NCBI GenBank assembly: GCA_021799495.1
Contig: JAJZAI010000032.1
Location: forward strand, 1 to 40,053
DNA from: Deltaproteobacteria bacterium
GTDB taxonomy: Bacteria; Desulfobacterota; Binatia; Binatales; Binataceae
DNA length: 40,053 nt
Reading direction: 5' to 3'
A program made the translations under genes and the position numbers. The notes under the pieces are model-generated. The model was given only the letters and a program-made list of their open reading frames with translations, ran no database searches and was not told the origin of the DNA. Below are positions 1 through 40,053 of the stretch, piece by piece. The stretch's first letter is position 1. Each line of letters begins with the position of its first letter.

Positions 1-720
1 ATGGTTGACGAACTGCATGATTTCCTGCGCGGACTCGCGCATGATCGGAATACGCGAGTGGTCGTGATCCGCGGCGCGGGGCGGGCGTTTTGCGCCGGTC
101 TCGATCTGAAAGAGCAGTCCGGGGGCGGCGGCGTTGACGTGGTCAAGGCGAGCGTCGCGCGCACCTACGATATCCAGCGCAAAATGAGCGATTTGGTGGT
201 GGCGATGCGGCGCGCACCGCAACCTTTTATAGCGGCGGTGCGCGGGCCCGCATCGGGCGGCGGCTTCGCGCTCGCGCTGGCGGCGGACGTGCGGCTCGCG
301 GGCGAGTCGGCGCGCTTTAACGCCGCCTTCATAAGAATCGGCCTGAGCGCCTGCGACATGGGCGTCAGCTACTTTTTGCCGCGCGCGGTGGGGATGTCGA
401 TCGCGTCGGAACTGATGCTCACGGGAAGATTTATCAATGCGCCGCGCGCGCTCGCGACCGGATTGGTGTCAGAAGTGGTTCCCGATGGCGAACTTGACGC
501 CGCGGCGGGGCGGCTCGCGCAGGAGATGACCGAAACCTCGCCGCTCGGTCTCCGCTTGACCAAGGAATGTCTTGCGGCGACGGTCGATGCGGGCGGACTC
601 GAACAGGCGATTCAGATCGAAGACCGCAATCAAACGCTCTGCGTGCGCGCCGGCTATATCGCGGAGGGCGCGAAGGCGTTCGTCGAAAAGCGCAAACCCC
701 GTTTCGAAAGCGTCGAATAA
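1..720 (+). CDS. Enoyl-CoA hydratase/isomerase family protein (5' end outside window)
   Basis: Crotonase-fold protein acting on acyl-CoA thioesters. The oxyanion-hole segments are visible as AFCAGLDL (about residues 29-36) and PASGGGFALALAADVRLA (about 83-100). The family usually has about 25 more residues before MVDEL, including a TLNRP-like strand, so the ATG at position 1 is probably an internal Met and the gene is cut by the window edge. In the catalytic region the protein reads FNAAFIRIGLSACDMG, so the Glu corresponding to rat hydratase Glu144 appears to be Ala, while the second Glu (SELMLTG, equivalent to Glu164) is kept. The true reaction may therefore be isomerisation or hydrolysis rather than simple hydration. 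It converges on citrate synthase, with a shared hairpin between them. The family is certain, the substrate unknown. Confidence 0.9.
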   Translation: MVDELHDFLRGLAHDRNTRVVVIRGAGRAFCAGLDLKEQSGGGGVDVVKASVARTYDIQRKMSDLVVAMRRAPQPFIAAVRGPASGGGFALALAADVRLAGESARFNAAFIRIGLSACDMGVSYFLPRAVGMSIASELMLTGRFINAPRALATGLVSEVVPDGELDAAAGRLAQEMTETSPLGLRLTKECLAATVDAGGLEQAIQIEDRNQTLCVRAGYIAEGAKAFVEKRKPRFESVE

Positions 721-756
721 GATTTTCGGATTTGACGGCGCCGAGCCGTAAACGCA

Positions 757-788
757 AGCGGGACGCGGCCCGTTCGCCGCGTCCCGCT
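757..788. terminator. Bidirectional hairpin between convergent genes
   Basis: A perfect 12-bp stem (AGCGGGACGCGG paired with CCGCGTCCCGCT) with an 8-nt loop lies between the stop of the enoyl-CoA hydratase and the stop of citrate synthase. There is no T-run on either side, so it is a likely but not textbook intrinsic terminator serving both converging transcripts. Confidence 0.6.
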
Positions 789-844
789 GTGCATCGTTAG
801 TATCGGAACGGTTCGATCGAATTACATCGCTCCGGAGCGCGGCG

Positions 845-2176
845 TCAGATCTGATCGCTAACGGCGTCCTCGCGCATCGTCGGCTCCGGGCGATGCTCGA
901 TCGGCGTCCAGTGCCGCATCTGCTCGCCGATATAAACCTGGCGCGGGCGCGCGATTTTCTGTTCCGGATCGCGCACCATTTCGGCCCACTGCGCCATCCA
1001 TCCGGAAGTCCGCGGAATCGCGAACAGCACCGGGAACATCTCCATCGGGAAACCCATCGCCTGATAGGTCACGCCGGTATAGAAATCGACGTTCGGATAA
1101 AGCTTGCGCGAAACGAAGTAGTCGTCTTCGAGCGCGATCTTCTCCAATTCGAGTGAGATGTCGATAAGCGGGTTGCGGCCGGTAACCTCGAACACCTCGT
1201 AGGCGATTTTTTTGACGATTTTCGCACGCGGGTCGTAATTCTTGTACACGCGATGGCCGAAACCCATCAGGCGGCGCTTGCCTTCTTTGACGCCTTTGAT
1301 GAATTCGGGCACGTTTTTGGGCGAGCCGATTTCGACCAGCATCCGGATTACCGCCTCGTTGGCGCCGCCATGGAGCGGACCGTATAGCGCGGCGGTCGCC
1401 GCGGCGACGGCGGAATATGGATCCACCTGGGAGCTGCCGACCGAGCGCATCGCGTTGGCGGAGCAATTCTGTTCGTGGTCGGCATGCAGAATGAAGAGCA
1501 CGTCCAGCGCGCGTTCAAGCGTTGGATTCGGCTTATACTCGCGCTCTGTCATCCGGAACAGCATCGAAAGAAAATTCCCGGTGTAGCTCAGACTGTTGTC
1601 CGGATAGACGTAGGGCAGGCCGCGCGTATGCCGATAGGCGAACGCCGCCAGCGTGGGCACCTTGCCGATCAGCCGGCGGGTTTGCAGCCGGCGCGATTCG
1701 AGGTCGTTGATCTGCGCTGCTTCGGGATAGAAGGTCGAAAGCGCGCCGATTGTGCTCACCAGCATGCCCATCGGATGCGCGTCGTAGCGGAAACCCTCCA
1801 TGAATTTCTTGACATTTTCATGGATCATCGTGTGGGTCTTGATGTTGCTCTCCCAGGCGGCGTAATGCTTGCGGTCGGGCAGCTCACCCTTGACGATCAG
1901 GTAGGCGACCTCGAGGTAGTTGCTCTTTTCCGCGAGCTCTTCGATCGGGTAGCCGCGGTAGCGCAGGATTCCCTTCTCGCCGTCGATAAAGGTGATCCGG
2001 CTGCGGCATGACGCCGTGTTGGTAAAAGCCGGATCGTAGGACATCAGGCCGAAGTCGTCGGGGGAAGTCTTGATGTCCCGCAAGGCCGCAGCGCGAATCA
2101 CGCCGCCTTCTTCGATCGGAATCTCGTACTGTTTGCCCGTGCGGTTGTCGGTAATCGAAAGCGTCTCTTTTGCCAT
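845..2176 (-). CDS. gltA: Citrate synthase
   Basis: Condenses oxaloacetate and acetyl-CoA to citrate, the entry step of the TCA cycle, in the cytoplasm. The 443-residue product matches the long hexameric (E. coli GltA-like) type, with the N-terminal small beta domain and the blocks SRITFIDGEKGILRYRGYPI, HADHEQNCSANAMR, GPLHGGANEAV (catalytic His), MGFGHRVYKNYDPR (catalytic His) and LYPNVDFYTG (catalytic Asp). I chose the ATG at 2174-2176 (MAKETLSIT) because GAGGAAGG lies just upstream of it. A longer reading from 2242 adds an Arg-rich stretch unlike the family. The gene stands alone, divergent from the chloride channel, and a candidate promoter is listed separately. Confidence 0.96.
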   Translation of the reverse strand: MAKETLSITDNRTGKQYEIPIEEGGVIRAAALRDIKTSPDDFGLMSYDPAFTNTASCRSRITFIDGEKGILRYRGYPIEELAEKSNYLEVAYLIVKGELPDRKHYAAWESNIKTHTMIHENVKKFMEGFRYDAHPMGMLVSTIGALSTFYPEAAQINDLESRRLQTRRLIGKVPTLAAFAYRHTRGLPYVYPDNSLSYTGNFLSMLFRMTEREYKPNPTLERALDVLFILHADHEQNCSANAMRSVGSSQVDPYSAVAAATAALYGPLHGGANEAVIRMLVEIGSPKNVPEFIKGVKEGKRRLMGFGHRVYKNYDPRAKIVKKIAYEVFEVTGRNPLIDISLELEKIALEDDYFVSRKLYPNVDFYTGVTYQAMGFPMEMFPVLFAIPRTSGWMAQWAEMVRDPEQKIARPRQVYIGEQMRHWTPIEHRPEPTMREDAVSDQI

Positions 2177-2264
2177 GAACCTTCCTCGCTCGGTCGCGCG
2201 CGGCGCGCGGCGCCAACAGACCTGCGGGTCATCCGGCGCCATGTCCGCCGCGCTTTGCGATCAA

Positions 2265-2294
2265 CATATATGCAGTAATCTTTCTTTTAGACAA
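2265..2294 (-). promoter_or_regulatory. Candidate sigma70-like promoter for citrate synthase
   Basis: On the minus strand TTGTCT (2289-2294) and TATATG (2265-2270) are separated by 18 nt in an AT-rich island inside an otherwise GC-rich gap. It lies about 90 nt upstream of the gltA start. This is a consensus match by eye only. The rest of the 2177-2478 gap shows no other gene. Confidence 0.35.
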
Positions 2295-2478
2295 TTTGGC
2301 GGCGAGAAGCAAACGCGGCGGACGCCCGGCGGCGGATTTTTTCGCGCGCCTGTGGAAATCATGCGATTGGCGATGCGACACTAAAAGACCGCGCCGGCCC
2401 GAAAACTGCGATGGACGGCGTTGGCGTCTGGTTAACCGTACAACGGGCGATCTCAGGGAGAGAAAGGAAACATACAAG

Positions 2479-3882
2479 GTGAGCGAATTCGGTACGATGA
2501 TTAAGCGGGCGCTGAACGGCGACCGCTTCCGCCATCCGTTCCTCCGGCGTTTCGCCGGTTTCGCGCATGGCGAAATCGACGCGATCTATTCGCGCGACGT
2601 GCAGAAATGGCTGCTGATAGCGCCGATTATCGGCGTGGTGGCGGGACTGACGATCACGCTAATTACCGTCGTAATCCTCGACTTGATTTGGGCGCGTCTG
2701 TTGCCGTTCTATCTGCGCCATCACTGGACGATCGTGCCTGGATTGATTGTCGGCTTCTTCCTGACAGGCTTGATCATGCAGCGGCGCACTCCCGATCCCA
2801 ACGAACACTCGACCGAAGAAATCATCCGCTCATATCACGAGCGTAACGGCGCAATCGACGTCAAACCGTTCTGGTGGAAATTATTGGCCGCCGTCACCAC
2901 GGTCGGATCTGGCGGCAGCGCCGCGCTCGAAGGCCCGAGCATCTATAGCGGCGGCGCGATCGGCTCGTGGCTGTGGACGAAACTCGAGCGTTTCGGAGTG
3001 AGCGAACGCGATCGGCGGCTGATGCTGATCAGCGGGGCGGGCGCCGGCATGGCCGCGGTCTTCCGCGCTCCGCTCACGGGTATCGTGTTCGCGCTCGAGA
3101 TGCCATACAAGGACGATCTTGCGCACGAAGCGCTGCTGCCTTCGCTGATCGCATCGGTGGTGTCCTACGGCACGTTGACGGCGTTTATCGGCACGACGCC
3201 GCTGTTCGGCTTCGCAGGCGCCGCCGGATTCCAGCCATCCGACCTGCTTTGGTCAGCTCTTTTGGGCCTGATTCTGGGCTTAATCGCAATGATTTTCACG
3301 ACGCTTTTCCGGCGTACGCGGAAATTCGTCGTCGATTCCCCCATCTCGCATACCAAAAAACTTATAATTGGCGGCGCGTTAACGGGATTCTGCGGCTTGC
3401 TGTTCGTTACGCTTTATCCGGGCGGCTTGATTCCGATCGGTCCGAACTACGAAGCCGCGCACATGATCTTGTGGAACACCTATTCATCCGGCGAATTGAT
3501 CTGCTTCGCCGTCCTGAAGCTCGCGGCGACGCTGTTCTCGCTGGGGACGGGCGGCGTGAGCGCGATGTTCGTGCCGTTGTTCCTGACCGGCGGAGCGCTG
3601 GGCCGCGTCTTTGGCCATCTGATCGGAAGCACAGCCGGGATGAATTTGTTCGCGGCGGTCGGGATGGCGGCTTTTTTGGCCGCCGGATACAAAGCGCCGC
3701 TGACCGCTGTCGTCTTTGTCGCCGAGACCACGGGCGGCCATCCGTACATTATCCCGAGCCTGATCGGCGCGGCATGCGCGTATGCGATTTCCGGAGAATC
3801 CTCGGCGTCGGGCGACCAGTGGCTGCACGAGGGCGACCCTGGTCCGGGCCATGAGGCGATCGCGCATCGCCACACGGATTGA
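2479..3882 (+). CDS. ClC-family chloride channel / H+-Cl- antiporter
   Basis: Polytopic inner-membrane protein of 467 residues that moves chloride or a similar anion, probably exchanging it for protons. The signature blocks of the ion pathway are present: GSGGSAALEGP (about residues 142-152), covering the GSGxP-like selectivity loop and the gating Glu of the GxEGP motif, and SAMFVP (about 363), the GxFxP block. The AGMAAVFRAPLTGIVFALE segment is typical of the family. No C-terminal CBS pair is present. The reading frame is open from 2296, but I start at GTG 2479 (VSEFGTMIK), preceded by AGGAAA; the upstream stretch is Arg-rich and non-conserved. ATG 2497 is an alternative. The gene divergent to it is gltA, and nothing in the context indicates a specific role. 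Confidence 0.9.
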   Translation: MSEFGTMIKRALNGDRFRHPFLRRFAGFAHGEIDAIYSRDVQKWLLIAPIIGVVAGLTITLITVVILDLIWARLLPFYLRHHWTIVPGLIVGFFLTGLIMQRRTPDPNEHSTEEIIRSYHERNGAIDVKPFWWKLLAAVTTVGSGGSAALEGPSIYSGGAIGSWLWTKLERFGVSERDRRLMLISGAGAGMAAVFRAPLTGIVFALEMPYKDDLAHEALLPSLIASVVSYGTLTAFIGTTPLFGFAGAAGFQPSDLLWSALLGLILGLIAMIFTTLFRRTRKFVVDSPISHTKKLIIGGALTGFCGLLFVTLYPGGLIPIGPNYEAAHMILWNTYSSGELICFAVLKLAATLFSLGTGGVSAMFVPLFLTGGALGRVFGHLIGSTAGMNLFAAVGMAAFLAAGYKAPLTAVVFVAETTGGHPYIIPSLIGAACAYAISGESSASGDQWLHEGDPGPGHEAIAHRHTD

Positions 3883-3900
3883 AGGCGATCGCGGCCGGGA

Positions 3901-5022
3901 TCAGTAGCCGCCGAGCGCGGCGACGCGTTCGCGATGATACGGCGGAGCGCCGAACAGGCTCTCGTTCAGGCGCGCGCGTTTGAACCAGAAGTGAATGTCG
4001 TGCTCCCAAGTGAAGCCGATTCCGCCATGCATCAGGACGGCTTTTCCGGCCGCACGGCTGTAAACCTCGCAGGCGCGCGCCTTGGCCATCGCGGCCGCCC
4101 GCGCGGCTTCACGCGGCAGCGCGTCGAAAGCATAGGCGGCGTACCAGACGAGGGCGCGCGCCGGCTCGAGATCGGCCACGATCTCCGCGGCGGCGTGCTT
4201 GATCGCCTGAAACGATCCGATCGGCTTGCCGAATTGCTCGCGGACTTTCGCGTATTCGACCGCCATGTCGAGCACGCGCTGCGCGCCTCCAATCGAATCC
4301 GCGGAGATCGCGATCGCGCCTGCGCCGAGCACGCGCTCGTAAAGATCGGCGCCGCCCCGCAATTGCGCTTCAGGCGGCGCCAGCACGCCGTCGAATTCGA
4401 CGAGCGCGAGCCGCCGCGTCAGGTCGAGCGCTTTGAGCGGGCGGATTTTCACGCCCGCCGCATTTGCCGGAACGACGAACAACTCGACGTCGCGAGCGCC
4501 CGCTCCGGTACGCGCCGCCACGATAAAGAAGCTTGCCGATTGCGCGTACGGCACGAACATCTTCACGCCGTTAATCACCGCGCCGGCGGGAGCCGTCCGC
4601 GCGCTGACGGCGAAATCGGAGGGGGCGAGTCCGTCGTTGGCTTCGACAATCGCGACCGCGCCGGTCGCGTCGCCGGCCGCGAGCGCCCTGAGCCAGCGTG
4701 TTTTGATTTCATCGCCGCCGCCCGCGGCCAGAGCGTACGCCGCTATCGCCGCCGAGAACAGAAACGGCCCCGGCATCGCCGCGTAGCCGCATTCCTCAAG
4801 CAGCACCGCCATGTCGAGCATTCCGAGGCCGGCGCCGCCGAACTGCTCGGGAACAATCAGGCCCGGCCATCCAAGTTGCGCCATCTTGCGCTCCAGTTCC
4901 GGCGACAGTCCGGGGGCGTCCGCGGCGATCTCGCGCATTTTCTGGGCGGGACATTCGCTCGCAAGGAAATGACGCGCGCTTTCGCGCAACTGTTCCTGTT
5001 CTTCAGTCAGGCCAAAGTCCAT
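3901..5022 (-). CDS. Acyl-CoA dehydrogenase, likely subunit of a heteromeric pair
   Basis: FAD-dependent alpha,beta-desaturase of acyl-CoA thioesters, 373 residues. The N-terminal helical domain (MDFGLTEEQEQLRESARHFL), the middle beta domain and the C-terminal helical domain ending in GGIGFTWEHDIHFWFKRAR are all present. That last motif is characteristic of the FadE class that includes the alpha2beta2 enzymes of mycobacterial steroid side-chain breakdown. It sits 32 bp downstream of a second, dissimilar acyl-CoA dehydrogenase on the same strand. Such adjacent pairs commonly form one heterotetramer. The heteromer and any steroid or branched-chain substrate are inferences from family and gene order; the enzyme class is clear. 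Confidence 0.92.
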   Translation of the reverse strand: MDFGLTEEQEQLRESARHFLASECPAQKMREIAADAPGLSPELERKMAQLGWPGLIVPEQFGGAGLGMLDMAVLLEECGYAAMPGPFLFSAAIAAYALAAGGGDEIKTRWLRALAAGDATGAVAIVEANDGLAPSDFAVSARTAPAGAVINGVKMFVPYAQSASFFIVAARTGAGARDVELFVVPANAAGVKIRPLKALDLTRRLALVEFDGVLAPPEAQLRGGADLYERVLGAGAIAISADSIGGAQRVLDMAVEYAKVREQFGKPIGSFQAIKHAAAEIVADLEPARALVWYAAYAFDALPREAARAAAMAKARACEVYSRAAGKAVLMHGGIGFTWEHDIHFWFKRARLNESLFGAPPYHRERVAALGGY

Positions 5023-5054
5023 CGTCGTAATTCCATTCCGCCGTCATGCCCCGC

Positions 5055-6245
5055 TCAGCGCGACTTCGGCAGTTTCAGGCCGCGCTCGGCGATAATGTTT
5101 TTTTGGATGTGCGAGGTGCCGCCGCCAATCACGAGCCCCAGCGTGAACATCCATTCGTAGGGCCAGAATCCGCGATCCATCGCGTGGCCGTCGTCGCGCG
5201 CGAGCAATGCGTAATCGCCCATCGCTTCCATCGCGGCGGCCGCAAGGTCGTGGTTCAGTTCCGTGCCGACCAGCTTATTCGCCCAAGCTCCCAGCCCGGG
5301 ATTGCGCCCGCGTATCGAATCGGTCAGTTGGCGCAGCATGTGATACTTCATCGCCTCGACGCGGATTTCGAGGTCGGCGAGCCGCTGCCGGAACACCGGA
5401 TCGTGCGTCAGAGGCCGTCCGCCCCGCATCGTCGCGGCGGCCAGCGCCTTCAGACGATTGAACAGCATCTGCGTGGTCGTGGTCGAGCCGAGCATGTTGC
5501 GTTCGTGAAAGAGGGTGGCGTTGGCGACCATCCAACCCTCGTTCAGCTTGCCGACGAGGTTGCGGCGCGGAACGCGAACATTGTCGAAAAAAACTTCGTT
5601 GAAGCCGCGATCGCCCGTCATCTGCACCAGCGGCTTGACCGTGATGCCGGGGCTTTTCATGTCGATCAGGATGTAGGAGATGCCGCGATGCTTGGGCGCG
5701 TCGGGGTCGGTGCGCACCAGGCAGAACATCATGTCGGCGAAATGCGCGTTGGACGTCCACACCTTCTGGCCGTTGACGACGAATTCATCGCCCACGATTT
5801 CCGCGCGCGTGCGCAGCGAAGCGAGGTCCGATCCCGAGCCGGGTTCGGAATAGCCCTGACACCAGATTTCTTCCGCCGTCAGTATTTTGGGCAGATAGCG
5901 CGCTTTCTGCTCGTCATTGCCCCACGTGATCAGCGTCGGACCGACCATCGAAATGCCCATCGCGCCGATCAGGGCGGGCGCGCGCGTGCGCACCATTTCT
6001 TCATTTACGATCGACTGGCGCACGGGGTCCATCGCCTGGCCGCCGTACTCTTTTGGCCAGGACAAGGCGAGATAGCCCGCCTGATGAACGCGGCGCTGCC
6101 AGATTTTCATTTTTTCCAGCGTGCTTTTGTCGCGATCGGCGTTCCGATCAAAGCCGCGCAGACCGCTGGTCGGTATATTTTCGTCGAGCCAATTCCGCAC
6201 CTGGCGGCGGAACGCTTCTTCTTCCGGCGTGTAGTTCAAATCCAT
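5055..6245 (-). CDS. Acyl-CoA dehydrogenase, partner subunit
   Basis: 396-residue FAD-dependent acyl-CoA dehydrogenase with MDLNYTPEEEAFRRQVRNWL at the N-terminus, WCQGYSEPGSGSDLASLRT (flavin-contact region, about residues 126-144), VNGQKVWTSNAHFADMM and a C-terminal GGGTSHIQKNIIAERGL. In medium-chain enzymes the catalytic Glu sits in YEGT; here the equivalent reads GGGT, so this chain may not supply the base. That fits the idea of a heteromer with the downstream gene. The start at 6243-6245 is preceded by GAGGG; the longer reading to 6287 is unlike the family. The gene lies 87 bp downstream of the threonine ammonia-lyase and may be cotranscribed with it. Confidence 0.92.
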   Translation of the reverse strand: MDLNYTPEEEAFRRQVRNWLDENIPTSGLRGFDRNADRDKSTLEKMKIWQRRVHQAGYLALSWPKEYGGQAMDPVRQSIVNEEMVRTRAPALIGAMGISMVGPTLITWGNDEQKARYLPKILTAEEIWCQGYSEPGSGSDLASLRTRAEIVGDEFVVNGQKVWTSNAHFADMMFCLVRTDPDAPKHRGISYILIDMKSPGITVKPLVQMTGDRGFNEVFFDNVRVPRRNLVGKLNEGWMVANATLFHERNMLGSTTTTQMLFNRLKALAAATMRGGRPLTHDPVFRQRLADLEIRVEAMKYHMLRQLTDSIRGRNPGLGAWANKLVGTELNHDLAAAAMEAMGDYALLARDDGHAMDRGFWPYEWMFTLGLVIGGGTSHIQKNIIAERGLKLPKSR

Positions 6246-6332
6246 GGCGAGCCCTCGGACGCGCACCGGCGCGGCCTCCGCCAGCATAGCGAAGCGGCGC
6301 CGAGTGGCAAGGATTATCGCTGATTGAAGCGG

Positions 6333-7553
6333 TCAAACGTCAGCGGCGATTTCATATCCGCCGGCCCTGAGCCGCGCGAGGAGTTCGTCGCGATGGCCGT
6401 GGCCGCGCGTCTCAATCTCAAGCGTGACGCGCGCGCCGCCGATCGGGATGTCGCGGCGCGTGCGGTCATGGCTGATCGATCGGATATTCGCGCCGGTCGC
6501 GCCGATCAGATCGAGCAGCTTGCGCAGCTCGCCCGGACGATCGCGCAGGTCGAGCGTGAAGCTGGTCAAGCGGCCGGCTTTCGACAATCCGTAGCCGATA
6601 ATCCGATCGAGCAGATTGATGTCGATATTGCCGCCGCTGATGCACAGCACCACGCGTTTTCCCCTTAATTCGTCGCGAATTTTCAGCGCGCCCGCCAATG
6701 CCGTCGCGCCCGCGCCTTCGGTCAGCAATTTAAGCCGCTCGAGCATCAGCAGCACCGCTTCGCCAATCTCGAAATCATCGACCGCGACCACGCGCCGCAC
6801 ATGATCGCGAATTATGGCGAAGGGAATCGCGCCGATTCGTCCGGTCGCGAGCCCGTCCGCGATCGTATCCACCGCGCGCTCGATCGATGACGCCGCGCCG
6901 GCGGCGAGACTGGTGCTGAGTTGCGGCGAACCAGCGGCTTCGACGCCGATCACTTCAGTGCGTGGCGACCGTACGGCCAGCGCCGCGGCGATTCCGGCGA
7001 GCAATCCGCCGCCGCCGGCCGGAACCAGCACGACATCGGGCCGCAGTTCCGCGGCGATTTCGAGTCCTATGGTTCCCTGACCAGCGATTACGAACGGGTC
7101 GTCGTAGGCGTCGACGAAAACCGCGCCGCTGCCGGCGCGCAGCTCCTCCGCCGCCGCGCGCGCGGCCGGATAATCGGCTCCGGCGAGCACGACTTCAGGC
7201 TCGTATGAGCGAGTCGCGTCGATTTTCGCAATCGCCGCCGTCCGCGGCATCACGATGGTCGCGCGCACGCCCGCACGGCGCGCGGCGCACGCCAGCGCCT
7301 GGCCATGATTTCCGGCGGAAGCCGCGATTACGCCACGCGCCGCCTCGCCCGGCGTCAGAACGGCGATTCGATTCGCGGCGCCGCGAATTTTGAACGAGCC
7401 GGTCTTCTGCAGGTTTTCGGGCTTGAGATAAACTTCCGCGCCGATCATTTGATCGAGCGTGGCGCTGCGCATCAGCGGCGTCGGATGGACCAAAGCGGCG
7501 ATTCGCGCGCGCGCCGCCTCGATCTCGGCAATCCCCGGCGCCGCGTCAGCCAT
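6333..7553 (-). CDS. ilvA: Threonine ammonia-lyase (threonine dehydratase), ACT-domain form
   Basis: PLP enzyme that deaminates L-threonine to 2-oxobutyrate, the first committed step to isoleucine, or a catabolic version of it. The 406-residue protein has the PLP-lysine motif KTGSFKIRGAANRI (about residues 50-63), SAGNHGQALA (about 86-95), the phosphate-binding Gly loop PAGGGGLLAGIA (about 180-191) and SGGNIDINLLDRII. A C-terminal ACT-like domain starts at about residue 330 (LTSFTLDLRDRPGELRKLLDLI). This is the short single-ACT form rather than the 510-residue E. coli IlvA. The start overlaps the end of the upstream small gene by 8 bp, which suggests translational coupling. The choice between biosynthetic and catabolic roles cannot be made from this sequence. 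Confidence 0.9.
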   Translation of the reverse strand: MADAAPGIAEIEAARARIAALVHPTPLMRSATLDQMIGAEVYLKPENLQKTGSFKIRGAANRIAVLTPGEAARGVIAASAGNHGQALACAARRAGVRATIVMPRTAAIAKIDATRSYEPEVVLAGADYPAARAAAEELRAGSGAVFVDAYDDPFVIAGQGTIGLEIAAELRPDVVLVPAGGGGLLAGIAAALAVRSPRTEVIGVEAAGSPQLSTSLAAGAASSIERAVDTIADGLATGRIGAIPFAIIRDHVRRVVAVDDFEIGEAVLLMLERLKLLTEGAGATALAGALKIRDELRGKRVVLCISGGNIDINLLDRIIGYGLSKAGRLTSFTLDLRDRPGELRKLLDLIGATGANIRSISHDRTRRDIPIGGARVTLEIETRGHGHRDELLARLRAGGYEIAADV

Positions 7554-7899
7554 GGTTATGCGCTGCGGCGAACTGCCGCTCGCGAATCGGGCCGAATCCG
7601 TCGCCGGCGAAATCGACTTGCCGGCACGCGCCGGTGCGGTAATCGAGATCCAGCAGGAGGTAGCGGATTGGCCGGCGTTTGATCGACGCGATCAGCGCCG
7701 CGATGCTGTCGCGATCGGACGTGGAAATCGAGGCGATTTCGGCGGCGTCGAGCCGGCTTTGCACGAGGAACGCGCGCGCCAAATCCTCGCTCGAAAAGGC
7801 CAGCGCCCCCGCCCACGACTGATCTTTTTCCTGAAAAGCGATCAGCGCGCCGGAAGCATCAAGCAAAAAATATATTTCCGGAAAATCCAAAGCGTTCAC
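7546..7899 (-). CDS. Small protein of unknown function upstream of ilvA
   Basis: 117 residues from GTG 7899 (VNALDFPEIYFLLDASGALIAFQEKDQSW). I do not recognise the family. It reads as a mixed alpha/beta soluble protein with no signal peptide or membrane segment, and contains DRDSIAALIASIKRRPIRYLLLDLDYR near the middle. The open frame extends to 8130, but the upstream part is Arg/Ala-rich and lies in the divergent intergenic space. AGGGA precedes the GTG. The 8-bp overlap with ilvA argues for translation as the first gene of that operon. It could be a regulator or a stand-alone ligand-binding domain; nothing in the sequence decides this. Confidence 0.6.
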   Translation of the reverse strand: MNALDFPEIYFLLDASGALIAFQEKDQSWAGALAFSSEDLARAFLVQSRLDAAEIASISTSDRDSIAALIASIKRRPIRYLLLDLDYRTGACRQVDFAGDGFGPIRERQFAAAHNHG

Positions 7900-8132
7900 G
7901 CGGTCCCTGTTCTGTTGCGGGCGATCTCGATGCCCGCGGGCGCTGGCGCGTTTCGACGCGCATGATAATTTTTCAATATGCGCAGCAAAGTTCGCGTCTC
8001 GTTCGGCAGGCGGCGAAATCGCTTCCGCTCGCGCCACGTTACCGATTCTGGAGACTATCGCCCGCGGATGCGGGGATTCAACCGCGATCCATTTCGCACG
8101 GACGGCGCGCGGCTCGCGGAAGTTCCGCACGA

Positions 8133-9344
8133 ATGATTCCGCGTTCAGCCAGCGCCGATTCGTTTCGGCTGATTGCGACGCGCGCGATGCGCGGACTGGC
8201 CGACGGAGCCGTCAGCGTAATCCTGCCCAGCTATCTTTCCGCGATCGGCTTCAGCGCCACGCGCATCGGCGCGATCGTGTTCGGCACTTTGATCGGTTCC
8301 GCGGCCCTCACGCTCTGGATCGGTCTTGCGGCCAATCGTATCGGCCGCCGCCGCGTGCTGCTCGGCGCGGCTCTGTTGATGATCGCGACCGGGGCCGGAT
8401 TCGCGTCGGTGACCGCTTTCTGGCCGCTGTTCGCGATCGCGGTCGCCGGCACGCTCAATCCCTCCGCCGGCGACGTGAGCCTGTTCCTGCCGATCGAACA
8501 GGCGGCGCTTGCCGAGACCGTCGCCGCGCGGGAAATGACCAGCGTCTTCTCGATTTATAATGTCGCCGGCGCGGGCGCGGGCGCGATCGGCGCCCTGATG
8601 AGCGGCCTGCCGGCGCTGGCGGCGCGCCGCCTCCATCTGCCGCTCACCCTGGCGGAGCGCTACGCTTTCGTCTTCTACGCGTCGATCGGCGCGCTGGCCG
8701 CGCTGGTCTATCTTGCGATGACTCCCGCGATCGAGCGCGAACCGCCCGCCAACGGCGTGAGACCGCTCGAAAAATCGCGCGGCATCGTGATTCGGCTCTC
8801 CGCGCTGTTCTGCCTCGACGCGTTCGGCGGCGGCCTTGCGATTCAATCGCTGCTCGCGCTCTGGCTGTTCCGCCGTTTCCATCTGTCATTGCAGTCCGCC
8901 GGATGGTTTTTCTTTTTCGCGGGACTGCTCGGCGCGGCATCGCAACTGCTCTCGCCGCGCGTCGCGGCGCGCTTCGGACGGATCAACACGATGGCGTGGA
9001 CGCACATCCCCGCCAACCTTTGCCTCATGATCGCCGGCGCGATGACCGACGCGCGTTTCGCGATCGCGTTTCTGCTGGCGCGCGCCTCGATGTCATCGAT
9101 GGACGTGCCGGCGCGGCAATCCTACGTGATGGCGGTGGTTCCTCCCGAAGAGCGCGCCGCCGCCGCCAGCGTCACCAACGTGCCGCGGAGCCTGGCCAGT
9201 GCGCTCGCGCCGCTGCCCGCCGGCGCCCTGCTCGAAGCGTCGCCGTTCGGCTGGCCGCTCGTGCTGGGCGGCCTCTGCAAGCTGATTTACGACGGATTGC
9301 TGCTCGCGCGGTTTCGCGCGGTCAAGCCCGAGGACGAACTCTGA
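8133..9344 (+). CDS. Major facilitator superfamily transporter
   Basis: 403-residue inner-membrane transporter with about 12 hydrophobic segments. The loop between helices 2 and 3 carries the MFS signature in the form GLAANRIGRRRVLL. The start at ATG 8133 (MIPRSASADSFRLIATRAMRGL) puts a short cytoplasmic tail before helix 1; the frame is open upstream, but that stretch is polar and unlike a transporter. The protein resembles the MFS gene at 13880-15217 along its first half (LIATRAMRGL versus LIASRAVRGL, and similar helix 4-5 loops), so both belong to one subfamily, whose substrate I cannot name. It is divergent from the ilvA group and converges on the MerR/TPR gene. Confidence 0.88.
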   Translation: MIPRSASADSFRLIATRAMRGLADGAVSVILPSYLSAIGFSATRIGAIVFGTLIGSAALTLWIGLAANRIGRRRVLLGAALLMIATGAGFASVTAFWPLFAIAVAGTLNPSAGDVSLFLPIEQAALAETVAAREMTSVFSIYNVAGAGAGAIGALMSGLPALAARRLHLPLTLAERYAFVFYASIGALAALVYLAMTPAIEREPPANGVRPLEKSRGIVIRLSALFCLDAFGGGLAIQSLLALWLFRRFHLSLQSAGWFFFFAGLLGAASQLLSPRVAARFGRINTMAWTHIPANLCLMIAGAMTDARFAIAFLLARASMSSMDVPARQSYVMAVVPPEERAAAASVTNVPRSLASALAPLPAGALLEASPFGWPLVLGGLCKLIYDGLLLARFRAVKPEDEL

Positions 9345-9359
9345 CGCCGCCGGCCGCGC

Positions 9360-10205
9360 TCAACCGCCGCCGCGGCAAAGATGGTCGAGCGTCACCAGAT
9401 GGCGTTCGGCGTCGCGCCGCCGGCCCGCGCTTTCGTAAAGTTCGGCGAGGTTGCGATGCGCTTCGATCGAAAGCGGGTCGCATTGCGCCGCGCGCTCGAA
9501 GCATTGCAGCGCGTTTTCAACGTCGTCGCGCCGGCGATAGAGCGCGCCGAGCCTGAGGTTCACTTCGGCGTTGGCGGGCGCGAGCACCGCGGCGCCCAGC
9601 AAATGGCGCATGGCTCCGATCAGGTCGCCTTCGCCCTCCAGCAGCGCCGCCATCCGCAGATGCGCCGCGAAATCGCGCGGCTCGCGTTCGAGAAATTCGC
9701 TGTGGAGTTTCAGCGCGCGCAGCGGATCGGATTCCGCCAGGCGCCGCGCCTCTTCGAACCGTTCGCGCACCCGCGCCGGCCCAAACCCATCTTCGACCTT
9801 GCCCGCCGCCCGCCGCCCGCCGAAGCGCAGCAGCAACTGGCCGGTTTCGATCTCGAACAGCGCGTCGCCCTCGCGCATCACGATGCGGCCGTCGTCGTTG
9901 TGGAGCTTGAGCGCACGCGGAGACGGCTGGGCCGCTTCGGCGCCGCGCGCCTCGTCAACGCATCGCTTGAGCGCGCCGAGCCGCCGCCGCGGCGGGAGCA
10001 GCTCCTTCGCCATCCGCATCAGCAGCAGATCGTTGAAATCGAAACGGAAACGCCGGCCGCGCGCCGCCGATGGCGCCACCAGCCGCCGCTTCACCCAATA
10101 ACGGATTCGATCCGGAGAAACCGCAAGAATGCGCGCCGCCGCGCGCGTCGAAAAGGTCTGCCGTTCCAGAATTCCGCTTCCGTCCGCCGTCGCCGCCACG
10201 CGCAC
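9360..10205 (-). CDS. MerR-like HTH / TPR fusion protein
   Basis: 281-residue cytoplasmic protein. Residues about 16-55 form a MerR-type winged helix-turn-helix (FSTRAAARILAVSPDRIRYWVKRRLV), followed by a linker with FNDLLLMRMAKEL. Residues about 150-275 form TPR-like helical repeats: LKLHSEFLEREPRDFAAHLRMA, HLLGAAVLAPANAEVNLRLGA and ALQCFERAAQCDPLSIEAHRNLAEL. The likely role is a DNA-binding regulator whose activity depends on protein-protein contacts through the TPR part. No effector-binding MerR C-terminal domain is visible. The start is GTG 10205 with no clear ribosome binding site, so it could be slightly shorter. It lies 66 bp downstream of ribH on the same strand. Confidence 0.82.
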   Translation of the reverse strand: MRVAATADGSGILERQTFSTRAAARILAVSPDRIRYWVKRRLVAPSAARGRRFRFDFNDLLLMRMAKELLPPRRRLGALKRCVDEARGAEAAQPSPRALKLHNDDGRIVMREGDALFEIETGQLLLRFGGRRAAGKVEDGFGPARVRERFEEARRLAESDPLRALKLHSEFLEREPRDFAAHLRMAALLEGEGDLIGAMRHLLGAAVLAPANAEVNLRLGALYRRRDDVENALQCFERAAQCDPLSIEAHRNLAELYESAGRRRDAERHLVTLDHLCRGGG

Positions 10206-10271
10206 GAGTATAGAAAGAGGTTATCGAACCAGCAACGCGCCGCGATGCAGATTTCTTAACAGGCGCTCGGA

Positions 10272-10682
10272 CTAATCCAGTTCCTTGAGCCCGCGAATCA
10301 TCCGCACGACCGATTCCACCGCGTACTTGGCGTTATCGATCCGATCGAGCGCCTGCATCCGGTCCATCCCCGGCCCGGTCACGCCCAGGCCGACCGGCTT
10401 GTCGAATTCGAGCGCGAGATCGACCGCCGCTCCCGCCGTCGCGCCCGCGATCAGCTCGTCGTGTCCGGTGTCGCCCTTGATCACCGCGCCGATCATCACG
10501 ACGCCATCCACGTCCTTGCGCTTGAGCAGCTTCTTGACCGCCAGCGGCATGTCGAAAACGCCCGGCACATGGACCATCCGGACGACTTCGGCGCCGAGGA
10601 ATTCGGCGTGCCGGCGCGCCCGCTCGGCCATCAGCGACGTCACGTCGAAGTTGAAGTCCGCAACCACCAGCGCGATTTTCAA
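10272..10682 (-). CDS. ribH: 6,7-dimethyl-8-ribityllumazine synthase, archaeal-like type
   Basis: Penultimate riboflavin enzyme: condenses 5-amino-6-ribitylamino-uracil with dihydroxybutanone phosphate. The 136-residue chain has [63 protein letters not shown] (catalytic His region) and [19 protein letters not shown]. The last block and the [14 protein letters not shown] stretch closely match methanogen RibH, whereas usual bacterial enzymes have EIP...A.....A and GVLT...EQA. It overlaps the end of hisF by 4 bp (ATGA), so it is the last gene of hisH-hisF-ribH. No other rib genes are in the window. The assignment is strong; the archaeal affinity is from memory of family motifs and should be tested in a tree. 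Confidence 0.88.
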
Positions 10683-11479
10683 TTGGCGCTCCTTTCCATC
10701 TCCGGCGCGTCGCGCACTTCGACTCCGTGCGCGCGCAAATACCGCTTCAACGCCGGTATCGGATATTCCCCATAGTGGACGATCGAGGCGACGATCGCCG
10801 CGTCCGCCCCTCCCGCCGTGAATCCTTCCAGCAGATGGCGCGGTTCGCCCGCGCCGCCCGAAGCGATTACCGGAATTCCTACCCCATCCGCAATCATCCG
10901 CGTGATTTCAAGATCGTAGCCGGACTTCGCGCCGTCCTGATCGATCGAATTGATGCACAGTTCGCCCGCGCCCAGCGCTTCGCCTTCGCGCGCCCAGTTG
11001 AACGCGTCGCGCCCGGTGGGCGTGCGTCCGCCGTCGATCACCACTTCGCATCCCGAGGGAAATTCCGCGCTGGCCGGCCGCCGCTTCACCTGCATCGAGA
11101 GCACGATGCACTGGCTGCCGAAAGCGCGCGCACCCTCCGCGATAATCCGCGGATTGCGCACCGCGCCCGAGTCGATCGAAACCTTCTCGGCGCCCGCCAG
11201 CAGCGTCGCGCGCATATCCTCGACGGTGCGCAGGCCGCCGCCGACGCTGAACGGAATAAAAATCTCGCGCGCGACCGCGCGCACCACCTCGAGCATGATG
11301 CCGCGCCGCTCGTTCGACGCCGTGATGTCGTAAAAGACGATTTCGTCGGCGCCCTGCTCGTAGTAATAGCGCGCCATCGCCACCGGATCGCCGACGTCGA
11401 CGTTGTTCAGGAACTGCACGCCCTTGGTGACCTTGCCGTTGCGCACGTCAAGGCACGGAATTATCCGCTTCGCCAGCAT
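10679..11479 (-). CDS. hisF: Imidazole glycerol phosphate synthase cyclase subunit
   Basis: The HisF half of the HisH-HisF complex, which uses ammonia from HisH to convert PRFAR to imidazole glycerol phosphate and AICAR. It is a 266-residue (beta/alpha)8 barrel with [19 protein letters not shown] (catalytic Asp of CLDV at about residue 11), [42 protein letters not shown] and [10 protein letters not shown] phosphate loops. Where the second catalytic Asp normally lies (about residue 130, in IDAKR or MDVKR), this protein reads LSMQVKRRP, so Gln appears to replace it. All other signature elements are present. It is flanked 4 bp away by hisH and overlaps ribH by 4 bp. Confidence 0.95.
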
Positions 11480-11483
11480 CGCG

Positions 11484-12104
11484 TCAGAAGTCCGTCCGGC
11501 AGAAATTATCCAGCATCCTGAGCCCCATCGGACCGCTCTTCTCCAGATGGAACTGCGTCGCCATCACGTTGCCGCGCGCGATCGCCGCGGTGAAAACCAC
11601 GCCGTGGTCGCTGGTCGCGATCGTCACGGCCGGGTCGACGGGCACGGGATAATAGGAATTGACGAAATAAAAATGCGAGTTGTCGGGCACGCCCGCGAAC
11701 AGCGGATGCGGCCGCGTCTGGCGCACCCGGTTCCATCCGATTTGCGGCGCCTTGAGGGGACGGCCGTCCACCGCATGCGGAAAACGCACGACGCGGCCCG
11801 GTATGATTCCGAGGCAGCCGGCGGCGTCCTCCTCGCTGCGCTCGAACAGCACCTGAATTCCGATGCAGATGCCGAGAAACGGCTTGCCCGCGCCGATCAC
11901 GTCGTCGCGCAGAACCCGATCGAGGCCGAGATTGCGGAGATTTTCCATCGTCGCGCCGGCCGCGCCGACGCCGGGCAGGATCACCCGGTCGGCCGTGCGG
12001 ATCGCCTCGGGCCGATCGGTGATTTCCGAACGATGGCCCAGATGGCCGAGCGCGCTGGCGACGCTGGTCAGGTTTCCGGCCCGGTAATCAACGATGGCGA
12101 TCAT
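11484..12104 (-). CDS. hisH: Imidazole glycerol phosphate synthase glutaminase subunit
   Basis: Class I glutamine amidotransferase that releases ammonia from glutamine for HisF. The 206-residue protein starts [20 protein letters not shown] and has the oxyanion strand ILPGVGAAG, the nucleophile elbow [13 protein letters not shown] (Cys at about residue 78) and the His-Glu pair in [12 protein letters not shown] near the C-terminus; Leu replaces the usual Pro of HPEKS. The start ATG at 12102-12104 has GGAG 8 nt upstream. An in-frame extension to 12266 exists but is unlike the family. It is the first gene of the hisH-hisF-ribH operon. Confidence 0.95.
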
Positions 12105-12799
12105 GCGCGTAACTCCAGGTGGCGAATCATAGCGGCATCGCGCCCGCCAAAACACGCTCCACCTGGCCTGATTATAGCCGATGGCGTCCCTGCCGGAGTA
12201 GCGCGGCAAATCATCGAATTGGCGCGCGCGGGCGCCGAGCCGAGCGCACGGATCGCCAAAATCCATCGCCGCTTCCGCGCAACCGCACCGCGCCGCTTTG
12301 CGGGACCTCCACCTCCTCTTGCCGGCATATTCGCCGCCTTCGGCTCTCCAGCGTCCGCTGCGAAAACCCCGGCTTTCGCCATAACCAATGCGACATAAAC
12401 TCTCTTTTGCCTGCTAAAAACACCATTGTCAAGTCGCTATTTCACAAGTTGATCTCGAAAATGCTGATACCATCTTTCTGAACTAGATAATATCCTAATA
12501 CCGCAAACACGCGGTCGCGCGCCTCAGCGGGAGACCGGGTGTGCGGATCATTTTTCGCAGTTCGTCGAAAACCGGCAGGATTTGACTTGAAAACGGACGC
12601 GACTGGATTCGCTCGAACTTCCATCGATGCCGATCTTGCCTATTTTCGGCGGTTGAGAAAGAATCGAGAATCCAAATTTGACAACGGAGATTGAAAATCC
12701 CGCCTTTCGATCGTTGGTACCAGCGAAACGCCTGCACGAGGATGCGAAATTACCAGGCGCCTGAGAAATTTAACTCATTTGCTTCACAAGAAGTATGAC
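12105..12799. other. Long intergenic stretch without a recognisable gene
   Basis: About 695 bases between the divergent hisH and the small anchored protein. The left half is GC-rich and gives only Arg/Ala-rich, compositionally biased open frames on both strands. The right half (about 12390-12799) is clearly more AT-rich, with short A and T runs, and probably carries the promoters of both neighbours. TTGACA occurs on the minus strand at 12427-12432 but no good -10 follows it. I see no RNA gene, repeat or IS end. Confidence 0.4.
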
Positions 12800-13297
12800 A
12801 TGGAACAGACGTCGGAATTGATCGATCGTATTGTGCAACTGGAACGCCAGCAGGCCGAGGTTCGACGAGTTAATCGACGGTTGGAGTTGCTGGCTGGAGC
12901 GTTGGCATTGTTGTTCGGTTCCGCGCTCGTCATGGGCCAAACAACCGCGGTGCATAGCGTGGAAGCCCGGCAATTTGTCTTGCGCGACAATGCAGGCATC
13001 GTGCGAGGCGCCATGGGTATTGGCGACAATGGCGCAGTCGGAATCAATTTGAATGATATAAAAGGCAGGCCGCGCATATCGTTGGATATTGCGTCAAATG
13101 GCACGCCGGGGCTCGACTTTTACGACGCTGCCGGCAAGCTTCGCGCGACCTTCGCACTGGGGCCGGAAGGAACGCCGGGATTGGGCTTGTACGATCCAAG
13201 CGGCAAGCTGCGCACGAGTCTTGATATTCCCGCGCCGCAAACTCCCGGACTGGCTTTCTATCATCCGAACGGCAAACCCGCCTGGGGCGCGCCCTAG
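12800..13297 (+). CDS. Membrane-anchored protein with C-terminal YDxxGKxR repeats
   Basis: 165 residues. An N-terminal charged, coiled-coil-like segment (MEQTSELIDRIVQLERQQAEVR) is followed by one membrane segment (LLAGALALLFGSALVMG, about residues 32-48). Beyond it lie four or five imperfect repeats of about 23-27 residues built on the pattern (F/L)xLxDxxGxxRxxL...GTPGLxxYD: GTPGLDFYDAAGKLRATFAL, GTPGLGLYDPSGKLRTSLDI and TPGLAFYHPNGKPAWG. They probably form a small beta-repeat domain outside the membrane. The open frame begins at TTG 12779, but ATG 12800 gives the better start. I know repeats of this style from unannotated bacterial proteins, but no function is established. Confidence 0.7.
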   Translation: MEQTSELIDRIVQLERQQAEVRRVNRRLELLAGALALLFGSALVMGQTTAVHSVEARQFVLRDNAGIVRGAMGIGDNGAVGINLNDIKGRPRISLDIASNGTPGLDFYDAAGKLRATFALGPEGTPGLGLYDPSGKLRTSLDIPAPQTPGLAFYHPNGKPAWGAP

Positions 13298-13339
13298 TCA
13301 ACGCCAGCCGGCGACAGTCAGCCAGTTCGTCTTAAAAGC

Positions 13340-13624
13340 ATGCGACGCTTAATCAAAATTACGTTCATTCTGCTGTTTCTGTCAGGGTTGTGCGGATGCA
13401 TGGGACCTGATTTCGGCTCAAGTTACGGCTATCCCTCGCTTGGTTACGCTCCCTATTCATACGGATGGCCGGCGTTTGGCGAAGGCTACGCTCCGAATTT
13501 CACAACATTCCATCCATGGGAGATACACCACGAGTTTGGCCACCAAGATAGCTTCTTCCATGAAGATCGTGGATTCGGCGGCTTTGGCGGCCGTTGGGGC
13601 GGCTTCCGCGGCGGTCGTCACTGA
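13340..13624 (+). CDS. Small Gly/Tyr/His-rich lipoprotein
   Basis: 94 residues. The N-terminus is a lipoprotein signal: charged MRRLIK, hydrophobic ITFILLFLSGLCG, then Cys at about residue 20 (lipobox SGLCGC). The mature part is low-complexity, rich in Gly, Tyr, Pro, Phe and His: SSYGYPSLGYAPYSYGWPAFGEGYAP, then a stretch with FHPWEIHHEFGHQDSFFH and a Gly/Arg tail (GFGGFGGRWGGFRGGRH). The His and aromatic residues could bind metal or surface polymers, which is inference. It lies 42 bp after the repeat protein on the same strand, so the two may form an operon. Confidence 0.7.
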   Translation: MRRLIKITFILLFLSGLCGCMGPDFGSSYGYPSLGYAPYSYGWPAFGEGYAPNFTTFHPWEIHHEFGHQDSFFHEDRGFGGFGGRWGGFRGGRH

Positions 13625-13832
13625 CTGATAGATCGCCATTAGCTACAATGTTGGGCTAAAGCTCTTTTGATCGCTTGGCGTATCGACGCGTCGGGCGCTT
13701 CACGAAACTATATTGAGTCTCATTCTCTCTTTCATTTTAAAAATAGATAAACTCGCCACAGTGTAGTAGGTTTTCGCGACTAACTGTAGAATGCTTCCGA
13801 CAGTTTCCATCGAAGCCTGACGCGTCATTTCG

Positions 13833-13867
13833 CTGAAACGAAAGACGGCATAAGCCGTATCTTTCAG
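13833..13867 (+). promoter_or_regulatory. Hairpin in the leader just before the MFS start
   Basis: An inner stem ACGGC-ATAA-GCCGT (13845-13858) is enclosed by an outer stem CTGAAA/TTTCAG (13833-13838 with 13862-13867), ending 12 nt before ATG 13880. The gene has no clear Shine-Dalgarno sequence, so the hairpin could influence initiation. The remainder of the 13625-13879 gap is AT-rich and shows no gene. Confidence 0.35.
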
Positions 13868-13879
13868 TGGATTGGTTTT

Positions 13880-15217
13880 ATGCTGGACCCATTGAGGCCA
13901 ACCTCCGCGGCGGCCCCGACCGTCGAACGGCCCGCCGACGCGGCCGGAGTCAGGAATGATTCGGAAGTTCCGTCCGGAGCATCAAGAAAATATCGGCTAT
14001 CAGCATTGTCAATTCCCCGCTTGCTGATCGCCAGCCGCGCCGTGCGCGGCCTTGGGCAAGGCATGATGCTTGCCGATTTCGCGCTTTATCTGAAGGCGGT
14101 TGGGTGGAATGCCGCGGCAATCGGGATAGTTCTGGGGCTGGGCGCGCTGGGTGAAATCGGCGCCTGCATTTTTGTCGGATTGGCTGGCGACCGTGGAGCG
14201 AAGAAACGCCTTCTAATCCTTGGCGAGCTGTTGACTTTTGGAGCTTCGTGCCTGGCGGCGTATTCAGCTTCGACCGTGGCATTGGCCGCGGCGGCGCTGA
14301 TGGGCGGACTCGGCCAGCGTTCGAATGGTTCGCCCGGACCTTTTTCGCCATCTGAACAATCGTTGTTCGCGAATTCCTCGCCGGCTTTCCGTTGGGGAGA
14401 GGTGCTGAGTTTTAATTCCGCGATGGGCTTCGCGGGCCTCGGCGGGGGAGCATTGGCGGCAGGTCTATTGATCGGGCCAAACTCAGGCTCGGGGCATGCG
14501 CGGATATTCCGTCCCCTATTTATCTTCTCAGCATTCCTGTCGGTGGTGAATATCCTGTTGCTCAGCCAGATTTCCGAGCCGCGGCCAGAGCGACGGTCCA
14601 TCGCCACTACGGCGCGATCCCATCCCTCGGCACGTCAAAAGGAATCTCGTTCCCTGCGATTGCTGGTACTCATTAATCTTCTTAACGGAACAGCGATCGG
14701 CATGGCCGATCTTCTGGCGCCGTATTGGTTCGCGAGGCAATTTCACGTGCGACCGTTTTCCATCAGTATACTGATGGCGACGGTCTTTTTCCTGACCGCG
14801 ATGATGGCTTGCGCGATGGCGCTGTTAATCGCCCGCATGGGACATCTGAATCTGCTGCTTCAAAGCCAGTTTGTATCCGCCGCGTTCCTGCTCTTGCTCC
14901 CTTTAATCCCGGTCTATTGGCTGGCGTTCATCGTACTTGCAGTCCGCTATTCTCTAACGCGGTCTCCCGCGGGCGTGCGGCAAACACTAACGAATGATCT
15001 GGTTCGACGGCAAAATATCGCTCTTGCGACCAGCCTCAATGTTTCGTCGCTGCAAATCGGCCAACTATTTGCTCCCTATTTTGCGGGTCTCCTCCTGGAC
15101 CGGGGACAGGCGTTGGCGCCGTTTTTTATCGCCGGATCGTGCCAAGCCGCGGCGGTTGCGCTCTACAAGCGCTGTTTTCACGAACCCTCCATCGACGCGG
15201 AATGCGGCGCAATTTGA
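13880..15217 (+). CDS. Major facilitator superfamily transporter (second paralogue)
   Basis: 445-residue polytopic inner-membrane protein. An unusually long polar N-terminal tail (about 45 residues, to SALSIPRLLIASRAVRGLGQG) precedes helix 1. The MFS loop 2-3 signature reads GLAGDRGAKKRLLILG. About 12 hydrophobic segments follow, and the last loop includes RSPAGVRQTLTNDLVRRQNIALATSLN, which parallels VPARQSYVMAVVPPEERAAAAS in the other MFS gene at 8133-9344. The two are diverged paralogues. No clear ribosome binding site precedes the ATG; a hairpin does. Codon use is less GC-biased than in the flanking metabolic genes. Substrate unknown. Confidence 0.87.
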   Translation: MLDPLRPTSAAAPTVERPADAAGVRNDSEVPSGASRKYRLSALSIPRLLIASRAVRGLGQGMMLADFALYLKAVGWNAAAIGIVLGLGALGEIGACIFVGLAGDRGAKKRLLILGELLTFGASCLAAYSASTVALAAAALMGGLGQRSNGSPGPFSPSEQSLFANSSPAFRWGEVLSFNSAMGFAGLGGGALAAGLLIGPNSGSGHARIFRPLFIFSAFLSVVNILLLSQISEPRPERRSIATTARSHPSARQKESRSLRLLVLINLLNGTAIGMADLLAPYWFARQFHVRPFSISILMATVFFLTAMMACAMALLIARMGHLNLLLQSQFVSAAFLLLLPLIPVYWLAFIVLAVRYSLTRSPAGVRQTLTNDLVRRQNIALATSLNVSSLQIGQLFAPYFAGLLLDRGQALAPFFIAGSCQAAAVALYKRCFHEPSIDAECGAI

Positions 15218-15338
15218 GGATCTCCAATCTCAATACCACTCTTGCGGGACAATATAGGAATATCTGGCTGTTAATCGCGTATTTAGAAGCTTCACCGCCG
15301 CGCCCGCCGAGACGCTGGTGATTTGGCGCCGAATCAGA

Positions 15339-16595
15339 ATGAAGAACGATTTGTTAAGAGCGTTCGATCGCTGGCTTGCCCTGCCTTTGTGTTTTGTCGC
15401 GCGGTGGTTAAACCGTAATGCCACGCCGTCCGCACGAACGGATATTGGCGAAGCGCCGACAATATGTGTGGCGAAATTCGCCGGACTCGGGAGTATTCTC
15501 AATACAACGCCGCTGCTTCGGGCAGTTCGCCGCCGCTATCCGTCCGCACGCATCGTTTATTTGACGTTCGCAAAACACCGCGAACTGGTGCGGCGCATGG
15601 CTTTGATCGACGAATGTTTGTATATCGACGATCGATCGATCCAGTCTTTGGTCCGATCTTTTTTACTTGTGAATCGGCGGCTTCATGAGTTAAACGTTAA
15701 ATACTATCTAGATCTTCAATACTATAATCTATGCTATTTTTCCGCTCTCCTTGCGGTCTTGTGCGGCGCGTCGCGAACGATAGGTTTTTTTCGGCAGTCG
15801 AACCGGATTAAAAGCTGCTTTTTCACGCAAGCCATCTATTTCAACTCGTATCAACCGCTTCAGCGGATGTTTCGGGAAATGGCGCGTGCGGTCGGCGGCG
15901 ATTCCTGCGATCTCGTCACCGCCCGTGAGCGGTCGCTTGTGACCTTTCCGCAAGACCACGCGGAGATTAAAAGACTTTTATCCAGTTGGAATAATGGCCT
16001 GGAGCGATTGCTGGTGGTCAACGCGAACGCATCTTCCGTGCGCCTGGAACGGCGCTGGCCAAGAGAATCATTTGCCAGAACGGCTTCAGAATTGCTTGTC
16101 AGGCTCCCGGACCTGCGAGTCGCCCTGATTGGCACGGACGACGAACGAGACTACGTTGAGGAATTGTCGCTCATGATCGGAGGCTCCGATAAGCGAGTTT
16201 TGAATTTGGCCGGCATGCTTTCGTTGGGCGGACTCATTGCGCTGCTGAACGATGCCGATTGTTTGCTTACCAATGACACTGGTCCAATGCATGCGGCTTT
16301 TGCTTTAAAGACCCCCACCGTGGCCTTGTTCGGTCCTTCCAATCCACGCGACCAGATAGCGCAGGCGGACCTCCAAAAGACCATCATTTTTTACGGACAG
16401 GTTTTTTGCAGTCCATGTGTGCATTTTATTTCTCCCACGCCTTGCGGCGGAATTAATGCGTGTATGAGACAGATTTCGGTCTCGTCGGTCCGGGCCGCAT
16501 GTCTGGCGCTGCTTACGGGATCTCCGCCACGAGAGATCATTGACGCCTGGTCGCAACCACTTTCCCATGAGCGGACAGTGGAATTCGTCTCATAA
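15339..16595 (+). CDS. Glycosyltransferase family 9 (heptosyltransferase-like)
   Basis: Cytoplasmic-face GT-B glycosyltransferase that likely adds heptose or a similar sugar from a nucleotide donor to a surface glycolipid. Of 418 residues, the N-terminal Rossmann half has ICVAKFAGLGSILNTTPLLRAV (acceptor side) and the C-terminal half has LLTNDTGPMHAAFALKTPTV and ALFGPSNPRDQ, the family 9 signature for donor binding. ANASSVRLERRWPRESFA stands where the family has the substrate loop with a conserved Lys/Arg. A Cys-rich tail segment (FCSPCVHFISPTPCGGINAC) is seen in several family 9 enzymes. The start could be ATG 15339 or GTG 15318; neither has a good ribosome binding site. The gene is lower in GC than its surroundings. 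Confidence 0.85.
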   Translation: MKNDLLRAFDRWLALPLCFVARWLNRNATPSARTDIGEAPTICVAKFAGLGSILNTTPLLRAVRRRYPSARIVYLTFAKHRELVRRMALIDECLYIDDRSIQSLVRSFLLVNRRLHELNVKYYLDLQYYNLCYFSALLAVLCGASRTIGFFRQSNRIKSCFFTQAIYFNSYQPLQRMFREMARAVGGDSCDLVTARERSLVTFPQDHAEIKRLLSSWNNGLERLLVVNANASSVRLERRWPRESFARTASELLVRLPDLRVALIGTDDERDYVEELSLMIGGSDKRVLNLAGMLSLGGLIALLNDADCLLTNDTGPMHAAFALKTPTVALFGPSNPRDQIAQADLQKTIIFYGQVFCSPCVHFISPTPCGGINACMRQISVSSVRAACLALLTGSPPREIIDAWSQPLSHERTVEFVS

Positions 16596-16612
16596 ATATC
16601 GTCCAGGCCGGA

Positions 16613-16740
16613 TCAGGATGCGGGCAAGGTGAAGGAGGCTGGCGGAGTTTTCGAGGCGCTCGCGTGGCGGATGACGATGCTGCGGAAGTTTTTCAGCCGA
16701 CGAACAGCCGCTCGACTTTTCAACGCCGCGTTGGCGGTGC
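16613..16740 (-). pseudogene. Relic of an IS5-family transposase C-terminus
   Basis: Reading leftward, the last ~40 codons of an 86-codon frame give ALKSRAAVRRLKNFRSIVI, RHASASKTPPASFTLPAS, then a stop. The arrangement RRLKNFRSIVIRH...K..ASFTLPAS matches the end of IS5-type transposases (N-R-I-K-x-F-R-x-I-A-x-R-Y-x-K-x-A-x-x-F-L-x-x-x-x-L-A). The upstream part of the frame is Ala/Pro/Arg-rich and not recognisable, and no inverted repeats or target duplication are obvious, so only a scar remains. The assignment is by eye and could be a chance resemblance. The rest of the 16596-16886 gap shows nothing else. Confidence 0.4.
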
Positions 16741-16886
16741 AGCGCGCTGCTGTCTTGGGTGAGTCGGCGGCGGTTGCGCGGAGGGCGTGAGGGACGTTAT
16801 CAAGGGAAGCAAATTCAGCGGGCGGGACGACAGGATCGGACGCGATGCGCGCCGGCCGCGCCCGCGCCGCCAAAGGAAATCACGCG

Positions 16887-17834
16887 ATGGCGAAAATTGC
16901 GCTGGCCTTCACGATCATGCCCGACAGCTCCCTTCCGACCATCATCGATTGGGCGCGGGAGGCCGAAGACGCCGGTTTCGACGGCATCTTCATGACCGAG
17001 GCGAACAACGATTCGCTCGCTTGCTCGCTGGCGATCGGTTTCAACACCCGCCGCATCAAGCTGGGCACGGCGATTACCAATATCTATCTGCGCCATCCGA
17101 ATCTGCTCGCCAACGAGGTCGCCGCCGTGCATGAACTGACCGGCGGCCGCTTCATCCTCGGTCTCGGCACGGGCCATCGCGAAAGCAACGGCGCCATCGG
17201 CATCGACATGGGCGGTCCGGCCGATCCGATGCGGAAGATGCGCGAGACGATGGCGACGCTGCGCCGGATGATCGAGGGCGGCAAGACCAATCCCAGGGTG
17301 AACGGGAAAACGCCGCTTTACCTCGCCGGCGTGTCGCGGCCGATGGTGCGGATGGCGGGCGAGATCGGCGACGGCGTAATTTTCAATTTCTTCCCGCCCG
17401 CGCGGGTCAAAGAGGCGCTCGGCGAAATCGCGGAGGGGGCGAAAAAGGCGGGGCGCGATCCGAAGGAGATCGAGCCAACCCTGTTCGCGACGGCCTTCAT
17501 CTCGAACGATCTTGAAATGGCGCGCAAACCTGCGCGCACCCTGCTTTCCCGCTACGGCGCGTTGCGTTTTTACGGCAACATGTTCGCGCATGCGGGATTC
17601 GAACGGGAAATCGAAGGCATCCGCGCGGCGGGGAGCGATGGCAAGGCGGCGATCGCGGCGGTGACCGACGAGATGATCGATTCGACCCTGCTGGTGGGAT
17701 CGGAAACGCGCGTGCGCGAGCGGTTGGCCGAGTTGACCGCGCCGGGAATCGGATGGGCGATCGTCTTTGTCAATCCGGTCGGGGAAGACCGCGCGAGCGC
17801 GGTCAGGCGGGCGATTCGGGCGCTACGTCCCTAA
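16887..17834 (+). CDS. LLM class (luciferase-like) F420-type oxidoreductase
   Basis: 315-residue TIM-barrel flavin/F420 oxidoreductase. Recognisable blocks are IDWAREAEDAGFDGIFMTE, SLAIGFNTRRIKLGTAITNIYLRHP, ELTGGRFILGLGTGH, RETMATLRRMIEGG, TPLYLAGVSRPMVRMAGEIGDGVIF and VGSETRVRERLAEL. This arrangement is that of the F420-dependent methylenetetrahydromethanopterin reductase-like group, which carries out hydride transfers on varied substrates. ATG 16887 is preceded by AAAGGA at a 9-nt spacing. The stop overlaps that of the converging membrane protein by 4 bp. Whether the cofactor is F420 or FMN, and what the substrate is, cannot be read from the sequence. Confidence 0.88.
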   Translation: MAKIALAFTIMPDSSLPTIIDWAREAEDAGFDGIFMTEANNDSLACSLAIGFNTRRIKLGTAITNIYLRHPNLLANEVAAVHELTGGRFILGLGTGHRESNGAIGIDMGGPADPMRKMRETMATLRRMIEGGKTNPRVNGKTPLYLAGVSRPMVRMAGEIGDGVIFNFFPPARVKEALGEIAEGAKKAGRDPKEIEPTLFATAFISNDLEMARKPARTLLSRYGALRFYGNMFAHAGFEREIEGIRAAGSDGKAAIAAVTDEMIDSTLLVGSETRVRERLAELTAPGIGWAIVFVNPVGEDRASAVRRAIRALRP

Positions 17835-19312
17835 TTCGGCGGCGGGAGCGGGTGCGGATTGCGCCGGACTTCAAGCCCTTGATCTTTGGATTTCCAGACC
17901 ACCGGCAAGCGATCGACCGCGTGGTCGAGCCAAGGCAGCATGCGGCGGGCGTCGGCCGGATTTTTCTTGACCGGCACGATAACAAATTCCGCGTGGTTGA
18001 TCGCGTCGATCGTGCGGTCGGATTCATGCCCGATATCGTTGCCCGGCAGCAGATAGGCGGTCGGCGCGGGCATCATGCCCGGCCATACGGTGTCCGCGCC
18101 GTTCATAATGCTGATGACGATTCTGCGATGGCCACTGGTTAAATTCTCGATGGACTGCAGGTCGGCACGGTCAGACGACGAAAGCCATGCATACGCGTAT
18201 CGAGGGCTGTAAGACGACTTACGCCATTCGTGGATAGCGGCGCACGTGATGCCATAATCGGACAGAAACGCCATGATGGCGAGAATAGCGATCGGCGCGA
18301 AGTTGAAATCGTCGGATACGGCACACGCTGCGAGGCCCATCACAAGCGCGAACGAATAATTCATCCACGACGCCGGCCCGCCGAACATCACCAATGCCGC
18401 CACAAGCTGTGCGGCGGCGCAGAATACGATCGTTTCCTTAAGACGCCGGTCGAGATCGCCCGAGACCTCATGGCGGATCAGTCGCCGGGCGGCACTGACG
18501 CCAGAAATAGCTAGCCAGATTCCACCGAGAAACCAAAATGGAATGACGGTGGCGAAATAACCAACCAGCGGCGCGCCATGAAGCGAGTAAAAATCATAGC
18601 CGCCGCGATTGAATAGCCCGAACCCGAGCGCATGATAGTCGCGAATTCCGCCGGCTGGAATGATCGACGTGATCAACGCCTGCAATCCGAACTCGAACCC
18701 CAGTACGATCGCCAGCATCAGTCCGACGATCGCCGCGGGGATGGATTGCCGAATCGCCATGTTCCAGTCGAATTCTCGCGAGCCGTCACGAGTCCGATGG
18801 GTCGCCGCGACGGCAATCGCGATAAGAATCATCAAACCGAAAAAATACCCCATCTCCGGCTTGGCGAGGCAGGCCGCCGTCGCCAAAGCCAGCGCATGGC
18901 TGCGTCGATTTTCCGCGAACGCCGCCAGCGCGTGGCTCAGCAGTACAGCTTCCACACCTAGCGCTAGCGAAAAATAGGCGCTCGGGATAGCGATCGGCAG
19001 GGCGACGACTAAAATTCCAATACCGACTGGATTAAGCGAAAGCGCTCTTGCAAATCGGGCGGCCGCCAGGGCAACGGCTATGGCGCATACCAGCGACGCC
19101 AACTCGAAAGCAATTGGCGTCAGGCCAAATAAACCGAACCAGAACCGGCCTAAAAAGATCGGCAAAAGACCATAGAAATAGCCAAAATTGATGGTCGGGA
19201 GCATCCCGTGGGCGGTCAGATATTGAACCGTCAGCCAAGCGCCGCGATCGCCGAGAAAAATGCTGCCGAAGCACATGTCGCGCGGCACATGAAGCAAGGT
19301 CGTGCCGACCAC
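17831..19312 (-). CDS. Polytopic membrane protein, glycosyltransferase 39-like; start uncertain
   Basis: At least 493 residues with 9-10 hydrophobic segments and a C-terminal soluble tail (from about residue 370). The first loop (FLGDRGAWLTVQYLTAHGML) resembles the Asp-bearing loop of GT39/ArnT-like lipid-linked sugar transferases, but overall similarity is weak and the function is unassigned. The first usable start codon is GTG 19312, which cuts through the first membrane helix: the same frame upstream reads PSFRPLAITFIAIVVGTTLL and remains open past 19520 without ATG, GTG or TTG. No ribosome binding site precedes 19312. Either a rare start (for example CTG in the 19330-19420 region) is used, or there is a base error near the junction with the DUF1499 gene. 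Confidence 0.75.
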   Translation of the reverse strand: MVGTTLLHVPRDMCFGSIFLGDRGAWLTVQYLTAHGMLPTINFGYFYGLLPIFLGRFWFGLFGLTPIAFELASLVCAIAVALAAARFARALSLNPVGIGILVVALPIAIPSAYFSLALGVEAVLLSHALAAFAENRRSHALALATAACLAKPEMGYFFGLMILIAIAVAATHRTRDGSREFDWNMAIRQSIPAAIVGLMLAIVLGFEFGLQALITSIIPAGGIRDYHALGFGLFNRGGYDFYSLHGAPLVGYFATVIPFWFLGGIWLAISGVSAARRLIRHEVSGDLDRRLKETIVFCAAAQLVAALVMFGGPASWMNYSFALVMGLAACAVSDDFNFAPIAILAIMAFLSDYGITCAAIHEWRKSSYSPRYAYAWLSSSDRADLQSIENLTSGHRRIVISIMNGADTVWPGMMPAPTAYLLPGNDIGHESDRTIDAINHAEFVIVPVKKNPADARRMLPWLDHAVDRLPVVWKSKDQGLEVRRNPHPLPPPN

Positions 19313-19422
19313 AATCGCGATAAAAGTGATGGCCAGCGGCCGGAACGACGGCGGATGTTCAGGCCGGCGCCGCCGCCAGTTCTCGAAAAGCCTGCGGCTT
19401 TCCGGCTCTTTTGGCAGGGCGG

Positions 19423-20181
19423 CTATGGCTGCACCTGCGCGCTGCCGGGCGGCATAATCCGCGGTCCGGTCTTCAGGATGCGGAAAAAGCTCATTATACG
19501 ATCGTAATTTGCGCCGAGATCGCTTACGCCGCAGCGCGACTTCGAGCGCATCTCGACGATACTCTTGTCCGTACCGTCCGGCCGCACCTGAATAATGAAG
19601 TCATCCTTGAATTTGAAGAGCGCCGATGTCGACACGCCTTCAAGTTCGTGCGCCGATTGATCGTTGCGGGTTATAGACCAATTAGGAATCTCGCCAGCGA
19701 GAATTTCGACTCGTTTATAAACGATATTTGGCGTTCCATCGAGCGTTATTGGCGCCAATCCTGGGTAATTCTTTTCCTGGATTGGCGCGAATTTCGGATT
19801 GTACGCCAATCCCTCGCCGCATTCGGGACTCATTTTCAGCGCGGCCACGAATTGCGGCGGATTGTGCGTGTCGGTCGTGATGTCGTTGATCGGAACGGCG
19901 CGATGGCGCAGGACGACCCCGACGATCGGCGCCGCGACCAGCAGCCCGAGGATTAGGCCGATTCTGGCCCGGGTTTGCCCGCCACGGCGTTCTTCACCGC
20001 GTGTCAGCAGCATGCCGAGGATGCCCAATGCGATGGCGACTCCAGCGAAGAAAAAGCCGACCAGAAAAATCTGGAAGCCTTTAAAGGGCGGGGTGAGGCC
20101 AAAGTGCGCAGCGACGATTCCTGCCGCGACCAAGGCGACCCCTAGTAAACCGTCGTAGAATGCCAGCCACGCTAGTACCAT
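19423..20181 (-). CDS. DUF1499 family membrane protein
   Basis: 252 residues. Three N-terminal membrane helices (about residues 8-28, 36-60 and 73-92) are followed by a DUF1499 domain: PINDITTDTHNPPQFVAAL, NWSITRNDQSAHELEGVSTSALFKFKDD, and the hallmark MRSKSRCGVSDLGANYDRIMSFF near the C-terminus. DUF1499 proteins are found in plants and many bacteria without an established biochemical role. The gene lies directly upstream of the polytopic membrane protein on the same strand, and the frame of that protein runs under its 3' end. The product probably sits in the inner membrane with the DUF1499 domain outside. Confidence 0.82.
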   Translation of the reverse strand: MVLAWLAFYDGLLGVALVAAGIVAAHFGLTPPFKGFQIFLVGFFFAGVAIALGILGMLLTRGEERRGGQTRARIGLILGLLVAAPIVGVVLRHRAVPINDITTDTHNPPQFVAALKMSPECGEGLAYNPKFAPIQEKNYPGLAPITLDGTPNIVYKRVEILAGEIPNWSITRNDQSAHELEGVSTSALFKFKDDFIIQVRPDGTDKSIVEMRSKSRCGVSDLGANYDRIMSFFRILKTGPRIMPPGSAQVQP

Positions 20182-20272
20182 CGTCGTCTCCGTCGTTCCC
20201 GCGTGAAAGCGCGCCTGCGATAGTTGGTTATATGATGCGCCGGGTTATTACAAAGCCCCCGGCGCCGGCGCC

Positions 20273-20319
20273 GTCCCGTGGCGCCATTTGATGTCCCGGA
20301 CGGTCCCGCGGCGCCATTT
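20273..20319 (+). repeat. Two 17-bp direct repeats upstream of metH
   Basis: GTCCCGTGGCGCCATTT (20273-20289) and GTCCCGCGGCGCCATTT (20303-20319) differ at one base and are spaced by exactly 30 bp, about three helical turns. Each contains the palindrome GGCGCC. They lie 104-150 bp upstream of the metH ATG in a 241-bp divergent gap, so they could be a regulator's paired sites. I do not see a B12 box, SAM riboswitch or MetR site by eye. Confidence 0.5.
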
Positions 20320-20422
20320 CAGGCGCCTCCGCCAAGCTCAAATTGCGGCATGATTGCCGCTCGGATAGTGTAATCGGTTACCGCGTCCACCAACGGACGC
20401 CGGTCGGCGCATTCAGGTTCAG

Positions 20423-23400
20423 ATGGAAACGACCGCCCAACGTATCGCCCTGCTTCGCGACCTCATCGCGCGCCGGATCGTCTTGCTCGACGGCGCCACC
20501 GGCACCTCGATTCAGGGGATGAATCTGCATGCGAGCTATTTCGGCGGGCCGCATCTGGACGGCTGCAACGAAAACCTCGTCGCGACCAGCCCGGACCGGA
20601 TCCGCGAACTCCATCGCAGTTTTCTTCAGGCCGGCGCCGACATCATCGAAACCAACAGCTTCGGCTCGACTTCGATCGTGCTGGCCGAATACGACCTCGC
20701 CGATCGCGCCCGCGAGCTCAACCGGCTCGCCGCCCGTATCGCGCGTGAGGAGGCTGACGCCGTATCGACTCTAGCCAAACCGCGCTTTGTGGCGGGCTCG
20801 ATGGGTCCGACCACGCGCAGCATCTCCGTCACCGGCGGCGTGACCTTCGACGAACTGGCCGCCGCATATCAGGAACAGGCCGAAGGCCTGATCGAAGGCG
20901 GAGCCGATCTGTTGCTGTTGGAGACCGTTCAGGATTCGATCAATTGCAAGGCCGGGATCGTCGGTATCGACCGCGCGCTCAACGCGACCGGCAGCGCCGC
21001 AGGCGTCGCGATTTCGGGCACGATCGAAACGATGGGCACGCTGCTGGCCGGGCAGGATGTCGAGGCGTTCTACGCCACTTTCGCCCATCGCGATTTGCTC
21101 TGGATCGGCCTCAACTGCGCGACCGGGCCGGACTTCATGACGGACCATCTGCGGACGCTCGCGGAAATTTCGCGTTTTCCCGTCGCCTGCGTGCCCAACG
21201 CCGGCCTTCCCGACGAAGAGGGCCGCTACAACGAAACGTCCGAAACGCTGGCGCGGAAACTCGAACGCTTTATCGCCAATCGATGGGTGAACCTGGTGGG
21301 CGGATGCTGCGGCACCACGCCCGCCCATATCGCCGCGCTGGCGCGGGTCGCGGCGGCGGGCAAACCACGCGAAATCTCCGCGCCGCGCCGATCGATCGTC
21401 ACCGGGATCGAGGCGTTGGTGATCGACGACGACGCCCGTCCGGTAATCGTCGGCGAGCGCACCAACGTGCTCGGCAGCCGCAAGTTCAAGCGTCTGATCG
21501 GCGAAGGCAAGTTCGAGGAAGCCGCCGAAATCGGCCGCTTGCAGGTGCGCCGCGGCGCCCACGTGCTCGACGTATGCGTGCAGGACCCCGACCGCGACGA
21601 GAGCGCGGACATGGCGGGCCTGCTCGGCACGCTCGTAAAAAAAGTCAAAGCGCCACTGATGATCGACACCACCGACGCGCGCGTGATCGAGGAATCGCTC
21701 AAGCGCACGCCCGGCAAGTCGATTATCAACTCGGTCAATCTTGAAGACGGCGAGGAGCGTTTCCGCCGGGTCGTGCCGATCGCGCGCGAGTACGGCGCCG
21801 CGCTGGTCGTCGGATGTATCGACGAAGACAAACAGCAGGCGCAGGCGATCACGCGCAACCGCAAGCTCGAAATCGCCGACCGTTCCTACCGGCTGCTGAC
21901 CGAAAAATATGGCGTCGAGCCTGAAGACATAATTTTTGATCCGCTGGTCTTTCCGGTCGGCACCGGCGATCGCAATTACGTCGGCTCCGCGCTCGAGACG
22001 ATCGAAGGGATCCGGTTGATCAAGGCCGCGATGCCGCGCGCGAAGACCGTCCTCGGCATCTCGAACGTCTCCTTCGGGCTGCCCGACAGCGGGCGCGAAG
22101 TGCTGAACTCGGTGATGCTCTACCATTGCGTGCAGGCCGGGCTTGATCTCGCGATTGTGAATTCCGAAAAGCTTGAGCGCTATCCCTCGATTCCCGAGGA
22201 AGAGCGGCGGCTCGCCGAAGACCTGCTCTGGAACCGCGGCGACGATCCGATCGCCGCCTTCGCCGCCTACTTTCGCGCCAAAAAGGCCATGCCCACCCAT
22301 GCCGAGCGCACTTCGATGCCGCTCGATCAACGGCTTGGCCTCTACATACTCGAAGGCTCAAAGGACGGCCTGATCGGCGACCTCGACGAGGCGCTCAAGA
22401 CGCGCGCGCCGCTGGAAATCATCAACGGCCCGTTGATGGCCGGGATGGACGAAGTCGGCCGCCTGTTCAACGCCAACCAGATGATCGTCGCCGAAGTGCT
22501 GCAATCGGCCGAAGCGATGAAGGCCGCCGTCGCCCATCTCGAACCCTTCATGGACAAGGCTGACGGGCTCAACAAGGGCACGATTATCCTCGCGACCGTC
22601 AAGGGCGACGTGCACGATATCGGCAAGAACCTGGTCGATATCATTCTCAGCAACAACGGCTACCGCGTGATCAACCTCGGCATCAAGGTGCCGCCCGACG
22701 AGCTGATTCGCGCCTGCGAGAAACATCGCCCGGACGCGATCGGCCTCTCAGGACTGCTGGTGAAATCGGCGCAGATGATGGTCGTGACGGCGCAGGACCT
22801 GAAGAACGCCGGCGTGAGCTGCCCGATGCTGGTTGGAGGCGCCGCGCTTTCCGCCCGCTTCACCCGCCTCAAGATCGCGCCCGAGTACGGCGGACTCGTC
22901 GCCTACGCGAACGACGCGATGGAGGGGCTCGACCTCGCGAATCAACTGATGAATCCGCACAAGCGCGAGGCGCTCGCCGGGGCGCTCGAGCGCGACGCCG
23001 CGCGGATGCGGGCGGCGGCGGCAAAGACGGCAGCGGAAACGCAAACGCCCGCGCGGCGCGGCCCGGCGGTCATCCACGAGGGGCCGATTCCGGAGCCGCC
23101 CGACCTGAAGCTCCATCTGATTCGCGACTACGACCTCGAAGAAATCCTGCGCTACGTGAATCCGGTGATGCTCTACACGCGCCATCTCGGTTTCCGCCAT
23201 TTCGAGCAGGCGCTCGCCGCGGGCGACGCCAAGGCGCTCGAACTGAAGGCCGCCGTCGATGCGGTCGAAGACGAGATGCTGGCGCGGTCCGATATCTCCG
23301 CGCGCGCCGCCTATCGCTTTTTTCCGGTTCATTCCGACGGCGACCGCACCATGATGGTTTACGCGCCGGACGGCAAGCGCGTGCTTGAAACCTTCACCTT

Positions 23401-23950
23401 CGGCCGCCAATCCGACGCGCCCGGCCTTTGCCTTGCCGACTACGTCACGCCGGCGGCGTCGGGCCGTCCGGACTATATCGCGATGATGGTCACGACGATC
23501 GGCGACGGCGTGCGCGCGCTGGCGGAGGAATGGAAAGAGCGCGGCGACTACCTGCGCTCGCATATACTGCAAGTGCTGGCGCTCGAGGGCGCGGAAGCGT
23601 TCGCCGAGCTGCTGCATCAGAAGATCCGGCGGATGTGGGGAATCGGCGATCCGGATAATTTGACGCTCAAGGATATTTTCCAGGCGCACTATCACGGCAA
23701 GCGCTTTTCGTTCGGCTATCCGGCCTGCCCGCGGCTGGAGGATCAGGCGCAACTGTTCCGGCTGCTCGAAATCGAACAGAATAATCTCGGCGTGCGCCTC
23801 ACCGACGGCTACATGATGGATCCGGAAAGTTCGGTCAGCGCGATCGTCTTTCACATTCCCCTCGCCAAATATTTCAGCCTTTCGCCGGCCGATATCGAAG
23901 CGCTGGAGCGTGAGCTTTCGGCGCCTGCGGTTTCTTCGGCGGCCGGTTGA
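20423..23950 (+). CDS. metH: Cobalamin-dependent methionine synthase
   Basis: Transfers methyl from methyltetrahydrofolate via cobalamin to homocysteine. The 1175 residues contain all four modules in order. The homocysteine domain (about 15-325) has the zinc Cys ligands in GLNCATGP and VNLVGGCCGTTPAHI. The pterin domain (about 340-620) has VIVGERTNVLGSRKFKRLI and VLGISNVSFGLPDSGREVLN. The B12 domain (about 640-880) has the axial-ligand motif DVHDIGKN (about 730) with SGLLVKSAQ and GGAALS. The SAM-binding reactivation domain (about 915-1170) has RSDISARAAYRFFPV, SFGYPACPRLEDQ and TDGYMMDPESSVSA. Length is close to the E. coli enzyme, and no lesion is seen. It stands alone, divergent from the DUF1499 gene. 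Nothing in the leader is a recognisable riboswitch. Confidence 0.97.
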   Translation: METTAQRIALLRDLIARRIVLLDGATGTSIQGMNLHASYFGGPHLDGCNENLVATSPDRIRELHRSFLQAGADIIETNSFGSTSIVLAEYDLADRARELNRLAARIAREEADAVSTLAKPRFVAGSMGPTTRSISVTGGVTFDELAAAYQEQAEGLIEGGADLLLLETVQDSINCKAGIVGIDRALNATGSAAGVAISGTIETMGTLLAGQDVEAFYATFAHRDLLWIGLNCATGPDFMTDHLRTLAEISRFPVACVPNAGLPDEEGRYNETSETLARKLERFIANRWVNLVGGCCGTTPAHIAALARVAAAGKPREISAPRRSIVTGIEALVIDDDARPVIVGERTNVLGSRKFKRLIGEGKFEEAAEIGRLQVRRGAHVLDVCVQDPDRDESADMAGLLGTLVKKVKAPLMIDTTDARVIEESLKRTPGKSIINSVNLEDGEERFRRVVPIAREYGAALVVGCIDEDKQQAQAITRNRKLEIADRSYRLLTEKYGVEPEDIIFDPLVFPVGTGDRNYVGSALETIEGIRLIKAAMPRAKTVLGISNVSFGLPDSGREVLNSVMLYHCVQAGLDLAIVNSEKLERYPSIPEEERRLAEDLLWNRGDDPIAAFAAYFRAKKAMPTHAERTSMPLDQRLGLYILEGSKDGLIGDLDEALKTRAPLEIINGPLMAGMDEVGRLFNANQMIVAEVLQSAEAMKAAVAHLEPFMDKADGLNKGTIILATVKGDVHDIGKNLVDIILSNNGYRVINLGIKVPPDELIRACEKHRPDAIGLSGLLVKSAQMMVVTAQDLKNAGVSCPMLVGGAALSARFTRLKIAPEYGGLVAYANDAMEGLDLANQLMNPHKREALAGALERDAARMRAAAAKTAAETQTPARRGPAVIHEGPIPEPPDLKLHLIRDYDLEEILRYVNPVMLYTRHLGFRHFEQALAAGDAKALELKAAVDAVEDEMLARSDISARAAYRFFPVHSDGDRTMMVYAPDGKRVLETFTFGRQSDAPGLCLADYVTPAASGRPDYIAMMVTTIGDGVRALAEEWKERGDYLRSHILQVLALEGAEAFAELLHQKIRRMWGIGDPDNLTLKDIFQAHYHGKRFSFGYPACPRLEDQAQLFRLLEIEQNNLGVRLTDGYMMDPESSVSAIVFHIPLAKYFSLSPADIEALERELSAPAVSSAAG

Positions 23951-24274
23951 TCGCGAAGCCGAACGAATACGACCCCACATCAGGACCGCGTCAGCGATCG
24001 CATCAGCGCGCGGATTGGCGCCGCGCCGATCGCGCATTTTCGCCTCGTATAATTTGATAGGACGGATGCGCCAAGCAAAGCGCAGCGTGGCCAATCTCAT
24101 TCAATCTTCCGCCTGTGCGAAATATCTCTTTAAGCGCAAAATTTTTATCCGAATCGACTATCAAATTGCTTGTATGGCTCCATCGAGTATGGGTAGTGTT
24201 TTGCGAGCCGTCCTTAAAGTCCGACGATTGAATCATCGATGATGCGGCACAGGATGTAACCTCCGGAGGCAACC
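23951..24274. other. Intergenic gap with a 10-bp inverted repeat
   Basis: No gene is visible in these 324 bases. AATTTGATAG at 24051-24060 and its exact complement CTATCAAATT at 24158-24167 bracket about 100 bases; they might be the ends of a small decayed element or may be chance. GGAGG at 24263-24267 is the ribosome binding site of the downstream lipoprotein. Confidence 0.35.
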
Positions 24275-24964
24275 ATGAAATTATTTCGAGCATCGGCCAT
24301 CTCCTTGTTGACGATCATATCCCTGATGCTTTCGGGATGCGTCGCGATTGAATCCAGCGCAATCAGCCAGCGCGGCGAAACCGGACAGCCAATTAGCGCG
24401 AATGCGAGCGACTATGGAATCCTGCGCTTGTCCGCGCCATACGGACTGACCAATCAGGCCGATACGCAATTGGCGTCGCAATGCGCAAACGGCGAGCTGA
24501 CTGACGTTCAGACCGAGCTTTCGATGCGGGATTTCCTTATCGTGCAACTGTACAATCTATCGGCCGCGGCGCTTTGCTATGTTCCGCCGCCCCCTCCGCC
24601 GCCGCCCGCGCCGGCACCGCAGACCAAGATAATCCTGCGCGGCGTGCATTTCGCCTTCAACAAGGCGGCGATTCGGAGCGTCGATCAGCCGACCCTCGAC
24701 GAAGCCGCGGCGACCTTGAAGGCCAACCCCAACGTGAGCGTCCATGTTGACGGCTACACCGACGCAATCGGCTCGGATGCGTACAACCAGAAGCTTTCGG
24801 AACGGCGCGCGCAATCGGTCGTTAATTACCTCGAAGGGCAAGGCGTGCCAGCGGCGCAGATGACTCCGGAAGGATTCGGCAAGTCGGACCCGGTGGCGAG
24901 CAACAAAACGGCGGACGGCAGGGCGCAGAACCGGCGCGTCGAGCTCGTGCCCGTAAACCAGTAA
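24275..24964 (+). CDS. OmpA-domain lipoprotein with paralogous N-terminal module
   Basis: 229 residues. A lipoprotein signal ends at the Cys of LMLSGCVAIESS (about residue 22). Residues 23-103 form a module of unknown function (ASDYGILRLSAPYGLTN, LASQCANGELTDVQTELSMR). A run of eight prolines follows, and residues about 118-229 form an OmpA-type peptidoglycan-binding domain (HFAFNKAAIRS, VHVDGYTDAIGSDAYNQKLS, QNRRVELVP). It is likely outer-membrane lipid-anchored and bound to peptidoglycan. ATG 24275 has an ideal GGAGG site. The next gene encodes the same N-terminal module alone, so the pair arose by duplication with gain or loss of the OmpA part. Confidence 0.88.
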   Translation: MKLFRASAISLLTIISLMLSGCVAIESSAISQRGETGQPISANASDYGILRLSAPYGLTNQADTQLASQCANGELTDVQTELSMRDFLIVQLYNLSAAALCYVPPPPPPPPAPAPQTKIILRGVHFAFNKAAIRSVDQPTLDEAAATLKANPNVSVHVDGYTDAIGSDAYNQKLSERRAQSVVNYLEGQGVPAAQMTPEGFGKSDPVASNKTADGRAQNRRVELVPVNQ

Positions 24965-25006
24965 CTCAACCAAACTGGAACTCAGCAAAGGCGGGAGAAA
25001 AAAAGT

Positions 25007-25315
25007 ATGAAACGTCTGACCGCAACCCTGTCGATTCCGATAATCGCGCTGTGCGTGATGATGTCCGGATGCGTCATGCTCCAATCGAGTTCGATCAGCA
25101 GCGGCGCGACCGGCGGACAGAAAGTAAGCGCCAGCGCTAGCGACTGGGGCGTGCTGGCGTTGACCGCGCCCTACGGCGTGACCAACGCAGCCAATTCCCA
25201 GCTCGCGTCGCAGTGCCAAAGCGGCAAGGTCGGCAATATCCAGACCGAGTTGTCGATGCGCAACTGGATTCTGGTCCAAGTCTATAGTGTCTCAGCCGCG
25301 GGCGTCTGCGAATAG
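25007..25315 (+). CDS. Small lipoprotein, stand-alone copy of the upstream N-terminal module
   Basis: 102 residues with a lipoprotein signal (lipobox MMSGC, Cys at about residue 22). The mature part aligns without gaps to residues 22-103 of the preceding OmpA-domain lipoprotein: ASASDWGVLALTAPYGVTN versus ANASDYGILRLSAPYGLTN, and NIQTELSMRNWILVQVYSVS versus DVQTELSMRDFLIVQLYNLS. Conserved Cys residues in ASQC and near the C-terminus could form a disulfide. GGGAG precedes the ATG. It is separated from its paralogue by 42 bp and is followed by a very strong hairpin, so the two form a compact operon. The family function is unknown to me. Confidence 0.85.
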   Translation: MKRLTATLSIPIIALCVMMSGCVMLQSSSISSGATGGQKVSASASDWGVLALTAPYGVTNAANSQLASQCQSGKVGNIQTELSMRNWILVQVYSVSAAGVCE

Positions 25316-25324
25316 CGGACGTGC

Positions 25325-25364
25325 GGAGCGGCCGTTCCGGGCGAACGCCCGGAACGGCCGCTCC
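25325..25364. terminator. Perfect 19-bp inverted repeat closing the lipoprotein operon
   Basis: GGAGCGGCCGTTCCGGGCG (25325-25343) is exactly complementary to CGCCCGGAACGGCCGCTCC (25346-25364), with only AA between the arms. It begins 9 bp after the lipoprotein stop. No T-run follows, so termination would depend on the hairpin itself. The exceptional length also fits a mobile palindromic unit. Confidence 0.6.
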
Positions 25365-25515
25365 ATCGATGTTCAGTTTTCGCCGCTCGGCGGCCGGTTA
25401 GTATCGTTCGCGGTTGCGGCGGCCGGGCGAATACCGCCGTTCAAGCCAATCTGAAATTCCAATTGCGCCCGCAAGCGCCAGCATGATATCCCGCCTGTCG
25501 AACAGGCGCATATCG

Positions 25516-26619
25516 ATGCTTCATAATTTTCGTTTATTCGGTCTGGCGGCGCTTCTGTTGGCGTTGGCGGCTTCGTGCTCGAGCAATTCGGCGACGTCGT
25601 TCCATCCGGCGGTAAGCGGGCCGGCGGCGTTGAAACTTTGTCCGCTGCCAAACGTTCCGCCGAAGCGGATCGCGGCGGCGCCGGGATTCAGGGAATATAT
25701 TGTGACCGTCGCAGGTCCGCAGGGGCAGCCTATCGACGGTTTGAATGAATCCGACTTTTCGCTGTCGATCGAGGGCCGCTCGGTTCCGATTAGTTATTTT
25801 CGCACGAGCGACGGAAAACTGCCGACCGCGATTGCGATTGTCGTCGATAGCTCCGGCAGCATGCGCGACAAGTTGGCGCTCGACAGCGGCGCCAAATTCG
25901 ATATCGTGCGCGAGAAACTCGCCCTAGCCGCGCAAAAGTTCGGCGCGTGCGATGAGCTGGCGCTGTTAACATTTGGCGGTTCGGCGAATGGCTTCGCTCC
26001 ACATTCGCTGTCTCAGGCGATTTTCAGTCCTCCTCCGCCCTTTCAACTGGCCGAACCATTTACAACTGACTATGAAGGCGCGATTGACCGGCTCGATTTA
26101 CTGACGCCATGGGGCCAGACTCCGCTATATGATTCGATGCTCCGTGCGATCGGCGATCTCTCTATAAGTTACTATGGTAATCGAACCTTGCTGATTATCA
26201 CGGACGGAGCGGATAATGTAAGCGAGGCAACTGAGGACCAGGTTCTGCGCGAAGCCCAATTAAATAACGTATCGATTTTTGCCGTTGGGATCGGCGATCC
26301 GAGTGCGAAATTTTCGCCGGTACATTCGGCCATGCTGAAATTGTTGGCGGGTTCGAACGCCAAAAAAATCAAGCCAGAGGAATGGGTTGACGTAATCGGG
26401 CTTACCAGGATGGCCTCCGAGACCGGCGGGCGCTTTTGGCTCATAAGACCGCTTCAACCTGATTCAGAGCAGAAGCTTACTGAAGCGCTACAGGAATTCA
26501 CCGATTCGATCGGACATGGTTACTCAATCGGCGTGGTCGATGCCGGAAACAGGCCGATTCGCGTCTCCGTGAAAGGCTATCCGGACGCGATCGTTCACGC
26601 CCGCCCGGCCGGCGTCTGA
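25516..26619 (+). CDS. VWA-domain lipoprotein
   Basis: 367 residues. A lipoprotein signal peptide (MLHNFRLFGLAALLLALAASC, Cys at about 21) is followed by a strand-rich segment with VTVAGPQGQPIDGLNESDFS, typical of the VWA proteins common in Acidobacteriota. A von Willebrand A domain follows: the metal-site motif AIVVDSSGSMRDKL (about 106-119), the Thr in GQTPLYDSML (about 203) and the Asp in LLIITDGADN (about 227). All MIDAS elements are present, so metal-dependent protein binding at the cell surface is expected. The frame is open from 25414, but only ATG 25516 gives a proper signal peptide. It lies 80 bp upstream of the polymerase gene on the same strand. Confidence 0.85.
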   Translation: MLHNFRLFGLAALLLALAASCSSNSATSFHPAVSGPAALKLCPLPNVPPKRIAAAPGFREYIVTVAGPQGQPIDGLNESDFSLSIEGRSVPISYFRTSDGKLPTAIAIVVDSSGSMRDKLALDSGAKFDIVREKLALAAQKFGACDELALLTFGGSANGFAPHSLSQAIFSPPPPFQLAEPFTTDYEGAIDRLDLLTPWGQTPLYDSMLRAIGDLSISYYGNRTLLIITDGADNVSEATEDQVLREAQLNNVSIFAVGIGDPSAKFSPVHSAMLKLLAGSNAKKIKPEEWVDVIGLTRMASETGGRFWLIRPLQPDSEQKLTEALQEFTDSIGHGYSIGVVDAGNRPIRVSVKGYPDAIVHARPAGV

Positions 26620-26698
26620 CTGGCGCGTCCGCCTCGCGCCGGCGGCCAGGTTGTGAAGCGGCAGACGGCGATCCAAAATTAAGCGCCGGCGCGCCGCG

Positions 26699-29017
26699 AT
26701 GAATCGTTACGAGGAAATCCTGAGCCGTTTTTACGGCAATCGGCTGCTGTTCGGCGATCCCGCCGAGCCGGGCGTGATCGCGGTTGAAGCCGCGTCGAAC
26801 CGCGAAGTCGAAATCTTTCGCCGGCGCGATGGCGCGGTGGTTCGCGAACGCCGGCCGCTGCGCCTCTTCATCCTGCTCGCCGAGCGCGAGCTGATGGCGG
26901 GCTTTCGCGGAGAGCATACGCTGACTCCGCTCGACGGCGATTTCCGCTTCAAATATCTCGCCGAATTCGGCGACGCCGACGCGCTCGAAACCGCCCGGCG
27001 CCATCTGCGCCAAGCGAGCGGCAAGGCCGGCGGCGCGCCCGACGCACCGTGGTTCGCGCTTGCCGATCCGATCGAGCAGCATCTGATGCTCACCGGAATG
27101 ACCCATTTTATCGGGATGCGCTACGGCGATTTGCGCCGGATGCAGCTCGATATCGAAACGATCACGTCGCCCGGTTTCGAGTTTCCGTCGGCGGCGCGCG
27201 AGGGCGACCGCGTAATCGCGATCGCGCTCAGGGATTCGGACGGCTTCGAGCGGGTGATTCGCGGCGACCGGATGGACGAGCGGACGATGCTCGCGGAGAT
27301 GGTGCGGATCGTGCGAGAGCGCGACCCCGATGTGATCGAAGGCCACAACCTGTTCCGCTTCGACCTTGAATACCTTGAGCAGCGCGCGCGCCGATTCAAG
27401 GTGAAGCTCGCGCTCGGCCGCGACGGCGGCGCGATCCGCGCGCGGGCCTCGCGCCTGCAAATCGCGGAACGCACGATCGCCTACCGCCGCTACGATATTT
27501 ACGGGCGATCGATAATCGACACGTGGATTCTCGCGCAGCATTACGATATCGCGAGCCGCGAGCTGGAGGGGTTCGGCCTCAAGGAGCTGGCGGTCCATTT
27601 CGGGCTCGCGCGCGAGGATCGGGTCTATCTCGACGCGTCGCGGATGGCCGAGCATTTCGCCGAGCGTCCGGACGAACTGTTCGAATACGCGCTCGACGAC
27701 GTGCGCGAAACCGGCGCGCTCGCGCAGATCCTGACGCCCAGCTACTTCATCCAATCGCAGATTTTTCCGTATTCGCTGCAGAACGCGACGCTGCGCGGCA
27801 ACGCGACCAAAATCGACGCGCTGCTGATGCGCGCCTATCTCGCGGCGCGCCATTCGATTCCGGCGCCGTCGCCGCCGAGCGAAGTTCTGGGCGGCTACAC
27901 GGAAGTCCGGCGCGTTGGAATCGCGCGCAACGTGCTGCATTGCGACGTGACGTCGCTTTATCCGTCGCTGATGATCGAGGGGCGGCACGCGCCGGCGGGT
28001 GATCGGCTGGGCGTGTTCCTGCGCCTGCTCGAGGACCTGCGCGGGTTCAGGGTCGAGGCCAAGGCGGCGGCGCGCGGGCTTGAAGGGGCGGCGCGGCGCG
28101 ATCTCGAAGCGTTGCAGCAAACCTTCAAAATCCTGATCAATTCGTTTTACGGCTACCTGGGTTTTTCGCTCGGCCATTTCAACGATTTCGCGCAGGCCAA
28201 CGAGGTCACACGGCGCGGCCGAGAGCTGATTCAGCGGGCAGTGGCGGAGCTTGAAGCGCGCGGCGCGCAGGTGATCGAAGTCGACACCGACGGAATCTAC
28301 TTCGTCGCACCGTTCGCGCTCGGCGACGACGCGGCGGCGAATGCGCTGATCGAGGAAATTGGCGCGGCGATGCCCGCCGGAATCCGCCTTGAGATCGACG
28401 GCCGCTATCCCGCGATGTTCTCGTACAAGATGAAGAACTACGTCCTGCTCGACGATCGCGGCGAAATGACCGTGCGCGGATCGGGACTGAAATCGCGCGG
28501 GCTGGAGCGCTTCCAGCGGCGTTTCATGGAGGCGATGTTCCGCCTGCTGCTGAGCGACCGGCGCGCCGATATCGCCGCGCTGCGCGCGGACTTCCACGCG
28601 CGCATCGAAGGCCATCGCATGGGAATCGGCGAGCTGATGAAGACCGAAACGCTGCAGGACTCGCCCGCGGCGTATCGCGACAAAATCGGCGGCAAGCGGC
28701 GCAACGTTTCGGCGGCGTATGAACTGGCGCTGCGGGCGGCGCGCCCTTACCAGAGCGGCGACCAGATTTCCTACTACGTCACGGGCCGCGGCGCGCGGGT
28801 CAAAGTGGCGGCGGCGGCGAAAATGGCGGCCGAATACGATCCGGCGAATCCCGACGAAAACGTCGCCTACTATCAGGCGAAGCTCGCCGACCTGTTCGAG
28901 AAATTCCGGCCGTTCGTCGAGCGCGAGGGCCTCTTCGCGCCCGACGCCGGCGAGACCGACGGCGACAACGGACAGGCCGGAATTTTTCCCGCCGCGAACG
29001 GCGAGAACAGCGAGTGA
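26699..29017 (+). CDS. Family B DNA polymerase with proofreading domain
   Basis: 772 residues. All exonuclease motifs are visible: Exo I LDIET (about 150), Exo II GHNLFRFDLEYL (about 215) and Exo III YALDDVRET (about 331). The polymerase motifs are A, DVTSLYPSLM (about 416); B, KILINSFYGYLGF (about 477); and C, EVDTDGIYF (about 527), with Gly in place of the Ser of the usual DTDS. The fingers between A and B are compact. It differs from E. coli Pol II in motif C and spacing and appears to be a bacterial B-family branch. The role is likely translesion or repair synthesis, by analogy. ATG 26699 lacks a strong ribosome binding site. Its neighbours give no repair context. Confidence 0.93.
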   Translation: MNRYEEILSRFYGNRLLFGDPAEPGVIAVEAASNREVEIFRRRDGAVVRERRPLRLFILLAERELMAGFRGEHTLTPLDGDFRFKYLAEFGDADALETARRHLRQASGKAGGAPDAPWFALADPIEQHLMLTGMTHFIGMRYGDLRRMQLDIETITSPGFEFPSAAREGDRVIAIALRDSDGFERVIRGDRMDERTMLAEMVRIVRERDPDVIEGHNLFRFDLEYLEQRARRFKVKLALGRDGGAIRARASRLQIAERTIAYRRYDIYGRSIIDTWILAQHYDIASRELEGFGLKELAVHFGLAREDRVYLDASRMAEHFAERPDELFEYALDDVRETGALAQILTPSYFIQSQIFPYSLQNATLRGNATKIDALLMRAYLAARHSIPAPSPPSEVLGGYTEVRRVGIARNVLHCDVTSLYPSLMIEGRHAPAGDRLGVFLRLLEDLRGFRVEAKAAARGLEGAARRDLEALQQTFKILINSFYGYLGFSLGHFNDFAQANEVTRRGRELIQRAVAELEARGAQVIEVDTDGIYFVAPFALGDDAAANALIEEIGAAMPAGIRLEIDGRYPAMFSYKMKNYVLLDDRGEMTVRGSGLKSRGLERFQRRFMEAMFRLLLSDRRADIAALRADFHARIEGHRMGIGELMKTETLQDSPAAYRDKIGGKRRNVSAAYELALRAARPYQSGDQISYYVTGRGARVKVAAAAKMAAEYDPANPDENVAYYQAKLADLFEKFRPFVEREGLFAPDAGETDGDNGQAGIFPAANGENSE

Positions 29018-29035
29018 CAGCGCCGCCAGCGGACG

Positions 29036-29857
29036 TCAGACCGCCGCGGGCTTGCGCGCGCGGATAAACGCGCTGATAAATTTCCCGTCCACCAGCGGCG
29101 CCAGCGCTTTCGCGTCGAGACCCGCGCCGGCGATAAGGTCGGCGGCGTCGGCGGCGCGATAAACCCGGAACGGCTCGACTTCGATCGCCGCGAAGCCGGC
29201 GCGTTCCAGCTTGCCGCGATACTCGGATTCTTCGAGCGCCCCGGCGACGCATCCCACCAGCATCTCGACGCTGCGCCGGATTTCCGCCGGCATCTCGCCC
29301 CGCACGACGATATCCGACACGGCGAGCCGTCCGCCGGGCCGCAGCACGCGGAACGCTTCCGCCAGAACGCGATCCTTGTCGGTCGAAAGATTGATCACGC
29401 AGTTCGAGATAATCACGTCGACGGATCCGTCGGGGAGCGGAATATGCTCGATCTCGCCCTTCAGAAATTCCACGTTGGCCGCGCCAGCCTTCCGTTGATT
29501 CTCCCGCGCCAGCGCGAGCATCTCGTCCGTCATGTCCAGGCCATAGGCCTTGCCCGCAGGACCGACCCGGCGCGCGGAGAGCAATACGTCGATGCCGCCG
29601 CCGCTGCCAAGATCGAGCACGGTTTCGCCCGGTCGAAGCTCGGCGAGCGCGGTTGGATTGCCGCATCCGAGCGACGCCGCGAGCGCCGCGGCCGGCAGCC
29701 CCGCGGACTCCGTCGCGGAATAAAGATCCGACGTGATCGGATCGCCGCAAGACGCCGCCGCGCCGCTTCCACAGCAAGCAGACCCGCCTTTGGCGGCTCG
29801 CGTCGCCGCGCCCGCGTAGGTCTTCTTGATCGTTTCCCTTATGGCTTCGTCGTTCAT
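29036..29857 (-). CDS. arsM: Arsenite methyltransferase
   Basis: SAM-dependent enzyme that methylates As(III), a detoxification step, in the cytoplasm. The 273 residues include SAM motif I VLDLGSGGGIDVLL (about 81-94), DMTDEMLALARENQ, ISNCVINLSTDKDRVLAEAFR and VLRPGGRLAVSDIV. The Cys residues expected for arsenic chemistry are present: an N-terminal CC pair (28-29), C37, C65 in SLGCGNP, one in SNCVINL and one in VGCVAGAL. AGGAG lies 7 nt before the ATG, and a good promoter precedes it. No arsR, arsB or acr3 is nearby, so this is an orphan arsM. It converges on the polymerase gene and is divergent from the next methyltransferase. Confidence 0.92.
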   Translation of the reverse strand: MNDEAIRETIKKTYAGAATRAAKGGSACCGSGAAASCGDPITSDLYSATESAGLPAAALAASLGCGNPTALAELRPGETVLDLGSGGGIDVLLSARRVGPAGKAYGLDMTDEMLALARENQRKAGAANVEFLKGEIEHIPLPDGSVDVIISNCVINLSTDKDRVLAEAFRVLRPGGRLAVSDIVVRGEMPAEIRRSVEMLVGCVAGALEESEYRGKLERAGFAAIEVEPFRVYRAADAADLIAGAGLDAKALAPLVDGKFISAFIRARKPAAV

Positions 29858-29891
29858 TGCAAAACTCCTGATCTCTTGCCGGCTTGATTAA

Positions 29892-29921
29892 TCCATATTT
29901 CAACAACAATAGAATTGTCAA
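29892..29921 (-). promoter_or_regulatory. Promoter of arsM
   Basis: On the minus strand TTGACA (29916-29921) and TATGGA (29892-29897) are separated by 18 nt, in an AT-rich island 35 nt upstream of the arsM ATG. The AGGAG ribosome binding site is at 29865-29869. The match to sigma70 consensus is good. No clear ArsR operator is visible, though the AT-rich spacer could hold one. Confidence 0.55.
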
Positions 29922-29947
29922 CTATCGGCGGCGCGAGCGCCGGGCCA

Positions 29948-29976
29948 TTGACAATCCGCGCCAATCGGGCAGAATC
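29948..29976 (+). promoter_or_regulatory. Promoter of the SAM-dependent methyltransferase
   Basis: TTGACA (29948-29953), a 17-nt spacer and AGAATC (29971-29976) precede ATG 29996. The initiation point would lie very close to the start codon, leaving a short leader with GGGGA as the ribosome binding site. It is back to back with the arsM promoter; the two -35 boxes are 26 bp apart. Confidence 0.45.
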
Positions 29977-29995
29977 CGCGGCGGGGAAAACCACG

Positions 29996-31069
29996 ATGAG
30001 CGAAGCCGAAAAATCGATCGATTGGAGCAAGGTTAAGGCCTTTGCCGGACTGATGACGAACGATCTGGGGGCGGCGATGCAGGGCGCGCTGACCTATATC
30101 GGCGACCGGCTTGGAATCTTCAAGGCGCTTGCCGGCGCCGGCGCGGTTACGCCCGCGGAACTCGCCTCACGCGCCGGACTCGACGAACGCTATCTGCGCG
30201 AATGGCTCGGCGCGATGACGGCGGCGCGCTATATCGATTACGACGCCGCGTCGGGACGCTATTCGATGCCGCCGGAACATGCGCTGATTCTGGCGGACGA
30301 AAACTCCCAGTTTTTCATGGGCGGTTTCATGCAGATGATTGTGCCGGAAGTCGCGATGGCGCCGAAGCTGCTCGATTCATTCCGCACTGGCCGGGGCCTG
30401 CCGCAGAGCGAATATCCTCCCGAGGTGTTCGAGGCGATCGAACGCGGATCGGCGCCGATTTACCGCCATTCGCTGGTGCGCAAATGGCTGCCCGCGATGC
30501 CGGCTGTTGAAACGAAATTGCGCGCGGGCGCGGCGGCGCTGGACGTCGGATGCGGCAGCGGACGGGCCGCGATTGCGATGGCTCAGGCGTATCCGAAATC
30601 GCATTTTTCCGGTTACGACTCCCATCACGGCTCCGTGGAACGGGCGCGCGCCAACGCCGCGAATGCCGGAGTAAGCGATCGCGTTACGTTCGACGTTGTC
30701 GATTGCGCCCGGCTGCCAAAGGCGCGCTTCGACTTGATTACCTGCTTCGACGTGATTCACGACTCGGTCGATCCGGTGGGCCTGATGCGTTCGATTCGCG
30801 CGGCGCTCAATCCCGATGGCTCCTTCCTGATGGTCGAGATGAACGTTTCGGGCAAGGTCGAGGAGAACGTCAATCCGCTGGGCCGTCTGATGTACTCGGC
30901 AAGCACGCTATACTGCATGACCGTTTCGCTCGCTCACGGCGGCGCGGGCATCGGCGCGTTGATGGGTGAAGATCGGGCGCGGGCGCTCGCCGAGGAAGCG
31001 GGTTTCGCAAGCTTCGTCCGCCTGCCCGTCAAGGACGCGTTCTCGGCGCTTTACGAACTTAAGGCGTGA
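29996..31069 (+). CDS. Class I SAM-dependent methyltransferase with N-terminal winged helix
   Basis: 357 residues. The N-terminal part (about 20-95) is a winged-helix/dimerisation region like those of small-molecule O-methyltransferases: GALTYIGDRLGIFKALAGAG, TPAELASRAGLDERYLREWL and ARYIDYDAASGRYSMPPEHA. The C-terminal Rossmann domain has motif I ALDVGCGSGRAAIAMA (about 180), FSGYDSHHGSVERA, DLITCFDVIHDSVDP and LNPDGSFLMVEM. I start at ATG 29996, with GGGGA upstream, rather than the longer frame from 29915. The substrate is unknown. The Cys set of ArsM is not repeated here, so it is probably not a second arsenic enzyme despite the divergent pairing. Confidence 0.87.
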   Translation: MSEAEKSIDWSKVKAFAGLMTNDLGAAMQGALTYIGDRLGIFKALAGAGAVTPAELASRAGLDERYLREWLGAMTAARYIDYDAASGRYSMPPEHALILADENSQFFMGGFMQMIVPEVAMAPKLLDSFRTGRGLPQSEYPPEVFEAIERGSAPIYRHSLVRKWLPAMPAVETKLRAGAAALDVGCGSGRAAIAMAQAYPKSHFSGYDSHHGSVERARANAANAGVSDRVTFDVVDCARLPKARFDLITCFDVIHDSVDPVGLMRSIRAALNPDGSFLMVEMNVSGKVEENVNPLGRLMYSASTLYCMTVSLAHGGAGIGALMGEDRARALAEEAGFASFVRLPVKDAFSALYELKA

Positions 31070-31214
31070 CGGAGGCGCGGGCGGATTGACAGCGCGCTCG
31101 CCGCCGCTGAATCACGCCTCGAACGGGCGTACGCCGTGGAATTCGGACTTGGCTGTTCAGATAACTGCGAATTCGTGCTAAAAATTTTGGTCCGCAATCG
31201 CACGTCAATTGCAG

Positions 31215-31290
31215 GCCACCCTAGCTCAGTCGGTAGAGCAGCTGATTCGTAATCAGCAGGTCGTCGGTTCGAATCCGACGGGTGGCTCCA
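31215..31290 (+). tRNA. tRNA-Thr (anticodon CGT), CCA encoded
   Basis: A 76-nt cloverleaf: acceptor GCCACCC pairs with GGGTGGC, the D arm contains AGCTCAGTCGGTAGAGC, the anticodon arm is CTGATTCGTAATCAG with anticodon CGT (reads ACG, Thr), and the T arm is GTCGGTTCGAATCCGAC. The discriminator is T, and the CCA end is encoded at 31288-31290. It marks the left side of the conjugative region, and its anticodon arm is nearly repeated at 31416-31438, so it is the probable integration site. Confidence 0.96.
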
Positions 31291-31325
31291 AAAAAAGGAA
31301 TAAAATCAAGAGGTTTTGACGATGG

Positions 31326-31350
31326 CCGAACTGATGGTTCGGTAATTTTT
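31326..31350 (+). terminator. Rho-independent terminator after tRNA-Thr
   Basis: Hairpin CCGAAC-TGATG-GTTCGG (31326-31342) followed by TAATTTTT, 36 nt after the tRNA. The stem is 6 bp with a T-rich tail, a standard intrinsic terminator for a tRNA transcript running rightward. Confidence 0.7.
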
Positions 31351-31353
31351 GTT

Positions 31354-31375
31354 CCGTGTCCGTACCGTGTCCGTA
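31354..31375 (+). repeat. 11-bp tandem duplication
   Basis: CCGTGTCCGTA occurs twice in direct succession. It lies between the tRNA terminator and the att-like sequence, in the region where arm-type recombinase or directionality-factor sites would be expected. Confidence 0.6.
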
Positions 31376-31415
31376 TACGAACCAAACTCGCTCACCCCCG
31401 CAACCCTTACGACCC

Positions 31416-31438
31416 GCTGATTGAAAATCAGCAGGTCG
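31416..31438 (+). repeat. Near-copy of the tRNA-Thr anticodon arm; candidate att site
   Basis: GCTGATT-GAA-AATCAGCAGGTCG here matches GCTGATT-CGT-AATCAGCAGGTCG in the tRNA gene (31241-31263). All 20 bases outside the anticodon triplet agree, and only the triplet differs. The segment is also nearly palindromic, with CGACC upstream matching GGTCG. Anticodon-loop symmetry is a known crossover target of tyrosine integrases. The copy could be the element's att core or the remnant of another tRNA with a GAA (Phe) anticodon. Confidence 0.6.
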
Positions 31439-31463
31439 CAGCACGATCCTTTCGCGCTGCTGG

Positions 31464-31766
31464 TCACACGCCTTTGCCGGAAGGCTTCGAGAACAGGCGC
31501 GCTCGAAGCCTTCTTATGGTCACCATACATTCCGCGTAAAGATCCTTGGCGTCCTTGTCTGGAAGCTCTTCGAGAATTTCTGGCCGCCTCGCCAGCTCGC
31601 GAATCGTCAGCGAATCGGCCGTCGACATAGAGAGGCGCTTTCGCAGCAGGCGCGCCGCAACGTCTTCATCCGTGCTGCGGCTACTCTCGCGATGCTCGCG
31701 ACCGTTGCGCGAGTACGCGATCCACCAGATACGCCCCCGCCGAAAAATTCTACCGTCGCCTCGCAT
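31464..31766 (-). CDS. Orphan integrase arm-binding domain protein
   Basis: 100 residues. The first 45 (MRGDGRIFRRGRIWWIAYSR, NGREHRESSRSTDEDVAARL) match the N-terminal arm-site DNA-binding domain of phage-type tyrosine recombinases (pattern GxIxxRGxxWWIxYxxxGxxxRESSxSxxxxxAxxLLxxR). No SAM-like core-binding domain and no catalytic R-H-x-x-R-Y set follows. Instead there is a helical tail, LTIRELARRPEILEELPDKDAKDLY, of unknown type. It cannot be a recombinase on its own; it might act as a directionality factor or regulator, or be a remnant. It reads toward the tRNA, as integrases usually do. The ATG lies in an AT-rich stretch without an obvious ribosome binding site. Confidence 0.65.
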   Translation of the reverse strand: MRGDGRIFRRGRIWWIAYSRNGREHRESSRSTDEDVAARLLRKRLSMSTADSLTIRELARRPEILEELPDKDAKDLYAECMVTIRRLRARLFSKPSGKGV

Positions 31767-31784
31767 TAATTATCGAACTCCGCT

Positions 31785-32339
31785 TCACTTCCGCTTTCTG
31801 CCGCGCACACCCTGTCGTTCTAAGAAACGGGTTCCTGGCTCGTAGTCGCGAATGTTTCCGATTGCGAGACCAGTCCTCACTTTCCGTTGGTTAAGGATCA
31901 TTTGCGATCCAGCGGCCCTGAGAAGGGCCGTCTCAATTTCCCGCTCGTGGTTCTTGTTCTCGATGATGAAGAACGAGAAGTACAGAAGCTCCTTCGGATA
32001 CTTTCTTTTGTGGCTCGCCAGCCTCGTGAATATGTCCCCGCGACCGCCATACCGCGCAACCCCCATGGAGTCATGCGCAATATAAACTCCTTCGAGGTCA
32101 TCAGATTTGCTGCGCACATAGTCTGAGACCTCTTTCAAACACTCGAAAGGAAGCTTCTCTCCTACAAATCTGAACAGATGGCTCACCTTCTGCGGCCTTC
32201 CGGGTCCGGGAACTAACCGACCGCCTACCACACTCCAATCCACATCGGACCAGATCTTCGTTTCGACGTTTTTCGTGCTCGTCTTCTTCTGGGCTTTCAC
32301 TTTCGGCTGCGCTCGATCTCCAGTGTGTTCGTCCCGCAA
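31785..32339 (-). CDS. GIY-YIG nuclease-like protein
   Basis: 184 residues from TTG 32339; a later start is possible, since the first ~30 residues are Lys/Thr-rich and poorly constrained. The core (about 80-160) reads GVYIAHDSMGVARYGGRGDIF, then TRLASHKRKYP, FFIIENKNHEREIETALLRA and LNQRK. This fits the GIY-YIG order: GVY, a degenerate YIG (RYGG), Arg and His in RLASH, the metal Glu in the HEREIET helix, and the final Asn. Enzymes of this fold cut DNA and are common in mobile elements. It lies 18 bp upstream of the integrase-domain gene, with which it is probably cotranscribed, and divergent from the transfer operon. Activity is inferred only. Confidence 0.62.
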   Translation of the reverse strand: MRDEHTGDRAQPKVKAQKKTSTKNVETKIWSDVDWSVVGGRLVPGPGRPQKVSHLFRFVGEKLPFECLKEVSDYVRSKSDDLEGVYIAHDSMGVARYGGRGDIFTRLASHKRKYPKELLYFSFFIIENKNHEREIETALLRAAGSQMILNQRKVRTGLAIGNIRDYEPGTRFLERQGVRGRKRK

Positions 32340-32467
32340 TCCCTCGGGTCACCTATCTGCTCTGTACCGTGAAGCGCAAGGCTGGCACGCAACCTGCTGA
32401 TTCTCGAACCCGCAGCACGACACGCCGGGCGACCAACGGAAACGAAAAAGTCGCCGAAGGGATCGAC

Positions 32468-33148
32468 ATGGGCCTGAATCAATACGTGCAGGGATGGCGG
32501 GAGTGGGACGAGCGTTACGCCGACCTCGTTCTCGGCAAGCGCAACTGGCAGATCGCGGCCGGCTGCTCGCTCCTCATCAGTCTCGTTCTCGCGGTCGGCA
32601 TCGTCTGGCTCGCGCTGCGCAGCCGCTATGTCCCGTATGTCGTCGTAACCGATCGACTCGGACAGGCGATCACCATTCCGAAGCCGCTGACGCCCGCCTC
32701 GATGCCCGTCGTTGCCGCGCGGATGGAGCGCTGGGAAATCGAAGCCTTTATCCGCGACGCGCGCTCGGTCTCAAGCGATCCAGCGGTCGAGCAAGAACGG
32801 CTCGCTTCGCTGCATGCACACGCGCACGGCGCGGCGGATCGCTTCCTCGACGATTACTACCACTCTGACAACTTCGCCCATAACCCGTTCGAAATCGCGA
32901 AGAGGCGGACCGTCTCCGTTCGGATCAATTCCATCCTTCAAGTCTCGCCGCAGAGCTACGAGGTTCACTGGACCGAGGAGAGCCGCGATCTCAACGGAGT
33001 TCCCGATGGACCGGCGACCCAATGGGAAACCGCGCTCCAGACCGAAATCCAGCCGCCGAACTCCAGCGACGGCATTGTGAGCAATCCGCTCGGGTTTTAC
33101 GTGACCAACATCACGTGGACCCCGGAGCAGACCCAGGACAGCAAGTGA
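32468..33148 (+). CDS. trbF: Conjugal transfer protein TrbF (VirB8-like)
   Basis: Inner-membrane assembly factor of the type IV secretion channel, 226 residues. The short cytoplasmic start NQYVQGWREWDERYADLVLGKRNW is typical of TrbF. It is followed by one membrane helix (about residues 25-48) and a periplasmic VirB8 domain beginning SRYVPYVVVTDRLGQAI. C-terminal blocks TVSVRINSILQVSPQSYEVHW and NPLGFYVTNITWT fit the family. I start at ATG 32468, preceded by AAGGGA; the frame is open from 32369. It is the first gene of the rightward transfer operon and one of its few intact members. Confidence 0.9.
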   Translation: MGLNQYVQGWREWDERYADLVLGKRNWQIAAGCSLLISLVLAVGIVWLALRSRYVPYVVVTDRLGQAITIPKPLTPASMPVVAARMERWEIEAFIRDARSVSSDPAVEQERLASLHAHAHGAADRFLDDYYHSDNFAHNPFEIAKRRTVSVRINSILQVSPQSYEVHWTEESRDLNGVPDGPATQWETALQTEIQPPNSSDGIVSNPLGFYVTNITWTPEQTQDSK

Positions 33149-33153
33149 AGCCA

Positions 33154-34112
33154 ATGGAGAAAACGGCGATGAAGCAATCGTTCTTGCCGGCGCGCTCGCA
33201 TTGATCGTCAGCGGATGCGCGGCGAAGCAGGCTCCCGCGCCGCCGCCCCTTAACCTCGCGGTGCTTGCTCCGCCGAAGACAGAAACGCCAGCATCGCCTA
33301 CGGCCGCACAGATTCTCGCGGAGCAACCGTCAGAGGTGCGCACCGCGATCGAGCAGCACGAGCAGAGCGACCAATGGCCAACCTACAAGACAGCGGGCGA
33401 GGTCCTTTATCCATACAACGAGGGACCGGAACCGGTCGTCGATTGCGCGCCGCTCCGCACAACCGACATTCAGCTTCAGCCGGGCGAGACCATCACTGAC
33501 GTGGCGATGGGTGACAGCGAGCGCTGGATGGCAACGCCGGCATCATAGGGCGATCCGCGCAATCCAGTACCGCATCTCGCGGTCAAGCCCCAGCTACCCA
33601 GCATCGCAACCAACCTCACCATCTACACGACGAAACATATCTATCACCTGCTGCTGCGCTCGCGCGGGCGCGCGATGCAGGAGGTCGAGTTCTATTACCC
33701 GGACGAAGTGCTTGCGGCGATGAAAGACGCTGACGCCGCTGCAGCGAAATCAAAAAAGGTCGCCACTATAGATCCACCGGCCAACGACAGCGATGGCGGC
33801 GTAGTCAAGGTTTCAGTTAACCCAGGCCAGCTCAACTTTGCCTACACCATCAAAGGACCCAACGTGCCATTCAGACCCATCCGCGCCTTCGACGACGGCA
33901 GTCACGTTTACATCCAGATGCCGCCCGGAATGAAGACCAGCGAAGCACCGGCGCTGCTGATCGCGGCTAACGGCGGCACCCAGATGGTTAACTACCGCGT
34001 CGAGGGCAACTACTACGTTGTCGATCGGCTGTTCCAACAGGCCGTGATGGTCTCAGGTGTCGGACGTGAACAGGACCGCGTCACGATCGCTTACGCGGGT
34101 TCGCCGAGGTGA
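33154..34112 (+). pseudogene. trbG: Conjugal transfer protein TrbG (VirB9-like), two lesions
   Basis: Outer-ring lipoprotein of the conjugation channel. The main frame runs 33174-34112 and reads ALALIVSGCAAKQ, PSEVRTAIEQHEQS, then CAPLRTTDIQLQPGETITDV, then GDSERWMATPAS, an in-frame TAG (33546-33548), then GDPRNPVPHLAVKPQ, LPSIATNLTIYTTKHIYHL and the VirB9 C-terminal domain. No start codon suits the signal peptide in this frame; ATG 33154 and ATG 33169 are in another frame (MEKTAMKQS). Adding one G at about 33181 would join them into MKQSVLAGALALIVSGC, a perfect lipoprotein signal. So the gene has one frameshift and one nonsense codon relative to a normal trbG. The end overlaps the trbI region by one tight junction. 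Confidence 0.85.
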
Positions 34113-34117
34113 AGACG

Positions 34118-35268
34118 ATGGCCGACGAGCAAGCGAAGTTGTCTGTAGTCGGCGAAGAGCACGACCTCAATGACGAGCAGGAGCGCCAGGGCGGCGCGCG
34201 CCTCAATCGCCGTGCCCTGATCGTTGGGGCAAGCGTTCTGATTCTTGCCTCTGTCTTTGTCGTGCAGGGCATTCGCTCTGCAGGTGTTACCAACCGGAAG
34301 ACCGAAGCTCGGCCTGTAAGCGATGAAGCAGGGCAGGCGGCACGCGACAAAGCCGAGATGGAAGAACTTAAAGCACGCGCGATGCGTGCTGAGCCTTCGC
34401 CAGCCGTTACGGTACCGATCGCGCCACCTGTTGAGCCACAACTTAACGTTCAGCACTCGCCGAAGCCGCCGAGCCGTTACGGCAATGGGCCGAAGACAAG
34501 TACATGCGCGCGCTCGAAGCACCGGAGATGGTCTCGGCCTTCCACAGCGGCGGCACGCTTGAAATCGCCAGAGCACAGAGCGTCGACGACAACTCACCGC
34601 TAGGTGCAAACACTTCAAGCGATCCAACCGTCACTCTTCATCCGCCAGCATCGCGATACACCGTTATGGCTGGCAGCGTCGTTCCCGCCGTTCTCGTAAG
34701 CGGCATCAACTCCGACATGCCTGGACCCGTGCTCGCGCAGGTCAGCGAAAACGTATTCGACAGCGCGACCGGCAAGGCGCTGCTCATTCCGCAGGGCAGC
34801 CGCCTCATTGGCGCATATCAGAATGCGTCCACCGACGGTCAAGAGCGCGTTCAGATCGCGTGGCGTCGCCTCATCTTTCCAAACACGTCGAGCATGGACT
34901 TGCCGCAGATGCCGGGCGCGGACCAAGGCGGCTACACGGGTTTCAGCGATCAGGTTAACAACCACTATCTCGCGACATTTGGCCCCGCAGCGGTGATGAG
35001 TCTGATCAGCGCCGGACAAATGGTCGGCCAGATGGCCGCGTTTGGCGGCGGCGGACTGTACGGTGCGTATGGCTATTACCAACCGAATCAGTGGGCCATG
35101 TCCGGCGAGATGGCAGGTTCGGCCGCATCGGCACAGATGGGTGCGCTGGGCCAGCAAATGCTGGGTCGCGGGATGAATCGACCGCCGACGCTCGAGATTC
35201 GACCGGGCTACCAGTTCAACGTGATGGTGACTGAGGACCTTGTGTTTCTGAGCCCATACAAGGGTTGA
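34118..35268 (+). pseudogene. trbI: Conjugal transfer protein TrbI (VirB10-like), frameshifted
   Basis: Energy-sensing scaffold linking the inner and outer membrane rings. The N-terminal part (34118-34470) has a cytoplasmic segment, a membrane helix RALIVGASVLILASVFVV and a Pro-rich stretch ending PVEPQLNVQ. The frame then shifts, and from about 34460 the continuing protein reads ALAEAAEPLRQWAEDKY, MRALEAPEMVSAFHSGGT and the full VirB10 beta-barrel domain with VMAGSVVPAVLVSGINSD, LIPQGSRLIGAYQ, LPQMPGADQGGYTGFSDQVN and RPGYQFNVMVTEDL. Insertion of one G in CAGCACTC (giving CAG-GCA-CTC) would restore the frame. ATG 34118 has GAGGTGAAG upstream. Everything else is complete. Confidence 0.85.
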
Positions 35269-35292
35269 ACGAGCGACCGGCAAGCGACCGCA

Positions 35293-35311
35293 CGTTTACA
35301 AAACGTAAACG
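35293..35311. promoter_or_regulatory. Palindrome upstream of the ribbon-helix-helix-like gene
   Basis: CGTTTAC-AAAAC-GTAAACG is a perfect 7-bp inverted repeat with a 5-nt spacer, 18 nt before ATG 35330 and followed by an AGGAGGA ribosome binding site. It is the kind of site an autoregulating RHH protein would bind. It could alternatively be a weak hairpin ending the trbI message. Confidence 0.5.
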
Positions 35312-35329
35312 GAGCAGGAGGACCAGAGA

Positions 35330-35599
35330 ATGGGTCTGTTGAAGCGGAAGGAAGAAAAGAGCGAGACGATTGCGCTGCGTGTGCCAGCTTCGCTGAAGAC
35401 CGAGTTGGAAGAGCTGCGCAAGCGGACCGATGCTGCAGGGTTCGACCTGCCCGCGACAATTACCGAATCGCTTACGCGCCTCGCGCGCCAAGTGCGTTCG
35501 GAACTTGATGAGTCAACCGACAGGGCTGCGGTTAACGGGCGGTATGGGAAATCGAACGGCGCTGCGGGCACGGCGATCAGTAACGGCACAGCAACGTAG
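35330..35599 (+). CDS. Small ribbon-helix-helix-like protein
   Basis: 89 residues. The core SETIALRVPASLKTELEELR and LPATITESLTRLARQVRSELDE has the beta-strand/helix/helix spacing of RHH DNA-binding proteins; a low-complexity Asn/Gly/Ala tail follows. In related transfer operons a small DUF2274-type or RHH gene follows trbI at this position. It probably represses the operon or forms part of the relaxosome. It has an excellent AGGAGG site and a palindrome just upstream, and is intact. Confidence 0.7.
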   Translation: MGLLKRKEEKSETIALRVPASLKTELEELRKRTDAAGFDLPATITESLTRLARQVRSELDESTDRAAVNGRYGKSNGAAGTAISNGTAT

Positions 35600-35889
35600 T
35601 GGTTCGCGGACAGACGCGGAAGGAGAGACGGAAATAAAGGTCATGAGTCAGGAGGGTCGGGCAGCGGTCGTAGGGCAAGATAAAGGTAACGGGTCACTGC
35701 AACCCGCCGCCCGCGATTTCTTCGGACGGTGCCCGCCATTTCTGAGGGTCACCACAGGTCGCACAGCGTCACCGTGACCCGCAGCGTGCAAACGACGAGC
35801 CGCATGACTGCTTCGGCGCGCACGGCGCGGAGAAATCCATTCGGGCCGCTCCTACAGAGTTTCCCGCGCATCGCGACGCCGCTCTGGTA
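35600..35889. other. Gap with three GGGTCAC motifs before traF
   Basis: GGGTCAC occurs at 35691-35697 and 35746-35752, and inverted as GTGACCC at 35774-35780. The second and third form an inverted repeat with a 21-nt spacer. A 44-codon frame at 35643-35777 (MSQEGRAAVVGQD) has no recognisable features. This is the only sizeable non-coding stretch inside the transfer operon, so an operator or transfer-origin component is conceivable, but no nick consensus is evident. The 3' part may encode the true start of traF (see that entry). Confidence 0.4.
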
Positions 35890-36387
35890 GTGCTGATCGC
35901 TCTGGCCACCTCGGTCGCTTTGGGCCGCCTGCTCCATCTCCGGATCACGCTCACTGATAGTTTGGCGCCGGCCGGCCTCTACCGCTTGATCATTGGCGCC
36001 CAAGCAGAGCGCGGCGTACTCGTCGCCGCGTATCTGCCCGAAGCGATTGCGCGTGAGGGAGTCATCCGCGGCTACCTCAGCCGAGGCGACTGTCCGGCAG
36101 GAGCCGAGCCTGTCGCGAAGCTCGTCGGCGCTTTGCCAGGCGACGTGGTGACCGTGGAGCCAGACTCGGTCGCGATCAATGGCGTGAGGCTCACTGACAG
36201 CCGGAGCGCGTCTCGCGACAGCGCCGGAAGAATGCTCCGACACGTGTCTTGGGGCGTCCGCCGAGTAAAGGCAGGCGAGGTTTGGCTGTTCGGCTTCAAC
36301 GATCCGCGAAGCTGGGACTCGCGATACTTCGGTCCCGTCCCGATTACAACGATACGCGGCAGCCTCAAGCCGATCTTCACGTGGTGA
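35890..36387 (+). CDS. traF: Conjugative transfer signal peptidase TraF (S26 family)
   Basis: Membrane serine protease that in IncP-type systems matures and cyclises the pilin. The 165 residues from GTG 35890 contain one short hydrophobic segment, the Ser motif TDSLAPAGLYRL (about 22-33), the general-base Lys in AKLVGALPGDVVTVEPDSV (about 76) and the C-terminal GFNDPRSWDSRYFGPVP. The catalytic domain is complete. The start is doubtful: the membrane helix is truncated. A plausible beginning at ATG 35804 (MTASARTARRNPF) leads to TPLW followed by TAG in another frame; adding one G there gives TPLWVVLIALATSVALG and joins the frames. So a frameshift as in its neighbours is possible but not certain. 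Confidence 0.78.
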   Translation: MLIALATSVALGRLLHLRITLTDSLAPAGLYRLIIGAQAERGVLVAAYLPEAIAREGVIRGYLSRGDCPAGAEPVAKLVGALPGDVVTVEPDSVAINGVRLTDSRSASRDSAGRMLRHVSWGVRRVKAGEVWLFGFNDPRSWDSRYFGPVPITTIRGSLKPIFTW

Positions 36388-36392
36388 AAGTC

Positions 36393-36794
36393 ATGAGCGA
36401 ACACACCCGCGAACAGGGGATTCGAGTCCATCATCTGACGAATCTCGGCGGCCTCGTTGCGCTCGCCGGACTCGACAAGGAACCGCCTGACTTCCTGCTC
36501 GGAGTTCTGGTCAGCGCGGCGCGCGAAGCTGCGACCCTGACCGCCGGCGAGCGCTCGCAAGTCGCGTACGTCGGGCGCAAAAAGCTCGATGAGCGGGCGA
36601 CCGCGAAACGCGCCTGGCGATCGTGGACGAGCGCTCGCGAACTCCATTCGCTGCTTCTGTCCAGCGCGCAGATGAGACGGATGATCGCGGCTCTCGGGGG
36701 CAGCGCTCCGGAGAATCCGGATCGGCTTTCAGCAGTGCTCACCAATATCCTGAAGGAGGAGGCCAGTGCGCCGGCCGAAGTATCTCGACGCTGA
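36393..36794 (+). CDS. traD: TraD-like conjugal transfer accessory protein
   Basis: 133 residues from ATG 36393, five bases after the traF stop. The block HHLTNLGGLVALAGLDKEPP, followed by DFLLGVLVSAAREAATL, matches the small TraD family (R..T...LGGLV.KAGL.......LLG.L), which is encoded next to relaxases in many plasmids and integrative elements and is thought to assist the relaxosome. The C-terminal half is Arg/Ser-rich and less conserved. It overlaps the relaxase start by 29 bp. It is intact. Confidence 0.7.
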   Translation: MSEHTREQGIRVHHLTNLGGLVALAGLDKEPPDFLLGVLVSAAREAATLTAGERSQVAYVGRKKLDERATAKRAWRSWTSARELHSLLLSSAQMRRMIAALGGSAPENPDRLSAVLTNILKEEASAPAEVSRR

Positions 36795-37724
36795 TCGGGA
36801 AGCCGGTCTTCGGCTCGGAAGGCTCAAGCCGGGACGGTCGCGCGAACCGAAGCGGCTCGTCCTCTGGTGGGCGCGAATGCTCCGTCGAGTGCGTGCAGCC
36901 GGAACCATCCGTCGGCAGCCGAAGATCGCCGCCGGAGGCCATGCTCTGCGCCGGCCATCATCAAACGCGACGCGCCTGTATGGGCGCCGCTCGGTGGTCA
37001 AGGCTTCGTTCCGGCGCAATCGCCACAACGGTGGATGGACTGCGCACGAGCGCTATCTCGCCCGCGAAAACGCCCAGCGCGCCAACGAGAGGAACCTCAG
37101 ATTCGACGCCGTGCGCGATGGTCTCGACCCTGTTGCGACAGTCCGCGATTGGGAGCACGGCGATCAATTGATGTGGTCGTTCATCGTGTCGCCCGAAGAT
37201 GCCGACCGCATCGACCTTAACGCTCACGTCCGTGACTTGGTTGCAGAGATGGAACGCGATCTCGACACGCGCCTTGAGTGGATCGCCATTGATCATCACA
37301 ACACCGACGACTCACACGTCCACCTCCTGGTTCGCGGCGTCCGCGAAGACGACCGGCCGCTGGAGATCGATCGCGAGTATCTCAAGCACGGCCTGCGCGA
37401 ACTGAGCGAACGGCTCATCGAGCGCAAGCAATGGACCGAGATCGACCGCGCGCTCAAGCGCCGGGCCGGGTTCGACCGGGTCGTCACCTACGAGCACATC
37501 GAGCCCGCAACCAGGGCGTGCGCGTCCGAGCGGCACAAGAAATGGATCGGCTTCGCTACCTTGAAAAGCTCGGGCTTGCGCGCCGTATCGACGAGCGGAC
37601 TTGGGAGCTATCGCCCGCGCACGAAGCTGAACTGCGTCGCCGCCAGCGCGAGCGCGACATCATCAAGACCCGAGCGCAGCAGCGTCAGCGGCAACGCGGC
37701 CAGGAGCGCGAGTTCGAGAGGTAG
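36766..37724 (+). pseudogene. MOBP-type relaxase (VirD2/TraI-like), frameshifted
   Basis: DNA strand transferase that nicks the transfer origin. GTG 36766 has the ideal AGGAGGAGG upstream. After a basic N-terminal part come SVVKASFRRNR, AHERYLARENAQ (likely catalytic Tyr), IVSPEDADRIDLNAHVRDLV and the histidine cluster DHHNTDDSHVHLLVRG (about 178-193). At about 37540 the frame breaks: one frame continues as non-coding-like sequence to 37788, while the -1 frame reads EMDRLRYLEKLGLARRIDE, RTWEL and ERDIIKTRAQQ, the DUF3363-type C-terminal region, to a TAG at 37724, six bases before traG. Adding one G in CACAAGAAATGG restores it. The product, about 320 residues, would be short for the family. 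Confidence 0.85.
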
Positions 37725-37729
37725 GAGTC

Positions 37730-39817
37730 ATGGCGGAACACCGGCCATACCGCGTAATGAATCCCCGCACGCAGGCGCAACTCGCTAAGGTGAAGCTGAT
37801 TAGCGTCGCGAGCTTTATTACCGTGACGCTCGCGATCAACTGGATCGTTACGCAGCGAGCCGCCGCCTTGTTCGGCTACTCGCCGCTGCTTGGGCCAGCG
37901 TTCATCGGGCGACTCTATACACCATGGGAATGGATCACGTGGTGGCCGCGCTGGCACGCTGCTCGGGAGTTTGCGCCCGCGTGGCAAAGGTGCGTCCGTG
38001 AGGCCGGACTACCCCGTCTGCTCGCCGCAACGCTGGCGGTCGCCGCGATCCACATCGCGCGTTGGTGGCTCCGGGACGACATCCCTGACCTGCACGGTTC
38101 AGCGCGATGAGCGAACGAACGCGATATCCGGGCGAGCGGACTCCTCGCGCCGAGGCTGTACATGTCACGCCGGCTCACAAGATTCCTCACGCGCGCCGGC
38201 CTAGTTAGGTCCCCGAAACGCCGGGACGGCATCTACGTCGGCGCCTGGCGCGTGAAAGGCAGGCTCCATTACCTGCGCGACTGCGGCCCGGGCCACGTGC
38301 TGGTATTCGCGCCAACCCGGTCAGGCAAGGGTCTGAGCGTCATCGTGCCCACGCTTCTCACGTGGCGACACTCAGCCCTCATCCATGATCTCAAAGACGA
38401 ACTGTGGCCACTCACAGCAGGGGCGCGAAAGCGCATGGGGCAAGTCTGCGTGAGGTTCGCACCGTCACTCCGCGAGCAAGGACTCGCGCGGTTCAACCCT
38501 CTGGCCGAAGTGAGGCTCCGCACACCCAGAGAAATACGCGACGTTCACAACATCGTGCGTATGATCAGTGATCCCTACGGCAAGGGACCGCCGAGCCATT
38601 GGGATCGCGCCGGCGATGCGGCGCTGACCGGCTTCATTCTTCATCAACTCTATGAAGGACACGCGCGGACACTCGCGGGCGTGGAGGCGCGCCTCTCCGA
38701 TCCTGAACAGAGCATCGAGAAAACTGTTGAAGAGCTGATGTGCGCGGAGCATGACCCTCGCACCCTGGTGGGCTGGCGCGACTCGCGTGGCAATCCGACC
38801 AGGACGCATCCCGTCGTCGCTCGTGCGATGCGAAGTCTGCTCAACAAGGCGGAAAAGGAGCGGTCGGCCGTTATCTCTCAGATCGTTGAGTTGCTCGCGC
38901 TCTACCGCGATCCCGTCGTGGCGGCAAATACCACGGTCTCCGACTTCCAGATCGCGGATCTAATGAACCACCGCCAACCCATGTCGCTCTATATCCATGT
39001 TCCCCTCGCTGACCAGGAAAGCCTGACACCTTTGATTCGCCTGATCCTCAGCCAGGTGCTGCATCGGCTGACCGAGCGGCTCGATCATCGCGATGGCCGA
39101 TCTATGCCAAGCGGAAAGCATCCGTTACTGATGGCGATCGATGAATTTCCAACTCTGGGCAGGCTGGAGCTTTTCGCCAAGTCTCTTTCGCTCATCGCAG
39201 GTTACGGAATCCGCGCATGTCTCGCGGCTCAGGATTTGACTCAGATCTACGAAACTTACGGCCGCAACGAATCAATCACGAGCAGCTGCGACACCAAGGT
39301 CGCGTTGACTCCCAACAATATCGAGACAGCCGAAGAGCTGTCGAAGCTCGTCGGTTCGGCAAGCGTTCGGCATGCCCATCGCACCTCTTCAGCAAACGGC
39401 GCGAGCATATCGGAGTCCGAAGTAGCCCGGCCTTTGATGACGCCCGAAGAAGTACGGCGTCTCGGAGTGGACGAGACGCTCATCTTCAGTCGCGGGCAAC
39501 GACCAATCCGGGCTGCACTCCTGCGCTACTACGAGCAGGCTTACTTCAGGCGGCTGGCAGCGATTAAGCCGCCCGCGGCTAGCGACAGGACGCTTACGGA
39601 GACACCGGTGACCACCTTGGCAGAAGACCCACAGCACTCAGCTCTCGTTGCCGACACGTTCAATCAAGTCCGGGAGGCTGGGCAGGCGCGAAAAGTCGCA
39701 GCTTGCCAAGGGCGCGAACCTGACGAAACGCCGAACGAAGCCATGCGCTTTCTGAAATTCGCCACAGAAACTCAGAGCTCGAGCTCCGCCGCTCGAATGA
39801 ATGGAAGCACGAAATGA
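37730..39817 (+). pseudogene. traG: Type IV coupling protein TraG/VirD4, interrupted by a TGA at a conserved Trp
   Basis: ATPase that delivers the relaxosome to the channel. From ATG 37730 (AGGTAGGAG upstream) come two membrane helices, and the frame reaches DIPDLHGSAR then TGA (38108-38110). The same frame continues ANERDIRASGLLAP into 38162-39817: VFAPTRSGKGLSVIVPTLL (Walker A), LLMAIDEFPTLGRLELFAK (Walker B), SCDTKVALTPNN and DETLIFSRGQRPIRA. The family motif here is GSARWA, so TGA stands in place of TGG. The stop lies in frame with no other damage; full length would be 695 residues. A fragment from ATG 38162 could be made without the membrane anchor. Confidence 0.9.
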
Positions 39818-39948
39818 GACCCAGGGTTGCGATTTACCTGAGAGAAGAAGAACTGACGCAGATCAGACGGGAGGCTGCGCGCCGGCGGGTATCACTTTCG
39901 CGATATCTGAAAGAGCGAGTCGCGCCGGTGGTGTCTGTCAATTGGTAG
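39814..39948 (+). CDS. Small CopG-like ribbon-helix-helix protein
   Basis: 44 residues (MRPRVAIYLREEELTQIRRE, then SLSRYLKERVAPVV). A beta strand followed by two helices matches the short RHH/CopG proteins that sit between traG and trbB in this class of conjugative element. The ATG overlaps the traG stop (ATGA), and GGAAG precedes it, so translational coupling is expected. It probably binds DNA as a dimer. Different open frames covering this stretch are not convincing. Confidence 0.65.
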   Translation: MRPRVAIYLREEELTQIRREAARRRVSLSRYLKERVAPVVSVNW

Positions 39949-40053
39949 AAAAGCAGTGGCATCCGAGATCCGCGAGAGTTGCGCAGTTGAATTATCAAGT
40001 TGCTACTAGGCAGCCTCCGGATGTTCGCTGATGGTGGTCAGGTTCTGCCAGCC
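39949..40053. other. Right window edge, no gene recognised
   Basis: About 100 bases after the small RHH gene. By analogy trbB would begin about here, but I see neither its start nor a good ribosome binding site before the window ends. The rest of the element lies outside. Confidence 0.3.

Follow-up and report, generated by a model that had tools for sequence, protein, structure and literature searches.

Why should the anticodon arm of a tRNA gene be present a second time, a short way downstream, with nothing changed but its anticodon? The question is raised by the window analysed here, a stretch of 40,053 nucleotides that is the entire contig C89 of a 3.43-Mb assembly (98% complete; genome G000). 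The first copy, GCTGATT-CGT-AATCAGCAGGTCG, lies within a tRNA-Thr(CGU) gene (31241-31263), and the second, GCTGATT-GAA-AATCAGCAGGTCG, is found at 31416-31438. The first-pass annotation had drawn attention to this pair, and its description holds: 20 of the 23 bases are equal, the copies are 175 bp apart from start to start, and the differences are exactly the anticodon triplet. In 100 dinucleotide shuffles there were zero matches to the 23-base pattern at 3 or fewer mismatches. The annotation had offered two explanations for the GAA copy: an att core left by an integrase that crosses over at the anticodon loop, perhaps brought from a tRNA-Phe-like site, or a tRNA-derived fragment kept for another use. 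The sequence comparisons presented below lead us to lean, with moderate confidence, toward another reading, in which the second copy, located in the P' arm of attP and attL, would give the element's own tyrosine integrase an additional core-type site to bind. It probably belongs to the attachment region as an in-built pseudo-core and is no scar.

A conjugative element begins at tRNA-Thr(CGU). The genes to the left of the tRNA look chromosomal, and to its right the conjugation block runs from VirB8 to 39817 through CagX/VirB9, TrbI/VirB10, an S26 signal peptidase, a weak relaxase match and VirD4. The profiles for VirB8, CagX, TrbI and T4SS-DNA_transf exceed their cut-offs, and the relaxase match (E 3.5e-4) falls under its own. 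The components that define an integrative and conjugative element, namely a type IV secretion system, a coupling protein and a relaxase, are thus present, the last as a match below its cut-off. The contig end falls inside the element, of which only the left end is assembled. VirB9 and VirB10 (33265-34603) appear to be split into two overlapping frames each, and the conjugation block may therefore be decayed or misassembled. The sigma54 promoter consensus is GG-N10-GC, and the similar sequence TGGCACGCAACCTGCT is located just upstream of the likely start of VirB8, near 32468. By eye, resemblances to it precede VirB8-like genes in three related loci (L034, L035 and L039), in the same place, and control of the conjugation genes by sigma54 is a possibility. 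The same promoter probably explains a weak inverted "third copy" of the repeat at 32389-32405; a short inverted-repeat element extending from 31423 to 32405 was rejected, since its second arm is part of this promoter-like sequence. The features of the region are collected in Table 1. The 184-aa ORF listed there has no match in Pfam or NCBIfam.

Table 1. Features of the window between the tRNA-Thr(CGU) gene and the start of the conjugation block
Feature	Position	Strand	Basis
tRNA-Thr(CGU), attachment site	31215-31290	+	ARAGORN (CGT anticodon, one tRNA found); attR junctions of relatives break here
First copy, true core: anticodon arm and variable loop	31241-31263	+	sequence match
Crossover region, anticodon loop TTCGTAA	31246-31252	+	attR junctions in relatives
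Terminator-like hairpin directly past the tRNA	31325-31343	+	prediction; 3 in the region against 1.8 expected by chance
Candidate arm-type integrase sites of the P' arm, two tandem copies of CCGTGTCCGTA	31354-31375	+	sequence
Second copy, proposed pseudo-core: two core-type half-sites round TTGAAAA	31410-31438	.	sequence comparisons
Lone 100-aa ORF resembling a tyrosine-integrase N-terminal domain	31464-31766	-	protein matches, conservation in G021
184-aa ORF, GIY-YIG-like	31785-32339	-	by eye
VirB8 ORF, opening the conjugation block	32369-33148	+	profile match
Sigma54-like promoter TGGCACGCAACCTGCT (GG-N10-GC)	32383-32398	+	sequence compared with consensus

The tRNA-Thr(CGU) gene is an integration hotspot, with crossover in its anticodon loop. 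Twelve displaced 3' halves were printed from relatives, and 8 of these read TTCGT-AATCAGCAGGTCG with unrelated DNA preceding; because they begin in this way, we conclude that the integrases cross over in the loop. Of the other four, three (L048, L049 and one L046 half out of two) depart from this sequence by a few bases, and the fourth, L050, is more degenerate. This last example, at 6639 (minus strand) on contig C5 of the window's own assembly, is the 3' half of a tRNA-Thr-like gene and is maybe an old attR. The part of the first-pass reading that placed a crossover at the anticodon loop is therefore sustained by the junctions. The part that took the GAA copy for an att core left behind by such a crossover is not supported, since the copy lacks the CGT overlap and does not run on into a T arm.

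Inspection of the GAA copy reveals a structure that was overlooked in the first reading. It is part of an extended dyad, CGACCCGCTGATT-GAA-AATCAGCAGGTCG, and consequently also matches the tRNA core on the minus strand, with 1 mismatch. The left outer arm of the dyad, CGACCC, mirrors the right arm, whereas the left flank of the tRNA copy is TAGAGCA, and the GAA copy is therefore not just a tRNA gene fragment. In effect both arms repeat the 3' half-site of the tRNA, so that a core half-site sequence is inverted round a short spacer, the 7-bp TTGAAAA, where the tRNA has TTCGTAA. Strand exchange by tyrosine integrases needs equal overlaps, and in this respect the GAA copy differs from a recombining att core. 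Nor does it resemble a tRNA gene or fragment: the acceptor and T arms are absent, as the first-pass annotation had noted, there is no contiguous tRNA sequence, and neither ARAGORN nor Rfam reports a match at the copy. Within 31000-32500 no second tRNA and no other Rfam family reaches the gathering score. The suggestion of a tRNA-derived fragment is contradicted by the left half, a mirror image of the right half where continued tRNA sequence would be expected, and that of a tRNA-Phe or other host tRNA source by the uniqueness of the sequence, since GAAAATCAGCAGG has a single occurrence in the 3.43-Mb assembly and no further place lies within 2 mismatches of the arm pattern.

These properties also bear on the possibility that the dyad is the decayed att core of an earlier integration, perhaps one that acquired its anticodon from another tRNA. 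Such a relic would not be out of place at a hotspot in whose family displaced 3' halves are common, where two-element junctions exist (L035, L039) and where the copy adjoins an integrase-like ORF that lacks the catalytic part. Nevertheless we regard this explanation as unlikely, because the mirrored left arm, the missing T arm, an overlap that is wrong for tRNA-Thr(CGU) and the single occurrence of GAAAATCAGCAGG all speak against it. Decay is also to be expected of a relic, yet the dyad is 96.6% identical in another genus, compared with 75% on the tRNA side.

This last comparison was made with G021, a genome from the same family in which the tRNA, the repeat, the dyad and the 100-aa ORF occur in identical order. 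The dyad is a perfect 13+13 in G021 and is one step off in the window. Between the two genomes identity is 95.8% in the tandem repeat, 75% both from tRNA to repeat and from repeat to dyad, 92% in the 25 bp past the dyad and 91.6% in the 100-aa ORF. Repeat and dyad together show 2 differences in 53 positions, against 24 in 96 for the tRNA-side DNA (Fisher p 6e-4); when the 25 bp past the dyad are added to the latter the comparison becomes 2/53 against 26/121 (p 0.003); taken by itself, the dyad is not distinguishable from the 25 bp that follow it (p 0.59). The dyad is thus kept between genera, yet the entire stretch from dyad to ORF is kept alongside it, and the conservation is one-sided. The block common to the two genomes spans the region from the tRNA to the start of the 100-aa ORF.

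A third genome, G012, carries a variant with an unchanged offset (about 110 from the end of the tRNA), in which the arm CGACCTGCTGA is exact and the loop and outer repeats differ. When 116 genomes were searched for the dyad pattern with at most 1 arm mismatch, 27 contained some match, and judged by the loop only G000 and G021 carry the dyad itself. The first-pass annotation had stated that finding the second copy in relatives without the element would refute its reading; in the three genomes where the site or its variant was seen, G000, G021 and G012, it is in each case followed by VirB8. The version with two half-sites in the P' arm was present in 3 of 41 regions downstream of tRNA-Thr or attR (these same three genomes), the 41 being already fetched loci that fit a tRNA-Thr pattern. 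At a like place in eight other loci with intact tRNAs it was found in none, the best match being 13/17 at 330 bp in L129. In G012, at L039 4151-4218 (minus strand), there is in addition a relic arm repeat, TGTGTCCGTA, with a dyad, CCTGCTGATCAAAATCAGCAGG, that has a 6-base loop; it adjoins a gene that by eye appears broken and HTH/excisionase-like, and it is more than 3 kb from the tRNA half.

An integrase lies beside the same arm repeats in G021. Contig C25 of that genome encodes P0001, an integrase with Arm-DNA-bind_3, SAM-like and catalytic (Phage_integrase) domains, which starts beside a CGT core followed by the 3' half of the tRNA. At this integrase-side core (L035, near 8471) the CGT overlap is present and the sequence runs into the T arm. 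We infer that contigs C20 and C25 of G021 are the two ends of one element. In the G000 assembly there is no close integrase, the best match having an E of 2e-11. Allowing 1 mismatch, the 20-base heart of the arm repeat is confined, among the 116 genomes, to G000, with 1 place, and G021, with 3. In G021 two of the places are on the integrase side and the third is on the tRNA side, so that the motif flanks the core on both sides. In the window the dyad sits 34 bp beyond the tandem repeat, and in G021 a second half-site, TCGAAAATCAGCAGG, is located between the two integrase-side repeats, with an overlap that is nearly the dyad's TTGAAAA. The overlaps of the two proposed pseudo-cores in G021 are TCGAAAA and TTGAAAA, with GAAAA in common. 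The public genome collection was also scanned for exact copies of the arm repeat, and none was found. The junction at L035 8471 (minus strand) in G021 has its own peculiarity: the integrase end and core are followed by the tRNA 3' half and another P' arm, continuing into what appear to be the next conjugation genes, and it reads like tandem elements or a circular form.

A rival reading of the site involves the ORF that adjoins the dyad. The 100-aa protein matches, over residues 1-46 up to 2-91, the starts of longer proteins, mostly of 350-450 aa, in 24 of 59 genomes (its own genome counted), and several of these longer matches are the same ORFs that P0001 detects as integrases. The protein has no Pfam or NCBIfam match. 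G021 keeps the length of the ORF, with 10 synonymous and 8 nonsynonymous differences, and a dN/dS of 0.25 between G000 and G021 (binomial p 0.005) makes it look constrained. The protein may act on its own as an arm-binding regulator or as a competitor for arm sites, or it may be a recent truncation of an integrase. The dyad might then be the operator of a repressor, for example this same protein, and it would resemble the core only because integrase-like domains bind both. The apparent constraint on the ORF, and a block of common sequence that reaches its start, would fit such an arrangement. We nevertheless think it quite improbable, since a core half-site is normally read by the catalytic half of an integrase and the ORF resembles the N-terminal part, and since G012 has a dyad arm and no match to the ORF was found there. 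A role of the dyad at the RNA level, as a hairpin that ends transcription or as an element derived from a tRNA, is very improbable, for although it folds at -18.4 kcal/mol (z -3.8), terminator prediction in the region lists none at the dyad, Rfam gives the tRNA alone, and the relatives of the dyad on the integrase side are mostly single half-sites; an RNA family and a terminator were both rejected as candidates on these grounds.

The reading of the second copy as an extra integrase site may be compared with the attachment regions of related integrases. A 3' tRNA fragment was present upstream of int in 69 of 80 loci from public genomes, a few of which (e.g. L140) are probably due to chance; 86 loci were examined, and 6 that had been preselected for having a fragment were left out of the denominator. 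For the analysis of half-sites 147 integrase loci were entered, of which 87 satisfied the core rule, and removal of near-duplicates and of L158 (a false core) together with the addition of L272 gave a set of 85. A core half-site was defined as 12 bases, comprising the variable loop, the 3' anticodon stem and two bases of the loop. A second half-site matching the locus's own core in at least 10 of 12 bases, 80-140 bp from the core, was found in 8 of these 85 distinct loci, at 95-109 bp, and was absent from the other 77 integrase-side regions. The eight, with target tRNAs named by eye from the anticodons, are L115 (Thr), L116, L135, L187 and L193 (Lys), and L199, L200 and L272 (Cys). Control segments gave 1 (T-arm), 0 (acceptor), 0 (5' of the loop) and 2 (upstream) of 85, with a pooled Fisher p of 2e-4, and the reverse complement of the half-site was found in 0 of 85. 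When cores were exchanged between loci (80-135 bp window; 85 loci including L158 and without L272), own cores gave 7 matches, against a mean of 0.29 and a maximum of 3 in 500 draws for the cores of clearly different tRNAs and a mean of 0.53 and a maximum of 4 for any different core. These p-values are exploratory, because the distance window was chosen after a broader and weaker first test, with 14-mers over the whole region, in which 4 of 75 loci reached p<=0.01.

Among Cys-targeting integrases the core and the second half-site covary, as GTAAACGG/ATAAACGG in two loci and GTACACGG/GTACACGG in another, with a further pair, GTGCAAGG/GTGCAAAGG, below the threshold. The Thr-targeting L254 has an 11/12 copy that is farther away, at 149 bp. 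Most of the matches stop at the anticodon or short of it, and the one in L116 continues through the loop with two changes, of which one affects the anticodon. When the second-half-site label is placed on a tree of 83 integrases, from which L086 and four loci without a usable ORF were left out, it needs 5 changes, against a mean of 10.6 for shuffled labels, none of 500 shuffles being as low. This label is carried by 11 rows, among which near-copies help the result and several stand on long branches, and it includes three positives outside the eight: L142 (9/12, with one inserted base), L093 (8/12) and L254. More distant searches added no cases. A viral scan with the L187 integrase confirmed none, the viral relatives of the L116 integrase were too distant for att comparison, and among 17 loci of relatives of the L254 integrase 8 had a core-like stretch and none had a second half-site of at least 10/12. 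A sigma70-like int promoter, scoring 10/12 in L115 and L116 and 9/12 in L200, straddles the second half-site in these three loci. The best promoter occupies the same place in 7 of 24 loci that lack a second half-site, and no promoter was found in 6 of 11 loci that have such a half-site. Because this overlap is not distinctive, an operator role is only a suggestion.

As a whole, these results can be accommodated by the following scheme. The N-terminal domain of a tyrosine integrase binds arm repeats and its catalytic part binds core half-sites (PMC2951348), and the anticodon loop and stem of tRNA genes have been described as overlap and half-sites (PMC8371274). We infer that the integrase would bind the dyad, with its N-terminal domain on the adjoining tandem repeat, and that strand exchange between the dyad and tRNA-Thr should fail; the site would be bound without being recombined, its overlap being different from that of the tRNA. 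The dyad would probably serve a regulatory or architectural purpose, as a place to park the integrase, to shape the intasome or to lower the amount of free integrase. The simpler version with one half-site, which recurs on the integrase side in some related attP regions, lies across the int promoter in a few of these and could be an operator there. No sigma70-like promoter was found over the dyad of the window, and an architectural or parking role is for this reason likelier there.

Integrases must bind and cut the tRNA site of the host and yet otherwise stay quiet, and a site that is bound without recombining, by virtue of a changed overlap, would be a simple way to achieve this quiescence. 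A wider proposal, on the doubtful side in our estimate, is that many integrases that target tRNA genes carry such pseudo-cores in attP, with the host half-site copied and the overlap mismatched, and that one protein would thus read the same sequence as an operator or parking place at one location and as a recombination site at another. If so, an element that switches to another target tRNA must change its pseudo-core as well. The pseudo-core does seem to follow the target tRNA, which would constrain target switching and give attP a half-site signature. Further, since the two pseudo-cores of G021 share the overlap GAAAA, they could recombine with each other and so remove the true attP. A full-text literature search, largely of papers outside subscription journals, listed no account of such a site.

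It is useful to set this attachment region beside known systems. Like the integrative and conjugative elements of tRNA genes, the present one has type IV secretion genes, a weak relaxase match and VirD4 beside an intact tRNA, and relatives carry the displaced halves; unlike them, it has neither its integrase nor its right end in the G000 assembly. In lambda attP, core-type sites are known only at the crossover. The region resembles lambda attP in having an integrase with an arm-binding N-terminal domain, tandem repeats that flank the core, and inverted half-sites round a 7-bp overlap, and it differs in that an extra core-like site with a non-matching overlap is found here 95-175 bp away. A mutation of the core in KplE1 left the autorepression by IntS unaltered (PMC2951348), a point against the role proposed here, and no extra core-type site is mentioned for KplE1 in the passages of that account considered here. 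The likeness to KplE1 lies in its int promoter, which sits over the att region and is repressed by IntS itself (PMC2951348).
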